Of a DNA stretch of 32,429 nucleotides, positions 1 to 32,429 are shown one piece after another. Position numbers and translations under genes: made by a program. The stretch spans positions 1-32,429 of IMG/VR virus record IMGVR_UViG_3300044629_000829. One strand, given 5' to 3'. The stretch is from a virus. The notes under the pieces are model-generated. The model was not told where the DNA came from. It was given only the letters and a program-made list of their open reading frames with translations, and ran no database searches. Within the stretch, counting starts at the first letter, position 1, and each line of letters begins with the position of its first letter.

Positions 1-1857
1 CTGGATGTAGGCGTAGGCCGGGTGGCCCATGGACATGGCCGCGTTCTCGTCAGCCAGCGTGCGCTGCTCGGGCTCGGGGACGTTCTTGAGCAACTCGCTG
101 ACGTTGGGTATCTTGAGTTGCTTGAGGAACCGCTCCTCAACCGCCTTGGCGTCGTACAGATCGGCCTTGGCGTCCGCCCGGGATAGCACGGCCTGCATCT
201 GCGCCATGCGCTGCGTCTCGGAGAAGATGTGCGGGTCGCTGACGGGGATGACGTCGGTGTTCTTCTCAAAGTCTTCCCGCTCGATTGCCAAGTCGGCGAC
301 CATGTCGCCCTTGCGCATCTCCTTGAAGTGCCACCGGTTGAGCCGGCACAGCACCTTGATCAACCGCGCCTGCGACTGGTGCAGCCGTGCGTGGATCGCC
401 GAGTACACGGCGGCCCCCTGCTCGATCAGGGCCTGCGTGGTGCCCACGGGGCTGTTGGAGGTCACGTCAGCGATCTTCTCCTCGCTGGTGGTCACTACCC
501 CCTTGGCGGCGCTGTCCAGCCAGCCCAGAAGCTGAAACAGCACCGCGCTTGGGGGGTTGAACGGCATGGGCATGGCAATCTTGCGGATGTCGTCCACGCC
601 GGGTGCGCCCTCGATCTCGGCCACCTGCGTGACCTCGATCTGCTGGGTCTGGCCGCTGATCTTGGCCCCCTTGAGCTTGAGCATGGTTGCGGCGTTGTTG
701 ATGTGCGCGGAGTCCAGCAGCGCACGCAGGGCGCCCGTCAGGGCCGCGCTTAGGCCGCCGATGAGGTGCGGTAGGCCGATGGCGAACACGCCCCGCCACG
801 GGATAAACTTGAACTCGATGATCCAATCGAGCTTGGTCATCGTCTCGTCGCCCTCCTCCCAGTTGCGGTACAGCCCGATGACCTCGTTGGACTGCTCGTC
901 CACCATCATGATGTACGGGGCCATCTCGCCCTTGGAGTGCGTGTCCTCCTCTAGCTCCAGCCACGTGTAGATGTGGAACACCTTGCGCAGCCCGTCCTCG
1001 TTGTCTTGGAACTTGCGCCCCTCGATCTTGTCGTTGGCTTTCTGGGCGCGGGTCTGCTCGGGCTCTTGGCCGGAGGTGACGTGCGTTCCGTCCTTGTACA
1101 TCCCGCTGGCAATGCGCCGGTCGTACTCCCACTCGGTGATCTCGTGGACCTCAGCGGCACGCTGGGCGGTGTAGAAGTTGCTGGCCGCAAACGGCAGGAT
1201 CATCCGGTCAATGGGCAGGAACTCCAAGCATGGGCGTTTCTTCTGCTCGTCGTACCAGAGCTTCAGGTACTGGGAGCCGCCGAGGGGCAGTTGGGTGAGC
1301 ATCTGCTCCTGCTCGTCGCGGAACTCCTCGATCTGCTCGGTGATCTGCCAGTTCAGGAAGTCGCGCTTGCGCTCGGCTCTTTCCTGCTTGAGGTCATCCA
1401 CCTTACCAATGATCTTGGTGCGCACCGGGCCGTCCGGGGGGAATAGCTCCTTGATCGCCCGGGACGCAAAGTCCACGCAGCCCTCGGCCATGACCGGGTG
1501 TACCGCACGACTGGCACCAAGGAAGTTGGCCCCGCCGGGGGCGTCCTTGCCCAGACCCGTGCGCCGGATGCCCTCCTCGTACTGCTTGTCGCGCTCCTCG
1601 CGGGCGTTCTTGTCCTTCTCCAGCAGGCCGGTGTAGCGCAGGCCCATGGTGTTCAGGTCGTACGTGTCGAGCTGTTCGGCCATGTTGGCGTAGAAGTCCG
1701 GGGATTCCTCCGGGCCGGTGGTTTCCATGTTCACCACGGCAGAGCCGTCGGGCATCTCCATGACGTCGGAGATATCCTCGGAGAGGTCCACGTCAGCCGA
1801 GCCGTCTTCGTTCAACTCGGGATCGTTGTCGTCTTGGTTGTCGTAGGTGTCTGCCAT
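1..1857 (-). CDS. Portal protein (3' end cut by window edge)
   Basis: The portal is the dodecameric head-tail connector through which DNA is packaged and ejected. The reading frame is open for 619 codons and runs off base 1, so the C-terminus is missing. After a very acidic N-terminus (about residues 1-45) it shows segments typical of podovirus-like portals: AVHPVMAEGCVDFASRAIKE followed by LFPPDGPVRTKIIG, then DFLNWQITEQIEEFRDE, and LPLGGSQYLKLWYDE followed by FLPIDRMILPF. The start is the ATG at 1857. It overlaps the stop of the upstream gene in TAATG, so translation is probably coupled. Its place downstream of the terminase and two large virion proteins fits a packaging block. The family call rests on recognised motifs, not on a search. 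Confidence 0.88.
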   Translation of the reverse strand, partial: MADTYDNQDDNDPELNEDGSADVDLSEDISDVMEMPDGSAVVNMETTGPEESPDFYANMAEQLDTYDLNTMGLRYTGLLEKDKNAREERDKQYEEGIRRTGLGKDAPGGANFLGASRAVHPVMAEGCVDFASRAIKELFPPDGPVRTKIIGKVDDLKQERAERKRDFLNWQITEQIEEFRDEQEQMLTQLPLGGSQYLKLWYDEQKKRPCLEFLPIDRMILPFAASNFYTAQRAAEVHEITEWEYDRRIASGMYKDGTHVTSGQEPEQTRAQKANDKIEGRKFQDNEDGLRKVFHIYTWLELEEDTHSKGEMAPYIMMVDEQSNEVIGLYRNWEEGDETMTKLDWIIEFKFIPWRGVFAIGLPHLIGGLSAALTGALRALLDSAHINNAATMLKLKGAKISGQTQQIEVTQVAEIEGAPGVDDIRKIAMPMPFNPPSAVLFQLLGWLDSAAKGVVTTSEEKIADVTSNSPVGTTQALIEQGAAVYSAIHARLHQSQARLIKVLCRLNRWHFKEMRKGDMVADLAIEREDFEKNTDVIPVSDPHIFSETQRMAQMQAVLSRADAKADLYDAKAVEERFLKQLKIPNVSELLKNVPEPEQRTLADENAAMSMGHPAYAYIQ

Positions 1858-4532
1858 TATTTTGCTTTCTTGGTAAGCAGTTCGTACTGCATCACATCCA
1901 TGTTGGGTGATAGTGTAACTTTCTCTTTGATTGTTCCACGTGAAACATTGCCGCCATGGGCCAATACCTTGCGGGCCACGATGCCGTGCCCAACATCGCG
2001 TTCCTGTTCATACCGCACAGGATCAGATAGGGGGTACAAGTGCTTGGTGTTGCCGCCAATATCAAACGCTGATCCTTCGGGCACGTGGTGCTTGTCTTCC
2101 AGCGCCCGAAACTTTTGCTTGTTGACCACCGTGGGTTCACCGATAGTTACCTCGCCAATTGCTTTGGCCTTGCCCTCGCCCGTTCTGACAATAGCCACTC
2201 GCTTGCCCACGTAGGGCCGCAAAGTGTCACTGTTACGGGACTCAAAAGTCTTGTGGCCGTCCACAATCATGTCAGCATACTTGCGGTCTGACTTACGGTC
2301 TGAAGCCACATTAATGCCCATTACAGAGCCGCCCTTGGCCTTGTAGTTCACGTGCTCCTCGGCCATAAATTCTTCTGGCCCGACGGTGCCGCCTGCGGCA
2401 AAGCCAAAAGCCTTCTGGTTCATGGCTTTAGCACGCGGCAGGTCGGCTGCACCAGCGGCTTTGTTGATCTGCTCGACCTCTTTGTCGTGCAGGATGCGGT
2501 TAACTTTCATCGAGCCGCCGATCAGCCAATTCCCCAGCATGTTGGAGTTGGTTTTGTATCGGTAGTGCCCGCCCTTTGGCAACTGGTCAGTGATGTGCGC
2601 CTGACTGGCAATCAGCTTGCCTTGGTCGTTGTAGCCACGTTTGGTGGCCTCGGACTGCCAGTCCACGTCGTTGGGCATCTCCACCTCAGCCCAGATGTGG
2701 TTGGGGTTGCGCAAACGAGGGGCGTTCACCCATGACGGGTACGGGTGCTCCTTGCGGGCTATGGCTTTTGCGGCCTTGGTGTTGCCAAGCGTCGCCGCGT
2801 GCGCGTCGCGCATTGCCCTGACGCGCTGGGTTTCCGCCTTCTGTTCGTCATCCTTTTCACCGATGTGGGTGGCAACGGGAAGGTCGCCCGCGTGCCAGCC
2901 CGGGCGGTACGCCAAGTCGCCGATCTTAGATTTGACCTTCTTGGTGTTTACGGCGGACTTCTCGCCTTCCTTGGCCGTGATCCATTTGCCCATTTCCACC
3001 GGAGTATCGGCATCCACGAACAGCGGAAACAACTTACCCGGCTGCTTCTTGTCTACCCGAAACATCTTGTAGGCCTTGGTTGTTTCACGTGGAACGTCTT
3101 CCCCAACCGAGCCGCCCTTGGCATAAAGCGGTATGCCGTTTTTCAGCACGTCCTCGCGCATCTGGGGTGTGATGTCGAAGGCGTGCAGCGTTGTGACGCT
3201 ATGGTCGTCCAGCTTTTGGTTGAATTCCGCAATTTGCTGCGGGGTCATACCGGTGAAAGGTACATGTGCTACCCCGAGCGCCTCAGCGGCGTCACCGCGT
3301 TGGGAGGGATGGCCCGGTAGCTTAACTTGCCCGACTTGGCTGCCGTATTTCTTGCCAAACTTGTTCAGGAACGCCGGCACCATCCTGTCGTAAAAGCCCT
3401 TCATGCCCTCGCCGCCAACCTCAAGGTTTTGGCCTTTTAACTCACGGTAGCCATGTTCATCGGGCTTTTGCGCTAACAACTTTTGAGCTCCTTCTTTGCC
3501 AATGTACTCAGGTAACTCGGCGTGTGGTATGTTGCGTTTTTCTACTATTTGACGACCCGTTGGATCAAAAGCAAACAAAATGCCACTGTCAGGATCATCA
3601 AGGTGCGTCATGTGCGTAATGCGGCCAACGTGCTTACTCAGCCCATACCGCTTGGCCTGCTCCGCGCCCGGGGTGATGGCGATCTGGTCGTAGCCCTTCT
3701 CGGCGGCGTGGTGGATCATCTTCTTGAGGGCCAGTTCGTGCCAGTCCTTCTTGAACGGGGCATCCGGCACGCCCTTTGACGCCAGTTGCTGGGTCTTGCG
3801 TAGCTCCTCGTCCGCCCGCATGACCTGCGGCATCAGGTCCATGATGCTGCGGTGGTAGCCCTGTAGCATCCGGTCGTGGAGGGCCTGCTCCTCCGGGTTG
3901 TCCGCAGCGGCCTTGCGTTCGTCCATGGCCGTCGCGTTTTCCTTGGCATCCTGTAGCTTGCGCTGGAGGATGCTGTGCCTGATCTCTGCGGCTGCCAGCG
4001 TCTTGTCCATATCCACGCCCTTGGGGTGGTAGCCCTTCTCCCGGCCCTGCTGGTGCCAGTCCGACTGGATTTCCTCGAGGTGCAAAATCTTCTCACCATT
4101 GGGTCCGACCCGGTCCTTGGCACGGATACTAGCCAGCACGTTGGGCGCCCCACCGAAGTGCGCCTCGACGCCGGAGAAACCGCCCTTAGGGTGCTGGAGC
4201 AGGATTTCCCGGTAGTTGGTGCCGCCCGGTAGGGTGTAGTCCTCGTGGTGCGGTTCTGTGTCTGGTACTACGTTTAAGCCACGGTTTTTTAGGATGCTTT
4301 TGGCAAACGTATTTTCCTCCGGCATGGCCGCCGGCTTGGCCTTGAGCTTCTCTATAAACGCCGCCCGCTCCATCTTAGGCAGCGCCATGAGCGCCTGCAG
4401 GTCACGGTCCTCGGCCTCCTGCGGCTTGTACCCGGGCCTCTTGGATAGCTCGGCCATGTACTCCGCCCCGGTGCCACGCGGACGCGTAGACTGCTCCATG
4501 AGCCTGTCGATGGGGGAGTAGAAGCCTTTCAT
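1857..4532 (-). CDS. Large polyvalent virion-type protein with C-terminal ASCH-like domain
   Basis: This 891-residue multidomain protein lies between the terminase-side gene and the portal. Residues about 140-400 resemble large polyvalent-protein-associated (LPD) domains of phages: LHLEEIQSDWHQQGREKGY, WHELALKKMIHHAAEKGYDQ and GMKGFYDRMVPAFLNKFGKK. Residues about 485-690 form a second module (GDLAYRPGWHAGDLP, HIWAEVEMPNDVDW) that I associate with similar phage proteins but cannot name. Residues about 738-860 (YADMIVDGHKTFESRNSDTL, then VGKRVAIVRTGEGKA and AIGEVTIGEP) look like an ASCH/PUA-type domain, a fold that binds RNA or modified bases. GG[STN]V linkers near 473, 714, 734 and 860 separate modules. 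The start ATG overlaps the previous stop (ATGA). Base composition drops 5' of about 3650 on the plus strand, suggesting mosaicism. Two parS-like sites lie in its linkers. Its function is unknown; injection with DNA is a guess. Confidence 0.72.
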   Translation of the reverse strand: MKGFYSPIDRLMEQSTRPRGTGAEYMAELSKRPGYKPQEAEDRDLQALMALPKMERAAFIEKLKAKPAAMPEENTFAKSILKNRGLNVVPDTEPHHEDYTLPGGTNYREILLQHPKGGFSGVEAHFGGAPNVLASIRAKDRVGPNGEKILHLEEIQSDWHQQGREKGYHPKGVDMDKTLAAAEIRHSILQRKLQDAKENATAMDERKAAADNPEEQALHDRMLQGYHRSIMDLMPQVMRADEELRKTQQLASKGVPDAPFKKDWHELALKKMIHHAAEKGYDQIAITPGAEQAKRYGLSKHVGRITHMTHLDDPDSGILFAFDPTGRQIVEKRNIPHAELPEYIGKEGAQKLLAQKPDEHGYRELKGQNLEVGGEGMKGFYDRMVPAFLNKFGKKYGSQVGQVKLPGHPSQRGDAAEALGVAHVPFTGMTPQQIAEFNQKLDDHSVTTLHAFDITPQMREDVLKNGIPLYAKGGSVGEDVPRETTKAYKMFRVDKKQPGKLFPLFVDADTPVEMGKWITAKEGEKSAVNTKKVKSKIGDLAYRPGWHAGDLPVATHIGEKDDEQKAETQRVRAMRDAHAATLGNTKAAKAIARKEHPYPSWVNAPRLRNPNHIWAEVEMPNDVDWQSEATKRGYNDQGKLIASQAHITDQLPKGGHYRYKTNSNMLGNWLIGGSMKVNRILHDKEVEQINKAAGAADLPRAKAMNQKAFGFAAGGTVGPEEFMAEEHVNYKAKGGSVMGINVASDRKSDRKYADMIVDGHKTFESRNSDTLRPYVGKRVAIVRTGEGKAKAIGEVTIGEPTVVNKQKFRALEDKHHVPEGSAFDIGGNTKHLYPLSDPVRYEQERDVGHGIVARKVLAHGGNVSRGTIKEKVTLSPNMDVMQYELLTKKAK
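1932..1947. other. parS-like partition site, exact consensus match
   Basis: The plus strand reads TGTTCCACGTGAAACA, matching all 15 fixed positions of the bacterial chromosomal parS consensus TGTTNCACGTGAAACA, which is bound by ParB/Spo0J. It lies inside the polyvalent gene, in the linker just after the ASCH-like domain, where the minus strand encodes NVSRGT. A match with 15 fixed positions is expected by chance about 6e-5 times in a 32-kb window counting both strands and equal base frequencies. Confidence 0.6.
3081..3096. other. Second parS-like site, 15/16
   Basis: The plus strand reads TGTTTCACGTGGAACG. Read in inverted orientation it matches the parS consensus TGTTNCACGTGAAACA except for one terminal base. 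It lies 1.15 kb from the first site, in another linker of the same gene. The minus strand there encodes DVPRET immediately after a GGSV linker. Two such sites in one gene make coincidence less likely. Confidence 0.5.
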
Positions 4533-7420
4533 AGCTTGCGTTCCGTCAGCTTGATGTGGCTCCCAACGGTGCCACCACGGGCCAACTTACCAACGATTGC
4601 GGACTCGGGGATCACGCTCTCGTGCCAGTCGTCCGGGCCGTTTTCCATGCGCACCTTGTACCCGGGCTCGTACGGCGTGCGCTTGGTCTTGCCGGTTGCC
4701 GGGTCCTTGATGGGCTTACCGTTAAAGGGGTCACCCTCCCGCATGGGGTTATTGCCGTACAAAGACCGGCTCAAAATCGTGTAGGGGGGCTTGTTTTTCT
4801 TTGCCGACCACTCGGTAAACACGTGGTGCCCCTTGTCGTACTTGTACGGCAGGGATTCCACCATGTCTTGCATTTGGGCCGCCTTTTCGCGCACGCGGTC
4901 GCCAAGCGATGTGTGGAAGTCGTTTACCGTGGTCAGCGCCTTGTTTGCCACCACCGGTGCCTTCATGCCCGCCGACTTCGCAGCGTTGGCGATGGCCCTG
5001 CGCATGTCCTCCACGCTGCCGCCGTCCGCCATGCGCGGCATCGGCGCCCCGGGCCGCACGGGCGCCGGGTTGGGCCGCATGGCCTGCAGGGCCTGCCCTT
5101 GGGGGGTCATGCTCAGGATGTTGCTCTGCGGTCCCTGTGGGCCCCGTAGCAGCGGCGATGGGGCGTTGAGCGGGCCACCGGGTGGCGGTGCCCCGGGCGG
5201 GCCGGGGGGTAGGCCGCCTGCTGGCGCTGGTGGCTGGCCGGGAGCCCCGGGTGGGCCGCCCGCTTGTGGCGGTTGGCCGGGTGGTTGCCCGGGAACTCCC
5301 GGCAGCATCTGCTGGCCGGGGTTTTCTGGCTGGAAGTCGACGCCGCCCACGGGGAAGCCCGGTCCACCAGACGGCGGTGCGTAGGCCTTGACCTTCATGT
5401 TAGGCGCCTCGTTGGCACCGATGTCCTTGAGGCTGACGTTGCCTTTACGCAACATAACGCGAGCCAGCATCTCGTCTTGGCTGGGCTCTTCGGCCTTGAC
5501 CTTGCCACCTTCGGCCATGCGCCGTGGCTCTGGTTTCTGGAAGGCGTTGTGCTGGCCCGCCATCGACGCAATGTGTTTGGCACCTGCCAAGTAGGGCCGG
5601 TGGCCGATCTCGTCCACTTCCTCAGGGTCATGCCGGTGCGCAAGGCGGTGCTGGGCGGCAAAGCTCTGCTCAGGGAAGGCCATGTGCTCGTCGAACTCTT
5701 CGTTGTTGTTGTTGTTGCCCACCGACCCGCCGGTAGCCAAGCGCTTGACGAAATTGATGGGCTGGGGCGTCACGTATTCCTTGCCCTTGCTCGCGATTTG
5801 CTCCTGCGGCGTGTCAATCTGGTACTCGCCGTTGTTCTGCTTGGCATGCTCGATGTGGTGCTCGCCCACGTGGTGGGTGAACGATGTCTGGTGACCGACG
5901 TTGCTGGTGGACTCGGTAGGCGTGGTCATAACTATGGCGCCCGCCACCTTACCGTTCTTGGTCTTAAACCGGTTCTTGGGCAGGAACTCGTCGTCCTTGA
6001 ACCGCGAATCGGTTGGGATCATGTGCTCGACATTTTCCATTTTGCCGGTGCTTTTGTTCTTCTTGCGCTCGGGCACGTTCACCAGCCGGGGGTGCAGAAT
6101 GTGCTGCTTTTGGTAGTCGTATCGCAGGCCTTCGTGCGTCTCGTGGCCGTAGTGCGCCTTGTCGGGCGTGGTGGGTTTGTTGCCCGGGGCGTAGTGCCCT
6201 TCTGGGCCTTCCTCGCGCTCGTCCTTGTCCAACTCGTTTGGTGCGCGTCCGGTGGACCAGTACTTGGCGTGCGTGATGGCGCCTTGCATCTTCTTGTCGA
6301 ACGGTGAGTGCCGCTTGACGTCGGTCACCATGTACGAGTTCTTGGGCGGCGTCTTCTCGCCCTCGTCATTGACAAAGTCCTTGCCGCTGGCTGCCGCCGC
6401 CGTGACGGTGCGGCTAATGCGCTGCTTGTCGCGGTCGATGTTTTCCTGCACCGACGCGCCCTTCTTGACCTTGGGTCCGATGTTGGAGTGCGTCACGTAG
6501 TACCCGTTGGCCGGGTCGTGCATCTCATTGGTCTTGCCGTAGGAGTTTGCCGTGATGGGCGGCTTGCCCTCCAGCGCCCGTTGCTTGTTCAGGTGCTTGA
6601 TGACGTGCCGGGAGGACACGTCCGTCTCGTCCACCACGTTGGGGCGGAACAGCAGCCGCTTGTTGCTCCTGTCCGCCAGTCGGGCGGCATTGCGCAGCGA
6701 GCCGGTGTGGGCCAGAATCCAGTCTTGCGTCATGGCCGGGTCGTGCTTGGCCTGCTCGTGGCTTGCGCGGCGCACGGAGGCTGCCGGGTACTGGGACTCG
6801 GCGTTGGGGGCAAAGCAAGTGCCCTTCATAGTGTCCACCACGCCGTTCTCTGTTCCGCCGCCGCAGCCAGCGGTCTGGCCGGGGCAGGTGTTGATGACGT
6901 GGTACTTCTGATCCTTGCCTTCGCCCGATGAGTACAGCGCGTGGCCTGCGACGCCCTTGGACGCAAAGCCGATGTACGTGCGCCCCTTCTCGTCGTGCTC
7001 GTGGTTGACGGTGTCGAGCTTCTCGCTCTTGTCCAGCGTGTTGGCTGTTTTCCCAATGTGCTGGGCCGCACGCAAGCGCCCCAGCGCCGCGTCTTCAACG
7101 GCCATCTGCTCGTTCAGGGGTTTCTGAAAATGCTCGTCCAGCGTGTTCTTGTGGATGCGCCCCGCTTGCCCGATGTTGAGCGGTGGCCGGTTTTCGGACC
7201 CGTAGACTTTTGCACGCGCCTTGTCTATGGATTTCATGCCATACACGCCGGACATCACGCCCGCCTTGTTGAGCTTGCGGCTGCCTTCGAGCATGTGCCG
7301 GGGAACTTTTATGCCGGTAATCCCGCCGGAGCCAACGGCATTCACCAGTACACGGGTTGGGCTTCCGACGTCCTCTTTTTCGGCCAGTTCCTGCTTCATC
7401 TGCTCTACGGTTGGTTCCAT
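4529..7420 (-). CDS. Proline-rich virion-type protein with GP88-like cysteine region
   Basis: This 963-residue protein is of unproven function. I start it at the ATG at 7420 (MEPTVEQMKQELAEKEDVG) because the longer frame would extend into the end of the terminase gene. Around residues 178-215 there is a cysteine segment, NTCPGQTAGCGGG then GTCFAPNAESQYPA (C179, C186, C202), followed by Arg-rich helices. The pattern recalls the GP88-like family of phage proteins, but this is only a resemblance. Residues about 590-700 carry GGSV/GGKV linkers and the common virion phrase GANEAPNMKVKAYAPP. A collagen-like Pro/Gly run follows, then a C-terminal segment that may be a separate fold. The stop overlaps the next start in ATGA. 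It is probably a structural or ejected protein, by position. Confidence 0.65.
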   Translation of the reverse strand: MEPTVEQMKQELAEKEDVGSPTRVLVNAVGSGGITGIKVPRHMLEGSRKLNKAGVMSGVYGMKSIDKARAKVYGSENRPPLNIGQAGRIHKNTLDEHFQKPLNEQMAVEDAALGRLRAAQHIGKTANTLDKSEKLDTVNHEHDEKGRTYIGFASKGVAGHALYSSGEGKDQKYHVINTCPGQTAGCGGGTENGVVDTMKGTCFAPNAESQYPAASVRRASHEQAKHDPAMTQDWILAHTGSLRNAARLADRSNKRLLFRPNVVDETDVSSRHVIKHLNKQRALEGKPPITANSYGKTNEMHDPANGYYVTHSNIGPKVKKGASVQENIDRDKQRISRTVTAAAASGKDFVNDEGEKTPPKNSYMVTDVKRHSPFDKKMQGAITHAKYWSTGRAPNELDKDEREEGPEGHYAPGNKPTTPDKAHYGHETHEGLRYDYQKQHILHPRLVNVPERKKNKSTGKMENVEHMIPTDSRFKDDEFLPKNRFKTKNGKVAGAIVMTTPTESTSNVGHQTSFTHHVGEHHIEHAKQNNGEYQIDTPQEQIASKGKEYVTPQPINFVKRLATGGSVGNNNNNEEFDEHMAFPEQSFAAQHRLAHRHDPEEVDEIGHRPYLAGAKHIASMAGQHNAFQKPEPRRMAEGGKVKAEEPSQDEMLARVMLRKGNVSLKDIGANEAPNMKVKAYAPPSGGPGFPVGGVDFQPENPGQQMLPGVPGQPPGQPPQAGGPPGAPGQPPAPAGGLPPGPPGAPPPGGPLNAPSPLLRGPQGPQSNILSMTPQGQALQAMRPNPAPVRPGAPMPRMADGGSVEDMRRAIANAAKSAGMKAPVVANKALTTVNDFHTSLGDRVREKAAQMQDMVESLPYKYDKGHHVFTEWSAKKNKPPYTILSRSLYGNNPMREGDPFNGKPIKDPATGKTKRTPYEPGYKVRMENGPDDWHESVIPESAIVGKLARGGTVGSHIKLTERKL

Positions 7421-7446
7421 GGCGTGTCCCGGTGGTTTCCTGCATT

Positions 7447-8868
7447 TTATACCGCGTAGGGGTTCTCGGCCTTGCGCGGGTTGGCGTCGGCGTAGTCGTC
7501 CTCGTCCACCCACTCTCTGGGGAAGTCGATGGTCAGCCAGCCCGCGTCGCGCAAGTATCGCAGGGCTTGGCTCATGGCGTCAACAAAGTCGTCGTGCTCG
7601 CTGCCGTCGGGGAAGCTGCATATCTGGCTGACCATGCCCTCCGCCCAGTCCCGCACGTAGCCCTTGCGGTTGCTGGACTCGGGTATCCAGACCCGGCCCG
7701 CCTTGATGATGTTCGCCACGATAGACAGCCGCTGGACCTTGTCGGCCTTGCCCGGGTTGTACGGGATCACGGGCACGCCGGCCCTGCGCAGGTCTTGGAT
7801 CAGGCTGATGCCCGCGCTCTTGTCCTCCACCAGCAGCAGGTCGACGCGCTTCTTGTTCTTGCCCTCGCCGTAGACGACCTCGTACTCGTCAAGGACCTTG
7901 GGCCGCAGGTCCGGGTACTGCAGGTGCTCCTGCCAGCAGTCGATCACCAGCGCACACATGCCGCCGTCCTCGGGCTTATACACGCCCAGCGTGATGTGCG
8001 CCGTGGGGTCGTTGATCGTCTTCTCGCTGGTCGCGCAGTCCAGCGACTGCAGCACGAACTCGAACTTCGGGAGCGGCTTACCCGCCGGCCAGAGCTTGAA
8101 CCACTCGCGCCGGACGATGCCGCCCTCCTCCGGGTCAATAATTTCGGCGTGGATTTCCTGTCGGCCCAGCTTGGTGCCCTCGTACTGCAATATCTGCTTC
8201 TGGAAGCTGGGCGCCAAGTTCTTGATGTTGCTGTAGGTGCTGGCCCTGCTGACCACCACGTCGTCGCCCTCACGCGAGATCAGGTCCATGACCACCGGCT
8301 TGGGCTTTGGCGTGGTGGAGGCGATCAGCTTGGTGCGCTGGCCCAGCCGGATGCCGAACTGGATCATGTCCCACGACTCCTGCAGGTACTCCCACGCCGC
8401 CAACTCGTCGCACCACCCGCCGTGGAACTGTGGGCCCCGGAAGCGCTCGGGCTCGCTTGCCGGGATGCCCTTGATTAGTGACCCGTTGGTCAGTGTGAGT
8501 TCGTGCAGGCTCTTGTTGTAGTCCGCCACCAGCGACGGTGGGATCACCGACAGCAGGCCGGAGTCGCCCTCAAAGCACGTGCCCCGCAAGTCGGCGCTGG
8601 TGGGGGCTGAGACGAGCCAGCGGGTGTTGGGCTGCTCCCACGCCCACCAGCCGAGGTTCTCGGCGGCTGCCCGGGTCTTGCCGGCGCCACGGCCTGCGCA
8701 CATGAGCCAGATCGACCACTTGTTAGTTAGTGGCTCTAGCTGGTGCTTGTGGGCCGCCATGAGCCACCGGGCTCTCCACTCAAAGGCTGCTCGCTGCTCA
8801 GGCTTGAGTCGTGCGTACTGGTCGCGGACCTTGGGGTCCTTGAGCAGTTCGGCGGCTGCGTTACTCAC
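7447..8868 (-). CDS. terL: Terminase large subunit
   Basis: This is the packaging motor ATPase and headful or cohesive-end nuclease that pumps DNA through the portal. In its 473 residues the Walker A motif is AGRGAGKT (58-65), the Walker B acidic pair is D154-E155 in GGWCDELAAW, and the coupling motif is STTP near 184-187. The C-terminal RNase H-like nuclease carries D277 (SLDCA), E348/D349 (LLVEDKSAG) and D426/D427/D430 (HDDFVDA). The initiator is GTG at 8868, which overlaps the end of terS by 8 bases, so translation of the two subunits is coupled. Length and motif order are normal for phage large terminases, and all catalytic residues are present. Confidence 0.96.
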   Translation of the reverse strand: MSNAAAELLKDPKVRDQYARLKPEQRAAFEWRARWLMAAHKHQLEPLTNKWSIWLMCAGRGAGKTRAAAENLGWWAWEQPNTRWLVSAPTSADLRGTCFEGDSGLLSVIPPSLVADYNKSLHELTLTNGSLIKGIPASEPERFRGPQFHGGWCDELAAWEYLQESWDMIQFGIRLGQRTKLIASTTPKPKPVVMDLISREGDDVVVSRASTYSNIKNLAPSFQKQILQYEGTKLGRQEIHAEIIDPEEGGIVRREWFKLWPAGKPLPKFEFVLQSLDCATSEKTINDPTAHITLGVYKPEDGGMCALVIDCWQEHLQYPDLRPKVLDEYEVVYGEGKNKKRVDLLLVEDKSAGISLIQDLRRAGVPVIPYNPGKADKVQRLSIVANIIKAGRVWIPESSNRKGYVRDWAEGMVSQICSFPDGSEHDDFVDAMSQALRYLRDAGWLTIDFPREWVDEDDYADANPRKAENPYAV

Positions 8869-9367
8869 CGGCTGCGCGGGTCAGGGCCATGTTCTTGAGC
8901 ACCTCGTCGAACACGCCGAACGACACCTCGACGGCCAGCGGTGCGTCCTCGTCGCCGGCCACCACCGTGCGGTCGCCGTACTTCTTGGGGTTCCATTTGG
9001 ACAACAGCTTGAGCCGGGTTTCAATTTGCATCTTGCGCCACTGGATGCTGCCTGCGTCGTAGCGCTTGTTGCCCACCTCGTCGAACACGGCCAGCGGCTC
9101 AGTATCCGCAAGCGCTGCGCACTCCTCGGCGATGGCCTCGTGGCCTATAACGCGTGCGTGCGCGATCCGTGCCTTGAAGTCGGCGTCGTCCTCAATCCAG
9201 TCGTACAGGGCTCCAAACTGTGGCATTCCCTTCTGCCTGCAGAACTCGCGCAGCGTCTTGCCCTGCGATATCCACGTGATCAGATCGCCCTTGATCTGCT
9301 CCTTGTTTGGGTAGGGACTGATGCCCGGTGGGCGTCCCATCTTCTTCCCCGTTTTACTCGTTGCCAT
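8861..9367 (-). CDS. terS: Terminase small subunit
   Basis: This is the DNA-recognition subunit of the packaging terminase, with 168 residues. The N-terminal basic KKMGRPPG segment is followed by a helix-turn-helix-like region (GDLITWISQGKTLREFCRQK, then ALYDWIEDDADFKARIAHAR). This arrangement is typical of Sf6-like small terminases. I choose the ATG at 9367 rather than an upstream in-frame ATG at 9388. A strong GGAGGG ribosome binding site sits 7 bases before 9367, and the upstream ATG lies inside a hairpin loop. The stop overlaps the GTG of terL. The ribosome binding site is embedded in a terminator-like hairpin (9370-9407), which may control late gene expression. Confidence 0.9.
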   Translation of the reverse strand: MATSKTGKKMGRPPGISPYPNKEQIKGDLITWISQGKTLREFCRQKGMPQFGALYDWIEDDADFKARIAHARVIGHEAIAEECAALADTEPLAVFDEVGNKRYDAGSIQWRKMQIETRLKLLSKWNPKKYGDRTVVAGDEDAPLAVEVSFGVFDEVLKNMALTRAAGE

Positions 9368-9369
9368 TG

Positions 9370-9407
9370 AAAAACCCTCCAAGCGCATCTCTCAGCGCGT
9401 TGGAGGG
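9370..9407 (-). terminator. Terminator-like hairpin containing the terS ribosome binding site
   Basis: On the minus strand, CCCTCCAA-C-GCGC (9407-9395) pairs with GCGCTTGGAGGG (9386-9375) around an 8-base loop. There is one bulged base. Five U residues (9374-9370) follow. This is the form of a Rho-independent terminator between the early block and the packaging genes. The GGAGGG at the end of the 3' arm is also the terS Shine-Dalgarno sequence, so termination and sequestration of the start site would share one structure. Confidence 0.68.
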
Positions 9408-9425
9408 TAGTTTAACGGGTTTGGC

Positions 9426-9686
9426 TTACTTGCTCAACTTCAGTTGCCGCTCGCGCAGGGCGTCGATCTCCGCCCACAGCTTGGCGAGCTGGTTTACCTG
9501 ATCAAGTATTTGGGCCATTTTCACGAACTGTGATGGACGGTACTTTGTAAGGTTTCCAGAATCACCATGATGCACTGTTACCCAACCCTGCTTAACACTT
9601 ACGCGACGATCACGCCCAATGGCTTTCATCGCTTGCTCGTAACGCACTGCCCATTGGACTGCATGGGCTGCTGTAACTTTATTCAT
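9426..9686 (-). CDS. Small hypothetical early protein (86 aa)
   Basis: I do not recognise this protein. It is 86 residues with an N-terminal helix (VTAAHAVQWAVRYEQAMKAI), a central WVTVHHGDSGNLTKYR patch, and a C-terminal helix rich in Leu and charged residues (ALRERQLKLSK) that could form a coiled coil. Two ATGs are possible. I choose 9686, seven bases after GGAG; the ATG at 9692 leaves only one base of spacing. It is the last early gene before the terminator-like hairpin upstream of terS. A stable hairpin and an ACACACC-GGAGAA leader precede it. Confidence 0.72.
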   Translation of the reverse strand: MNKVTAAHAVQWAVRYEQAMKAIGRDRRVSVKQGWVTVHHGDSGNLTKYRPSQFVKMAQILDQVNQLAKLWAEIDALRERQLKLSK

Positions 9687-9716
9687 CTTCATTCTCCGGT
9701 GTGTTGGTGTGTAGGA

Positions 9717-9732
9717 GGGGGCCGTGGCCCCC
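9717..9732 (-). repeat. Intercistronic hairpin A
   Basis: On the minus strand GGGGGC-CACG-GCCCCC forms a stem of 6 G:C pairs with a tetraloop. It starts six bases after the stop of the upstream gene (stop ends at 9739). It is one of four similar hairpins in this block. No U-run follows, so a simple intrinsic terminator is unlikely. Confidence 0.7.
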
Positions 9733-9738
9733 GGTGGA

Positions 9739-10134
9739 TTAGTAGATTGCGTAGCCGAGTTTGGCGTTGATGGCGATACCTTCATCTTCGGCGTGAACTG
9801 CAATCACTTGGCAGCAGGCATTGAAGAAGGTGTACCAAAAGAACACGGTGCCTTCAACAATTTTGTTGGAGAAATTTTCAGAAGCTACATTGCCGTCTTC
9901 AAGACGTTGCAAGCCAAGGGTGTTCAGGTCGTTGATAAGCTTGTTGTAGGCCGCTTTGCAGAAGTCTTCCTTAGCGCTCAACAGGGCGATGGCGGCGTCG
10001 ATGACCTTGCACTCATCCGTTCCGTAAGCAACGTCGGCCTTTTCGTAGAGGGAGGCGAAAGTTGTCTCGGGGGCGTTCCACTCAAGGTCCGCCACCATTT
10101 TGCGTGCTGCTTTTGTAATTTGCGTTTTGGTCAT
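9739..10134 (-). CDS. Hypothetical early protein (131 aa)
   Basis: I do not recognise this protein. It is 131 residues and largely predicted helical (KTQITKAARKMVADLEWN; KVIDAAIALLSAKEDFCKAA). A hydrophobic, aromatic stretch (GTVFFWYTFFNACCQVIAV, residues about 95-113) could be a buried core or a membrane segment. The start is the ATG at 10134, with GGAG seven bases upstream; an overlapping ATG six bases earlier is too close to GGAG. It has its own promoter with a 29-base inverted repeat upstream and ends six bases before hairpin A. Its base composition is lower in GC than its neighbours. Confidence 0.72.
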   Translation of the reverse strand: MTKTQITKAARKMVADLEWNAPETTFASLYEKADVAYGTDECKVIDAAIALLSAKEDFCKAAYNKLINDLNTLGLQRLEDGNVASENFSNKIVEGTVFFWYTFFNACCQVIAVHAEDEGIAINAKLGYAIY

Positions 10135-10166
10135 TTTCATTCTCCAGTGTGTGTTGGTGTGACTGA

Positions 10167-10200
10167 AGTATAACAAGGATTTCGTTGTGAAACCCTTGTT
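10167..10200 (-). promoter_or_regulatory. Minus-strand promoter with 12-bp inverted-repeat operator
   Basis: On the minus strand a -10 box TATACT (10172-10167) is preceded by a palindrome at 10172-10200. Its arms are AACAAGGGTTTC and GAAATCCTTGTT, 12 bases each with one mismatch, separated by five bases. The palindrome covers the spacer and -35 zone, and no good -35 is visible. This suggests a dimeric regulator site for the 131-residue gene downstream. Confidence 0.6.
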
Positions 10201-10231
10201 CTGAAAAATAATCGTAGGTGTTTACCCTTGC

Positions 10232-10369
10232 CTACTCCAGCAGTTCCGCGCTCATTTCCCGGCCCACGTGGCCGTCGAGCCTGTCGAACACCTGCCGGCA
10301 GGCGTCAGCACTGTCGGTGGCCTCCACGTCGTCGTACCACGTGCCGTCAATGTAGACCTCGTAGATCAT
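10232..10369 (-). CDS. Small hypothetical protein (45 aa)
   Basis: This 45-residue protein begins MIYEVYIDGTWYDDVEATDS and continues ADACRQVFDRLDGHVGREMS. The start ATG at 10369 overlaps the stop of the upstream 60-residue gene in ATGA, which supports coupled translation. Short phage proteins with a beta-strand YxVYIDGTWY opening and a following helix are common, but I cannot name a family. A longer upstream in-frame reading would overlap the neighbouring gene and has no ribosome binding site. Confidence 0.62.
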   Translation of the reverse strand: MIYEVYIDGTWYDDVEATDSADACRQVFDRLDGHVGREMSAELLE

Positions 10370-10548
10370 GCCGCCACCTCTTCGGCCAGCACGGCCTGCA
10401 GGCCCGCCAACAGCTTCTGGGCCTCCGCCCGGGTCATAGCCACGCAGCTTGTGCCGTGCATCGTCGACAGGTGCAGCCACGCACCGCCGTCGTCCCATGA
10501 GTCGACGCTGACCCTTACGCCGTCTTCCGTCTTGATGATTGTTTCCAT
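10366..10548 (-). CDS. Small hypothetical protein (60 aa)
   Basis: This 60-residue protein begins METIIKTEDGVRVSVDSWDD. A short beta-rich N-terminal half ends in GGAWLHLSTMHGTSCVAM, and the C-terminal helix is AEAQKLLAGLQAVLAEE. I recognise no family. The start at 10548 has GGAG six bases upstream in the shared ACACAGGAGAACAGC leader. Hairpin B lies between this gene and the gene upstream. The stop overlaps the next start in ATGA. Confidence 0.75.
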   Translation of the reverse strand: METIIKTEDGVRVSVDSWDDGGAWLHLSTMHGTSCVAMTRAEAQKLLAGLQAVLAEEVAA

Positions 10549-10575
10549 GCTGTTCTCCTGTGTGGGTGTGTAGGA

Positions 10576-10591
10576 GGGGGCCGAAGCCCCC
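10576..10591 (-). repeat. Intercistronic UUCG hairpin B
   Basis: On the minus strand GGGGGC-UUCG-GCCCCC is a canonical cUUCGg tetraloop hairpin. It begins six bases after the upstream stop codon, which ends at 10598. The five C residues just before it could compete for pairing with the G-run. Confidence 0.75.
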
Positions 10592-10597
10592 GGGGGT

Positions 10598-10900
10598 TTA
10601 CTTCACCAAATGGTTGGTGTACTTGCTCCAGTGACCATCAACGGTCTTGTACTTCTTGATGAACGCCTTGAGCATCCTGATGTCCTTCAGGGCGACCTTT
10701 TGGCCTACGCCTACATGGTCTACCCTCATGTCGTTGTTAATGTGGCCTTCCTCAAAGTAGGTCGAGAGGCGGTACTCTGCCTCGCTGACAATTTCATCAT
10801 CTGTGTAATCCTCTGGTTCTTTTTTGTCGTCAGCGCAAATGCATTCAAAAGCGAATTGCATTTCGGGGATAGCCGTTGCGGCTTTTACGATTGCTCTCAT
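10598..10900 (-). CDS. Hypothetical early protein (100 aa)
   Basis: This 100-residue protein begins MRAIVKAATAIPEMQFAFEC and has an acidic middle (ICADDKKEPEDYTDDEIVSE). The basic C-terminal half contains KVALKDIRMLKAFIKKYKTV and ends WSKYTNHLVK. I recognise no family. The start at 10900 has GGAG six bases upstream within the shared CA-rich leader; a longer in-frame reading lacks a ribosome binding site. It is the first gene after the promoter and inverted repeat at 10948-10974 and is followed by hairpin B. Confidence 0.74.
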   Translation of the reverse strand: MRAIVKAATAIPEMQFAFECICADDKKEPEDYTDDEIVSEAEYRLSTYFEEGHINNDMRVDHVGVGQKVALKDIRMLKAFIKKYKTVDGHWSKYTNHLVK

Positions 10901-10947
10901 GCTGTTCTCCGGTGTGTGTGTGTTGGCCGGAATTAACCAACAACTCA

Positions 10948-10974
10948 ACTGTAACACGAAGTTAGAGTTCGTGT
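10948..10974 (-). promoter_or_regulatory. Minus-strand promoter with 7-bp inverted repeat
   Basis: On the minus strand a possible -10 box TACAGT (10953-10948) directly abuts a perfect inverted repeat at 10954-10974, with arms ACACGAA and TTCGTGT and a seven-base spacer. The layout copies the promoter at 10167-10200, but the arm sequences differ. I see no convincing -35. Confidence 0.45.
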
Positions 10975-10987
10975 ATAGGTACTTTCC

Positions 10988-11245
10988 CTAATGCGCCGTG
11001 GCTTTGACCCACCGGCCCCGGATTGCGTCGCCCAGCTTCTCGATCTCCACGCAGTTGTCCGCCATGCACGCGCAGGCCTCGTTCTCGATGGCGATCGCGT
11101 GCTTAGTCGTCTGGATCGCCACCGTCATCATCTCCGCCTTAGCGATAGCCAGCGCCTCGTCGAACTCCTGTTGCGTGAAAAACTTCACGTGGTTTGCGGT
11201 GCCCAGCAGTTGCCGAGCCAGTGTGGATAGTTCTGGTTTGCTCAT
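10988..11245 (-). CDS. Hypothetical early protein (85 aa)
   Basis: This 85-residue, mostly helical protein begins MSKPELSTLARQLLGTANHV and includes FTQQEFDEALAIAKAEMM. A CACMADNC cysteine cluster (residues about 58-65) lies before the C-terminal helix. I recognise no family. AGGAG lies seven bases upstream of the ATG, inside the last codons of the upstream 78-residue gene; four bases separate that gene's stop from this start region. It is the third gene of a tight three-gene unit (11694 down to 10988). Confidence 0.75.
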   Translation of the reverse strand: MSKPELSTLARQLLGTANHVKFFTQQEFDEALAIAKAEMMTVAIQTTKHAIAIENEACACMADNCVEIEKLGDAIRGRWVKATAH

Positions 11246-11248
11246 GTC

Positions 11249-11485
11249 TTACTCCTGTGAATTGCCCATGACACGGGCTTCCATGACCTTGTTGGCCTTG
11301 CGCAGCTTGATGTTCTCGTCTTTCAACTCGGCCACCTTGCCGGTGAGGTAGGTCAGACGGGCCTCGGCCTGCTTGATCCAGTCCGCCACCTCCGCAGGCA
11401 TCCTGTACTCCGCCACGGGCTCCGTGGAGGCCGGAATGGCCGTTTTAAGCCGTTTTGCGGCTGGCTTGGGGGTAGAGGTGCTCAT
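11249..11485 (-). CDS. Small coiled-coil protein (78 aa)
   Basis: This 78-residue protein has a basic, Pro/Thr/Ala-rich N-terminus (STPKPAAKRLKTAIPASTEP) followed by a helical C-terminal half (EARLTYLTGKVAELKDENIK) whose heptad-like Leu/Val spacing suggests a coiled coil. I recognise no family. The start overlaps the upstream stop (ATGA). Its partner may be the adjacent acidic coiled-coil protein, which is an inference from adjacency and opposite charge. Confidence 0.74.
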   Translation of the reverse strand: MSTSTPKPAAKRLKTAIPASTEPVAEYRMPAEVADWIKQAEARLTYLTGKVAELKDENIKLRKANKVMEARVMGNSQE

Positions 11486-11694
11486 TGCACCCCCAGCCTG
11501 TCCAAGGCGTCCGACAACTCGGCCTCAGCGGTTTCGAGGGCGGTTTCGAGGGCCGCCTCCATGGCGTCGAGTTCTTCCTCCATGGCGTCGCGCTCCTCTT
11601 GGGCCGCGAGTATTGCACCCAGCAACGCCGCGTTTGGGTCCCCCTTGATGTAGGCAATGCGCTCCTGCTCCTCGATTGTCAGCGTGATGTTCAT
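11482..11694 (-). CDS. Small acidic coiled-coil protein (70 aa)
   Basis: This 70-residue protein opens with a short beta-like MNITLTIEEQERIAYIKGDP segment. It then forms a long acidic Ala/Glu/Leu helix (AQEERDAMEEELDAMEAALE then TALETAEAELSDALDRLG), a likely coiled coil. The start at 11694 has GGAG six bases upstream, after hairpin C. The internal EALET repeats reflect a short DNA duplication of the 9-base unit encoding ALET/AE. I recognise no family. Confidence 0.75.
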   Translation of the reverse strand: MNITLTIEEQERIAYIKGDPNAALLGAILAAQEERDAMEEELDAMEAALETALETAEAELSDALDRLGVQ

Positions 11695-11710
11695 GTCCTG
11701 CTCCGGTTGT

Positions 11711-11726
11711 GGGGGCCGAAGCCCCC
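11711..11726 (-). repeat. Intercistronic UUCG hairpin C
   Basis: On the minus strand GGGGGC-UUCG-GCCCCC lies seven bases after the stop of the DUF932 gene and 16 bases before the next start. Its sequence is identical to hairpin B. Confidence 0.75.
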
Positions 11727-11733
11727 GGGTTGA

Positions 11734-12600
11734 TTACGCGAAAGAGTGCTCGTAGCGGGCCGCGAACTCGTCCGTGGCCTTGTCCAGCTTCAAAGCCGCC
11801 ATGGTGTCCGCCAGCGTCCACAGGGCCTTGTTCAGCTTCACATTCTCCGTGACGCCGCCCACCGCCCGGGTGGTGGTGCGCCGTCCGGTGCTGGAGCGGC
11901 CTGACACGCCGCCCTTGAGCATATTCTCCTGAACCCGGTTGTAGACCGTCCACAGGTCGTTCTGCTGGTCCTCCCAGCGATGCGCACGCAGCACGCTGCT
12001 GGGCACCACGGGGGCGTCGTCACCCCAGCGGACCTGCAGCGCGGAGGTGGCGAACGCCATCTGCTCGTCACGCGACAGCGTGATGCCCTTGTACTCGCCG
12101 ATGCGGCTGCCGATCTGCTTCGCGTCTTCGAGCACCCGGGTGGCGCCCTCGATGACGTCGTCCACCACGTGGCCGCTGTGACGCACCCGGATGTTGTTGA
12201 ACATGTCCCCGGCGATCAGGCCGTTGCTGCACACGAACCGGAACACGCCGGACATGATCTGGTAGCTCGACGATCCGTCGTGGCTGTTCAGCAGGATGAT
12301 CTCGGGCACCTCAGTGTCGGTGACGATCTGGCTCTGATGACGCATGCGCACCATGTGCTTGGTGTGCTCACGCTTGCCGGCGTCGCGCACCTTGGTCTGC
12401 CGAATCTCGTAGGGCTCGAAGCCCTCGCCGCGCAGGGCGTCGATCACTTGGATGGTCGGGATGAAAGCGTAGCGGTCGCCACGGCTCTCGTGGGCCTCGG
12501 CTGCCATCACGCTGGGGGCGTGGAAGGCGATCTGGCCGTTGGTCAGGGGGTAGTTCGAGCGGAACTCGGACTGCTTGGAGGAGGATGCGTAACGAAACAT
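11734..12600 (-). CDS. DUF932 family phage/plasmid protein
   Basis: This 288-residue protein has the DUF932 signature. It contains YAFIPTIQVIDALRGEGFEP, then the segment from TEVPEIILLNSHDGSSSYQI through FRFVCSNGLIAGD, and a C-terminal WTVYNRVQENMLKGGV helical region. DUF932 proteins occur widely on plasmids and phages. Their biochemical role is not established, though a link with DNA replication, recombination or anti-restriction has been proposed from context. The start ATG at 12600 has only a weak GA-rich ribosome binding site (AGAAAGACC). Hairpin D separates it from the upstream gene and hairpin C follows it. The family call is confident; the function is not. Confidence 0.9.
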   Translation of the reverse strand: MFRYASSSKQSEFRSNYPLTNGQIAFHAPSVMAAEAHESRGDRYAFIPTIQVIDALRGEGFEPYEIRQTKVRDAGKREHTKHMVRMRHQSQIVTDTEVPEIILLNSHDGSSSYQIMSGVFRFVCSNGLIAGDMFNNIRVRHSGHVVDDVIEGATRVLEDAKQIGSRIGEYKGITLSRDEQMAFATSALQVRWGDDAPVVPSSVLRAHRWEDQQNDLWTVYNRVQENMLKGGVSGRSSTGRRTTTRAVGGVTENVKLNKALWTLADTMAALKLDKATDEFAARYEHSFA

Positions 12601-12620
12601 GATGAGGTCTTTCTAAAGAT

Positions 12621-12634
12621 GCCCCCGAAGGGGC
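12621..12634 (-). repeat. Intercistronic UUCG hairpin D
   Basis: On the minus strand GCCCC-UUCG-GGGGC forms a five-pair stem with a UUCG tetraloop, seven bases after the upstream stop (12642). The stem sequence is the reverse of hairpins B and C (C-rich arm first), yet it keeps the UUCG loop and the spacing. Confidence 0.7.
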
Positions 12635-12641
12635 GGGGGGT

Positions 12642-12926
12642 TTAGCGGGAGGTAACGCGGACAGAGACGCTGACGGTGTTCTTGGTGTAGCCGTCGTACA
12701 CCTCGGCACCGTTCTGCTTGACGAAGAACTCCTTGTCAAAGATTTTGCGATCGCAGTCGACGATGGTGGCCTTGAAGAACGAGCCCTCGATATTTGCACC
12801 AGCCAGTTTGACCGCGTCCTTGATCGCGTCAGCTTCTGACGTCAGGTCCGCGATCTGTGCCAGCAGCATGCCCAGACGATCCACGCTACCTTCGTTCAAC
12901 TCAACCACCAATTTTGCTTTTGCCAT
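12642..12926 (-). CDS. Hypothetical early protein (94 aa)
   Basis: This 94-residue protein begins MAKAKLVVELNEGSVDRLGM. A helical N-terminal half (LLAQIADLTSEADAIKDAVK) is followed by a beta-rich C-terminal half (SFFKATIVDCDRKIFDKEFF, then TKNTVSVSVRVTS). It resembles no family I can name. The start is the ATG at 12926, six bases after GGAG; a TTG six bases upstream is also in frame but lies too close to GGAG. It is the first gene after the putative origin and is followed by the DUF932 gene, with which it may act. Confidence 0.75.
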   Translation of the reverse strand: MAKAKLVVELNEGSVDRLGMLLAQIADLTSEADAIKDAVKLAGANIEGSFFKATIVDCDRKIFDKEFFVKQNGAEVYDGYTKNTVSVSVRVTSR

Positions 12927-12981
12927 GATCAACTCCGTTTGTGTGTTTAGGATGTACCGCAGTGTTTGCTGCGATGGATGA

Positions 12982-13003
12982 AGTGTACAACAGTTTTATT
13001 GTT
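12982..13003 (-). promoter_or_regulatory. Possible minus-strand promoter next to origin region
   Basis: On the minus strand a -10-like TACACT (12987-12982) follows an A+T-rich stretch with weak inverted arms (ACAA/TTGT, 12987-13002). It would drive the 94-residue gene and DUF932. It resembles the other two promoters of this block in having inverted arms that abut the -10. No clear -35 is visible. Confidence 0.35.
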
Positions 13004-13084
13004 TTATCTGCTTTCTGCAAAATATTTCTAATTTATTTTTATCTGTTGTTTTCTTCACAATCTTCGCTTCAACCGTTGCTTCAA

Positions 13085-13111
13085 GCTTCACCCCCTAAAG
13101 GGGGATGAAGC
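13085..13111. repeat. G/C hairpin inside the iteron array
   Basis: GCTTCA-CCCCC (13085-13095), loop TAAA, then GGGGG-A-TGAAGC (13100-13111) form an 11-pair stem with one bulged base. It joins the inverted left arm and the forward right arm of the repeat array and could extrude as a cruciform at an origin. Confidence 0.6.
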
Positions 13112-13119
13112 GAATGAAG

Positions 13120-13137
13120 CAGAAGCACGTGCTTCTG
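13120..13137. repeat. 18-bp perfect palindrome
   Basis: CAGAAGCACGTGCTTCTG is a perfect palindrome built from an AGAAGC unit and its inverse around CACGTG. It lies within the iteron-like array. The core resembles the parS core CACGTG, but the flanks do not match parS. Confidence 0.7.
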
Positions 13138-13198
13138 AAGCCTTCTGAAGCAGTTTGAAGCATTTGAAGCACGCTATTTATTGCAAATACGCAAAACA

Positions 13199-15229
13199 CT
13201 ACAGAGTCTTTCCTGACGGCAAACTGACAACCCCCGCCTCGTTTTGGGCCAAGAAACCACTCGAAATGAGCCCCTTGAGGTCCCTTACGGCGTTCGTTTT
13301 GCGCTGATCGCGCTTGGTTTCATCGCCCCGTGGGTACAGCGGCCAGACCACTGAGACGATCTCGTTGAAGGTCACGCCGGCCCCGGCCACGTCGATCAGT
13401 CCCACCGCCTGCTCCATGATCACGCGCTGGTTGCCCCCGCTTGGCCCCGCCGCCACGGCCACACTGGCTCTGGTGCTGTCGGTGCTGGTGATGATGCAGG
13501 TCGTCTCGTTGTCGCCGTCGTCGTCCAGCCCCACCACGATGCCCTGCAGCCGGAAGCCGTACTCGTCCCCGTCGGCCCCGCCCTTCATCTTGGTGACGGT
13601 GGCGACGCGGTCCTCATCCGCCCGGATGATCTCAAGCTCGAAGTCGGCGGCAGCGCGTAGCCCGGACCAGCCCCGGGCGCCCCGGGACTCATCCTTGCCG
13701 CTGTGGTGGATCAGGATGACCATGGCGCCCGTCAGCCGGGTGATCTCTCGGCAGTACGCCAGCACCTTACCCATGTCCTCGCCGCTGTTCTCATTGCCCC
13801 CGGCCATGACCTGTGCCAGCGTGTCCACCACCACCACGTCGAACTTGCCCTTGGCCCGCATCTGCTTGATCACCGCCTTGATGTCCACGTCTTCCAAGAA
13901 GTTGGGCGCCTGATCAATGAACTCCATGGGCAGTTCGGTGGACGGGATGCCTTGGTGCATGCAGTAGGCCTGCACGCGCTTGCGCATGTCTTCCTGCCCC
14001 TCTGCGGCGATCCAGCACACCCGGGCACCCTTCACCTTCAGGTCCCGCCACGCGACCGCCCGGGCGACCGCCGCCATGAGATCGAGCACGAAGAACGACT
14101 TGCCCGAGCCCGAGGCGCCGTAGATCACGCCCAAGCTGGCGTTGGGGATCAGGCCCTTGACGATCCAGCTTGACTTCTGGCGGACAATAAACTCGGTGGT
14201 GTCCTTGAGCCGAAATCGCTCCTCACGGGCCGCCGTTACCTCCCGCACGCTCTTGTCTGCCTGCAGCAGCTCGGGGCTCTGGGAGATGTCGTCGAACCCG
14301 GCCAGCATGCCGGCCCGGGTAGTGGCCTTCGGGCGGGCCTTCTGGCAGTGCTCGACCCACAGGTACTGCAGCGCCCGGTCGGGGTCTTGGTTGCGGTGGG
14401 CGAGCGCCACGTCGAAGGCATGGTCGTTGCAGGCAAGGATGGAGAGCACGGTGGCGTCGTCCAGCCCCGCGCTGTACAACTGGACCCCGCACATGTGCAG
14501 GGTGCCCGAGCGGTCGCTGGCGGCCTCAGGGCCGTGCAGCAAAAACTCGCGGGCCATCGGGGAGATGTCGAGGGCATCGATGTCGGGCAGCAGCACATCG
14601 GGGATGAGTTCGGGCATCTCCAACGCGATGACGTTGGCCGCCGGGATGTTGGACTTGCGCAGGCTCGTGAACAGGGCCTGCAGCACCGCCGGCTGGGCCT
14701 GCACCATGGGCCGCACGCGCTTGGTGTCGCCCGTGATGGTCAGGAAGCGGGGGGAGTGGCCGGAGTAGACCTCGATGCCCACCTCGTGGTTGTTCCAATC
14801 CGTCTCAAAGCTGCCGTGGGCGAGGATGCGCAGCCCGTGGCCGCTTGGGCTGATCTCGGTGTAGCTGCCCATCGACTCGATGATCTCGCGTGCCCACGGG
14901 GCGATCTGGCCGTTGTCTTGGCGGCAGTTGTCGAGGTCGATGCCCACCACGTCCTTGACGCCGGTCAGCACAAAGCCCAAGCCCGCGTACCGGGTCGGGT
15001 TCAGCGCCAGCGTGGCGGCTGCCGACTCGTAGTCGCCCCAATCGGCGACCTTCTTGGTGGACAGCCCGTAGTGGCGGGCATCAAAGGGTATCTTGTCGTA
15101 CTTCTGTCGGCTGTCGTTCCAGATCGCCTTCCAGACGGCCCAGCGGCGCATGGCCTTGAGCTCTGGTGGGATGTTGGCGCCATTGAAGACCCGCCCGATG
15201 GGAGGGAGGTCTGGTGTCGTTTGTGTCAT
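13199..15229 (-). CDS. Primase-helicase (AEP-type primase plus RepA-like ATPase)
   Basis: This 676-residue protein probably both primes and unwinds phage DNA. Residues about 25-175 carry archaeo-eukaryotic primase motifs: GIDLDN (D98, D100), SPSGHG (S129, H131) and GIEVYSGHSPRFLTITG. Residues about 355-560 are a RepA/RecA-like hexameric helicase: Walker A GASGSGKS (371-378), Walker B FDVVVVDT (D469), and the sensor ILIHHSGKDE (H508-H509). The C-terminal 90 residues look like a winged helix (GVTFNEIVSVVWPLYPRGDE). The start ATG at 15229 has only a moderate GGGTAG site. It is transcribed toward the iteron-like region, which it could use as origin. Whether the primase also polymerises is unknown. 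Confidence 0.9.
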   Translation of the reverse strand: MTQTTPDLPPIGRVFNGANIPPELKAMRRWAVWKAIWNDSRQKYDKIPFDARHYGLSTKKVADWGDYESAAATLALNPTRYAGLGFVLTGVKDVVGIDLDNCRQDNGQIAPWAREIIESMGSYTEISPSGHGLRILAHGSFETDWNNHEVGIEVYSGHSPRFLTITGDTKRVRPMVQAQPAVLQALFTSLRKSNIPAANVIALEMPELIPDVLLPDIDALDISPMAREFLLHGPEAASDRSGTLHMCGVQLYSAGLDDATVLSILACNDHAFDVALAHRNQDPDRALQYLWVEHCQKARPKATTRAGMLAGFDDISQSPELLQADKSVREVTAAREERFRLKDTTEFIVRQKSSWIVKGLIPNASLGVIYGASGSGKSFFVLDLMAAVARAVAWRDLKVKGARVCWIAAEGQEDMRKRVQAYCMHQGIPSTELPMEFIDQAPNFLEDVDIKAVIKQMRAKGKFDVVVVDTLAQVMAGGNENSGEDMGKVLAYCREITRLTGAMVILIHHSGKDESRGARGWSGLRAAADFELEIIRADEDRVATVTKMKGGADGDEYGFRLQGIVVGLDDDGDNETTCIITSTDSTRASVAVAAGPSGGNQRVIMEQAVGLIDVAGAGVTFNEIVSVVWPLYPRGDETKRDQRKTNAVRDLKGLISSGFLAQNEAGVVSLPSGKTL

Positions 15230-15334
15230 GTGACTACCCGTGTGCTACCCAGAAAAGGAACGACGGCGGGCGTGGGTAAGGCGCGTTCATGTATGGGATC
15301 AGCACACACTAGCCGGGTTCTCGGGCAGTGTACC

Positions 15335-15553
15335 CTAGATGCCGTCGGTCAGCATTTCCACGATGCGTGGGTCCAGCAGCAGGGCTCGGCTGACCCCCGT
15401 AGCCTGCTCGATGGCGATCGCGCTCGATGGGGGCACGTAGCCCCTGCGCAGCCACGTCGAGATGTTCTGCTGGGTGCAGCCCAGCGCGGAGGCCAGCTTG
15501 GCCTGCGAGCCGATGGCGCGGATGGCTTGGTCGATGCCGGTGAGGTCACTCAT
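15335..15553 (-). CDS. Cro/YdaS-like helix-turn-helix regulator (72 aa)
   Basis: This 72-residue single-domain DNA-binding protein contains AIRAIGSQAKLASALGCTQQ followed by NISTWLRRGYVPPSSAIAIE, a standard Cro/YdaS helix-turn-helix with recognition helix around residues 26-34. Such proteins act as Cro-type repressors in phage switches. The start ATG at 15553 has AGGA six bases upstream and overlaps the previous stop (ATGA). It lies between the winged-helix gene and the primase-helicase. A second Cro-like gene lies at 26217-26417. Confidence 0.85.
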   Translation of the reverse strand: MSDLTGIDQAIRAIGSQAKLASALGCTQQNISTWLRRGYVPPSSAIAIEQATGVSRALLLDPRIVEMLTDGI

Positions 15554-15786
15554 GTCAGGTCCTTTGGATGTGGGCAATTATCTGGCACGGGGACCGAGCA
15601 CCAGACGGCTTGGTAGGGGAAGGCGCCCCGGGGCGGCTGCCACCGGTCGATGTAGACGTCGGGCATCTTGGCGACCGCCCGGTGGGCGTACCGGTAGGGC
15701 ACCCCAGCGAAGTGAGCAATCTCGTTCAGGGTCAGGCCGTCCGAATGTATGCGCAGGGTGCTGCGCACGAGGAGTTCAGTCTTCAT
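15550..15786 (-). CDS. Small winged-helix DNA-binding protein (78 aa)
   Basis: The 78 residues include a helix-turn-helix segment GLTLNEIAHFAGVPYRYAHR followed by AVAKMPDVYIDRW, which reads as a winged-helix wing. The Pro/Trp-rich tail is QAVWCSVPVPDNCPHPKDLT. It is probably a transcription regulator or accessory DNA-binding protein. It overlaps the genes on both sides by ATGA. The ribosome binding site is weak (AGAG) and sits in the preceding gene. The exact family is not certain. Confidence 0.78.
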   Translation of the reverse strand: MKTELLVRSTLRIHSDGLTLNEIAHFAGVPYRYAHRAVAKMPDVYIDRWQPPRGAFPYQAVWCSVPVPDNCPHPKDLT

Positions 15787-16046
15787 GGCTTCTCTTCAAC
15801 GGCAGCCTCTGCCAACAGCGAGTCGTACTTGTCTCGCAAATCGTTGATGCAGTCTTGCAGCATGTCCAGCCGCACCACGACGTGCGCGTCGTCGAATGCT
15901 TTGCTGTACTTGACGCTGCCTTCGCCCTTGGTGTCGCTCCAATGTAGATCAATCAGTTTCATGGTCGTTTCCTCTGTGGCGTTGGTGTTTAGTCGGTACT
16001 TTATCTCGCGCTCGATGCGCTCGAACTCGTCGTCTTCAGTGAGCAT
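15783..16046 (-). CDS. Small hypothetical protein with internal start candidate (87 aa)
   Basis: This acidic protein begins MLTEDDEFERIEREIKYRLN and continues TNATEETT, then MKLIDLHWSDTKGEGSVKYS and a helical tail. An ATG at 15962, preceded by GAGGAAACGACC, is a credible second start giving a 59-residue product. The first ATG at 16046 has a strong AAGGAG site. One long and one short product may be made. Its start lies inside the Mom-like gene, whose last 46 bases it overlaps out of frame. I recognise no family. Confidence 0.68.
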   Translation of the reverse strand: MLTEDDEFERIEREIKYRLNTNATEETTMKLIDLHWSDTKGEGSVKYSKAFDDAHVVVRLDMLQDCINDLRDKYDSLLAEAAVEEKP

Positions 16047-16663
16047 GTGTTCTCCTTCGGGTATGGTTGCTGTTTGTATTTCAAAGCTGCCAGCAATTCA
16101 ACCTTTCTGTGGCCTTTCGCGTTAATAAAAACATACCTGTGCTTCCTAGTTCTTTTCCCCACAATAAGTCTGTCGCCATACTTTTCTTTCAATTCTGTAA
16201 TCGTCAAATTGTCGCCGCGAGATTGAAAAGTTTGCTTCACTAAGCCCTCCACAGTTCGCGTAGTCCCTTGTGCGGAAAGTCCGGTATAAATCCAGTTTGT
16301 CGCTTGGTATACAACCCCCAGATGTTGTTGACCACTATCGGCGTAAGACACAACGATTTCTTTGCCGCACTTCTTAAGAGTATTCCCAATAAGGAAACTC
16401 TCCCCGTTGCGCGGCACAGAGTCACAAACCCAAAGCCGGGTGAGTTCTACCACGTTAAAAGAGTTTTCAACTCCTGCGATACTTGTTTTCAGTGTTGAAC
16501 TACTTGGTGTTCCGTAGCAAATAACCCCCTTGAGTTCCTTGCTTAAAAACAACCCGAACGCCACGCTACAAGGCGCTTTTCTGTGCAGGTAGTGCTCCCG
16601 CACAATCAAGTCCATTGCGGTGCGGTAGTCTATCTGGCGTATTATGTAATTCTCAAGTGCCAT
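16001..16663 (-). CDS. Mom-like DNA modification acyltransferase
   Basis: The 220-residue protein resembles the phage Mu Mom family, GNAT-fold enzymes that in Mu convert adenine in DNA to an N6-carbamoylmethyl form and protect it from restriction. Key segments are REHYLHRKAPCSVAFGLF (residues about 22-39), VVELTRLWVCDSVPRNGESF (71-90), IVVSYADSGQQHLGVVYQAT (103-122) and NWIYTG (123-128). The C-terminal KHRYVFINAKGHRKVELL is also seen in Mom-like phage proteins. The Ser-rich tail (TTSSSASSAR) lies in the overlap with the next gene. The start at 16663 has AAAGGAG eight bases upstream within the upstream gene. Base composition is visibly lower in GC than flanking genes, consistent with transfer. 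Its actual substrate here is unknown. Confidence 0.85.
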   Translation of the reverse strand: MALENYIIRQIDYRTAMDLIVREHYLHRKAPCSVAFGLFLSKELKGVICYGTPSSSTLKTSIAGVENSFNVVELTRLWVCDSVPRNGESFLIGNTLKKCGKEIVVSYADSGQQHLGVVYQATNWIYTGLSAQGTTRTVEGLVKQTFQSRGDNLTITELKEKYGDRLIVGKRTRKHRYVFINAKGHRKVELLAALKYKQQPYPKENTCSLKTTSSSASSAR

Positions 16664-16853
16664 TGTTCTTCTCCTTTAGTTTGGCGTCATCAAAATCAAA
16701 CCACTCATATATTTCAGTAAGCACTTCATTAACGATTGACTGATTAATGTCCGATTCACTTGGCGCACTGTCGTGCTTGTATGCTCTTTTGTGCCCCAAA
16801 ACTACTCCGTCAAGGATGCACTTTTCAAGTAGTTGTGTAAATTTTGGTGTCAT
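16653..16853 (-). CDS. Small hypothetical protein (66 aa)
   Basis: This 66-residue protein begins MTPKFTQLLEKCILDGVVLG and ends WFDFDDAKLKEKNNGT. I choose the ATG at 16853 because AAAGGAG lies eight bases upstream and it overlaps the upstream stop (ATGA). It overlaps the Mom-like gene by 11 bases. The last codons (AKLKEKN) echo the end of the upstream gene (AKLKERNK), and both encode the Shine-Dalgarno of the next gene, suggesting local duplication. It has a single Cys, so it is not a Com-type zinc finger like the Mu mom activator. I recognise no family. Confidence 0.7.
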   Translation of the reverse strand: MTPKFTQLLEKCILDGVVLGHKRAYKHDSAPSESDINQSIVNEVLTEIYEWFDFDDAKLKEKNNGT

Positions 16854-17461
16854 TTGTTGCGCTCCTTTAGTTTGGCTTGACAAGCCAGCAACATTAACTC
16901 AGGTCGCATTTGCCAACGATCATCACAAAGTATTTCAGCAATTTCCTTATTCGTCAGCCCTACCCATGTGCGCTGTGCTGCGGGTGGGGTGGTGTAAACG
17001 GGAGTAATTGCCATACCATCTTTACGCTTGGAGAGCGCGGTTTTGACGTATGCAGTTGGGCCTCGCTTGTCGCTGGAAAGCCAATCAATTGCTCTTTGCT
17101 CAACCCACGCCACAGGCTCCTGCTCTGGCTGTGCTACTGGCAATGCCTTCGTACCCACGCAGTCTTTGTAATGACACGCATCACCATCTTGGCAGGGGCA
17201 TCGCGGGTCTTTTCCTATGCACGGCTCCTGCTCTGGCTGCATCTCCGCTTTTGCAGCTTCGTAGCCCATTTTCCACGCCGTCTGTGTAGCGTGGATTGAA
17301 ACAGCAGAAAACGGCTCGGCTTGCTGCTCTGGCTGTGCTTTCTTGCCGTTTTCAAAACCGATCTCGTATGCAATCTTCAGAGCCGCTTCGTAGTCTGCGA
17401 TGTAGCCTTGTGCATCGTCATCGTTCATCTTGGCCTGCGCGGCTTGTCTTAAGTCAGTCAT
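16850..17461 (-). CDS. Hypothetical protein with PEQ repeats and Cys cluster (203 aa)
   Basis: The 203 residues include a helical N-terminus (DYEAALKIAYEIGFENGKKA) and three AQPEQ/MQPEQEP/AQPEQEPVAW repeats. A cysteine cluster CIGKDPRCPCQDGDACHYKD (residues about 81-100) could bind zinc. The C-terminal half contains WVGLTNKEIAEIL. EPVAW and WVGLT phrases recur in hypothetical proteins of Burkholderiales-type phages, but no function is known to me. The DNA repeat GGCTCCTGCTCTGGCTG occurs at 17115 and 17223 on the plus strand, with a variant near 17319. The start at 17461 has AAGGAG six bases upstream and an ATGA overlap. Confidence 0.75.
   Translation of the reverse strand: MTDLRQAAQAKMNDDDAQGYIADYEAALKIAYEIGFENGKKAQPEQQAEPFSAVSIHATQTAWKMGYEAAKAEMQPEQEPCIGKDPRCPCQDGDACHYKDCVGTKALPVAQPEQEPVAWVEQRAIDWLSSDKRGPTAYVKTALSKRKDGMAITPVYTTPPAAQRTWVGLTNKEIAEILCDDRWQMRPELMLLACQAKLKERNK
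17115..17335 (-). repeat. Dispersed 17-bp repeat encoding QPEQEP
   Basis: The plus-strand sequence GGCTCCTGCTCTGGCTG is exact at 17115-17131 and 17223-17239, with a diverged third copy ending near 17335. On the minus strand it encodes QPEQEP inside the 203-residue gene, marking internal duplication. Confidence 0.7.
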
Positions 17462-17649
17462 GATTGCTCCTTGATGTCGGCTTTAGTTGTTTGACGGACT
17501 GCAATTGCTTTACCCTGCCAGACAGCCAAAGCGTCTTTAAGCCGAGTTTTCCAAAAAGGCCAACCGGGGTGCGGCAGTGCAGGCTCCCAGTGCTTGCCGT
17601 CTGGCGATGACTGCGCCGGACTGGTCATTAAATCTTTCACTGTGATCAT
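17458..17649 (-). CDS. Small hypothetical protein (63 aa)
   Basis: This 63-residue protein begins MITVKDLMTSPAQSSPDGKH and is rich in Pro and Trp in the middle (WEPALPHPGWPFWKTRLKDA), with a short basic beta-like tail (VWQGKAIAVRQTTKADIKEQ). I recognise no family. Similar short proteins with GxWxPARP-like centres occur in phages. The start at 17649 has AAGGAG with ATGA overlap to the upstream gene, and its own last codons hold the next ribosome binding site. Confidence 0.75.
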   Translation of the reverse strand: MITVKDLMTSPAQSSPDGKHWEPALPHPGWPFWKTRLKDALAVWQGKAIAVRQTTKADIKEQS

Positions 17650-17954
17650 GGTTTCTCCTTGATGCCGTGGGCGGCTTCGGCACTTAGCCAGCCGTCATAA
17701 AACGCCCCGCGCTCAGACACCGCTGTGTATGGGCATCGAGTTTTCATTTCATCCGTCAGCGGCTGGCGCTGTGCTGCCTTGCCATCGGCAAACCCGCGCT
17801 GGTACACAATCAGCAGCGTGTCGGCATAGACCTGCGTGTCGTCGTCATCGTTTAACCTCTCCCGTTCTGTTTGGCGCTGCTTTGCGATAAACGCTTGCAT
17901 CTCATCCCGCACCTTGGCCTGCGCCATCTGGCGCTTTGAATCAAATCCTGTCAT
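17646..17954 (-). CDS. Hypothetical protein (102 aa)
   Basis: This 102-residue protein begins MTGFDSKRQMAQAKVRDEMQ. It has a charged helical N-terminal half (AFIAKQRQTERERLNDDDDT) and a middle QVYADTLLIVYQRGFADGKA that resembles the N-terminal helical region of the 203-residue neighbour (IAYEIGFENGKKA). I choose the ATG at 17954 because it overlaps the upstream stop and has AAGGGGAAAC before it. The C-terminus HGIKEKP encodes the next Shine-Dalgarno. The function is unknown. Confidence 0.73.
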   Translation of the reverse strand: MTGFDSKRQMAQAKVRDEMQAFIAKQRQTERERLNDDDDTQVYADTLLIVYQRGFADGKAAQRQPLTDEMKTRCPYTAVSERGAFYDGWLSAEAAHGIKEKP

Positions 17955-18154
17955 GTGTTTCCCCTTGCTCTGATGGCTGCGGCGCATTCAGTTGCGCCCA
18001 TATAAACGGTTTCCGCGCAATCGTCTGTAATCTGTATTTCGTCTATTGGCGTTTCGCACAACTTCGCGCATTCCTCGCGTTCTGCCTCGGCGCAGGCTTT
18101 GCCCCATGCCAACATTTGTTCGGTGGTGTAGCGCCCTAGTTCAGGTAGTTTCAT
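17951..18154 (-). CDS. Small hypothetical protein (67 aa)
   Basis: This 67-residue protein begins MKLPELGRYTTEQMLAWGKA. A Cys/Glu-rich helix (EAEREECAKLCETPIDEIQI) is followed by a helix ending ECAAAIRARGNT. This EREECAKLCE pattern is frequent in small proteobacterial phage proteins of unknown function. The start at 18154 is coupled by ATGA to the upstream membrane-protein gene and has only a weak GGGGTATGTGCT site, so coupling probably matters. Confidence 0.76.
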   Translation of the reverse strand: MKLPELGRYTTEQMLAWGKACAEAEREECAKLCETPIDEIQITDDCAETVYMGATECAAAIRARGNT

Positions 18155-18267
18155 AGCACATACCCCACAACAAAGCCAATCACCAAGATCACACACACGA
18201 CAGCAATGGCAACGGCAGTGTCGCCCCAGCCCCACGCAAACAGGTCTTCTACTTCATCGTCTTTCAT
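18151..18267 (-). CDS. Tiny single-pass membrane protein (38 aa)
   Basis: This 38-residue frame has an acidic cytoplasmic-type N-terminus (MKDDEVEDLFAWGWGD) followed by about 20 hydrophobic residues (VAIAVVCVILVIGFVVGYVL) that make one transmembrane helix. The strong AAAGGAG site eight bases before the ATG at 18267 supports it, as do ATGA overlaps with both neighbours, filling an otherwise empty spacer. Its role is unknown. Small early membrane proteins can act in superinfection exclusion or host takeover, but nothing here proves that. Confidence 0.72.
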   Translation of the reverse strand: MKDDEVEDLFAWGWGDTAVAIAVVCVILVIGFVVGYVL

Positions 18268-18488
18268 TTCAATTCTCCTTTGGCTATTGCTGCACGGGCT
18301 TGTTCCCAAATGCTGCTCTTGATGTAATCTGGTGCATCTGCTTCAACCAACGCCTTCAACGCCACCAGCAGTTCCTGATTGCTCTCATGGAGTCGGCGCA
18401 GTTCGGCGGCGGCTGAGTCGCCTAGTATTGCGCCAACTTTTTCTGTTTCCAGACAGTCAGCCAACCGCAAGGCTTCTGGTTGTGTCAT
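18264..18488 (-). CDS. Small hypothetical helical protein (74 aa)
   Basis: This 74-residue protein begins MTQPEALRLADCLETEKVGA, then has an AAAELRRLHESNQELLVALK helix and a tail EQARAAIAKGELK. This MTxPEALRLAD...AAxELRRLHxxN pattern is common in small phage and prophage proteins of Burkholderiales-type hosts, function unknown. The start at 18488 has GAGAGGGAAGC upstream and overlaps the previous stop (ATGA). The final codons carry the AAAGGAG for the membrane protein gene. Confidence 0.8.
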   Translation of the reverse strand: MTQPEALRLADCLETEKVGAILGDSAAAELRRLHESNQELLVALKALVEADAPDYIKSSIWEQARAAIAKGELK

Positions 18489-18760
18489 GCTTCCCTCTCT
18501 TTCAGCATTGCGTCTGCGTACCGATACCGTGCTATCTCTCGGGTGTACATACCGGGTTCGTGATAGATCATTTTGCCGTTGCCTGTTTCTTTTACTTTCG
18601 CAACCATCGCACCCATTGGCTGCCAATACTTGATGTCTTCTTCGCTGGCATGGGTTGCGAAATAGTCGCGCAGGGTCATGCCTGATTCATGGGTAGTAGT
18701 AACGCCGTGCCCGTGGTCTAGGATGTTGCGCGGAAACGCTGGGCCTCCTGTGTTGTTCAT
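18485..18760 (-). CDS. Conserved phage hypothetical (GGPAFPR / MTLRDYFA type, 91 aa)
   Basis: The 91 residues begin MNNTGGPAFPRNILDHGHGV and contain ESGMTLRDYFATHASEEDIK and a C-terminal REIARYRYADAMLKEREA. This protein type is widespread in phages and prophages of Proteobacteria and has no assigned function that I know of. I prefer the ATG at 18760 over 18766 because it lies seven bases after GAAGGAG and forms an ATGA overlap with the upstream gene. Confidence 0.83.
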   Translation of the reverse strand: MNNTGGPAFPRNILDHGHGVTTTHESGMTLRDYFATHASEEDIKYWQPMGAMVAKVKETGNGKMIYHEPGMYTREIARYRYADAMLKEREA

Positions 18761-18945
18761 TCCCATGCTCCTTCGCCAAATTCGTTTACATGTTCAAGTG
18801 CAAAGATCATTAGCTGTTTGACCACGCCCGGTGTAATCTTTCCGGCTGAACCTTCTCCGTCAACAAACCTGATCCAATCACCATAGACCTGCATCTTGCG
18901 TATGTCGCCGGGGTCAATTTCTGCCCCATCTGAGTTGATGTTCAT
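18757..18945 (-). CDS. Small hypothetical protein (62 aa)
   Basis: This 62-residue protein begins MNINSDGAEIDPGDIRKMQV, continues YGDWIRFVDGEGSAGKITPG and ends ALEHVNEFGEGAWE. A beta-hairpin-like GDWIRFVDGEG centre and a following helix are visible. I recognise no family. GGGAG lies seven bases before the ATG at 18945, and the start overlaps the stop of the upstream 51-residue gene. Confidence 0.75.
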   Translation of the reverse strand: MNINSDGAEIDPGDIRKMQVYGDWIRFVDGEGSAGKITPGVVKQLMIFALEHVNEFGEGAWE

Positions 18946-19097
18946 TTGCTTCTCCCAATAATGTTAGCTGGATGTATCAGCCATTTGGTTCCAAGGAAGC
19001 GCACGGACTTGACCCATGCGCGTTGGTTGTGGCGGTCAATGCTACGCATGCCGCTGTTGAAGTGCTTACGCACCCTTGTGAGCATATTGATCTTCAT
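18942..19097 (-). CDS. Small basic phage protein (51 aa)
   Basis: This short frame encodes MKINMLTRVRKHFNSGMRSI followed by DRHNQRAWVKSVRFLGTKWL and IHPANIIGRSK. The NRHNQRAWVxSVRxLGxKWL pattern recurs in small basic proteins of Burkholderiales-type phages, which supports it as real. ATGA overlaps link it to genes on both sides. High Arg/Lys/His content suggests nucleic-acid or protein binding; the function is unknown. Confidence 0.8.
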   Translation of the reverse strand: MKINMLTRVRKHFNSGMRSIDRHNQRAWVKSVRFLGTKWLIHPANIIGRSK

Positions 19098-19381
19098 GCG
19101 GCTGCCTTCGCTGCCGCTTCGCGCTCGGCCTTCTTCTTGGCGTAGTGTGCCCGGGCGTAGACCCGTGCCTTCTCCCTGACCGTCTCGGTCCTGTACGGCT
19201 TGCGCTTCGTGGTCCTCGGCTTAGGCTCCACCGTTGACTGCAGCGACGTGAGCCACTGCGCTTGAAACTCGACAATTTTCTTTAAGTTGTCGATGTCCGC
19301 CAGCGCTTTCTTCAGCAGGACCTGTGTGTGGATGTGATCCATGTCCATCTTGTCCACGCGCTTGAAAAGGTTCCAGTTCAT
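19094..19381 (-). CDS. Basic early protein, first gene of minus early operon (95 aa)
   Basis: This 95-residue protein begins MNWNLFKRVDKMDMDHIHTQ. A helical, coiled-coil-like N-terminal half (VLLKKALADIDNLKKIVEFQ) is followed by a strongly basic tail (PKPRTTKRKPYRTETVREKA, then YAKKKAEREAAAKAAA) likely to bind nucleic acid. I recognise no family. The start at 19381 has GAGGG eight bases upstream. It is the first gene downstream of a good sigma70-type promoter, so it should be among the earliest products expressed. Confidence 0.78.
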   Translation of the reverse strand: MNWNLFKRVDKMDMDHIHTQVLLKKALADIDNLKKIVEFQAQWLTSLQSTVEPKPRTTKRKPYRTETVREKARVYARAHYAKKKAEREAAAKAAA

Positions 19382-19428
19382 GTGTATGCCCTCGTAAGTT
19401 ACCAGCAGCGACGTTGCTGCCGGAGTGA

Positions 19429-19457
19429 ATCATACAACGACTTTTTGTACTCTACAA
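19429..19457 (-). promoter_or_regulatory. Early minus-strand sigma70-type promoter
   Basis: On the minus strand a -35 TTGTAG (19457-19452) is separated by 17 bases from a -10 TATGAT (19434-19429). Transcription would begin near 19422, where a small hairpin (GCAGC/GCTGC arms) begins, about 40 bases before the first gene. This is the best promoter in the window and should drive the ATGA-coupled operon. Confidence 0.75.
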
Positions 19458-19459
19458 TA

Positions 19460-19475
19460 CTTTTTTCGTAAAAAG
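19460..19475. repeat. Inverted repeat between divergent promoters
   Basis: CTTTTT (19460-19465) and AAAAAG (19470-19475) are inverted arms around TCGT. They sit just upstream of both the minus promoter and the plus promoter region, a position suited to an operator for a switch protein. The A/T richness makes a chance match possible. Confidence 0.35.
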
Positions 19476-19504
19476 ATGCACATGGGCCCAAAAATGGGTA
19501 TGAT
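19475..19504 (+). promoter_or_regulatory. Probable early plus-strand promoter
   Basis: TATGAT at 19499-19504 is a good -10 box, identical to that of the divergent minus promoter. The -35 is poor (GATGCA at 19475-19480, 18-base spacing). Transcription would start near 19511, just at the leader hairpin 19514-19533. Confidence 0.5.
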
Positions 19505-19513
19505 CAGGCCCAG

Positions 19514-19533
19514 CGACAACAATTCCGTTGTCG
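19514..19533 (+). promoter_or_regulatory. Leader hairpin at the 5' end of the plus early transcript
   Basis: CGACAAC (19514-19520), loop AATTCC, then GTTGTCG (19527-19533) and TTTT form a seven-pair stem. It sits at the expected transcript start and ends seven bases before the GGAG of the first gene. It could stabilise the 5' end, attenuate transcription or be an operator. Confidence 0.55.
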
Positions 19534-19552
19534 TTTTAACGGAGATACACAC

Positions 19553-19945
19553 ATGAGTCTGGAAGACAAGATCGGGGAGCTGACCGCAGCGGTCAACGCC
19601 CTCACCGCCGCAATGGCGCATCCTTACCCCACCCTCGCGGACATTGACGCCAAGTACGCCGCTAAGGGCATCGTGGTGACCCATACGTCGGCACCAGCCG
19701 AGGTAGCGCCCCCAAAGCCTGCGGCTACCCCGCCTGCAGCCGTGACCGAGCCTGCGAAGCCCGCGCCTGCTACGGTACCCCCTTCTGACGCCATCGAGTA
19801 CGCGGCGGTGGCGAAGGCCATCACGGACGTCTTCAAGGTCGACCGGGCCAAGGTGATCGAGGTGCTGGCGAAGTTCGGCGCGGCCAAGGGCCCGCAACTC
19901 AAGCCCGCCGATTACGCGGCCTTCCTGAAGGAGTTGGCGGCATGA
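19553..19945 (+). CDS. Hypothetical protein, first gene of plus early operon (130 aa)
   Basis: The 130 residues have a helical N-terminus (MSLEDKIGELTAAVNALTAA), a Pro/Ala-rich linker (about residues 48-78) and a folded C-terminal part (AVAKAITDVFKVDRAKVIEV then LAKFGAAKGPQLKPADYAAF). The C-terminal part resembles a short helical module seen in phage replication-associated proteins. I do not know its function. GGAG lies eight bases before the ATG, in the leader GGAGATACACACATGAG that recurs at 21916. The stop overlaps the next start (ATGA). Confidence 0.8.
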   Translation: MSLEDKIGELTAAVNALTAAMAHPYPTLADIDAKYAAKGIVVTHTSAPAEVAPPKPAATPPAAVTEPAKPAPATVPPSDAIEYAAVAKAITDVFKVDRAKVIEVLAKFGAAKGPQLKPADYAAFLKELAA

Positions 19946-20139
19946 CCATCGTGAACATCAACCTGATCGACTCCACCGCCATCGAGGGCGTCGTGGACGT
20001 GAACTGGGTCACCGAGGGGCCCGAGCCCACGCCCGCCACGGCGCTGGCCGCCCGGGTGCTGGACTTCGTGCGTGAACTGAGCGCGGCCAACCCCGTGCCG
20101 GCCCAGCCCGACATCGTCGACGTGGAGCCCAAGCCATGA
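19942..20139 (+). CDS. Small hypothetical protein (65 aa)
   Basis: This 65-residue protein begins MTIVNINLIDSTAIEGVVDV and ends AQPDIVDVEPKP. A beta-rich start is followed by a helix (ALAARVLDFVRELSAAN). I recognise no family. It is coupled by ATGA to genes on both sides and sits between the 130-residue protein and the DUF2800 nuclease, so it probably belongs to the replication-recombination unit. Confidence 0.72.
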   Translation: MTIVNINLIDSTAIEGVVDVNWVTEGPEPTPATALAARVLDFVRELSAANPVPAQPDIVDVEPKP

Positions 20140-21287
20140 GCGGACACGCCAAGCTGTCCCCCAGCAGCGCGGTGCGGTGGATGACCTGCCCGGGCAGCGT
20201 GGCGCTGTCCGAGGGCATCGAGGACAAGTCGTCCAGCAACGCCGACGAGGGCAGCATGATGCACGCCATCGCGGCCAAGTGCCTTGAGACGGGCACCGAC
20301 GCCATCGACTACGTGGGCACCACCGACAAGGAGACGGGCCTGACCCTGCAGGTCAAGCAGGCCCCGGACGTCCAGTTCTACGTGGACCACGTCCGGGACA
20401 TCGTCATGGCGACCAACGGCGAACTGCGGATTGAGCAGCGGCTGCCCATCGGGTGGATGACCGGCGAGGCGGACGCGCACGGCACGGCGGACGCCGTCAT
20501 CGTGGCACCCGACGAGTTGATCATCGTGGACGCCAAGTTCGGGTTCAAGGAGGTGGACGCCGAGCGTAACCCGCAGTTGCTGATCTACGCGGCGGCGGCC
20601 TTTGATGAGCTGAAGGTGGCCTACGACTTTGAGCGCATCCGAGTGGTGATCAGCCAGCCCCGGCTGGGCGCGAAGCCGGAGTACACCTGCACGGTGGACG
20701 AGTTGCACGATTTTGTCGGCAACGTGGTAGCGGCGTCGGAGGCGGTAGGCTTCGCGCCGGAGAAGCTGGTGCCGTCCCCCAAGGGCTGCCAGTGGTGCCG
20801 TGCCAAGGCCATCTGCCCCGCCCTGCGCGACGACGTGCTGGCCGACTTCGATGTGGTCGTGCCGGAGACGGCGGAAGAGGACGACCTCGCCCGGGTGATG
20901 GCGAACGCCGACATGATCGAGAACTGGGTCAAGGCCGTGCGTGCCGAGGTCGAGCGCAGGCTGCTGGCCGGCACGCCCGTCAGGGGTTACAAGCTGGTGC
21001 AGGGCAAGCGCGGCAACCGGATGTGGGAGAGCCCGGAGGTGGCCGAGGCCACGCTCAAGTCGATGCGCATCAAGCACGACATGATGTACGACTACAAGCT
21101 GGCGAGCCCCACCAGCATCGAGAAGTTGGTCAAGGCGGACGAGATTGGGCCACGCCAGTGGACCAAGATTCAGGCCCTGATCACCCAAAGCGCCGGCCAG
21201 CCATCCGTGGCCCCGGCATCCGACAAGCGTCCTGCACTGGTCACGTCAGTGGATGCCTCTGGGTTTGACGACGTGGCATCCCTTTAA
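20136..21287 (+). CDS. DUF2800 PD-(D/E)XK nuclease with Fe-S-type cysteines
   Basis: The 383-residue protein has a RecB/Cas4-like nuclease core: E100 region (GELRIEQRL), GTADAVIV (D119), IIVDAKFG (D132, K134) and NPQLLIYA (Q147, Y151). One cysteine near the N-terminus (C18 in MTCPGS) and three in CQWCRAKAICPAL (C218, C221, C227) form the pattern that holds a 4Fe-4S cluster in Cas4 and AddB nucleases. It probably resects DNA ends for phage recombination with the DUF2815 protein that follows. The start overlaps the previous stop (ATGA). The nuclease fold is well supported; cluster binding is inferred. Confidence 0.9.
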   Translation: MSGHAKLSPSSAVRWMTCPGSVALSEGIEDKSSSNADEGSMMHAIAAKCLETGTDAIDYVGTTDKETGLTLQVKQAPDVQFYVDHVRDIVMATNGELRIEQRLPIGWMTGEADAHGTADAVIVAPDELIIVDAKFGFKEVDAERNPQLLIYAAAAFDELKVAYDFERIRVVISQPRLGAKPEYTCTVDELHDFVGNVVAASEAVGFAPEKLVPSPKGCQWCRAKAICPALRDDVLADFDVVVPETAEEDDLARVMANADMIENWVKAVRAEVERRLLAGTPVRGYKLVQGKRGNRMWESPEVAEATLKSMRIKHDMMYDYKLASPTSIEKLVKADEIGPRQWTKIQALITQSAGQPSVAPASDKRPALVTSVDASGFDDVASL

Positions 21288-21304
21288 CCTTCTGAAAGAC
21301 AATC

Positions 21305-21847
21305 ATGGAAATCATCATCAAAGACGTGCGCCTGTCGTACCCCACCCTGTTCCAAGCCCGCGAGTTCAAGGCCGGCGACGGCAAGCCCCGTTGGAGCGCA
21401 GCGTTCATCATCGAGCCGGGTAGCGACAACGACAACCACATCAAGGCGGCCATCGAGTCCGAGGCCAAGGCCATTTGGGGCGCCAAGGCCTCGGCCATCC
21501 TCAAGACCGTGATGGGGCAGTCCAACAAGTACTGCTACAACGACGGCAGCACCAAGGCCAACGAGGAGTACCAAGGCAAGATGGTGCTGGCGACCCACCG
21601 CTCGGCCAAGCTGACCCGCCCGCTGATCATCGACCGGGACAAGAGCCCGCTGACCAGCGACGACAGCAGGCCCTACGGCGGCTGCTACGTCAACGCCAAG
21701 GTCGAGATTTACTGCCAGACGGGCGAGAATACCGGCGTGCGTGCCAGCTTCTCGGTGATCCAGTTTTCCCGGGACGGCGAGCCGTTCTCGGCCAGCGTGC
21801 CATCCGACGCCGGCTTTGACGATCTGGGCATCGACGACTTGGTCTGA
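21305..21847 (+). CDS. DUF2815 ssDNA-binding protein
   Basis: The 180 residues contain the DUF2815 pattern: KDVRLSYPTLFQAREFK, WSAAFIIEPGSDNDNHIKAA, DRDKSPLTSDDSRPYGGCYV and SVIQFSRDGEPFS. The C-terminus is acidic (FDDLGIDDLV), as in many single-stranded-DNA-binding proteins, where it docks partners. DUF2815 proteins are regarded as OB-fold ssDNA-binding proteins, related to T7 gp2.5-type. It follows the DUF2800 nuclease and precedes polymerase, a standard replication-recombination order. The ribosome binding site is weak (GAAAGACAATC). Confidence 0.9.
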   Translation: MEIIIKDVRLSYPTLFQAREFKAGDGKPRWSAAFIIEPGSDNDNHIKAAIESEAKAIWGAKASAILKTVMGQSNKYCYNDGSTKANEEYQGKMVLATHRSAKLTRPLIIDRDKSPLTSDDSRPYGGCYVNAKVEIYCQTGENTGVRASFSVIQFSRDGEPFSASVPSDAGFDDLGIDDLV

Positions 21848-21927
21848 TTTTCAGGGGAAAGTTGCCACCATTGCGGGTCTATACGCAGGCAGCGAGTACC
21901 CCCTTTTTACACACTGGAGATACACAC

Positions 21928-22119
21928 ATGAGCGCGATGAAAGAACAACTGTGGGCCATGGTCGAGGCCATCGACGAGGTATTCGGCGAAGGCTACGCCA
22001 AGAAGAACCCCGACTTGGTGGGGCGGATGATGCAGGCCGAGCAGACCGGCTTCGCGGCGTTCCAGATCAGCGAGGCCTTCCATCGTCTGGTGGAGGCAAA
22101 AGACACCGGGCCTGTGTAG
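21928..22119 (+). CDS. Small hypothetical protein (63 aa)
   Basis: This 63-residue acidic helical protein begins MSAMKEQLWAMVEAIDEVFG and ends HRLVEAKDTGPV. I start it at 21928 because GGAGATACACACATGAG there is identical to the leader of the 19553 gene; a longer reading would lack a ribosome binding site. I recognise no family. It lies between the SSB and the polymerase and may be an accessory replication factor. The 80 bases before it hold no other gene. Confidence 0.75.
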   Translation: MSAMKEQLWAMVEAIDEVFGEGYAKKNPDLVGRMMQAEQTGFAAFQISEAFHRLVEAKDTGPV

Positions 22120-22143
22120 AATTGTCTCGCAGCACATACACAC

Positions 22144-24207
22144 ATGCGAACCCTATACCTCGATCAGGAGACGTACTCCGAGACGTCCATTACGCATGGC
22201 ACCCATGCCTATGCCGCAGATGCAGCGATCCTGCTAGTGGCATGGGCATGGGACGATGCCCCGGTTCAGGTGCTGGACCTTACCCTGCCCAACACCCGCC
22301 CCGACGGCCTAATAGCGGCCCTTGGGTTCCCCAACACCGAGGTGGTGATCCACAACAGCCACTTCGACCGCACGGTGATCCGGCACGTCTGGGGCGTCGA
22401 CATCCCCACCGACCGCATCCACGACACCATGGTGCAGGCCATGGCGCACAGCCTGCCGGGTAGCCTCGGCATGCTCTGCGAGGTGCTGGGCCTGCCCGCC
22501 GACAAGGCCAAGGACAAGGACGGCAAGCGGCTCATCCAACTGTTCTGCAAGCCGCTGGGCGGTAACTACAAGCTGGACCGGGCCACCCGCGAGACGCACC
22601 CCGCCGAGTGGGAGCGCTTCAAGGCCTACGCCGCCAGCGACGTCGAGGCCATGCGGGAGGTCAGGAAGCGCATGCCCACGCTCAACTTCACCCCCGCCGA
22701 GCGCGAGTTGTGGCAGCTTGACCAGCGCATCAACGACCGGGGCGTGCAGATCGATCTGGCGCTGGTGCGGTCAGCCATCGAGGCCATCGACCGGGCCAAG
22801 CACGAACTGGCGGGGCGCACGCGGGAGATAACCGAGGGCAGCGTGTCGAGCACGACCCTGAACGAGGTCTTCCGGCTGCACCTGTTCGAGGCGTTCGGCA
22901 TCGACCTGCCCGACCTGCAGATGGCGACCATCGAGAAGGCGCTGGCCGAGACGGACCTGAACCCGGCCATGCGCGAGTTGCTGCTGATCCGGCTGCAGGC
23001 CAGCAGCACCAGCACCAGCAAGTACCGGGTGCTGCAGCGCGGTACCAGCCTCGACGGGCGCCTGCGCGGGCTGCTGCAGTTCTGTGGCGCCATCCGCACC
23101 GGGCGCTGGGCTGGGCGGCTGTTCCAGCCCCAGAACCTGCCCCGGCCCACGCTCAAGCAGAAGGCGATCGACGCCGGCATCGAGGCGCTGCGGGCCGGGT
23201 GCGCACACCTGACCGTCGACAACGTCATGGAGTTGGTGAGTTCCTGCATCCGTAGCTGTATCGTGGCGGCCCCGGGCAAGAAGCTGGTGGTGGCCGACTT
23301 GGCGAACATCGAGGGCCGGGTACAGGCGTGGCTGGCGAACGAGGAATGGAAGCTCAAGGCCTTCCGGGACTTTGACGCGGGGCAGGGCCCCGACCTGTAC
23401 AAGCTGGCCTACGCCAAGTCCTTCAAGATCGAGCCAGAGGCCGTCAACAGCGACCAGAGGCAGGTCGGTAAGGTGCAGGAGCTTGCGCTGGCCTACGAGG
23501 GCGGCGTGGGCGCCTTTGCGACCTTTGCGGGGGCGTACAACATCGATCTGGACGACCTAGCGTACAAGGTGCTGCCGGAGGCCTCGGAGGAGATCGTCGC
23601 CAAGGCGGACAAGTTTCTCGAGTGGGCCAAGAAGGACAAGCGGCCACGCTACGGGCTGTCCGACGACGCCTTCGTGGCCTGCGACGTCCTGAAGCGGGTG
23701 TGGCGGGACGCGCACCCCAACATCACCGGGTACTGGCACAAGCTCAAGAACGTGGTGGGGAAGGCGCTCGCCAACCGGGGCAACACCTACAGCGAGATTG
23801 GGCTCAAGGTCAGGGCCAGCAAGAACTGGCTGTTGATCGGGCTACCCTCAGGCCGCACGCTGTGCTACCCGTCGCCACGGGTCGCGGAGGACGGCGCCGT
23901 CAGCTACATGGGCATCGACCAATACACCCGCAAGTGGACGCGGATCAGCACCCATGGCGGCAAGCTGTTCGAGAACATCGTGCAGGCGATCGCCCGGGAC
24001 GTGATGGCCGCCAACATGCCGCTGATCGAGGCGGCGGGCTACGCGATCATCCTGACGGTGCATGACGAGATCATCGCGGAGACACCGGACACCCCGGACT
24101 TTAATGCGGACAACTTGTCCGACTTATTGTCCGCGCCCCCACCGTGGGCGCTAGACATGCCGCTGGCAGCAGCGGGTTTTGAGACACACCGATACCGGAA
24201 GGGTTGA
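22144..24207 (+). CDS. Family A DNA polymerase with 3'-5' exonuclease
   Basis: This is a 687-residue replicative polymerase. The exonuclease motifs are DQE (D7, E9), HNSHFDR (D75) and YAASDVEAM (Y162, D166). The polymerase palm has motif A VVADLANIEGR (D385) and motif B RQVGKVQELALAYEGG (R439, K443, Y451). Motif C is LTVHDEIIAE (H640, D641, E642). Motif A reads DLANIEGR rather than DYSQIELR, as in a class of phage PolA enzymes. No 5' nuclease domain is present, which is normal for phage forms. It starts at 22144 after the leader CATACACAC and is probably the main polymerase for genome replication. Confidence 0.95.
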   Translation: MRTLYLDQETYSETSITHGTHAYAADAAILLVAWAWDDAPVQVLDLTLPNTRPDGLIAALGFPNTEVVIHNSHFDRTVIRHVWGVDIPTDRIHDTMVQAMAHSLPGSLGMLCEVLGLPADKAKDKDGKRLIQLFCKPLGGNYKLDRATRETHPAEWERFKAYAASDVEAMREVRKRMPTLNFTPAERELWQLDQRINDRGVQIDLALVRSAIEAIDRAKHELAGRTREITEGSVSSTTLNEVFRLHLFEAFGIDLPDLQMATIEKALAETDLNPAMRELLLIRLQASSTSTSKYRVLQRGTSLDGRLRGLLQFCGAIRTGRWAGRLFQPQNLPRPTLKQKAIDAGIEALRAGCAHLTVDNVMELVSSCIRSCIVAAPGKKLVVADLANIEGRVQAWLANEEWKLKAFRDFDAGQGPDLYKLAYAKSFKIEPEAVNSDQRQVGKVQELALAYEGGVGAFATFAGAYNIDLDDLAYKVLPEASEEIVAKADKFLEWAKKDKRPRYGLSDDAFVACDVLKRVWRDAHPNITGYWHKLKNVVGKALANRGNTYSEIGLKVRASKNWLLIGLPSGRTLCYPSPRVAEDGAVSYMGIDQYTRKWTRISTHGGKLFENIVQAIARDVMAANMPLIEAAGYAIILTVHDEIIAETPDTPDFNADNLSDLLSAPPPWALDMPLAAAGFETHRYRKG

Positions 24208-24209
24208 TC

Positions 24210-24434
24210 ATGGGAGACATAACAGACTGGATGTTTGAGAGTGGAATGCTCGACTCCCCTGAGTGTGATGACTACGATGGCCCTCGCGCAGCCAAGCCTC
24301 TTTGCCGGTACTGTGGTCGGGCCATCGAGTTTGTCCATAACGGCATGCGGTGGAGGCTGTACGAACCCGGTGCGCGGGAGTTACACGTTTGTCAAAAAGT
24401 GCCAACCCTTAACGGTTTTGAGGATTTAACATGA
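24210..24434 (+). CDS. Small zinc-ribbon-like protein (74 aa)
   Basis: The 74 residues begin MGDITDWMFESGMLDSPECD. Then comes a cysteine pair PLCRYCGRAIEF (C33, C36 approximately) with a later HVC (about residue 61), which suggest a metal-binding ribbon. Such short proteins between polymerase and VRR-NUC genes are common in phage replication blocks. I start at the ATG 24210, just after the polymerase stop, with AAGGGTTGATC upstream. The stop overlaps the VRR-NUC start (ATGA). Confidence 0.78.
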   Translation: MGDITDWMFESGMLDSPECDDYDGPRAAKPLCRYCGRAIEFVHNGMRWRLYEPGARELHVCQKVPTLNGFEDLT

Positions 24435-24718
24435 GAGAGTCAGAGATCGAGAAGTACCTCGTCAAGAGGGTCAAGGAACTGGGCGGCGAGGTCCGCAAGG
24501 TCAAGTGGATTGGGCGCAACGGCGCACCGGACCGGCTGGTGATGCTGCCCCACATCGTTAACGGTTGCATTACGGCGGGCACCGTGTGGGTCGAGTTAAA
24601 GGCCACGGGCAAGAAGGCCGAGCCGCACCAGCTACGCGAGCACAAACGCATGCAGGCCATGGGACAGTACGTGGCGGTGATTGACAGCATCGAAGGCGCC
24701 GAGGAGCTGCTCGCATGA
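24431..24718 (+). CDS. VRR-NUC domain nuclease (95 aa)
   Basis: This compact 95-residue nuclease has motifs typical of stand-alone phage VRR-NUC proteins: an N-terminal helix (ESEIEKYLVKRVKELGGEVR), NGAPDRLVML (D34), VWVELKATGKK (E55, K57) and PHQLREHKRMQAMG (Q67). The domain is a PD-(D/E)XK nuclease that can cut branched or junction DNA. Its partner is likely the SNF2-type helicase directly downstream, with which it shares an ATGA overlap. This nuclease-helicase pair recurs in many phages. Confidence 0.92.
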   Translation: MRESEIEKYLVKRVKELGGEVRKVKWIGRNGAPDRLVMLPHIVNGCITAGTVWVELKATGKKAEPHQLREHKRMQAMGQYVAVIDSIEGAEELLA

Positions 24719-26103
24719 GGACCGAGTTCGTCCCCCGCCCGTATCAGGGCATGATCATCGACCACATCATCGACACCCCCCGGTGCGCGGTATGGGCCGG
24801 CATGGGCACGGGCAAGACCGTGGCGACCCTGACGGCCATAGACACGCTCCAGATGGTCGAGGACGGCCCCGTGCTGGTCATAGCGCCCCTGCGGGTCGCC
24901 AGCGACACGTGGCCCAACGAGGCGCTGAAATGGAACCACCTGCGCGGCATGAACGTGTCCGTGATCACGGGCACCGAGCGCGAGCGCATCGCGGCCATCA
25001 AGGCGCCTGCGGCGGTCTACGCCACCAACTACGAGCAGATCGTCTGGCTCACATCCTACTGGGGCGACAGGTGGCCCTACGCGACCGTGGTGCTGGACGA
25101 GTCCACCAAGGTCAAGAACTTCCGGCTGCGTCAGGGCGGCAAGCGGGCGCAGGCGCTGGGCAGCATCGCCCACACCAAGATCAAGCGGCTGATCGAACTG
25201 ACCGGCACCCCGGCCAGCAACGGGCTCAAGGACCTCTGGGGGCAGTCATGGTTCATCGACGCCGGCACGCGCCTCGGGCGCAGCTACAGCGCCTTCAGCC
25301 AGCGCTGGTTCCGGGAGGGCTTCGACGGCTTCAGTCTGGTGCCGGTGCCGTCGGCCCAGACCGAAATCCAAGACAAGCTGCGCGACGTCTGCCTGACCAT
25401 CGAGGCCAAGGACTGGTTCGACCTGCACGAGCCCATCGTCAACGACATCTTGGTGGACCTGCCGCCCAAGGCACGCAAGCACTACCGGGACATGGAGGAC
25501 GAGATGTACACCGAGCTTGAGGGCATCGAGGTCGAGGCGTTCAACGCGGCGGCCAAGACCATCAAGTGCCTGCAACTGGCCGCAGGCGCGGCCTACACCG
25601 ACGACACCCGCACCAAGTGGACGGAGACGCACAAGGTCAAGCTGGAGGCGCTGGAGTCGATCGTGGAGGAGGCCGCCGGGATGCCGGTGCTGGTCGCCTA
25701 CAACTTCAAGAGCGACCTAGCGCGGCTCCTGAAGGCCTTCCCGCAGGGGCGGCATCTGGACAAGGCCCCGGGCACCATATCGGAATGGAACGCCGGGAAG
25801 ATACCGATCCTGTTCGCCCACCCGGCCAGCGCCGGCCACGGCCTGAACCTGCAGCACGGGGGCAACATACTGGTGTTCTTCTCGCCCAACTGGAACCTTG
25901 AGGAGCACCTGCAGATCATTGAACGGATCGGGCCCACCCGGCAGATGCAGTCGGGCTACGACCGACCGGTGTTCATCCACCGGATAATCGCCCGCGACAC
26001 CGTGGACGAGTTGGTGCTGGACCGGCTCACCACCAAGCGCAGGACGCAGGACATCCTGTTGGACGCAATGAAGAAACGAAGGAAAAGCAATGCCAAAGGC
26101 TGA
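24715..26103 (+). CDS. SNF2-type DEAD-like helicase
   Basis: This is a 462-residue superfamily 2 ATPase. Motif I is AGMGTGKT (28-35), motif II VVLDEST (128-131), motif III LTGTPASNG (162-170), motif V GHGLNLQHGG (374-383) and motif VI IERIGPTRQ (402-410). The arrangement is that of short phage SNF2-like helicases, which probably remodel forks or branched intermediates with the VRR-NUC protein. The start overlaps the nuclease stop (ATGA). All motor motifs are intact. The last 14 bases overlap the next gene. Confidence 0.93.
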   Translation: MRTEFVPRPYQGMIIDHIIDTPRCAVWAGMGTGKTVATLTAIDTLQMVEDGPVLVIAPLRVASDTWPNEALKWNHLRGMNVSVITGTERERIAAIKAPAAVYATNYEQIVWLTSYWGDRWPYATVVLDESTKVKNFRLRQGGKRAQALGSIAHTKIKRLIELTGTPASNGLKDLWGQSWFIDAGTRLGRSYSAFSQRWFREGFDGFSLVPVPSAQTEIQDKLRDVCLTIEAKDWFDLHEPIVNDILVDLPPKARKHYRDMEDEMYTELEGIEVEAFNAAAKTIKCLQLAAGAAYTDDTRTKWTETHKVKLEALESIVEEAAGMPVLVAYNFKSDLARLLKAFPQGRHLDKAPGTISEWNAGKIPILFAHPASAGHGLNLQHGGNILVFFSPNWNLEEHLQIIERIGPTRQMQSGYDRPVFIHRIIARDTVDELVLDRLTTKRRTQDILLDAMKKRRKSNAKG

Positions 26104-26323
26104 TTTTTCAACATGGACCCGCGAGGGATTGGAAAGCATCGCCCGCCAAGCAGTGGACGAAAACAAACAACTCCGCGAGGACAACAAGCTGCTGCTGGCC
26201 GCGTGGCGGCAGGCGATCAGCGAAAGATATCTGGCCGGAGTTCCTGCCGGGTCACCAGCCCACCCGTCGCCTCCTCGATCTTCACCGACAGCAGCGGGGA
26301 CGCCCTCCGGCGCCCCGAGATGA
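26090..26323 (+). CDS. Small helical protein overlapping an antisense repressor gene (77 aa)
   Basis: The first half (MPKADFSTWTREGLESIARQ, then ENKQLREDNKLLLAAWRQAI) is a helical segment of a type seen in small phage proteins. The second half is a Pro/Ser/Ala tail encoded opposite the C-terminal coding part of the minus-strand Cro-like gene (overlap 26217-26323). AAGGAAAAGC precedes the ATG. The N-terminal half is likely real; the tail may be only a by-product of the overlap. Confidence 0.6.
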   Translation: MPKADFSTWTREGLESIARQAVDENKQLREDNKLLLAAWRQAISERYLAGVPAGSPAHPSPPRSSPTAAGTPSGAPR

Positions 26324-26417
26324 GCAGGGCCATCCACGTCGGGGTGACGCCGAGGTGCTCGGCCATCTCTGACTTGGCACCCCGCACGTCGGTCTTGAAG
26401 TATTCAATGAGGGTCAT
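26217..26417 (-). CDS. Cro/YdaS-like repressor with leaderless promoter (66 aa)
   Basis: The 66-residue protein begins MTLIEYFKTDVRGAKSEMAE and includes HLGVTPTWMALLISGRRRAS, a Cro/CI-type helix-turn-helix. It ends TRQELRPDIFR, typical of YdaS-like proteins. I choose the ATG at 26417: upstream, TATAAT ends six bases away, so transcription should start at or next to the A of the ATG. It is divergent from the plus gene at 26465 and lies at the end of the plus early block, a place suited to a lysis-lysogeny type switch. It is convergent with the 77-residue gene. Confidence 0.78.
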   Translation of the reverse strand: MTLIEYFKTDVRGAKSEMAEHLGVTPTWMALLISGRRRASPLLSVKIEEATGGLVTRQELRPDIFR

Positions 26418-26423
26418 TCCCGC

Positions 26424-26451
26424 ATTATAATCAAACCCCAAGTTAGATCAA
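26424..26451 (-). promoter_or_regulatory. Repressor promoter; -10 shared with divergent gene
   Basis: On the minus strand TTGATC (26451-26446), 16 bases, TATAAT (26429-26424) makes a strong sigma70 promoter whose start falls at the repressor ATG. ATTATAAT (26424-26431) is a palindrome, so a plus-strand TATAAT (26426-26431) also exists for the gene at 26465, with a weak -35 (TTCAAT, 26403-26408). Confidence 0.7.
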
Positions 26452-26464
26452 CAGGAGAGAAAGC

Positions 26465-26707
26465 ATGCTTACCGAAGACGACCTGAAACGTGTCCTGATG
26501 GACTGCAAGTGCCAAGACCCCAACGGGCCGATTGACCCCAACGGGCTCTACACCAACAACCTCGACATCATCGAGTTCGGCCATAAGGTCGAGGCACTGG
26601 TGGCCCTGAACTACGCCCGCAAGGAGCGAGCCGAGTGCATCAAGTTCGTGAAATCACTGAACGCCACGGTGGCCCAAGCCCTGCAGGAGAAGCGGGGTGG
26701 GATGTGA
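26465..26707 (+). CDS. Small hypothetical protein (80 aa)
   Basis: This 80-residue protein begins MLTEDDLKRVLMDCKCQDPN and ends EKRGGM. The N-terminus recalls the start of the 87-residue protein at 15783-16046 (MLTEDDEFER). It is mostly helical (GHKVEALVALNYARKERAEC) with a CKC pair near residue 14. AGGAGAGAAAGC precedes the ATG. It is divergent from the Cro-like gene and shares its promoter region, so it may be regulated by that repressor. I know of no function. Confidence 0.78.
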   Translation: MLTEDDLKRVLMDCKCQDPNGPIDPNGLYTNNLDIIEFGHKVEALVALNYARKERAECIKFVKSLNATVAQALQEKRGGM

Positions 26708-26787
26708 ACACGGTCGTGAAGTACGCAGTCTTCTATTTTGGCTGCATATTTTTAACCGTGGTTTTGGCTAACTGCCGCTGGCCCTAA
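26704..26787 (+). CDS. Possible tiny membrane protein (27 aa)
   Basis: From a GTG that overlaps the previous stop (GTGA), 27 codons encode a short basic start (MNTVVKYA) followed by one hydrophobic helix (VFYFGCIFLTVVLANCRWP). GGGGTGGGAT upstream could serve as ribosome binding site. Its end lies two bases from the convergent virion gene. The small size makes this uncertain. Confidence 0.42.
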   Translation: MNTVVKYAVFYFGCIFLTVVLANCRWP

Positions 26788-26789
26788 TC

Positions 26790-28283
26790 CTACCGGTACG
26801 GGGGGAAAAAACTACCGGCACCCCCTTTAATTTTACCGGAGTCTACTAAGCCTTGCATATCGGGAAAAGCTCGTTCGTTTTCTTCGGCCAAGGTAGCCAC
26901 CCCAAAAGGCATTACGTCGCTTTTGTTCAACCCTGCAAGGATTTCCGGCCAGTGTTTGTAGAAGTAAGGAAGTTGGGCAAGCCCACCTAAGGGTCCCGCT
27001 ATCCGGGTGCGGCTAAGGATGGGGGCGAGGGCACCCGCTAAACTCAATTGCTCTGTCCAATCCGGTGTCTTCCCTTGCTGCGCGTTTGAGGCCATGTTGT
27101 AGGCTTGCGCTCCTGCGCCAAGGCCAGCAACAGCGCCCACGCCAACATTGGCTGCGCGACTCTGGAGAGGGGCCATTGGCCCCCGTCTCGGGGCATTTGG
27201 GGCATTCGCGGCATTTGGGGCATTCGCGGCTCCCGGTGGAAGAGCCGTTGATGGGCCTGCCTTTGGCGGGGAAACCGGTTCCCTTGGCTGCGACATAGCG
27301 TTGTCTATGGCCGCTAACCTTGCGTTTTCCGCCTGCCTGATGAGATTTGCATGCCGATCTTTGGTAGATTCCACAAAGGGCAAACCCCCGGGGGATACCT
27401 GCATGGCGGAAGACGGAACCAACTCCCTTGCCTTTCGGGTGTTCGCCGCTTCGCGGAGTATGCCTTGAGGTGCACCCGACGGATCGGTGGCGACGTTGCT
27501 GGTGAACTGGGAAACTACCTGTGAAGGCAAACGGCTCTCACTACCAACTTGAGAGTTTGTCCACTTTTCCATCGCGGACAACGGGCCCTCTGGTGCTGCC
27601 GGCGCAACCACAACGGGTGGGGTGCCTACAGGGGCAGCCACGGCGGGCGCGACAGGCTTGGGAGGCGTAGAAACTAAACGAGCAAGGTCGCTTGGCGACA
27701 TAGCGGATAGGCTCCCACGCGGCAAAGAATACTGTCGCTCCAAGTGCATCAAGGCCAACTTATCCGTCTGCCTACCAGCGTATTTTCCACCAAGGTAGGC
27801 ACCGGCGGCACCGGTGGCCGCCATGAAAGGATCGACCCCAGCCGAAGAGGGGGGCTCGTCCTTCATGTCGCCAAACATCCCTGTGAAGGGGTTGTCTGGA
27901 GCCTCTGATGCGGCAGAAGCAGGGGCACTCGCCGGGGCACTTGGCGGGGTGGCAGAATCTTGAGGCGCGGCCACTTCTACCCCTGCCCTTTTAAGCTCTC
28001 TTCCGATAGAAGCGAGATTGGCTTCTTCGCGTTTGATATTCGCGGCGAGGGCATCCGCGTCTTCTTTTTTAGCGGGAACCGGCGTACCCCGAAGAACGCC
28101 CAGTGCCTTTGTCGTCTTATCCAACTCACTCTTGAGTATTCCAGCGGCATCAATATCCCAGGCTTTTTGGTCAGCCGGAGATACACGTGCGTTGGCAAAG
28201 GGCGCTGTTGCACCAACCGCCGGTGCTTTTGCACCGTCTTCTTTGAAAGAGAACAAGTCGTCGTAAGGGTTCTTTTCGGCCAT
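26790..28283 (-). CDS. Virion-type low-complexity protein (497 aa)
   Basis: I cannot name a family for this 497-residue protein. It begins MAEKNPYDDLFSFKEDGAKA. A charged helical segment about residues 35-100 (DALAANIKREEANLASIGRE) is followed by Ala/Pro/Ser linkers. A Gly/Ala-rich hydrophobic stretch lies near 155-170 (MAATGAAGAYLGGKYAGRQT) and another near 380-410 (VGVGAVAGLGAGAQAYN). A six-residue unit AANAPN is duplicated. The strong AAGGAGG site six bases before the ATG indicates high expression. Position after two similar low-complexity proteins suggests a virion or DNA-ejection protein. GC is lower than in the replication block. Confidence 0.68.
   Translation of the reverse strand: MAEKNPYDDLFSFKEDGAKAPAVGATAPFANARVSPADQKAWDIDAAGILKSELDKTTKALGVLRGTPVPAKKEDADALAANIKREEANLASIGRELKRAGVEVAAPQDSATPPSAPASAPASAASEAPDNPFTGMFGDMKDEPPSSAGVDPFMAATGAAGAYLGGKYAGRQTDKLALMHLERQYSLPRGSLSAMSPSDLARLVSTPPKPVAPAVAAPVGTPPVVVAPAAPEGPLSAMEKWTNSQVGSESRLPSQVVSQFTSNVATDPSGAPQGILREAANTRKARELVPSSAMQVSPGGLPFVESTKDRHANLIRQAENARLAAIDNAMSQPREPVSPPKAGPSTALPPGAANAPNAANAPNAPRRGPMAPLQSRAANVGVGAVAGLGAGAQAYNMASNAQQGKTPDWTEQLSLAGALAPILSRTRIAGPLGGLAQLPYFYKHWPEILAGLNKSDVMPFGVATLAEENERAFPDMQGLVDSGKIKGGAGSFFPPYR
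26792..26834 (+). terminator. Possible terminator at convergent gene ends
   Basis: GGGGGG (26800-26805) can pair with CCCCC (26821-26825), followed by TTTAATTTT (26826-26834), for plus-strand transcripts. CCGGTA/TACCGG arms nearby allow an alternative stem. It overlaps the end of the convergent virion gene. The loop is long (15 bases), so this is weak. Confidence 0.33.
27193..27228 (-). repeat. 18-bp exact tandem duplication
   Basis: The plus-strand unit GCATTTGGGGCATTCGCG occurs twice in a row (27193-27210, 27211-27228). On the minus strand it encodes the repeated AANAPN-type linker of the 497-residue protein. The identity points to recent slippage. Confidence 0.85.
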
Positions 28284-28292
28284 ACAACCTCC

Positions 28293-29858
28293 TTACGGTT
28301 TCTTGTTTGCGGGTTTATCTAGGTACGCTTGATAGGCATCAAGCAATTGCTGGTTTTTAACAGCAAACGGTTTATAGACATCGGAAAAACTTTGATGGCC
28401 CAGTATGGCGTCCAACCGATTTGGCACCCCGGAGTCTACTTTTATGTCCGGGTGCTTATTATCATAAACCAACCTTGCAAATTTATACTGGGCATTGGTG
28501 GCATCAAGGTCGTTCTTAATATGGCCCAGCGCTTTCAGAGCCGCCGCAGGGGTGGTACTCATCGACGGGGTGAGGTCGTTGTACAAACCAATTTCCGCGT
28601 TCCTAGCTGAGTTCGGACTCAAACCCCCCGCACGTTGTTTCATAACGGCAATTGCAGCAAAGTTATTTGCAAGAGCATCATATACCGCCCGGTCTTTGTC
28701 GTTTAACCCCGCTCTTTTTGCGACAGCAACGGGAATGTTGATGTTCCCACTAAGACCTGCAAAATTAACGCCAATACCCGCTTGAAGCATGGCTTCTATT
28801 TGGCTCCTAAAAGTACCCTGCGCCATGAGAGACATCACTCTTTTAGCAATAGCGGGATTGTCCTTTATCAACCGGGTTTGGTCTTCAACTATGCGGGCTG
28901 CGGGCTCGTAAGTTTCGGTCGTACCACCCGAGGCCCCTAAAAGTTCCAGACGTGCGTTGGCTTTTTCTTCACGTTTAACGGCTTCCGTTTTACGTACATC
29001 TTCCGGAATTTCAGATTTTGAGCCTAAAGGCGAATCAATGATGATTTTTTCAGGTGCAGCAGGCGGGGCAGCAGCAGCAGCAGGCGGGGCAGCAGCAGCA
29101 GCAGACCCTGCAGCAGCAAGCGGCTCAGACACAACCTCGCGTGGCACCATGGGGGCGCCAACAGTAGTTCCCGCACTGGTAGGGGCCGGGGGTTTATCGG
29201 CGTCGGCTTGTCTTGGGGATTTGGAAGTATCCGTGGGACCGGTAGGCACCACAGCCGGTCGTTCAGTCTTCATGCGATCGTTTATCGATGCCAAGCCCCG
29301 CTTGTATTCTTCTACTGAAATGTCACCAGCAGCGCGACGTTGGGCGAGTACTTCCGCTTCAAGTTTAAGTTGTTGGGTTAGCAATTGCTGCTGTGAAGTT
29401 TTGAGGGTTTGACCAGTACGTTCGCCTTCATATGCGGCTTTTGCGGCTACCGCTGAAGGCGAGTCTGGTGCCAACCCGGTAATGTGGGCGTAGGTGGCCT
29501 CGTTCATGGGCTGGCCGGTAGCCTTCCAATCAGCAAATGCCTTGGCAGCAGCCGAGCCTTGGCCCATGGTGATCTTGGAGGCGGCCAACTGGGCACGCAT
29601 TTGCGCCAGCGGCAACTGGCTTTCCCGCTGCTTCTCGACGTTCTCACCCAGCGCCTGCGACGCGCTGCCCAAGGACGCCGCGAAGCCACCTAGCTGAGGC
29701 TTGAAGAACCCGGCGGCCACGTTGAACCAGTTTGGGTTGGCGTAGCGCTGCTCAAGCGCCTGTACGCTGGCCGCCAGAGCATCTTGGTACGCCTGCGTGT
29801 CCGATACGTCGGCACCGTAGAAATTGATCTTAGGATCGGGTAAGCCTGCTGTTGCCAT
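28293..29858 (-). CDS. Virion-type protein, possible internal or ejection protein (521 aa)
   Basis: The 521-residue protein begins MATAGLPDPKINFYGADVSD. It has an N-terminal helical region (TQAYQDALAASVQALEQRYA; NWFNVAAGFFKPQLGGFAAS), then a Gln/Glu-rich helix (TSQQQLLTQQLKLEAEVLAQ). A Pro/Ala linker with a duplicated AAPPAAAA unit follows, then a C-terminal domain (residues about 330-515; NINIPVAVAKRAGLNDKDRA; LDAILGHQSFSDVYKPF). I recognise this type only as a hypothetical virion-associated protein of podovirus-like phages. The N-terminal 120 codons are much richer in GC than the rest, suggesting domain shuffling. AGGA lies eight bases before the ATG. Confidence 0.72.
   Translation of the reverse strand: MATAGLPDPKINFYGADVSDTQAYQDALAASVQALEQRYANPNWFNVAAGFFKPQLGGFAASLGSASQALGENVEKQRESQLPLAQMRAQLAASKITMGQGSAAAKAFADWKATGQPMNEATYAHITGLAPDSPSAVAAKAAYEGERTGQTLKTSQQQLLTQQLKLEAEVLAQRRAAGDISVEEYKRGLASINDRMKTERPAVVPTGPTDTSKSPRQADADKPPAPTSAGTTVGAPMVPREVVSEPLAAAGSAAAAAPPAAAAAPPAAPEKIIIDSPLGSKSEIPEDVRKTEAVKREEKANARLELLGASGGTTETYEPAARIVEDQTRLIKDNPAIAKRVMSLMAQGTFRSQIEAMLQAGIGVNFAGLSGNINIPVAVAKRAGLNDKDRAVYDALANNFAAIAVMKQRAGGLSPNSARNAEIGLYNDLTPSMSTTPAAALKALGHIKNDLDATNAQYKFARLVYDNKHPDIKVDSGVPNRLDAILGHQSFSDVYKPFAVKNQQLLDAYQAYLDKPANKKP
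29059..29100 (-). repeat. 21-bp tandem repeat (Ala/Pro linker)
   Basis: The plus-strand unit GCAGGCGGGGCAGCAGCAGC (plus one A; 21 bases) is present twice in tandem from about 29059. It encodes the AAAAPPA linker of the 521-residue protein on the minus strand. CAG-type runs inside make it prone to slippage. Confidence 0.72.
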
Positions 29859-29880
29859 GGTTTATTCCTAAGGAAGGGCT

Positions 29881-31128
29881 TTACGGGGAGTTGTACAGAT
29901 CATACGGATCGTAAGGATTGGGAGGGGTAACGTAAGGCGGAACGTAAGGGGGGTCCTCACCATAAATCGGATTGCCGGGATTAAAGATAGGATCATCTGC
30001 ACCCGGAATAGTTACGCCGGGGGTACTACTTCCCGGGTTGGTCCCAGCTACAGCGTTAGCTGCCTCAATTCCAAACTGGTTCTTAATGGTTTCCCACAGG
30101 TTGAGCCCGTAGATGTTAGTTCCATCCGGGTTTTTACCAACCACTGGTTTAGAGAAGACACCCGCCGCAGTGGAGCCCAAGCCCGCGATCATTGACAACG
30201 GCGAGCCCTTCATGGTGCTGGTGACGGTGGTCGGCAGGTTCGCGCCGGACAGGATGCTGGCCTGCTTGCCGAGTATTTCCAACGGCGCAAGCTGCCTGTT
30301 CTGGGCGATGGCCTGCTGCTGGCCGCCAAGGGTCGCCAAGGCGTTCACGTCGGCCAAGCCTTGGGTCTGTGTCTGGTTTGCCAAGGCCGCTTGGCCGGTG
30401 CCCACGTCACGGTACAACTGGCCCTGCTGGGCGGCGAGGTTGCCCGCCGTCTGACCAGCGGTCACCTGATTGATGTTGGCTTGGTTCTGCAGGGTGCCCG
30501 CCGTCTGGCCGGCGTTAAGCTGGTTCAGGCGCTGTTGCTGGGCCGCCTTGAGGGCGTCGGCGTAGCCGGACTGCAACGCCGCCGTCTGCTGGGTTAACGC
30601 CCCGATGTTGGCGTTGGAGATGCCCAGCGCCAGCGCGTTGGCGCCACGCTGCGATCCGAACTGGCCCCCACCAACGGCCCCGGCGGTGATGCCCGGGGAC
30701 AGGTTCTGCTGGATGTTCTGCTGGTTTGCCAGCCGGATTTGGTCCACCACGTTGGCGGTGTAGGGGTTCATGTAGTTCCCCACCAAGTCCGCCGCGTTTG
30801 AGGTACCACTCTGTAGGTAGGGGTTGGCCTGCGACAGGCCGCTGGTGGTCGTCCCGGCGGTCAGGAAAGGGTTGGCCGCGCCGGTGATGTTCGTGCCACC
30901 AGCCTGCTGGAAGGACTGGCCCGCCTGAGTGAGGCCGGGTTGGTAGTTGCCGACGTTGGACGCTACGTTCGAGAACGACTGGTTTTGGAGCGCTGTCGGG
31001 TTCCATGCCGCGACATCAGTGGCGGCGCCGGCTGCCGTCCCTTTACTCGCAAGGTTGGACAGGTAGTCGGTGTAGTATTGGGGTGTCGTCGTCGCTGTTA
31101 CTTGCGACGATTCGGTTAGGTCAGCCAT
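29881..31128 (-). CDS. Gln/Asn/Ala-rich virion-type protein (415 aa)
   Basis: This 415-residue protein begins MADLTESSQVTATTTPQYYT. A long helical, Gln/Asn/Ala-rich body follows (VVDQIRLANQQNIQQNLSPG; ALTQQTAALQSGYADALKAA), with two copies of an AGQTAGTLQNQ/AGQTAGNLAAQ unit near residues 205-230. The Pro/Tyr-rich tail is PPYVPPYVTPPNPYDPYDLY. It resembles hypothetical structural or DNA-ejection proteins of phages, but I cannot assign a role. The ATG at 31128 overlaps the upstream gene by eight bases and has AAGGGGAAG as ribosome binding site. The C-terminal 105 codons are lower in GC than the body. Confidence 0.72.
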   Translation of the reverse strand: MADLTESSQVTATTTPQYYTDYLSNLASKGTAAGAATDVAAWNPTALQNQSFSNVASNVGNYQPGLTQAGQSFQQAGGTNITGAANPFLTAGTTTSGLSQANPYLQSGTSNAADLVGNYMNPYTANVVDQIRLANQQNIQQNLSPGITAGAVGGGQFGSQRGANALALGISNANIGALTQQTAALQSGYADALKAAQQQRLNQLNAGQTAGTLQNQANINQVTAGQTAGNLAAQQGQLYRDVGTGQAALANQTQTQGLADVNALATLGGQQQAIAQNRQLAPLEILGKQASILSGANLPTTVTSTMKGSPLSMIAGLGSTAAGVFSKPVVGKNPDGTNIYGLNLWETIKNQFGIEAANAVAGTNPGSSTPGVTIPGADDPIFNPGNPIYGEDPPYVPPYVTPPNPYDPYDLYNSP

Positions 31129-32429
31129 GCTTCTTCCCCTTTGAGGACTTCAGGTATTCTAGCGGAGACTTGGCGTCCGGGGGCAACTTGTCCGGTGGCG
31201 CAGACCGGGCCCGGGAGCGGATGGCTTGCACCATCCTGTCGAGTTCTTCCGCCCCGGCCTTGTTCGATCCGTTCCCCAGCGCGGCCACCACGTCCGCCGA
31301 GAACACGTACTCCCCGTTCGCAAGCATCGCCGCGATGTCGTCGCTGGTGCCGTCGCCCTTGCCCTCCACGTACTTGCCGCCCAAGCCGCTCAGGCCGCCC
31401 GTGCGCAGCAGGGGCATGCCGTCGTAGTTGGGGTGGGTGTGGTCGTCCGGTTGCCCGCCCTCGGCGAGCGTCATCCCCCGGGCCCGCAGGAGTGCCGCAA
31501 GCTGGGGCAGCACCTTGGAGTTGTGGGCCCCGCCCATCTGGCCCTGCTTCAGAAGCATAGGACGTTCGGGCTTGCCATCAAAGCCCAAGGCACCGAGGCC
31601 CTTCAGGGCGGCCATGGTATCCCGCACGGCATAGGACTGGTCGGGTTGAGCCCCATCCGCAAGGTTCTGGACCGGGCCGCCTTGGGCGTATCCGGTGTAC
31701 GCCGAGTAGTTGGGCTGTGGCGCGGAAAATGGTAGGGTGTTGGCCTTGAGGATATCCACCATCTCTGGGTTAACGTCGTTCACGTAGCCGTAGTTTGGCG
31801 ACGAGTTTGTTACGAGGTTGTCGTAGAGTTGTTTTAGCTCATGTCGGCTCATATCTTGTCCCATCTTTCCTACACGTAAAAGGTTGCCCCCGACGGCGGT
31901 CTGGTCTGAATAGCTTGAGGTGGGCAGCCCACCGCCGCCTGTAACGGTTGGTGTAACGGTTGGCTTAACGGTTGGCTTAACAGTAACCTTGAGGGCCCCG
32001 CCGCCGCCAGTATCTACCGGCGCGGGGGTATCCGCGATCACTCCCGTCACAAGCCCGGGCGACCCAACATCCGTCAAGGGCAACTCGGATAAGGGCGGCA
32101 GGTCTTCGTAGTAATAGTCGTCGTCAGGCCGAGTCAAGACGTCGGTGTTGACGCTTGCAACATCCCCCCACGAGTTAACGTCTGTCAAAGGCAGGTCGGA
32201 TAGGTCGGTGTTTACCTCGGCAACATCCCCCCACGAGTTAACGTCGGTGAGAGGCAGGTCGGAAAAGCCTGTGTAGTAGTTGTCATCAGGCCGGGTGTAA
32301 GTGGTGGCGTCAAAGGGCGCACTCTCGCTTGGGTACACATAGTCATCGGGCGCGGTGTAAGTGGTGGCGTCAAAGGGCGCACTCTCGCTTGGGTAAACGT
32401 AGTTATCGGGCGCGGTGTAAGTGGTGGCG
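31121..32429 (-). CDS. Repeat-rich virion-type protein (5' end cut by window edge)
   Basis: The frame stays open to the window end (436 codons visible), so the true start lies beyond 32429; a GTG at 32338 is only an internal codon of the repeat. The visible N-terminal part is acidic, Tyr/Pro/Asp-rich tandem repeats (ATTYTAPDDYVYPSESAPFD, then SDLPLTDVNSWGDVA). Next come a VKPTVKPTVTPT linker and a Gly-rich spacer. The C-terminal region (GKGDGTSDDIAAMLANGEYV then FSADVVAALGNGSNKAGAEE) is a conserved phage virion phrase. It contains GYAQGGPVQ, another GGxV linker. It is probably a structural protein with a flexible N-terminus; the role is unknown. Confidence 0.72.
   Translation of the reverse strand, partial: ATTYTAPDNYVYPSESAPFDATTYTAPDDYVYPSESAPFDATTYTRPDDNYYTGFSDLPLTDVNSWGDVAEVNTDLSDLPLTDVNSWGDVASVNTDVLTRPDDDYYYEDLPPLSELPLTDVGSPGLVTGVIADTPAPVDTGGGGALKVTVKPTVKPTVTPTVTGGGGLPTSSYSDQTAVGGNLLRVGKMGQDMSRHELKQLYDNLVTNSSPNYGYVNDVNPEMVDILKANTLPFSAPQPNYSAYTGYAQGGPVQNLADGAQPDQSYAVRDTMAALKGLGALGFDGKPERPMLLKQGQMGGAHNSKVLPQLAALLRARGMTLAEGGQPDDHTHPNYDGMPLLRTGGLSGLGGKYVEGKGDGTSDDIAAMLANGEYVFSADVVAALGNGSNKAGAEELDRMVQAIRSRARSAPPDKLPPDAKSPLEYLKSSKGKKHG
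31941..31987 (-). repeat. 12-bp repeats encoding VKPT linker
   Basis: The plus-strand unit CGGTTGGCTTAA recurs every 12 bases with small changes across this stretch. It encodes PTVK/PTVT units on the minus strand and separates the acidic repeats from the C-terminal region of the virion protein. Confidence 0.72.
32158..32270 (-). repeat. 63-bp tandem repeat encoding a 21-residue acidic unit
   Basis: CAACATCCCCCCACGAGTTA begins at 32158 and again at 32221 on the plus strand. On the minus strand both encode SDLPLTDVNSWGDVA followed by EVNTD or SVNTD. A third, diverged SELPLTDVGS unit follows toward 32060. Confidence 0.82.
32297..32429 (-). repeat. 60-bp tandem repeat running off the window
   Basis: GTAAGTGGTGGCGTCAAAGG begins at 32297 and 32357, and its first 13 bases recur at 32417, giving a period of exactly 60 bases. 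The 20-residue unit on the minus strand is ATTYTAPDDYVYPSESAPFD. The total copy number cannot be seen because the array reaches the edge. Confidence 0.88.

Follow-up and report, generated by a model that had tools for sequence, protein, structure and literature searches.

A Shine–Dalgarno-hiding hairpin with a putative nested late promoter in the terS leader of a group of uncultured freshwater phages

The silencing of late genes in phages that encode neither a recognized late sigma factor nor their own RNA polymerase is, to our knowledge, understood for only a few model phages. The leader of the small terminase gene terS in IMG/VR virus record IMGVR_UViG_3300044629_000829, analysed over its whole stretch of 32,429 nucleotides (hereafter the window), raises the question of whether a compact RNA structure could keep the structural genes silent early in infection and release them late. 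A first-pass annotation of this locus had described a terminator hairpin directly before the terS start codon, naming no strand, and had suggested an early/late switch. The hairpin is confirmed here, on the minus strand, with the following features:

7447..8868, minus strand: terL, large terminase, the next gene in the block (Pfam Terminase_6N/6C)
8861..9367, minus strand: terS, Sf6-type small terminase of 168 aa (Pfam PF20901, E 3.3e-25; PHROG 1482)
9370..9374, minus strand: U5 tract, a terminator-like touch to the hairpin in the lineage of the window
9374..9381, minus strand: 3′ arm of the outer stem, TGGAGGGT, holding the terS Shine–Dalgarno sequence (SD) GGAGGG at 9380-9375
9382..9400, minus strand: near-invariant inner hairpin, ACGCGCTGAGAGATGCGCT, with a GCGC stem, a bulged C and a GNRA-type loop
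9401..9408, minus strand: 5′ arm of the outer stem (anti-SD), ACCCTCCA, from fold and covariation
9401..9402, minus strand: predicted transcription start at the seventh to eighth base past the hexamer, from spacing
9409..9416, minus strand: -10-like hexamer TAAACT (9414-9409), with G as the second base before it, together GTTAAACT, from conservation in both leader families
9426..9692, minus strand: small upstream gene, from the ORF list, the transcript of which would enter the hairpin
9432..9437, minus strand: weak -35-like TTGAGC, 17 nt upstream of the -10-like hexamer, matching at 4 of 6 positions

Read 5′ to 3′ on the minus strand, the order is GTTAAACT, ACCCTCCA, ACGCGCTGAGAGATGCGCT, TGGAGGGT, TTTTCA and the ATG at 9367. 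The outer stem pairs 9408-9401 with 9381-9374, and the inner GCGC/GCGC stem is lengthened by A-U and U-A pairs across the bulged C and a bulged U. As had been proposed, GGAGGG is both the end of the stem and the SD, lying within the 3′ arm 7 nt ahead of the terS ATG. The predicted fold of the leader has an energy of -33.7 kcal/mol (z = -3.2), equalled by 2 of 200 shuffles, and in this it is a stable GC-rich hairpin of the kind expected of intrinsic terminators. It is missing from the output of a simple terminator scan of the window, probably because the stem contains the bulged C. Among about 40 candidate starts in the window, the SD of terS is predicted to be the most buried (0.00 unpaired), and the inner core occurs only once in the window.

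The hairpin lies between replication-type and structural genes, based on the genes to either side. The structural block opens with terS, followed by terL and, farther downstream on the same strand, by a portal gene; same-strand genes upstream of terS include a replication-type AAA ATPase, and genes for an exonuclease, a DNA polymerase and a helicase lie on the opposite strand. The small gene immediately upstream has no match in Pfam or PHROG. Within the hairpin loop, at 9388, an in-frame ATG could lengthen terS, but a coding role for it was rejected, since the frame is not conserved and relatives read out of frame or as Met-Arg-stop.

To look upstream of terS in related phages, 80 terL relatives were taken from IMG/VR; a 19-nt core, ACGCGCTG-NR-AGAT-GCGCT, is present at the same site in most of them. 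Scanning with this pattern returned 100 contig stretches, and those preceding a terS-like ORF make up 53 distinct leaders, here family 1; the remaining stretches look like chance matches in coding DNA. All family 1 loops are GNRA (GAGA in 35, GCAA in 17 and GAAA in 1), and GNRA-GAU is present in 52 of the 53 leaders. When the six loop bases were left free, one additional loop type was recovered, again GNRA, and scans relaxed to admit different loops or different inner stems added no family 1 terS leaders except one loop variant. A diverged form, TAAACT-TTCCAGT-TATGCGC-TGAAATGACT-GCGC-GACAAAGG-ACTGGAA-TATG, is present in the complete 57 kb phage genome MW202545, and the TerS relatives of this phage led to a second family, whose core is ATGCGCTGAAAnnATyGCGCGA and whose outer stems include CTATGCCC/GGGCATAG, TTCGGTCC/GGACTGAA and CTCTG/CAGAG. 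The covariance model of family 1 also matches a family 2 leader (L224, E 5e-5), and it finds the full element at most once per source examined.

In total there are about 69 distinct terS leaders, 67 in the two families and two further variants, drawn from IMG/VR contigs and the one complete phage genome; the phage group carrying the hairpin is a freshwater one. They have a common architecture: a -10-like hexamer, a fast-changing 5′ arm, the near-invariant core ACGCGCU-GNRA-GAU-GCGCU or its sister form, and a 3′ arm that carries or clamps the SD. No Rfam family exceeded its gathering threshold, matches being far below the cut-offs, and a blastn search of phage records with the 53-nt element found no match. 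Likewise, the family 1 pattern has no match in bacterial genomes, and the family 2 pattern matches a single contig, from a Betaproteobacteria MAG. Hosts are uncertain, since the sequences are all metagenomic except for this contig and one complete uncultured genome. In L004 and L007 compared with L001 and L025, the TerS proteins share their start (of the MATGKKMGRP type or MATSKTGKKMGRP) and the leader and diverge afterwards, which suggests module exchange directly downstream of the element.

The hairpin is more than a chance fold, as dozens of relatives have the same element ahead of terS and show compensatory changes in it. Because MAFFT alignment of two distant leaders is unreliable, arm-swap energies and counts from a covariance-model alignment were used instead. 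The two arms of a leader pair with each other at -7.6 kcal/mol and arms swapped among leaders at -5.3 kcal/mol, and none of 10,000 permutations was as good. Two-sided changes are present at all six outer pairs (40 cells, against a shuffled mean of 15) and the covariation score is 0.150 against 0.075 (0 of 500 shuffles as high), with the counts being inflated by relatedness and the alignment itself being fitted to the structure. Sliding the pairing partner abolishes the signal. In family 1 the inner helix does not vary; in family 2 it changes from GCGC/GCGC to GCAC/GTGC (L197). The stems of the two families are independent in sequence, however, and this argues for a real constraint. The conserved feature is thus an RNA in which the terS ribosome binding site is paired or clamped, and this structure is well supported.

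A way out of such a clamp may be provided by the hexamer, which stands 7-10 bases upstream of the core as TAAACT or as the variants TAGACT, TAAAAT, TAGAAT, TACACT and TATCCT. In an alignment of 31 sequences from both families, T1, A2 and T6 are invariant and positions 3-5 vary; these three are the most important positions of the bacterial -10 box. A G precedes the hexamer by two bases in 58 of 67 leaders. In family 1 the hexamer is kept over 18 unrelated upstream contexts, and it is present in family 2 as well, although it is part of one inherited block, so its conservation partly reflects shared descent, and although it coincides with the stop codon of the upstream gene in about ten relatives. 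No -35 box is conserved across the 18 contexts (p = 0.25); a peak at 17 nt over all sequences disappeared once the 18 upstream lineages were weighted equally. The strength of the promoter unaided is therefore doubtful.

The hexamer can also be followed where the hairpin has changed. Relatives of the L042 clade have no hairpin, yet they keep TA(A/G)ACT exactly 7 nt ahead of the ATG, as expected of the -10 box of a leaderless mRNA, if the hexamer acts as one. In L243-L262 of this clade, TA(A/G)ACT-CGCGCGC-ATG directly precedes terS with no SD, which suggests a leaderless late mRNA for terS in these phages. In L230 the hexamer persists and the clamp is another one, its 5′ arm being the hexamer region itself (GTTAAAC ... 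GTTTAAC surrounding the SD ahead of terS, at about 1874-1910). In L066 and L131, the hexamer and the 5′ arm are lost jointly. From these comparisons we infer that the hexamer may be a promoter.

Truncating 50 leaders at the predicted start, 7 bases past the hexamer, raises the mean unpaired fraction of the SD in predicted folds from 0.24 to 0.66, with a gain of more than 0.2 in 40 of the 50, a release that is partly true by construction, since the pairing partner has been removed. Across 69 leaders, the region from SD to start has about 7.0 bases paired with sequence upstream of the predicted start and 1.3 with sequence downstream. SD pairing is weak in the full fold of L055, L081, L103, L114 and L155.

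The reading proposed here, to which we assign a probability of roughly 55 %, is that the terS leader would be an early/late switch with a nested late promoter. Read-through RNA from the upstream early or middle genes would contain both arms, which would pair the SD and leave terS poorly translated; in the lineage of the window, the U5 tract may additionally end some of these transcripts. A promoter using the -10-like TAAACT at 9414-9409 would start RNA at about 9402-9401, within the hairpin, and this RNA would have lost the 5′ arm; it would begin with the small GCGC/GNRA hairpin, and its SD would be free. Read-through mRNA would thus be silent and late, promoter-initiated mRNA translatable. 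Sequence comparison covers the hairpin, the SD pairing, the covariation, the hexamer and its placement; that the hexamer is a late promoter, with this effect on translation, is what we infer.

The closest precedent is gene e of phage T4, and also soc, 49 and I-TevI, in which long early transcripts fold to hide the SD or start and late promoters are positioned so that short transcripts miss the 5′ strand of the structure (PMC3014915). In both systems the SD or start is paired in the long transcript, here by predicted folds and covariation. As to promoter placement, the terS leaders have a conserved -10-like hexamer at a position from which a short transcript would miss the 5′ strand, with no conserved -35. 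The differences are that the regulated gene is terS, which heads the structural block, that the hexamer is of the TAAACT type where T4 late promoters have TATAAATA, that the inner GNRA hairpin is invariant, and that the promoter is a predicted one. The first-pass annotation had regarded a late promoter inside the hairpin as evidence against a switch; the comparative data point to a -10-like hexamer directly 5′ with its predicted start inside, and this leaves the switch idea unrefuted, the arrangement being the likely means of bypass by analogy with T4 gene e (PMC3014915). It looks like a switch of a sort not previously described for terS, and is best read as an SD-hiding leader containing a nested promoter, in a new and widespread version positioned at the entrance to the structural genes.

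The suggested switch is partly supported: the SD occlusion is backed by covariation in two families, and the placement at an early/late boundary is supported as well; the terminator part is weak. An 8-bp GC-rich stem followed by U5 does fit an intrinsic terminator closing an early operon, the SD overlap being a by-product of compactness, but a run of at least four U is present in only about 10 of the 53 family 1 leaders and in no family 2 leader. The carriers are the window (L010), L001, L004, L006, L008, L009, L059, L030, L103 and L114, the run being interrupted in L095; in the window U5 is followed by CAA, a short tail, and other family 1 leaders end in CGGATT, CACAA, TACAA or AGAAC. Termination as the main function was therefore rejected as very improbable, the terminator being a local extra and SD occlusion the conserved feature. 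Translational coupling, in which ribosomes that terminate on the TAA within TAAACT, at the end of the upstream gene, would melt the 5′ arm and pass to terS, draws on about 10 relatives in which the upstream ORF stops exactly at the hexamer; only these cases were used, as an automatic strand count of upstream ORFs is unreliable with short genes and antisense ORFs. In the window, however, the upstream stop (9428-9426) lies 14 nt ahead of the hexamer in a different frame, and the family 2 hexamer is often TACACT, which is not a stop, so coupling is very unlikely indeed. The dyad symmetry and the position adjoining terS could also mark a DNA packaging site (pac or cos) rather than an RNA element, but this is extremely unlikely because the arms track the SD, with which they covary. 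Moreover, TerS is of the Sf6 type, which we take to be a relative of headful-packaging systems.

The nested-promoter model alone does not account for how strictly the inner loop is conserved. This would be better explained by a protein-bound switch, in which a phage or host protein or a ligand on the invariant GCGC/GNRA hairpin stabilizes or opens the outer stem, as in TerS autoregulation or with a Com-like activator, the hexamer being merely part of the RNA. The inner core is near-invariant while the outer stem varies freely, as would a bound loop, family 2 retains the GCGCUGAAA half of the core, and there is a precedent in the com-mom system of phage Mu, where a hairpin in phage mRNA likewise covers a translation start (PMC6483171). 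The Mu structure is opened by the Com protein, however, and no Com zinc-finger Pfam match was found among ten window proteins scanned; a Mom-family DNA modification gene is present (16001-16663, minus strand; PF25680, E 4e-42) but is not the regulated gene. A pure RNA switch also leaves unexplained the invariance of hexamer positions 1, 2 and 6 and the persistence of the hexamer without the hairpin, and its binder is a putative one; we consider it unlikely. Alternatively, the inner hairpin could be the 5′ end of a long late mRNA, acting in antitermination (boxB or put type) or 5′ protection, with SD occlusion as a side effect. terS does head an extended run of same-strand genes, which in MW202545 spans about 35 kb, and the core GCGCUGAGAGAUGCGC resembles the P22 boxB GCGCUGACAAAGCGC in its GCGCU stem and GNRA-like loop (PMC11480772), a resemblance by sequence alone and a lead only. 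The core differs from P22 nut in its 3′ bulge, its single copy in the searched genomes, its place in the terS leader and the absence, by eye, of a boxA-like sequence common to all leaders; the covariation of the outer stem would also be left unexplained, making this reading improbable. Structured RNA from the terminase region is known as well from the staphylococcal cabRNA of terS-terL, which lies within coding regions, has no SD-hiding leader role (PMC10686824) and has no known sequence relation to the element.

Returning to the nested-promoter switch, a broader and rather improbable version is that these leaders form a widespread, previously undescribed family in which a late promoter is nested, the stem hiding the SD evolves fast, and the whole late transcript begins with an invariant hairpin resembling boxB. 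If true, early silence and late translation would both be set by a single element of about 50 nt, which would also govern elongation or stability of the late operon via a loop-bound factor. A compact terS leader would offer a sequence signature of the early/late boundary in uncultured phages, together with a switch that can be tested; owing to its covariation the SD-hiding stem is a firm target, and the invariant loop hints at a putative partner of the inner hairpin.

Other repeats and regulators were observed in the window. An intergenic cassette, in which a GGGGGCC-n-GGCCCCC hairpin is combined with a CA-rich, SD-bearing leader (like CACACCAACACACCGGAGAATG), is repeated ahead of several upstream small genes (9696-9741, 10126-10165, 10555-10600, 10884-10926 and 11711-11729), and its GGGGGCCACGGCCCCC hairpin also directly precedes the terS element in L004 and L081. 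Two small YdaS/Cro-like HTH proteins (15335-15577 and 26217-26441, both minus strand) may indicate a repressor-type circuit. Near-identical protein-segment repeats (SESAPFDATTYT) at 32212-32429 run off the end of the contig and may be the reason that the assembly stopped there.
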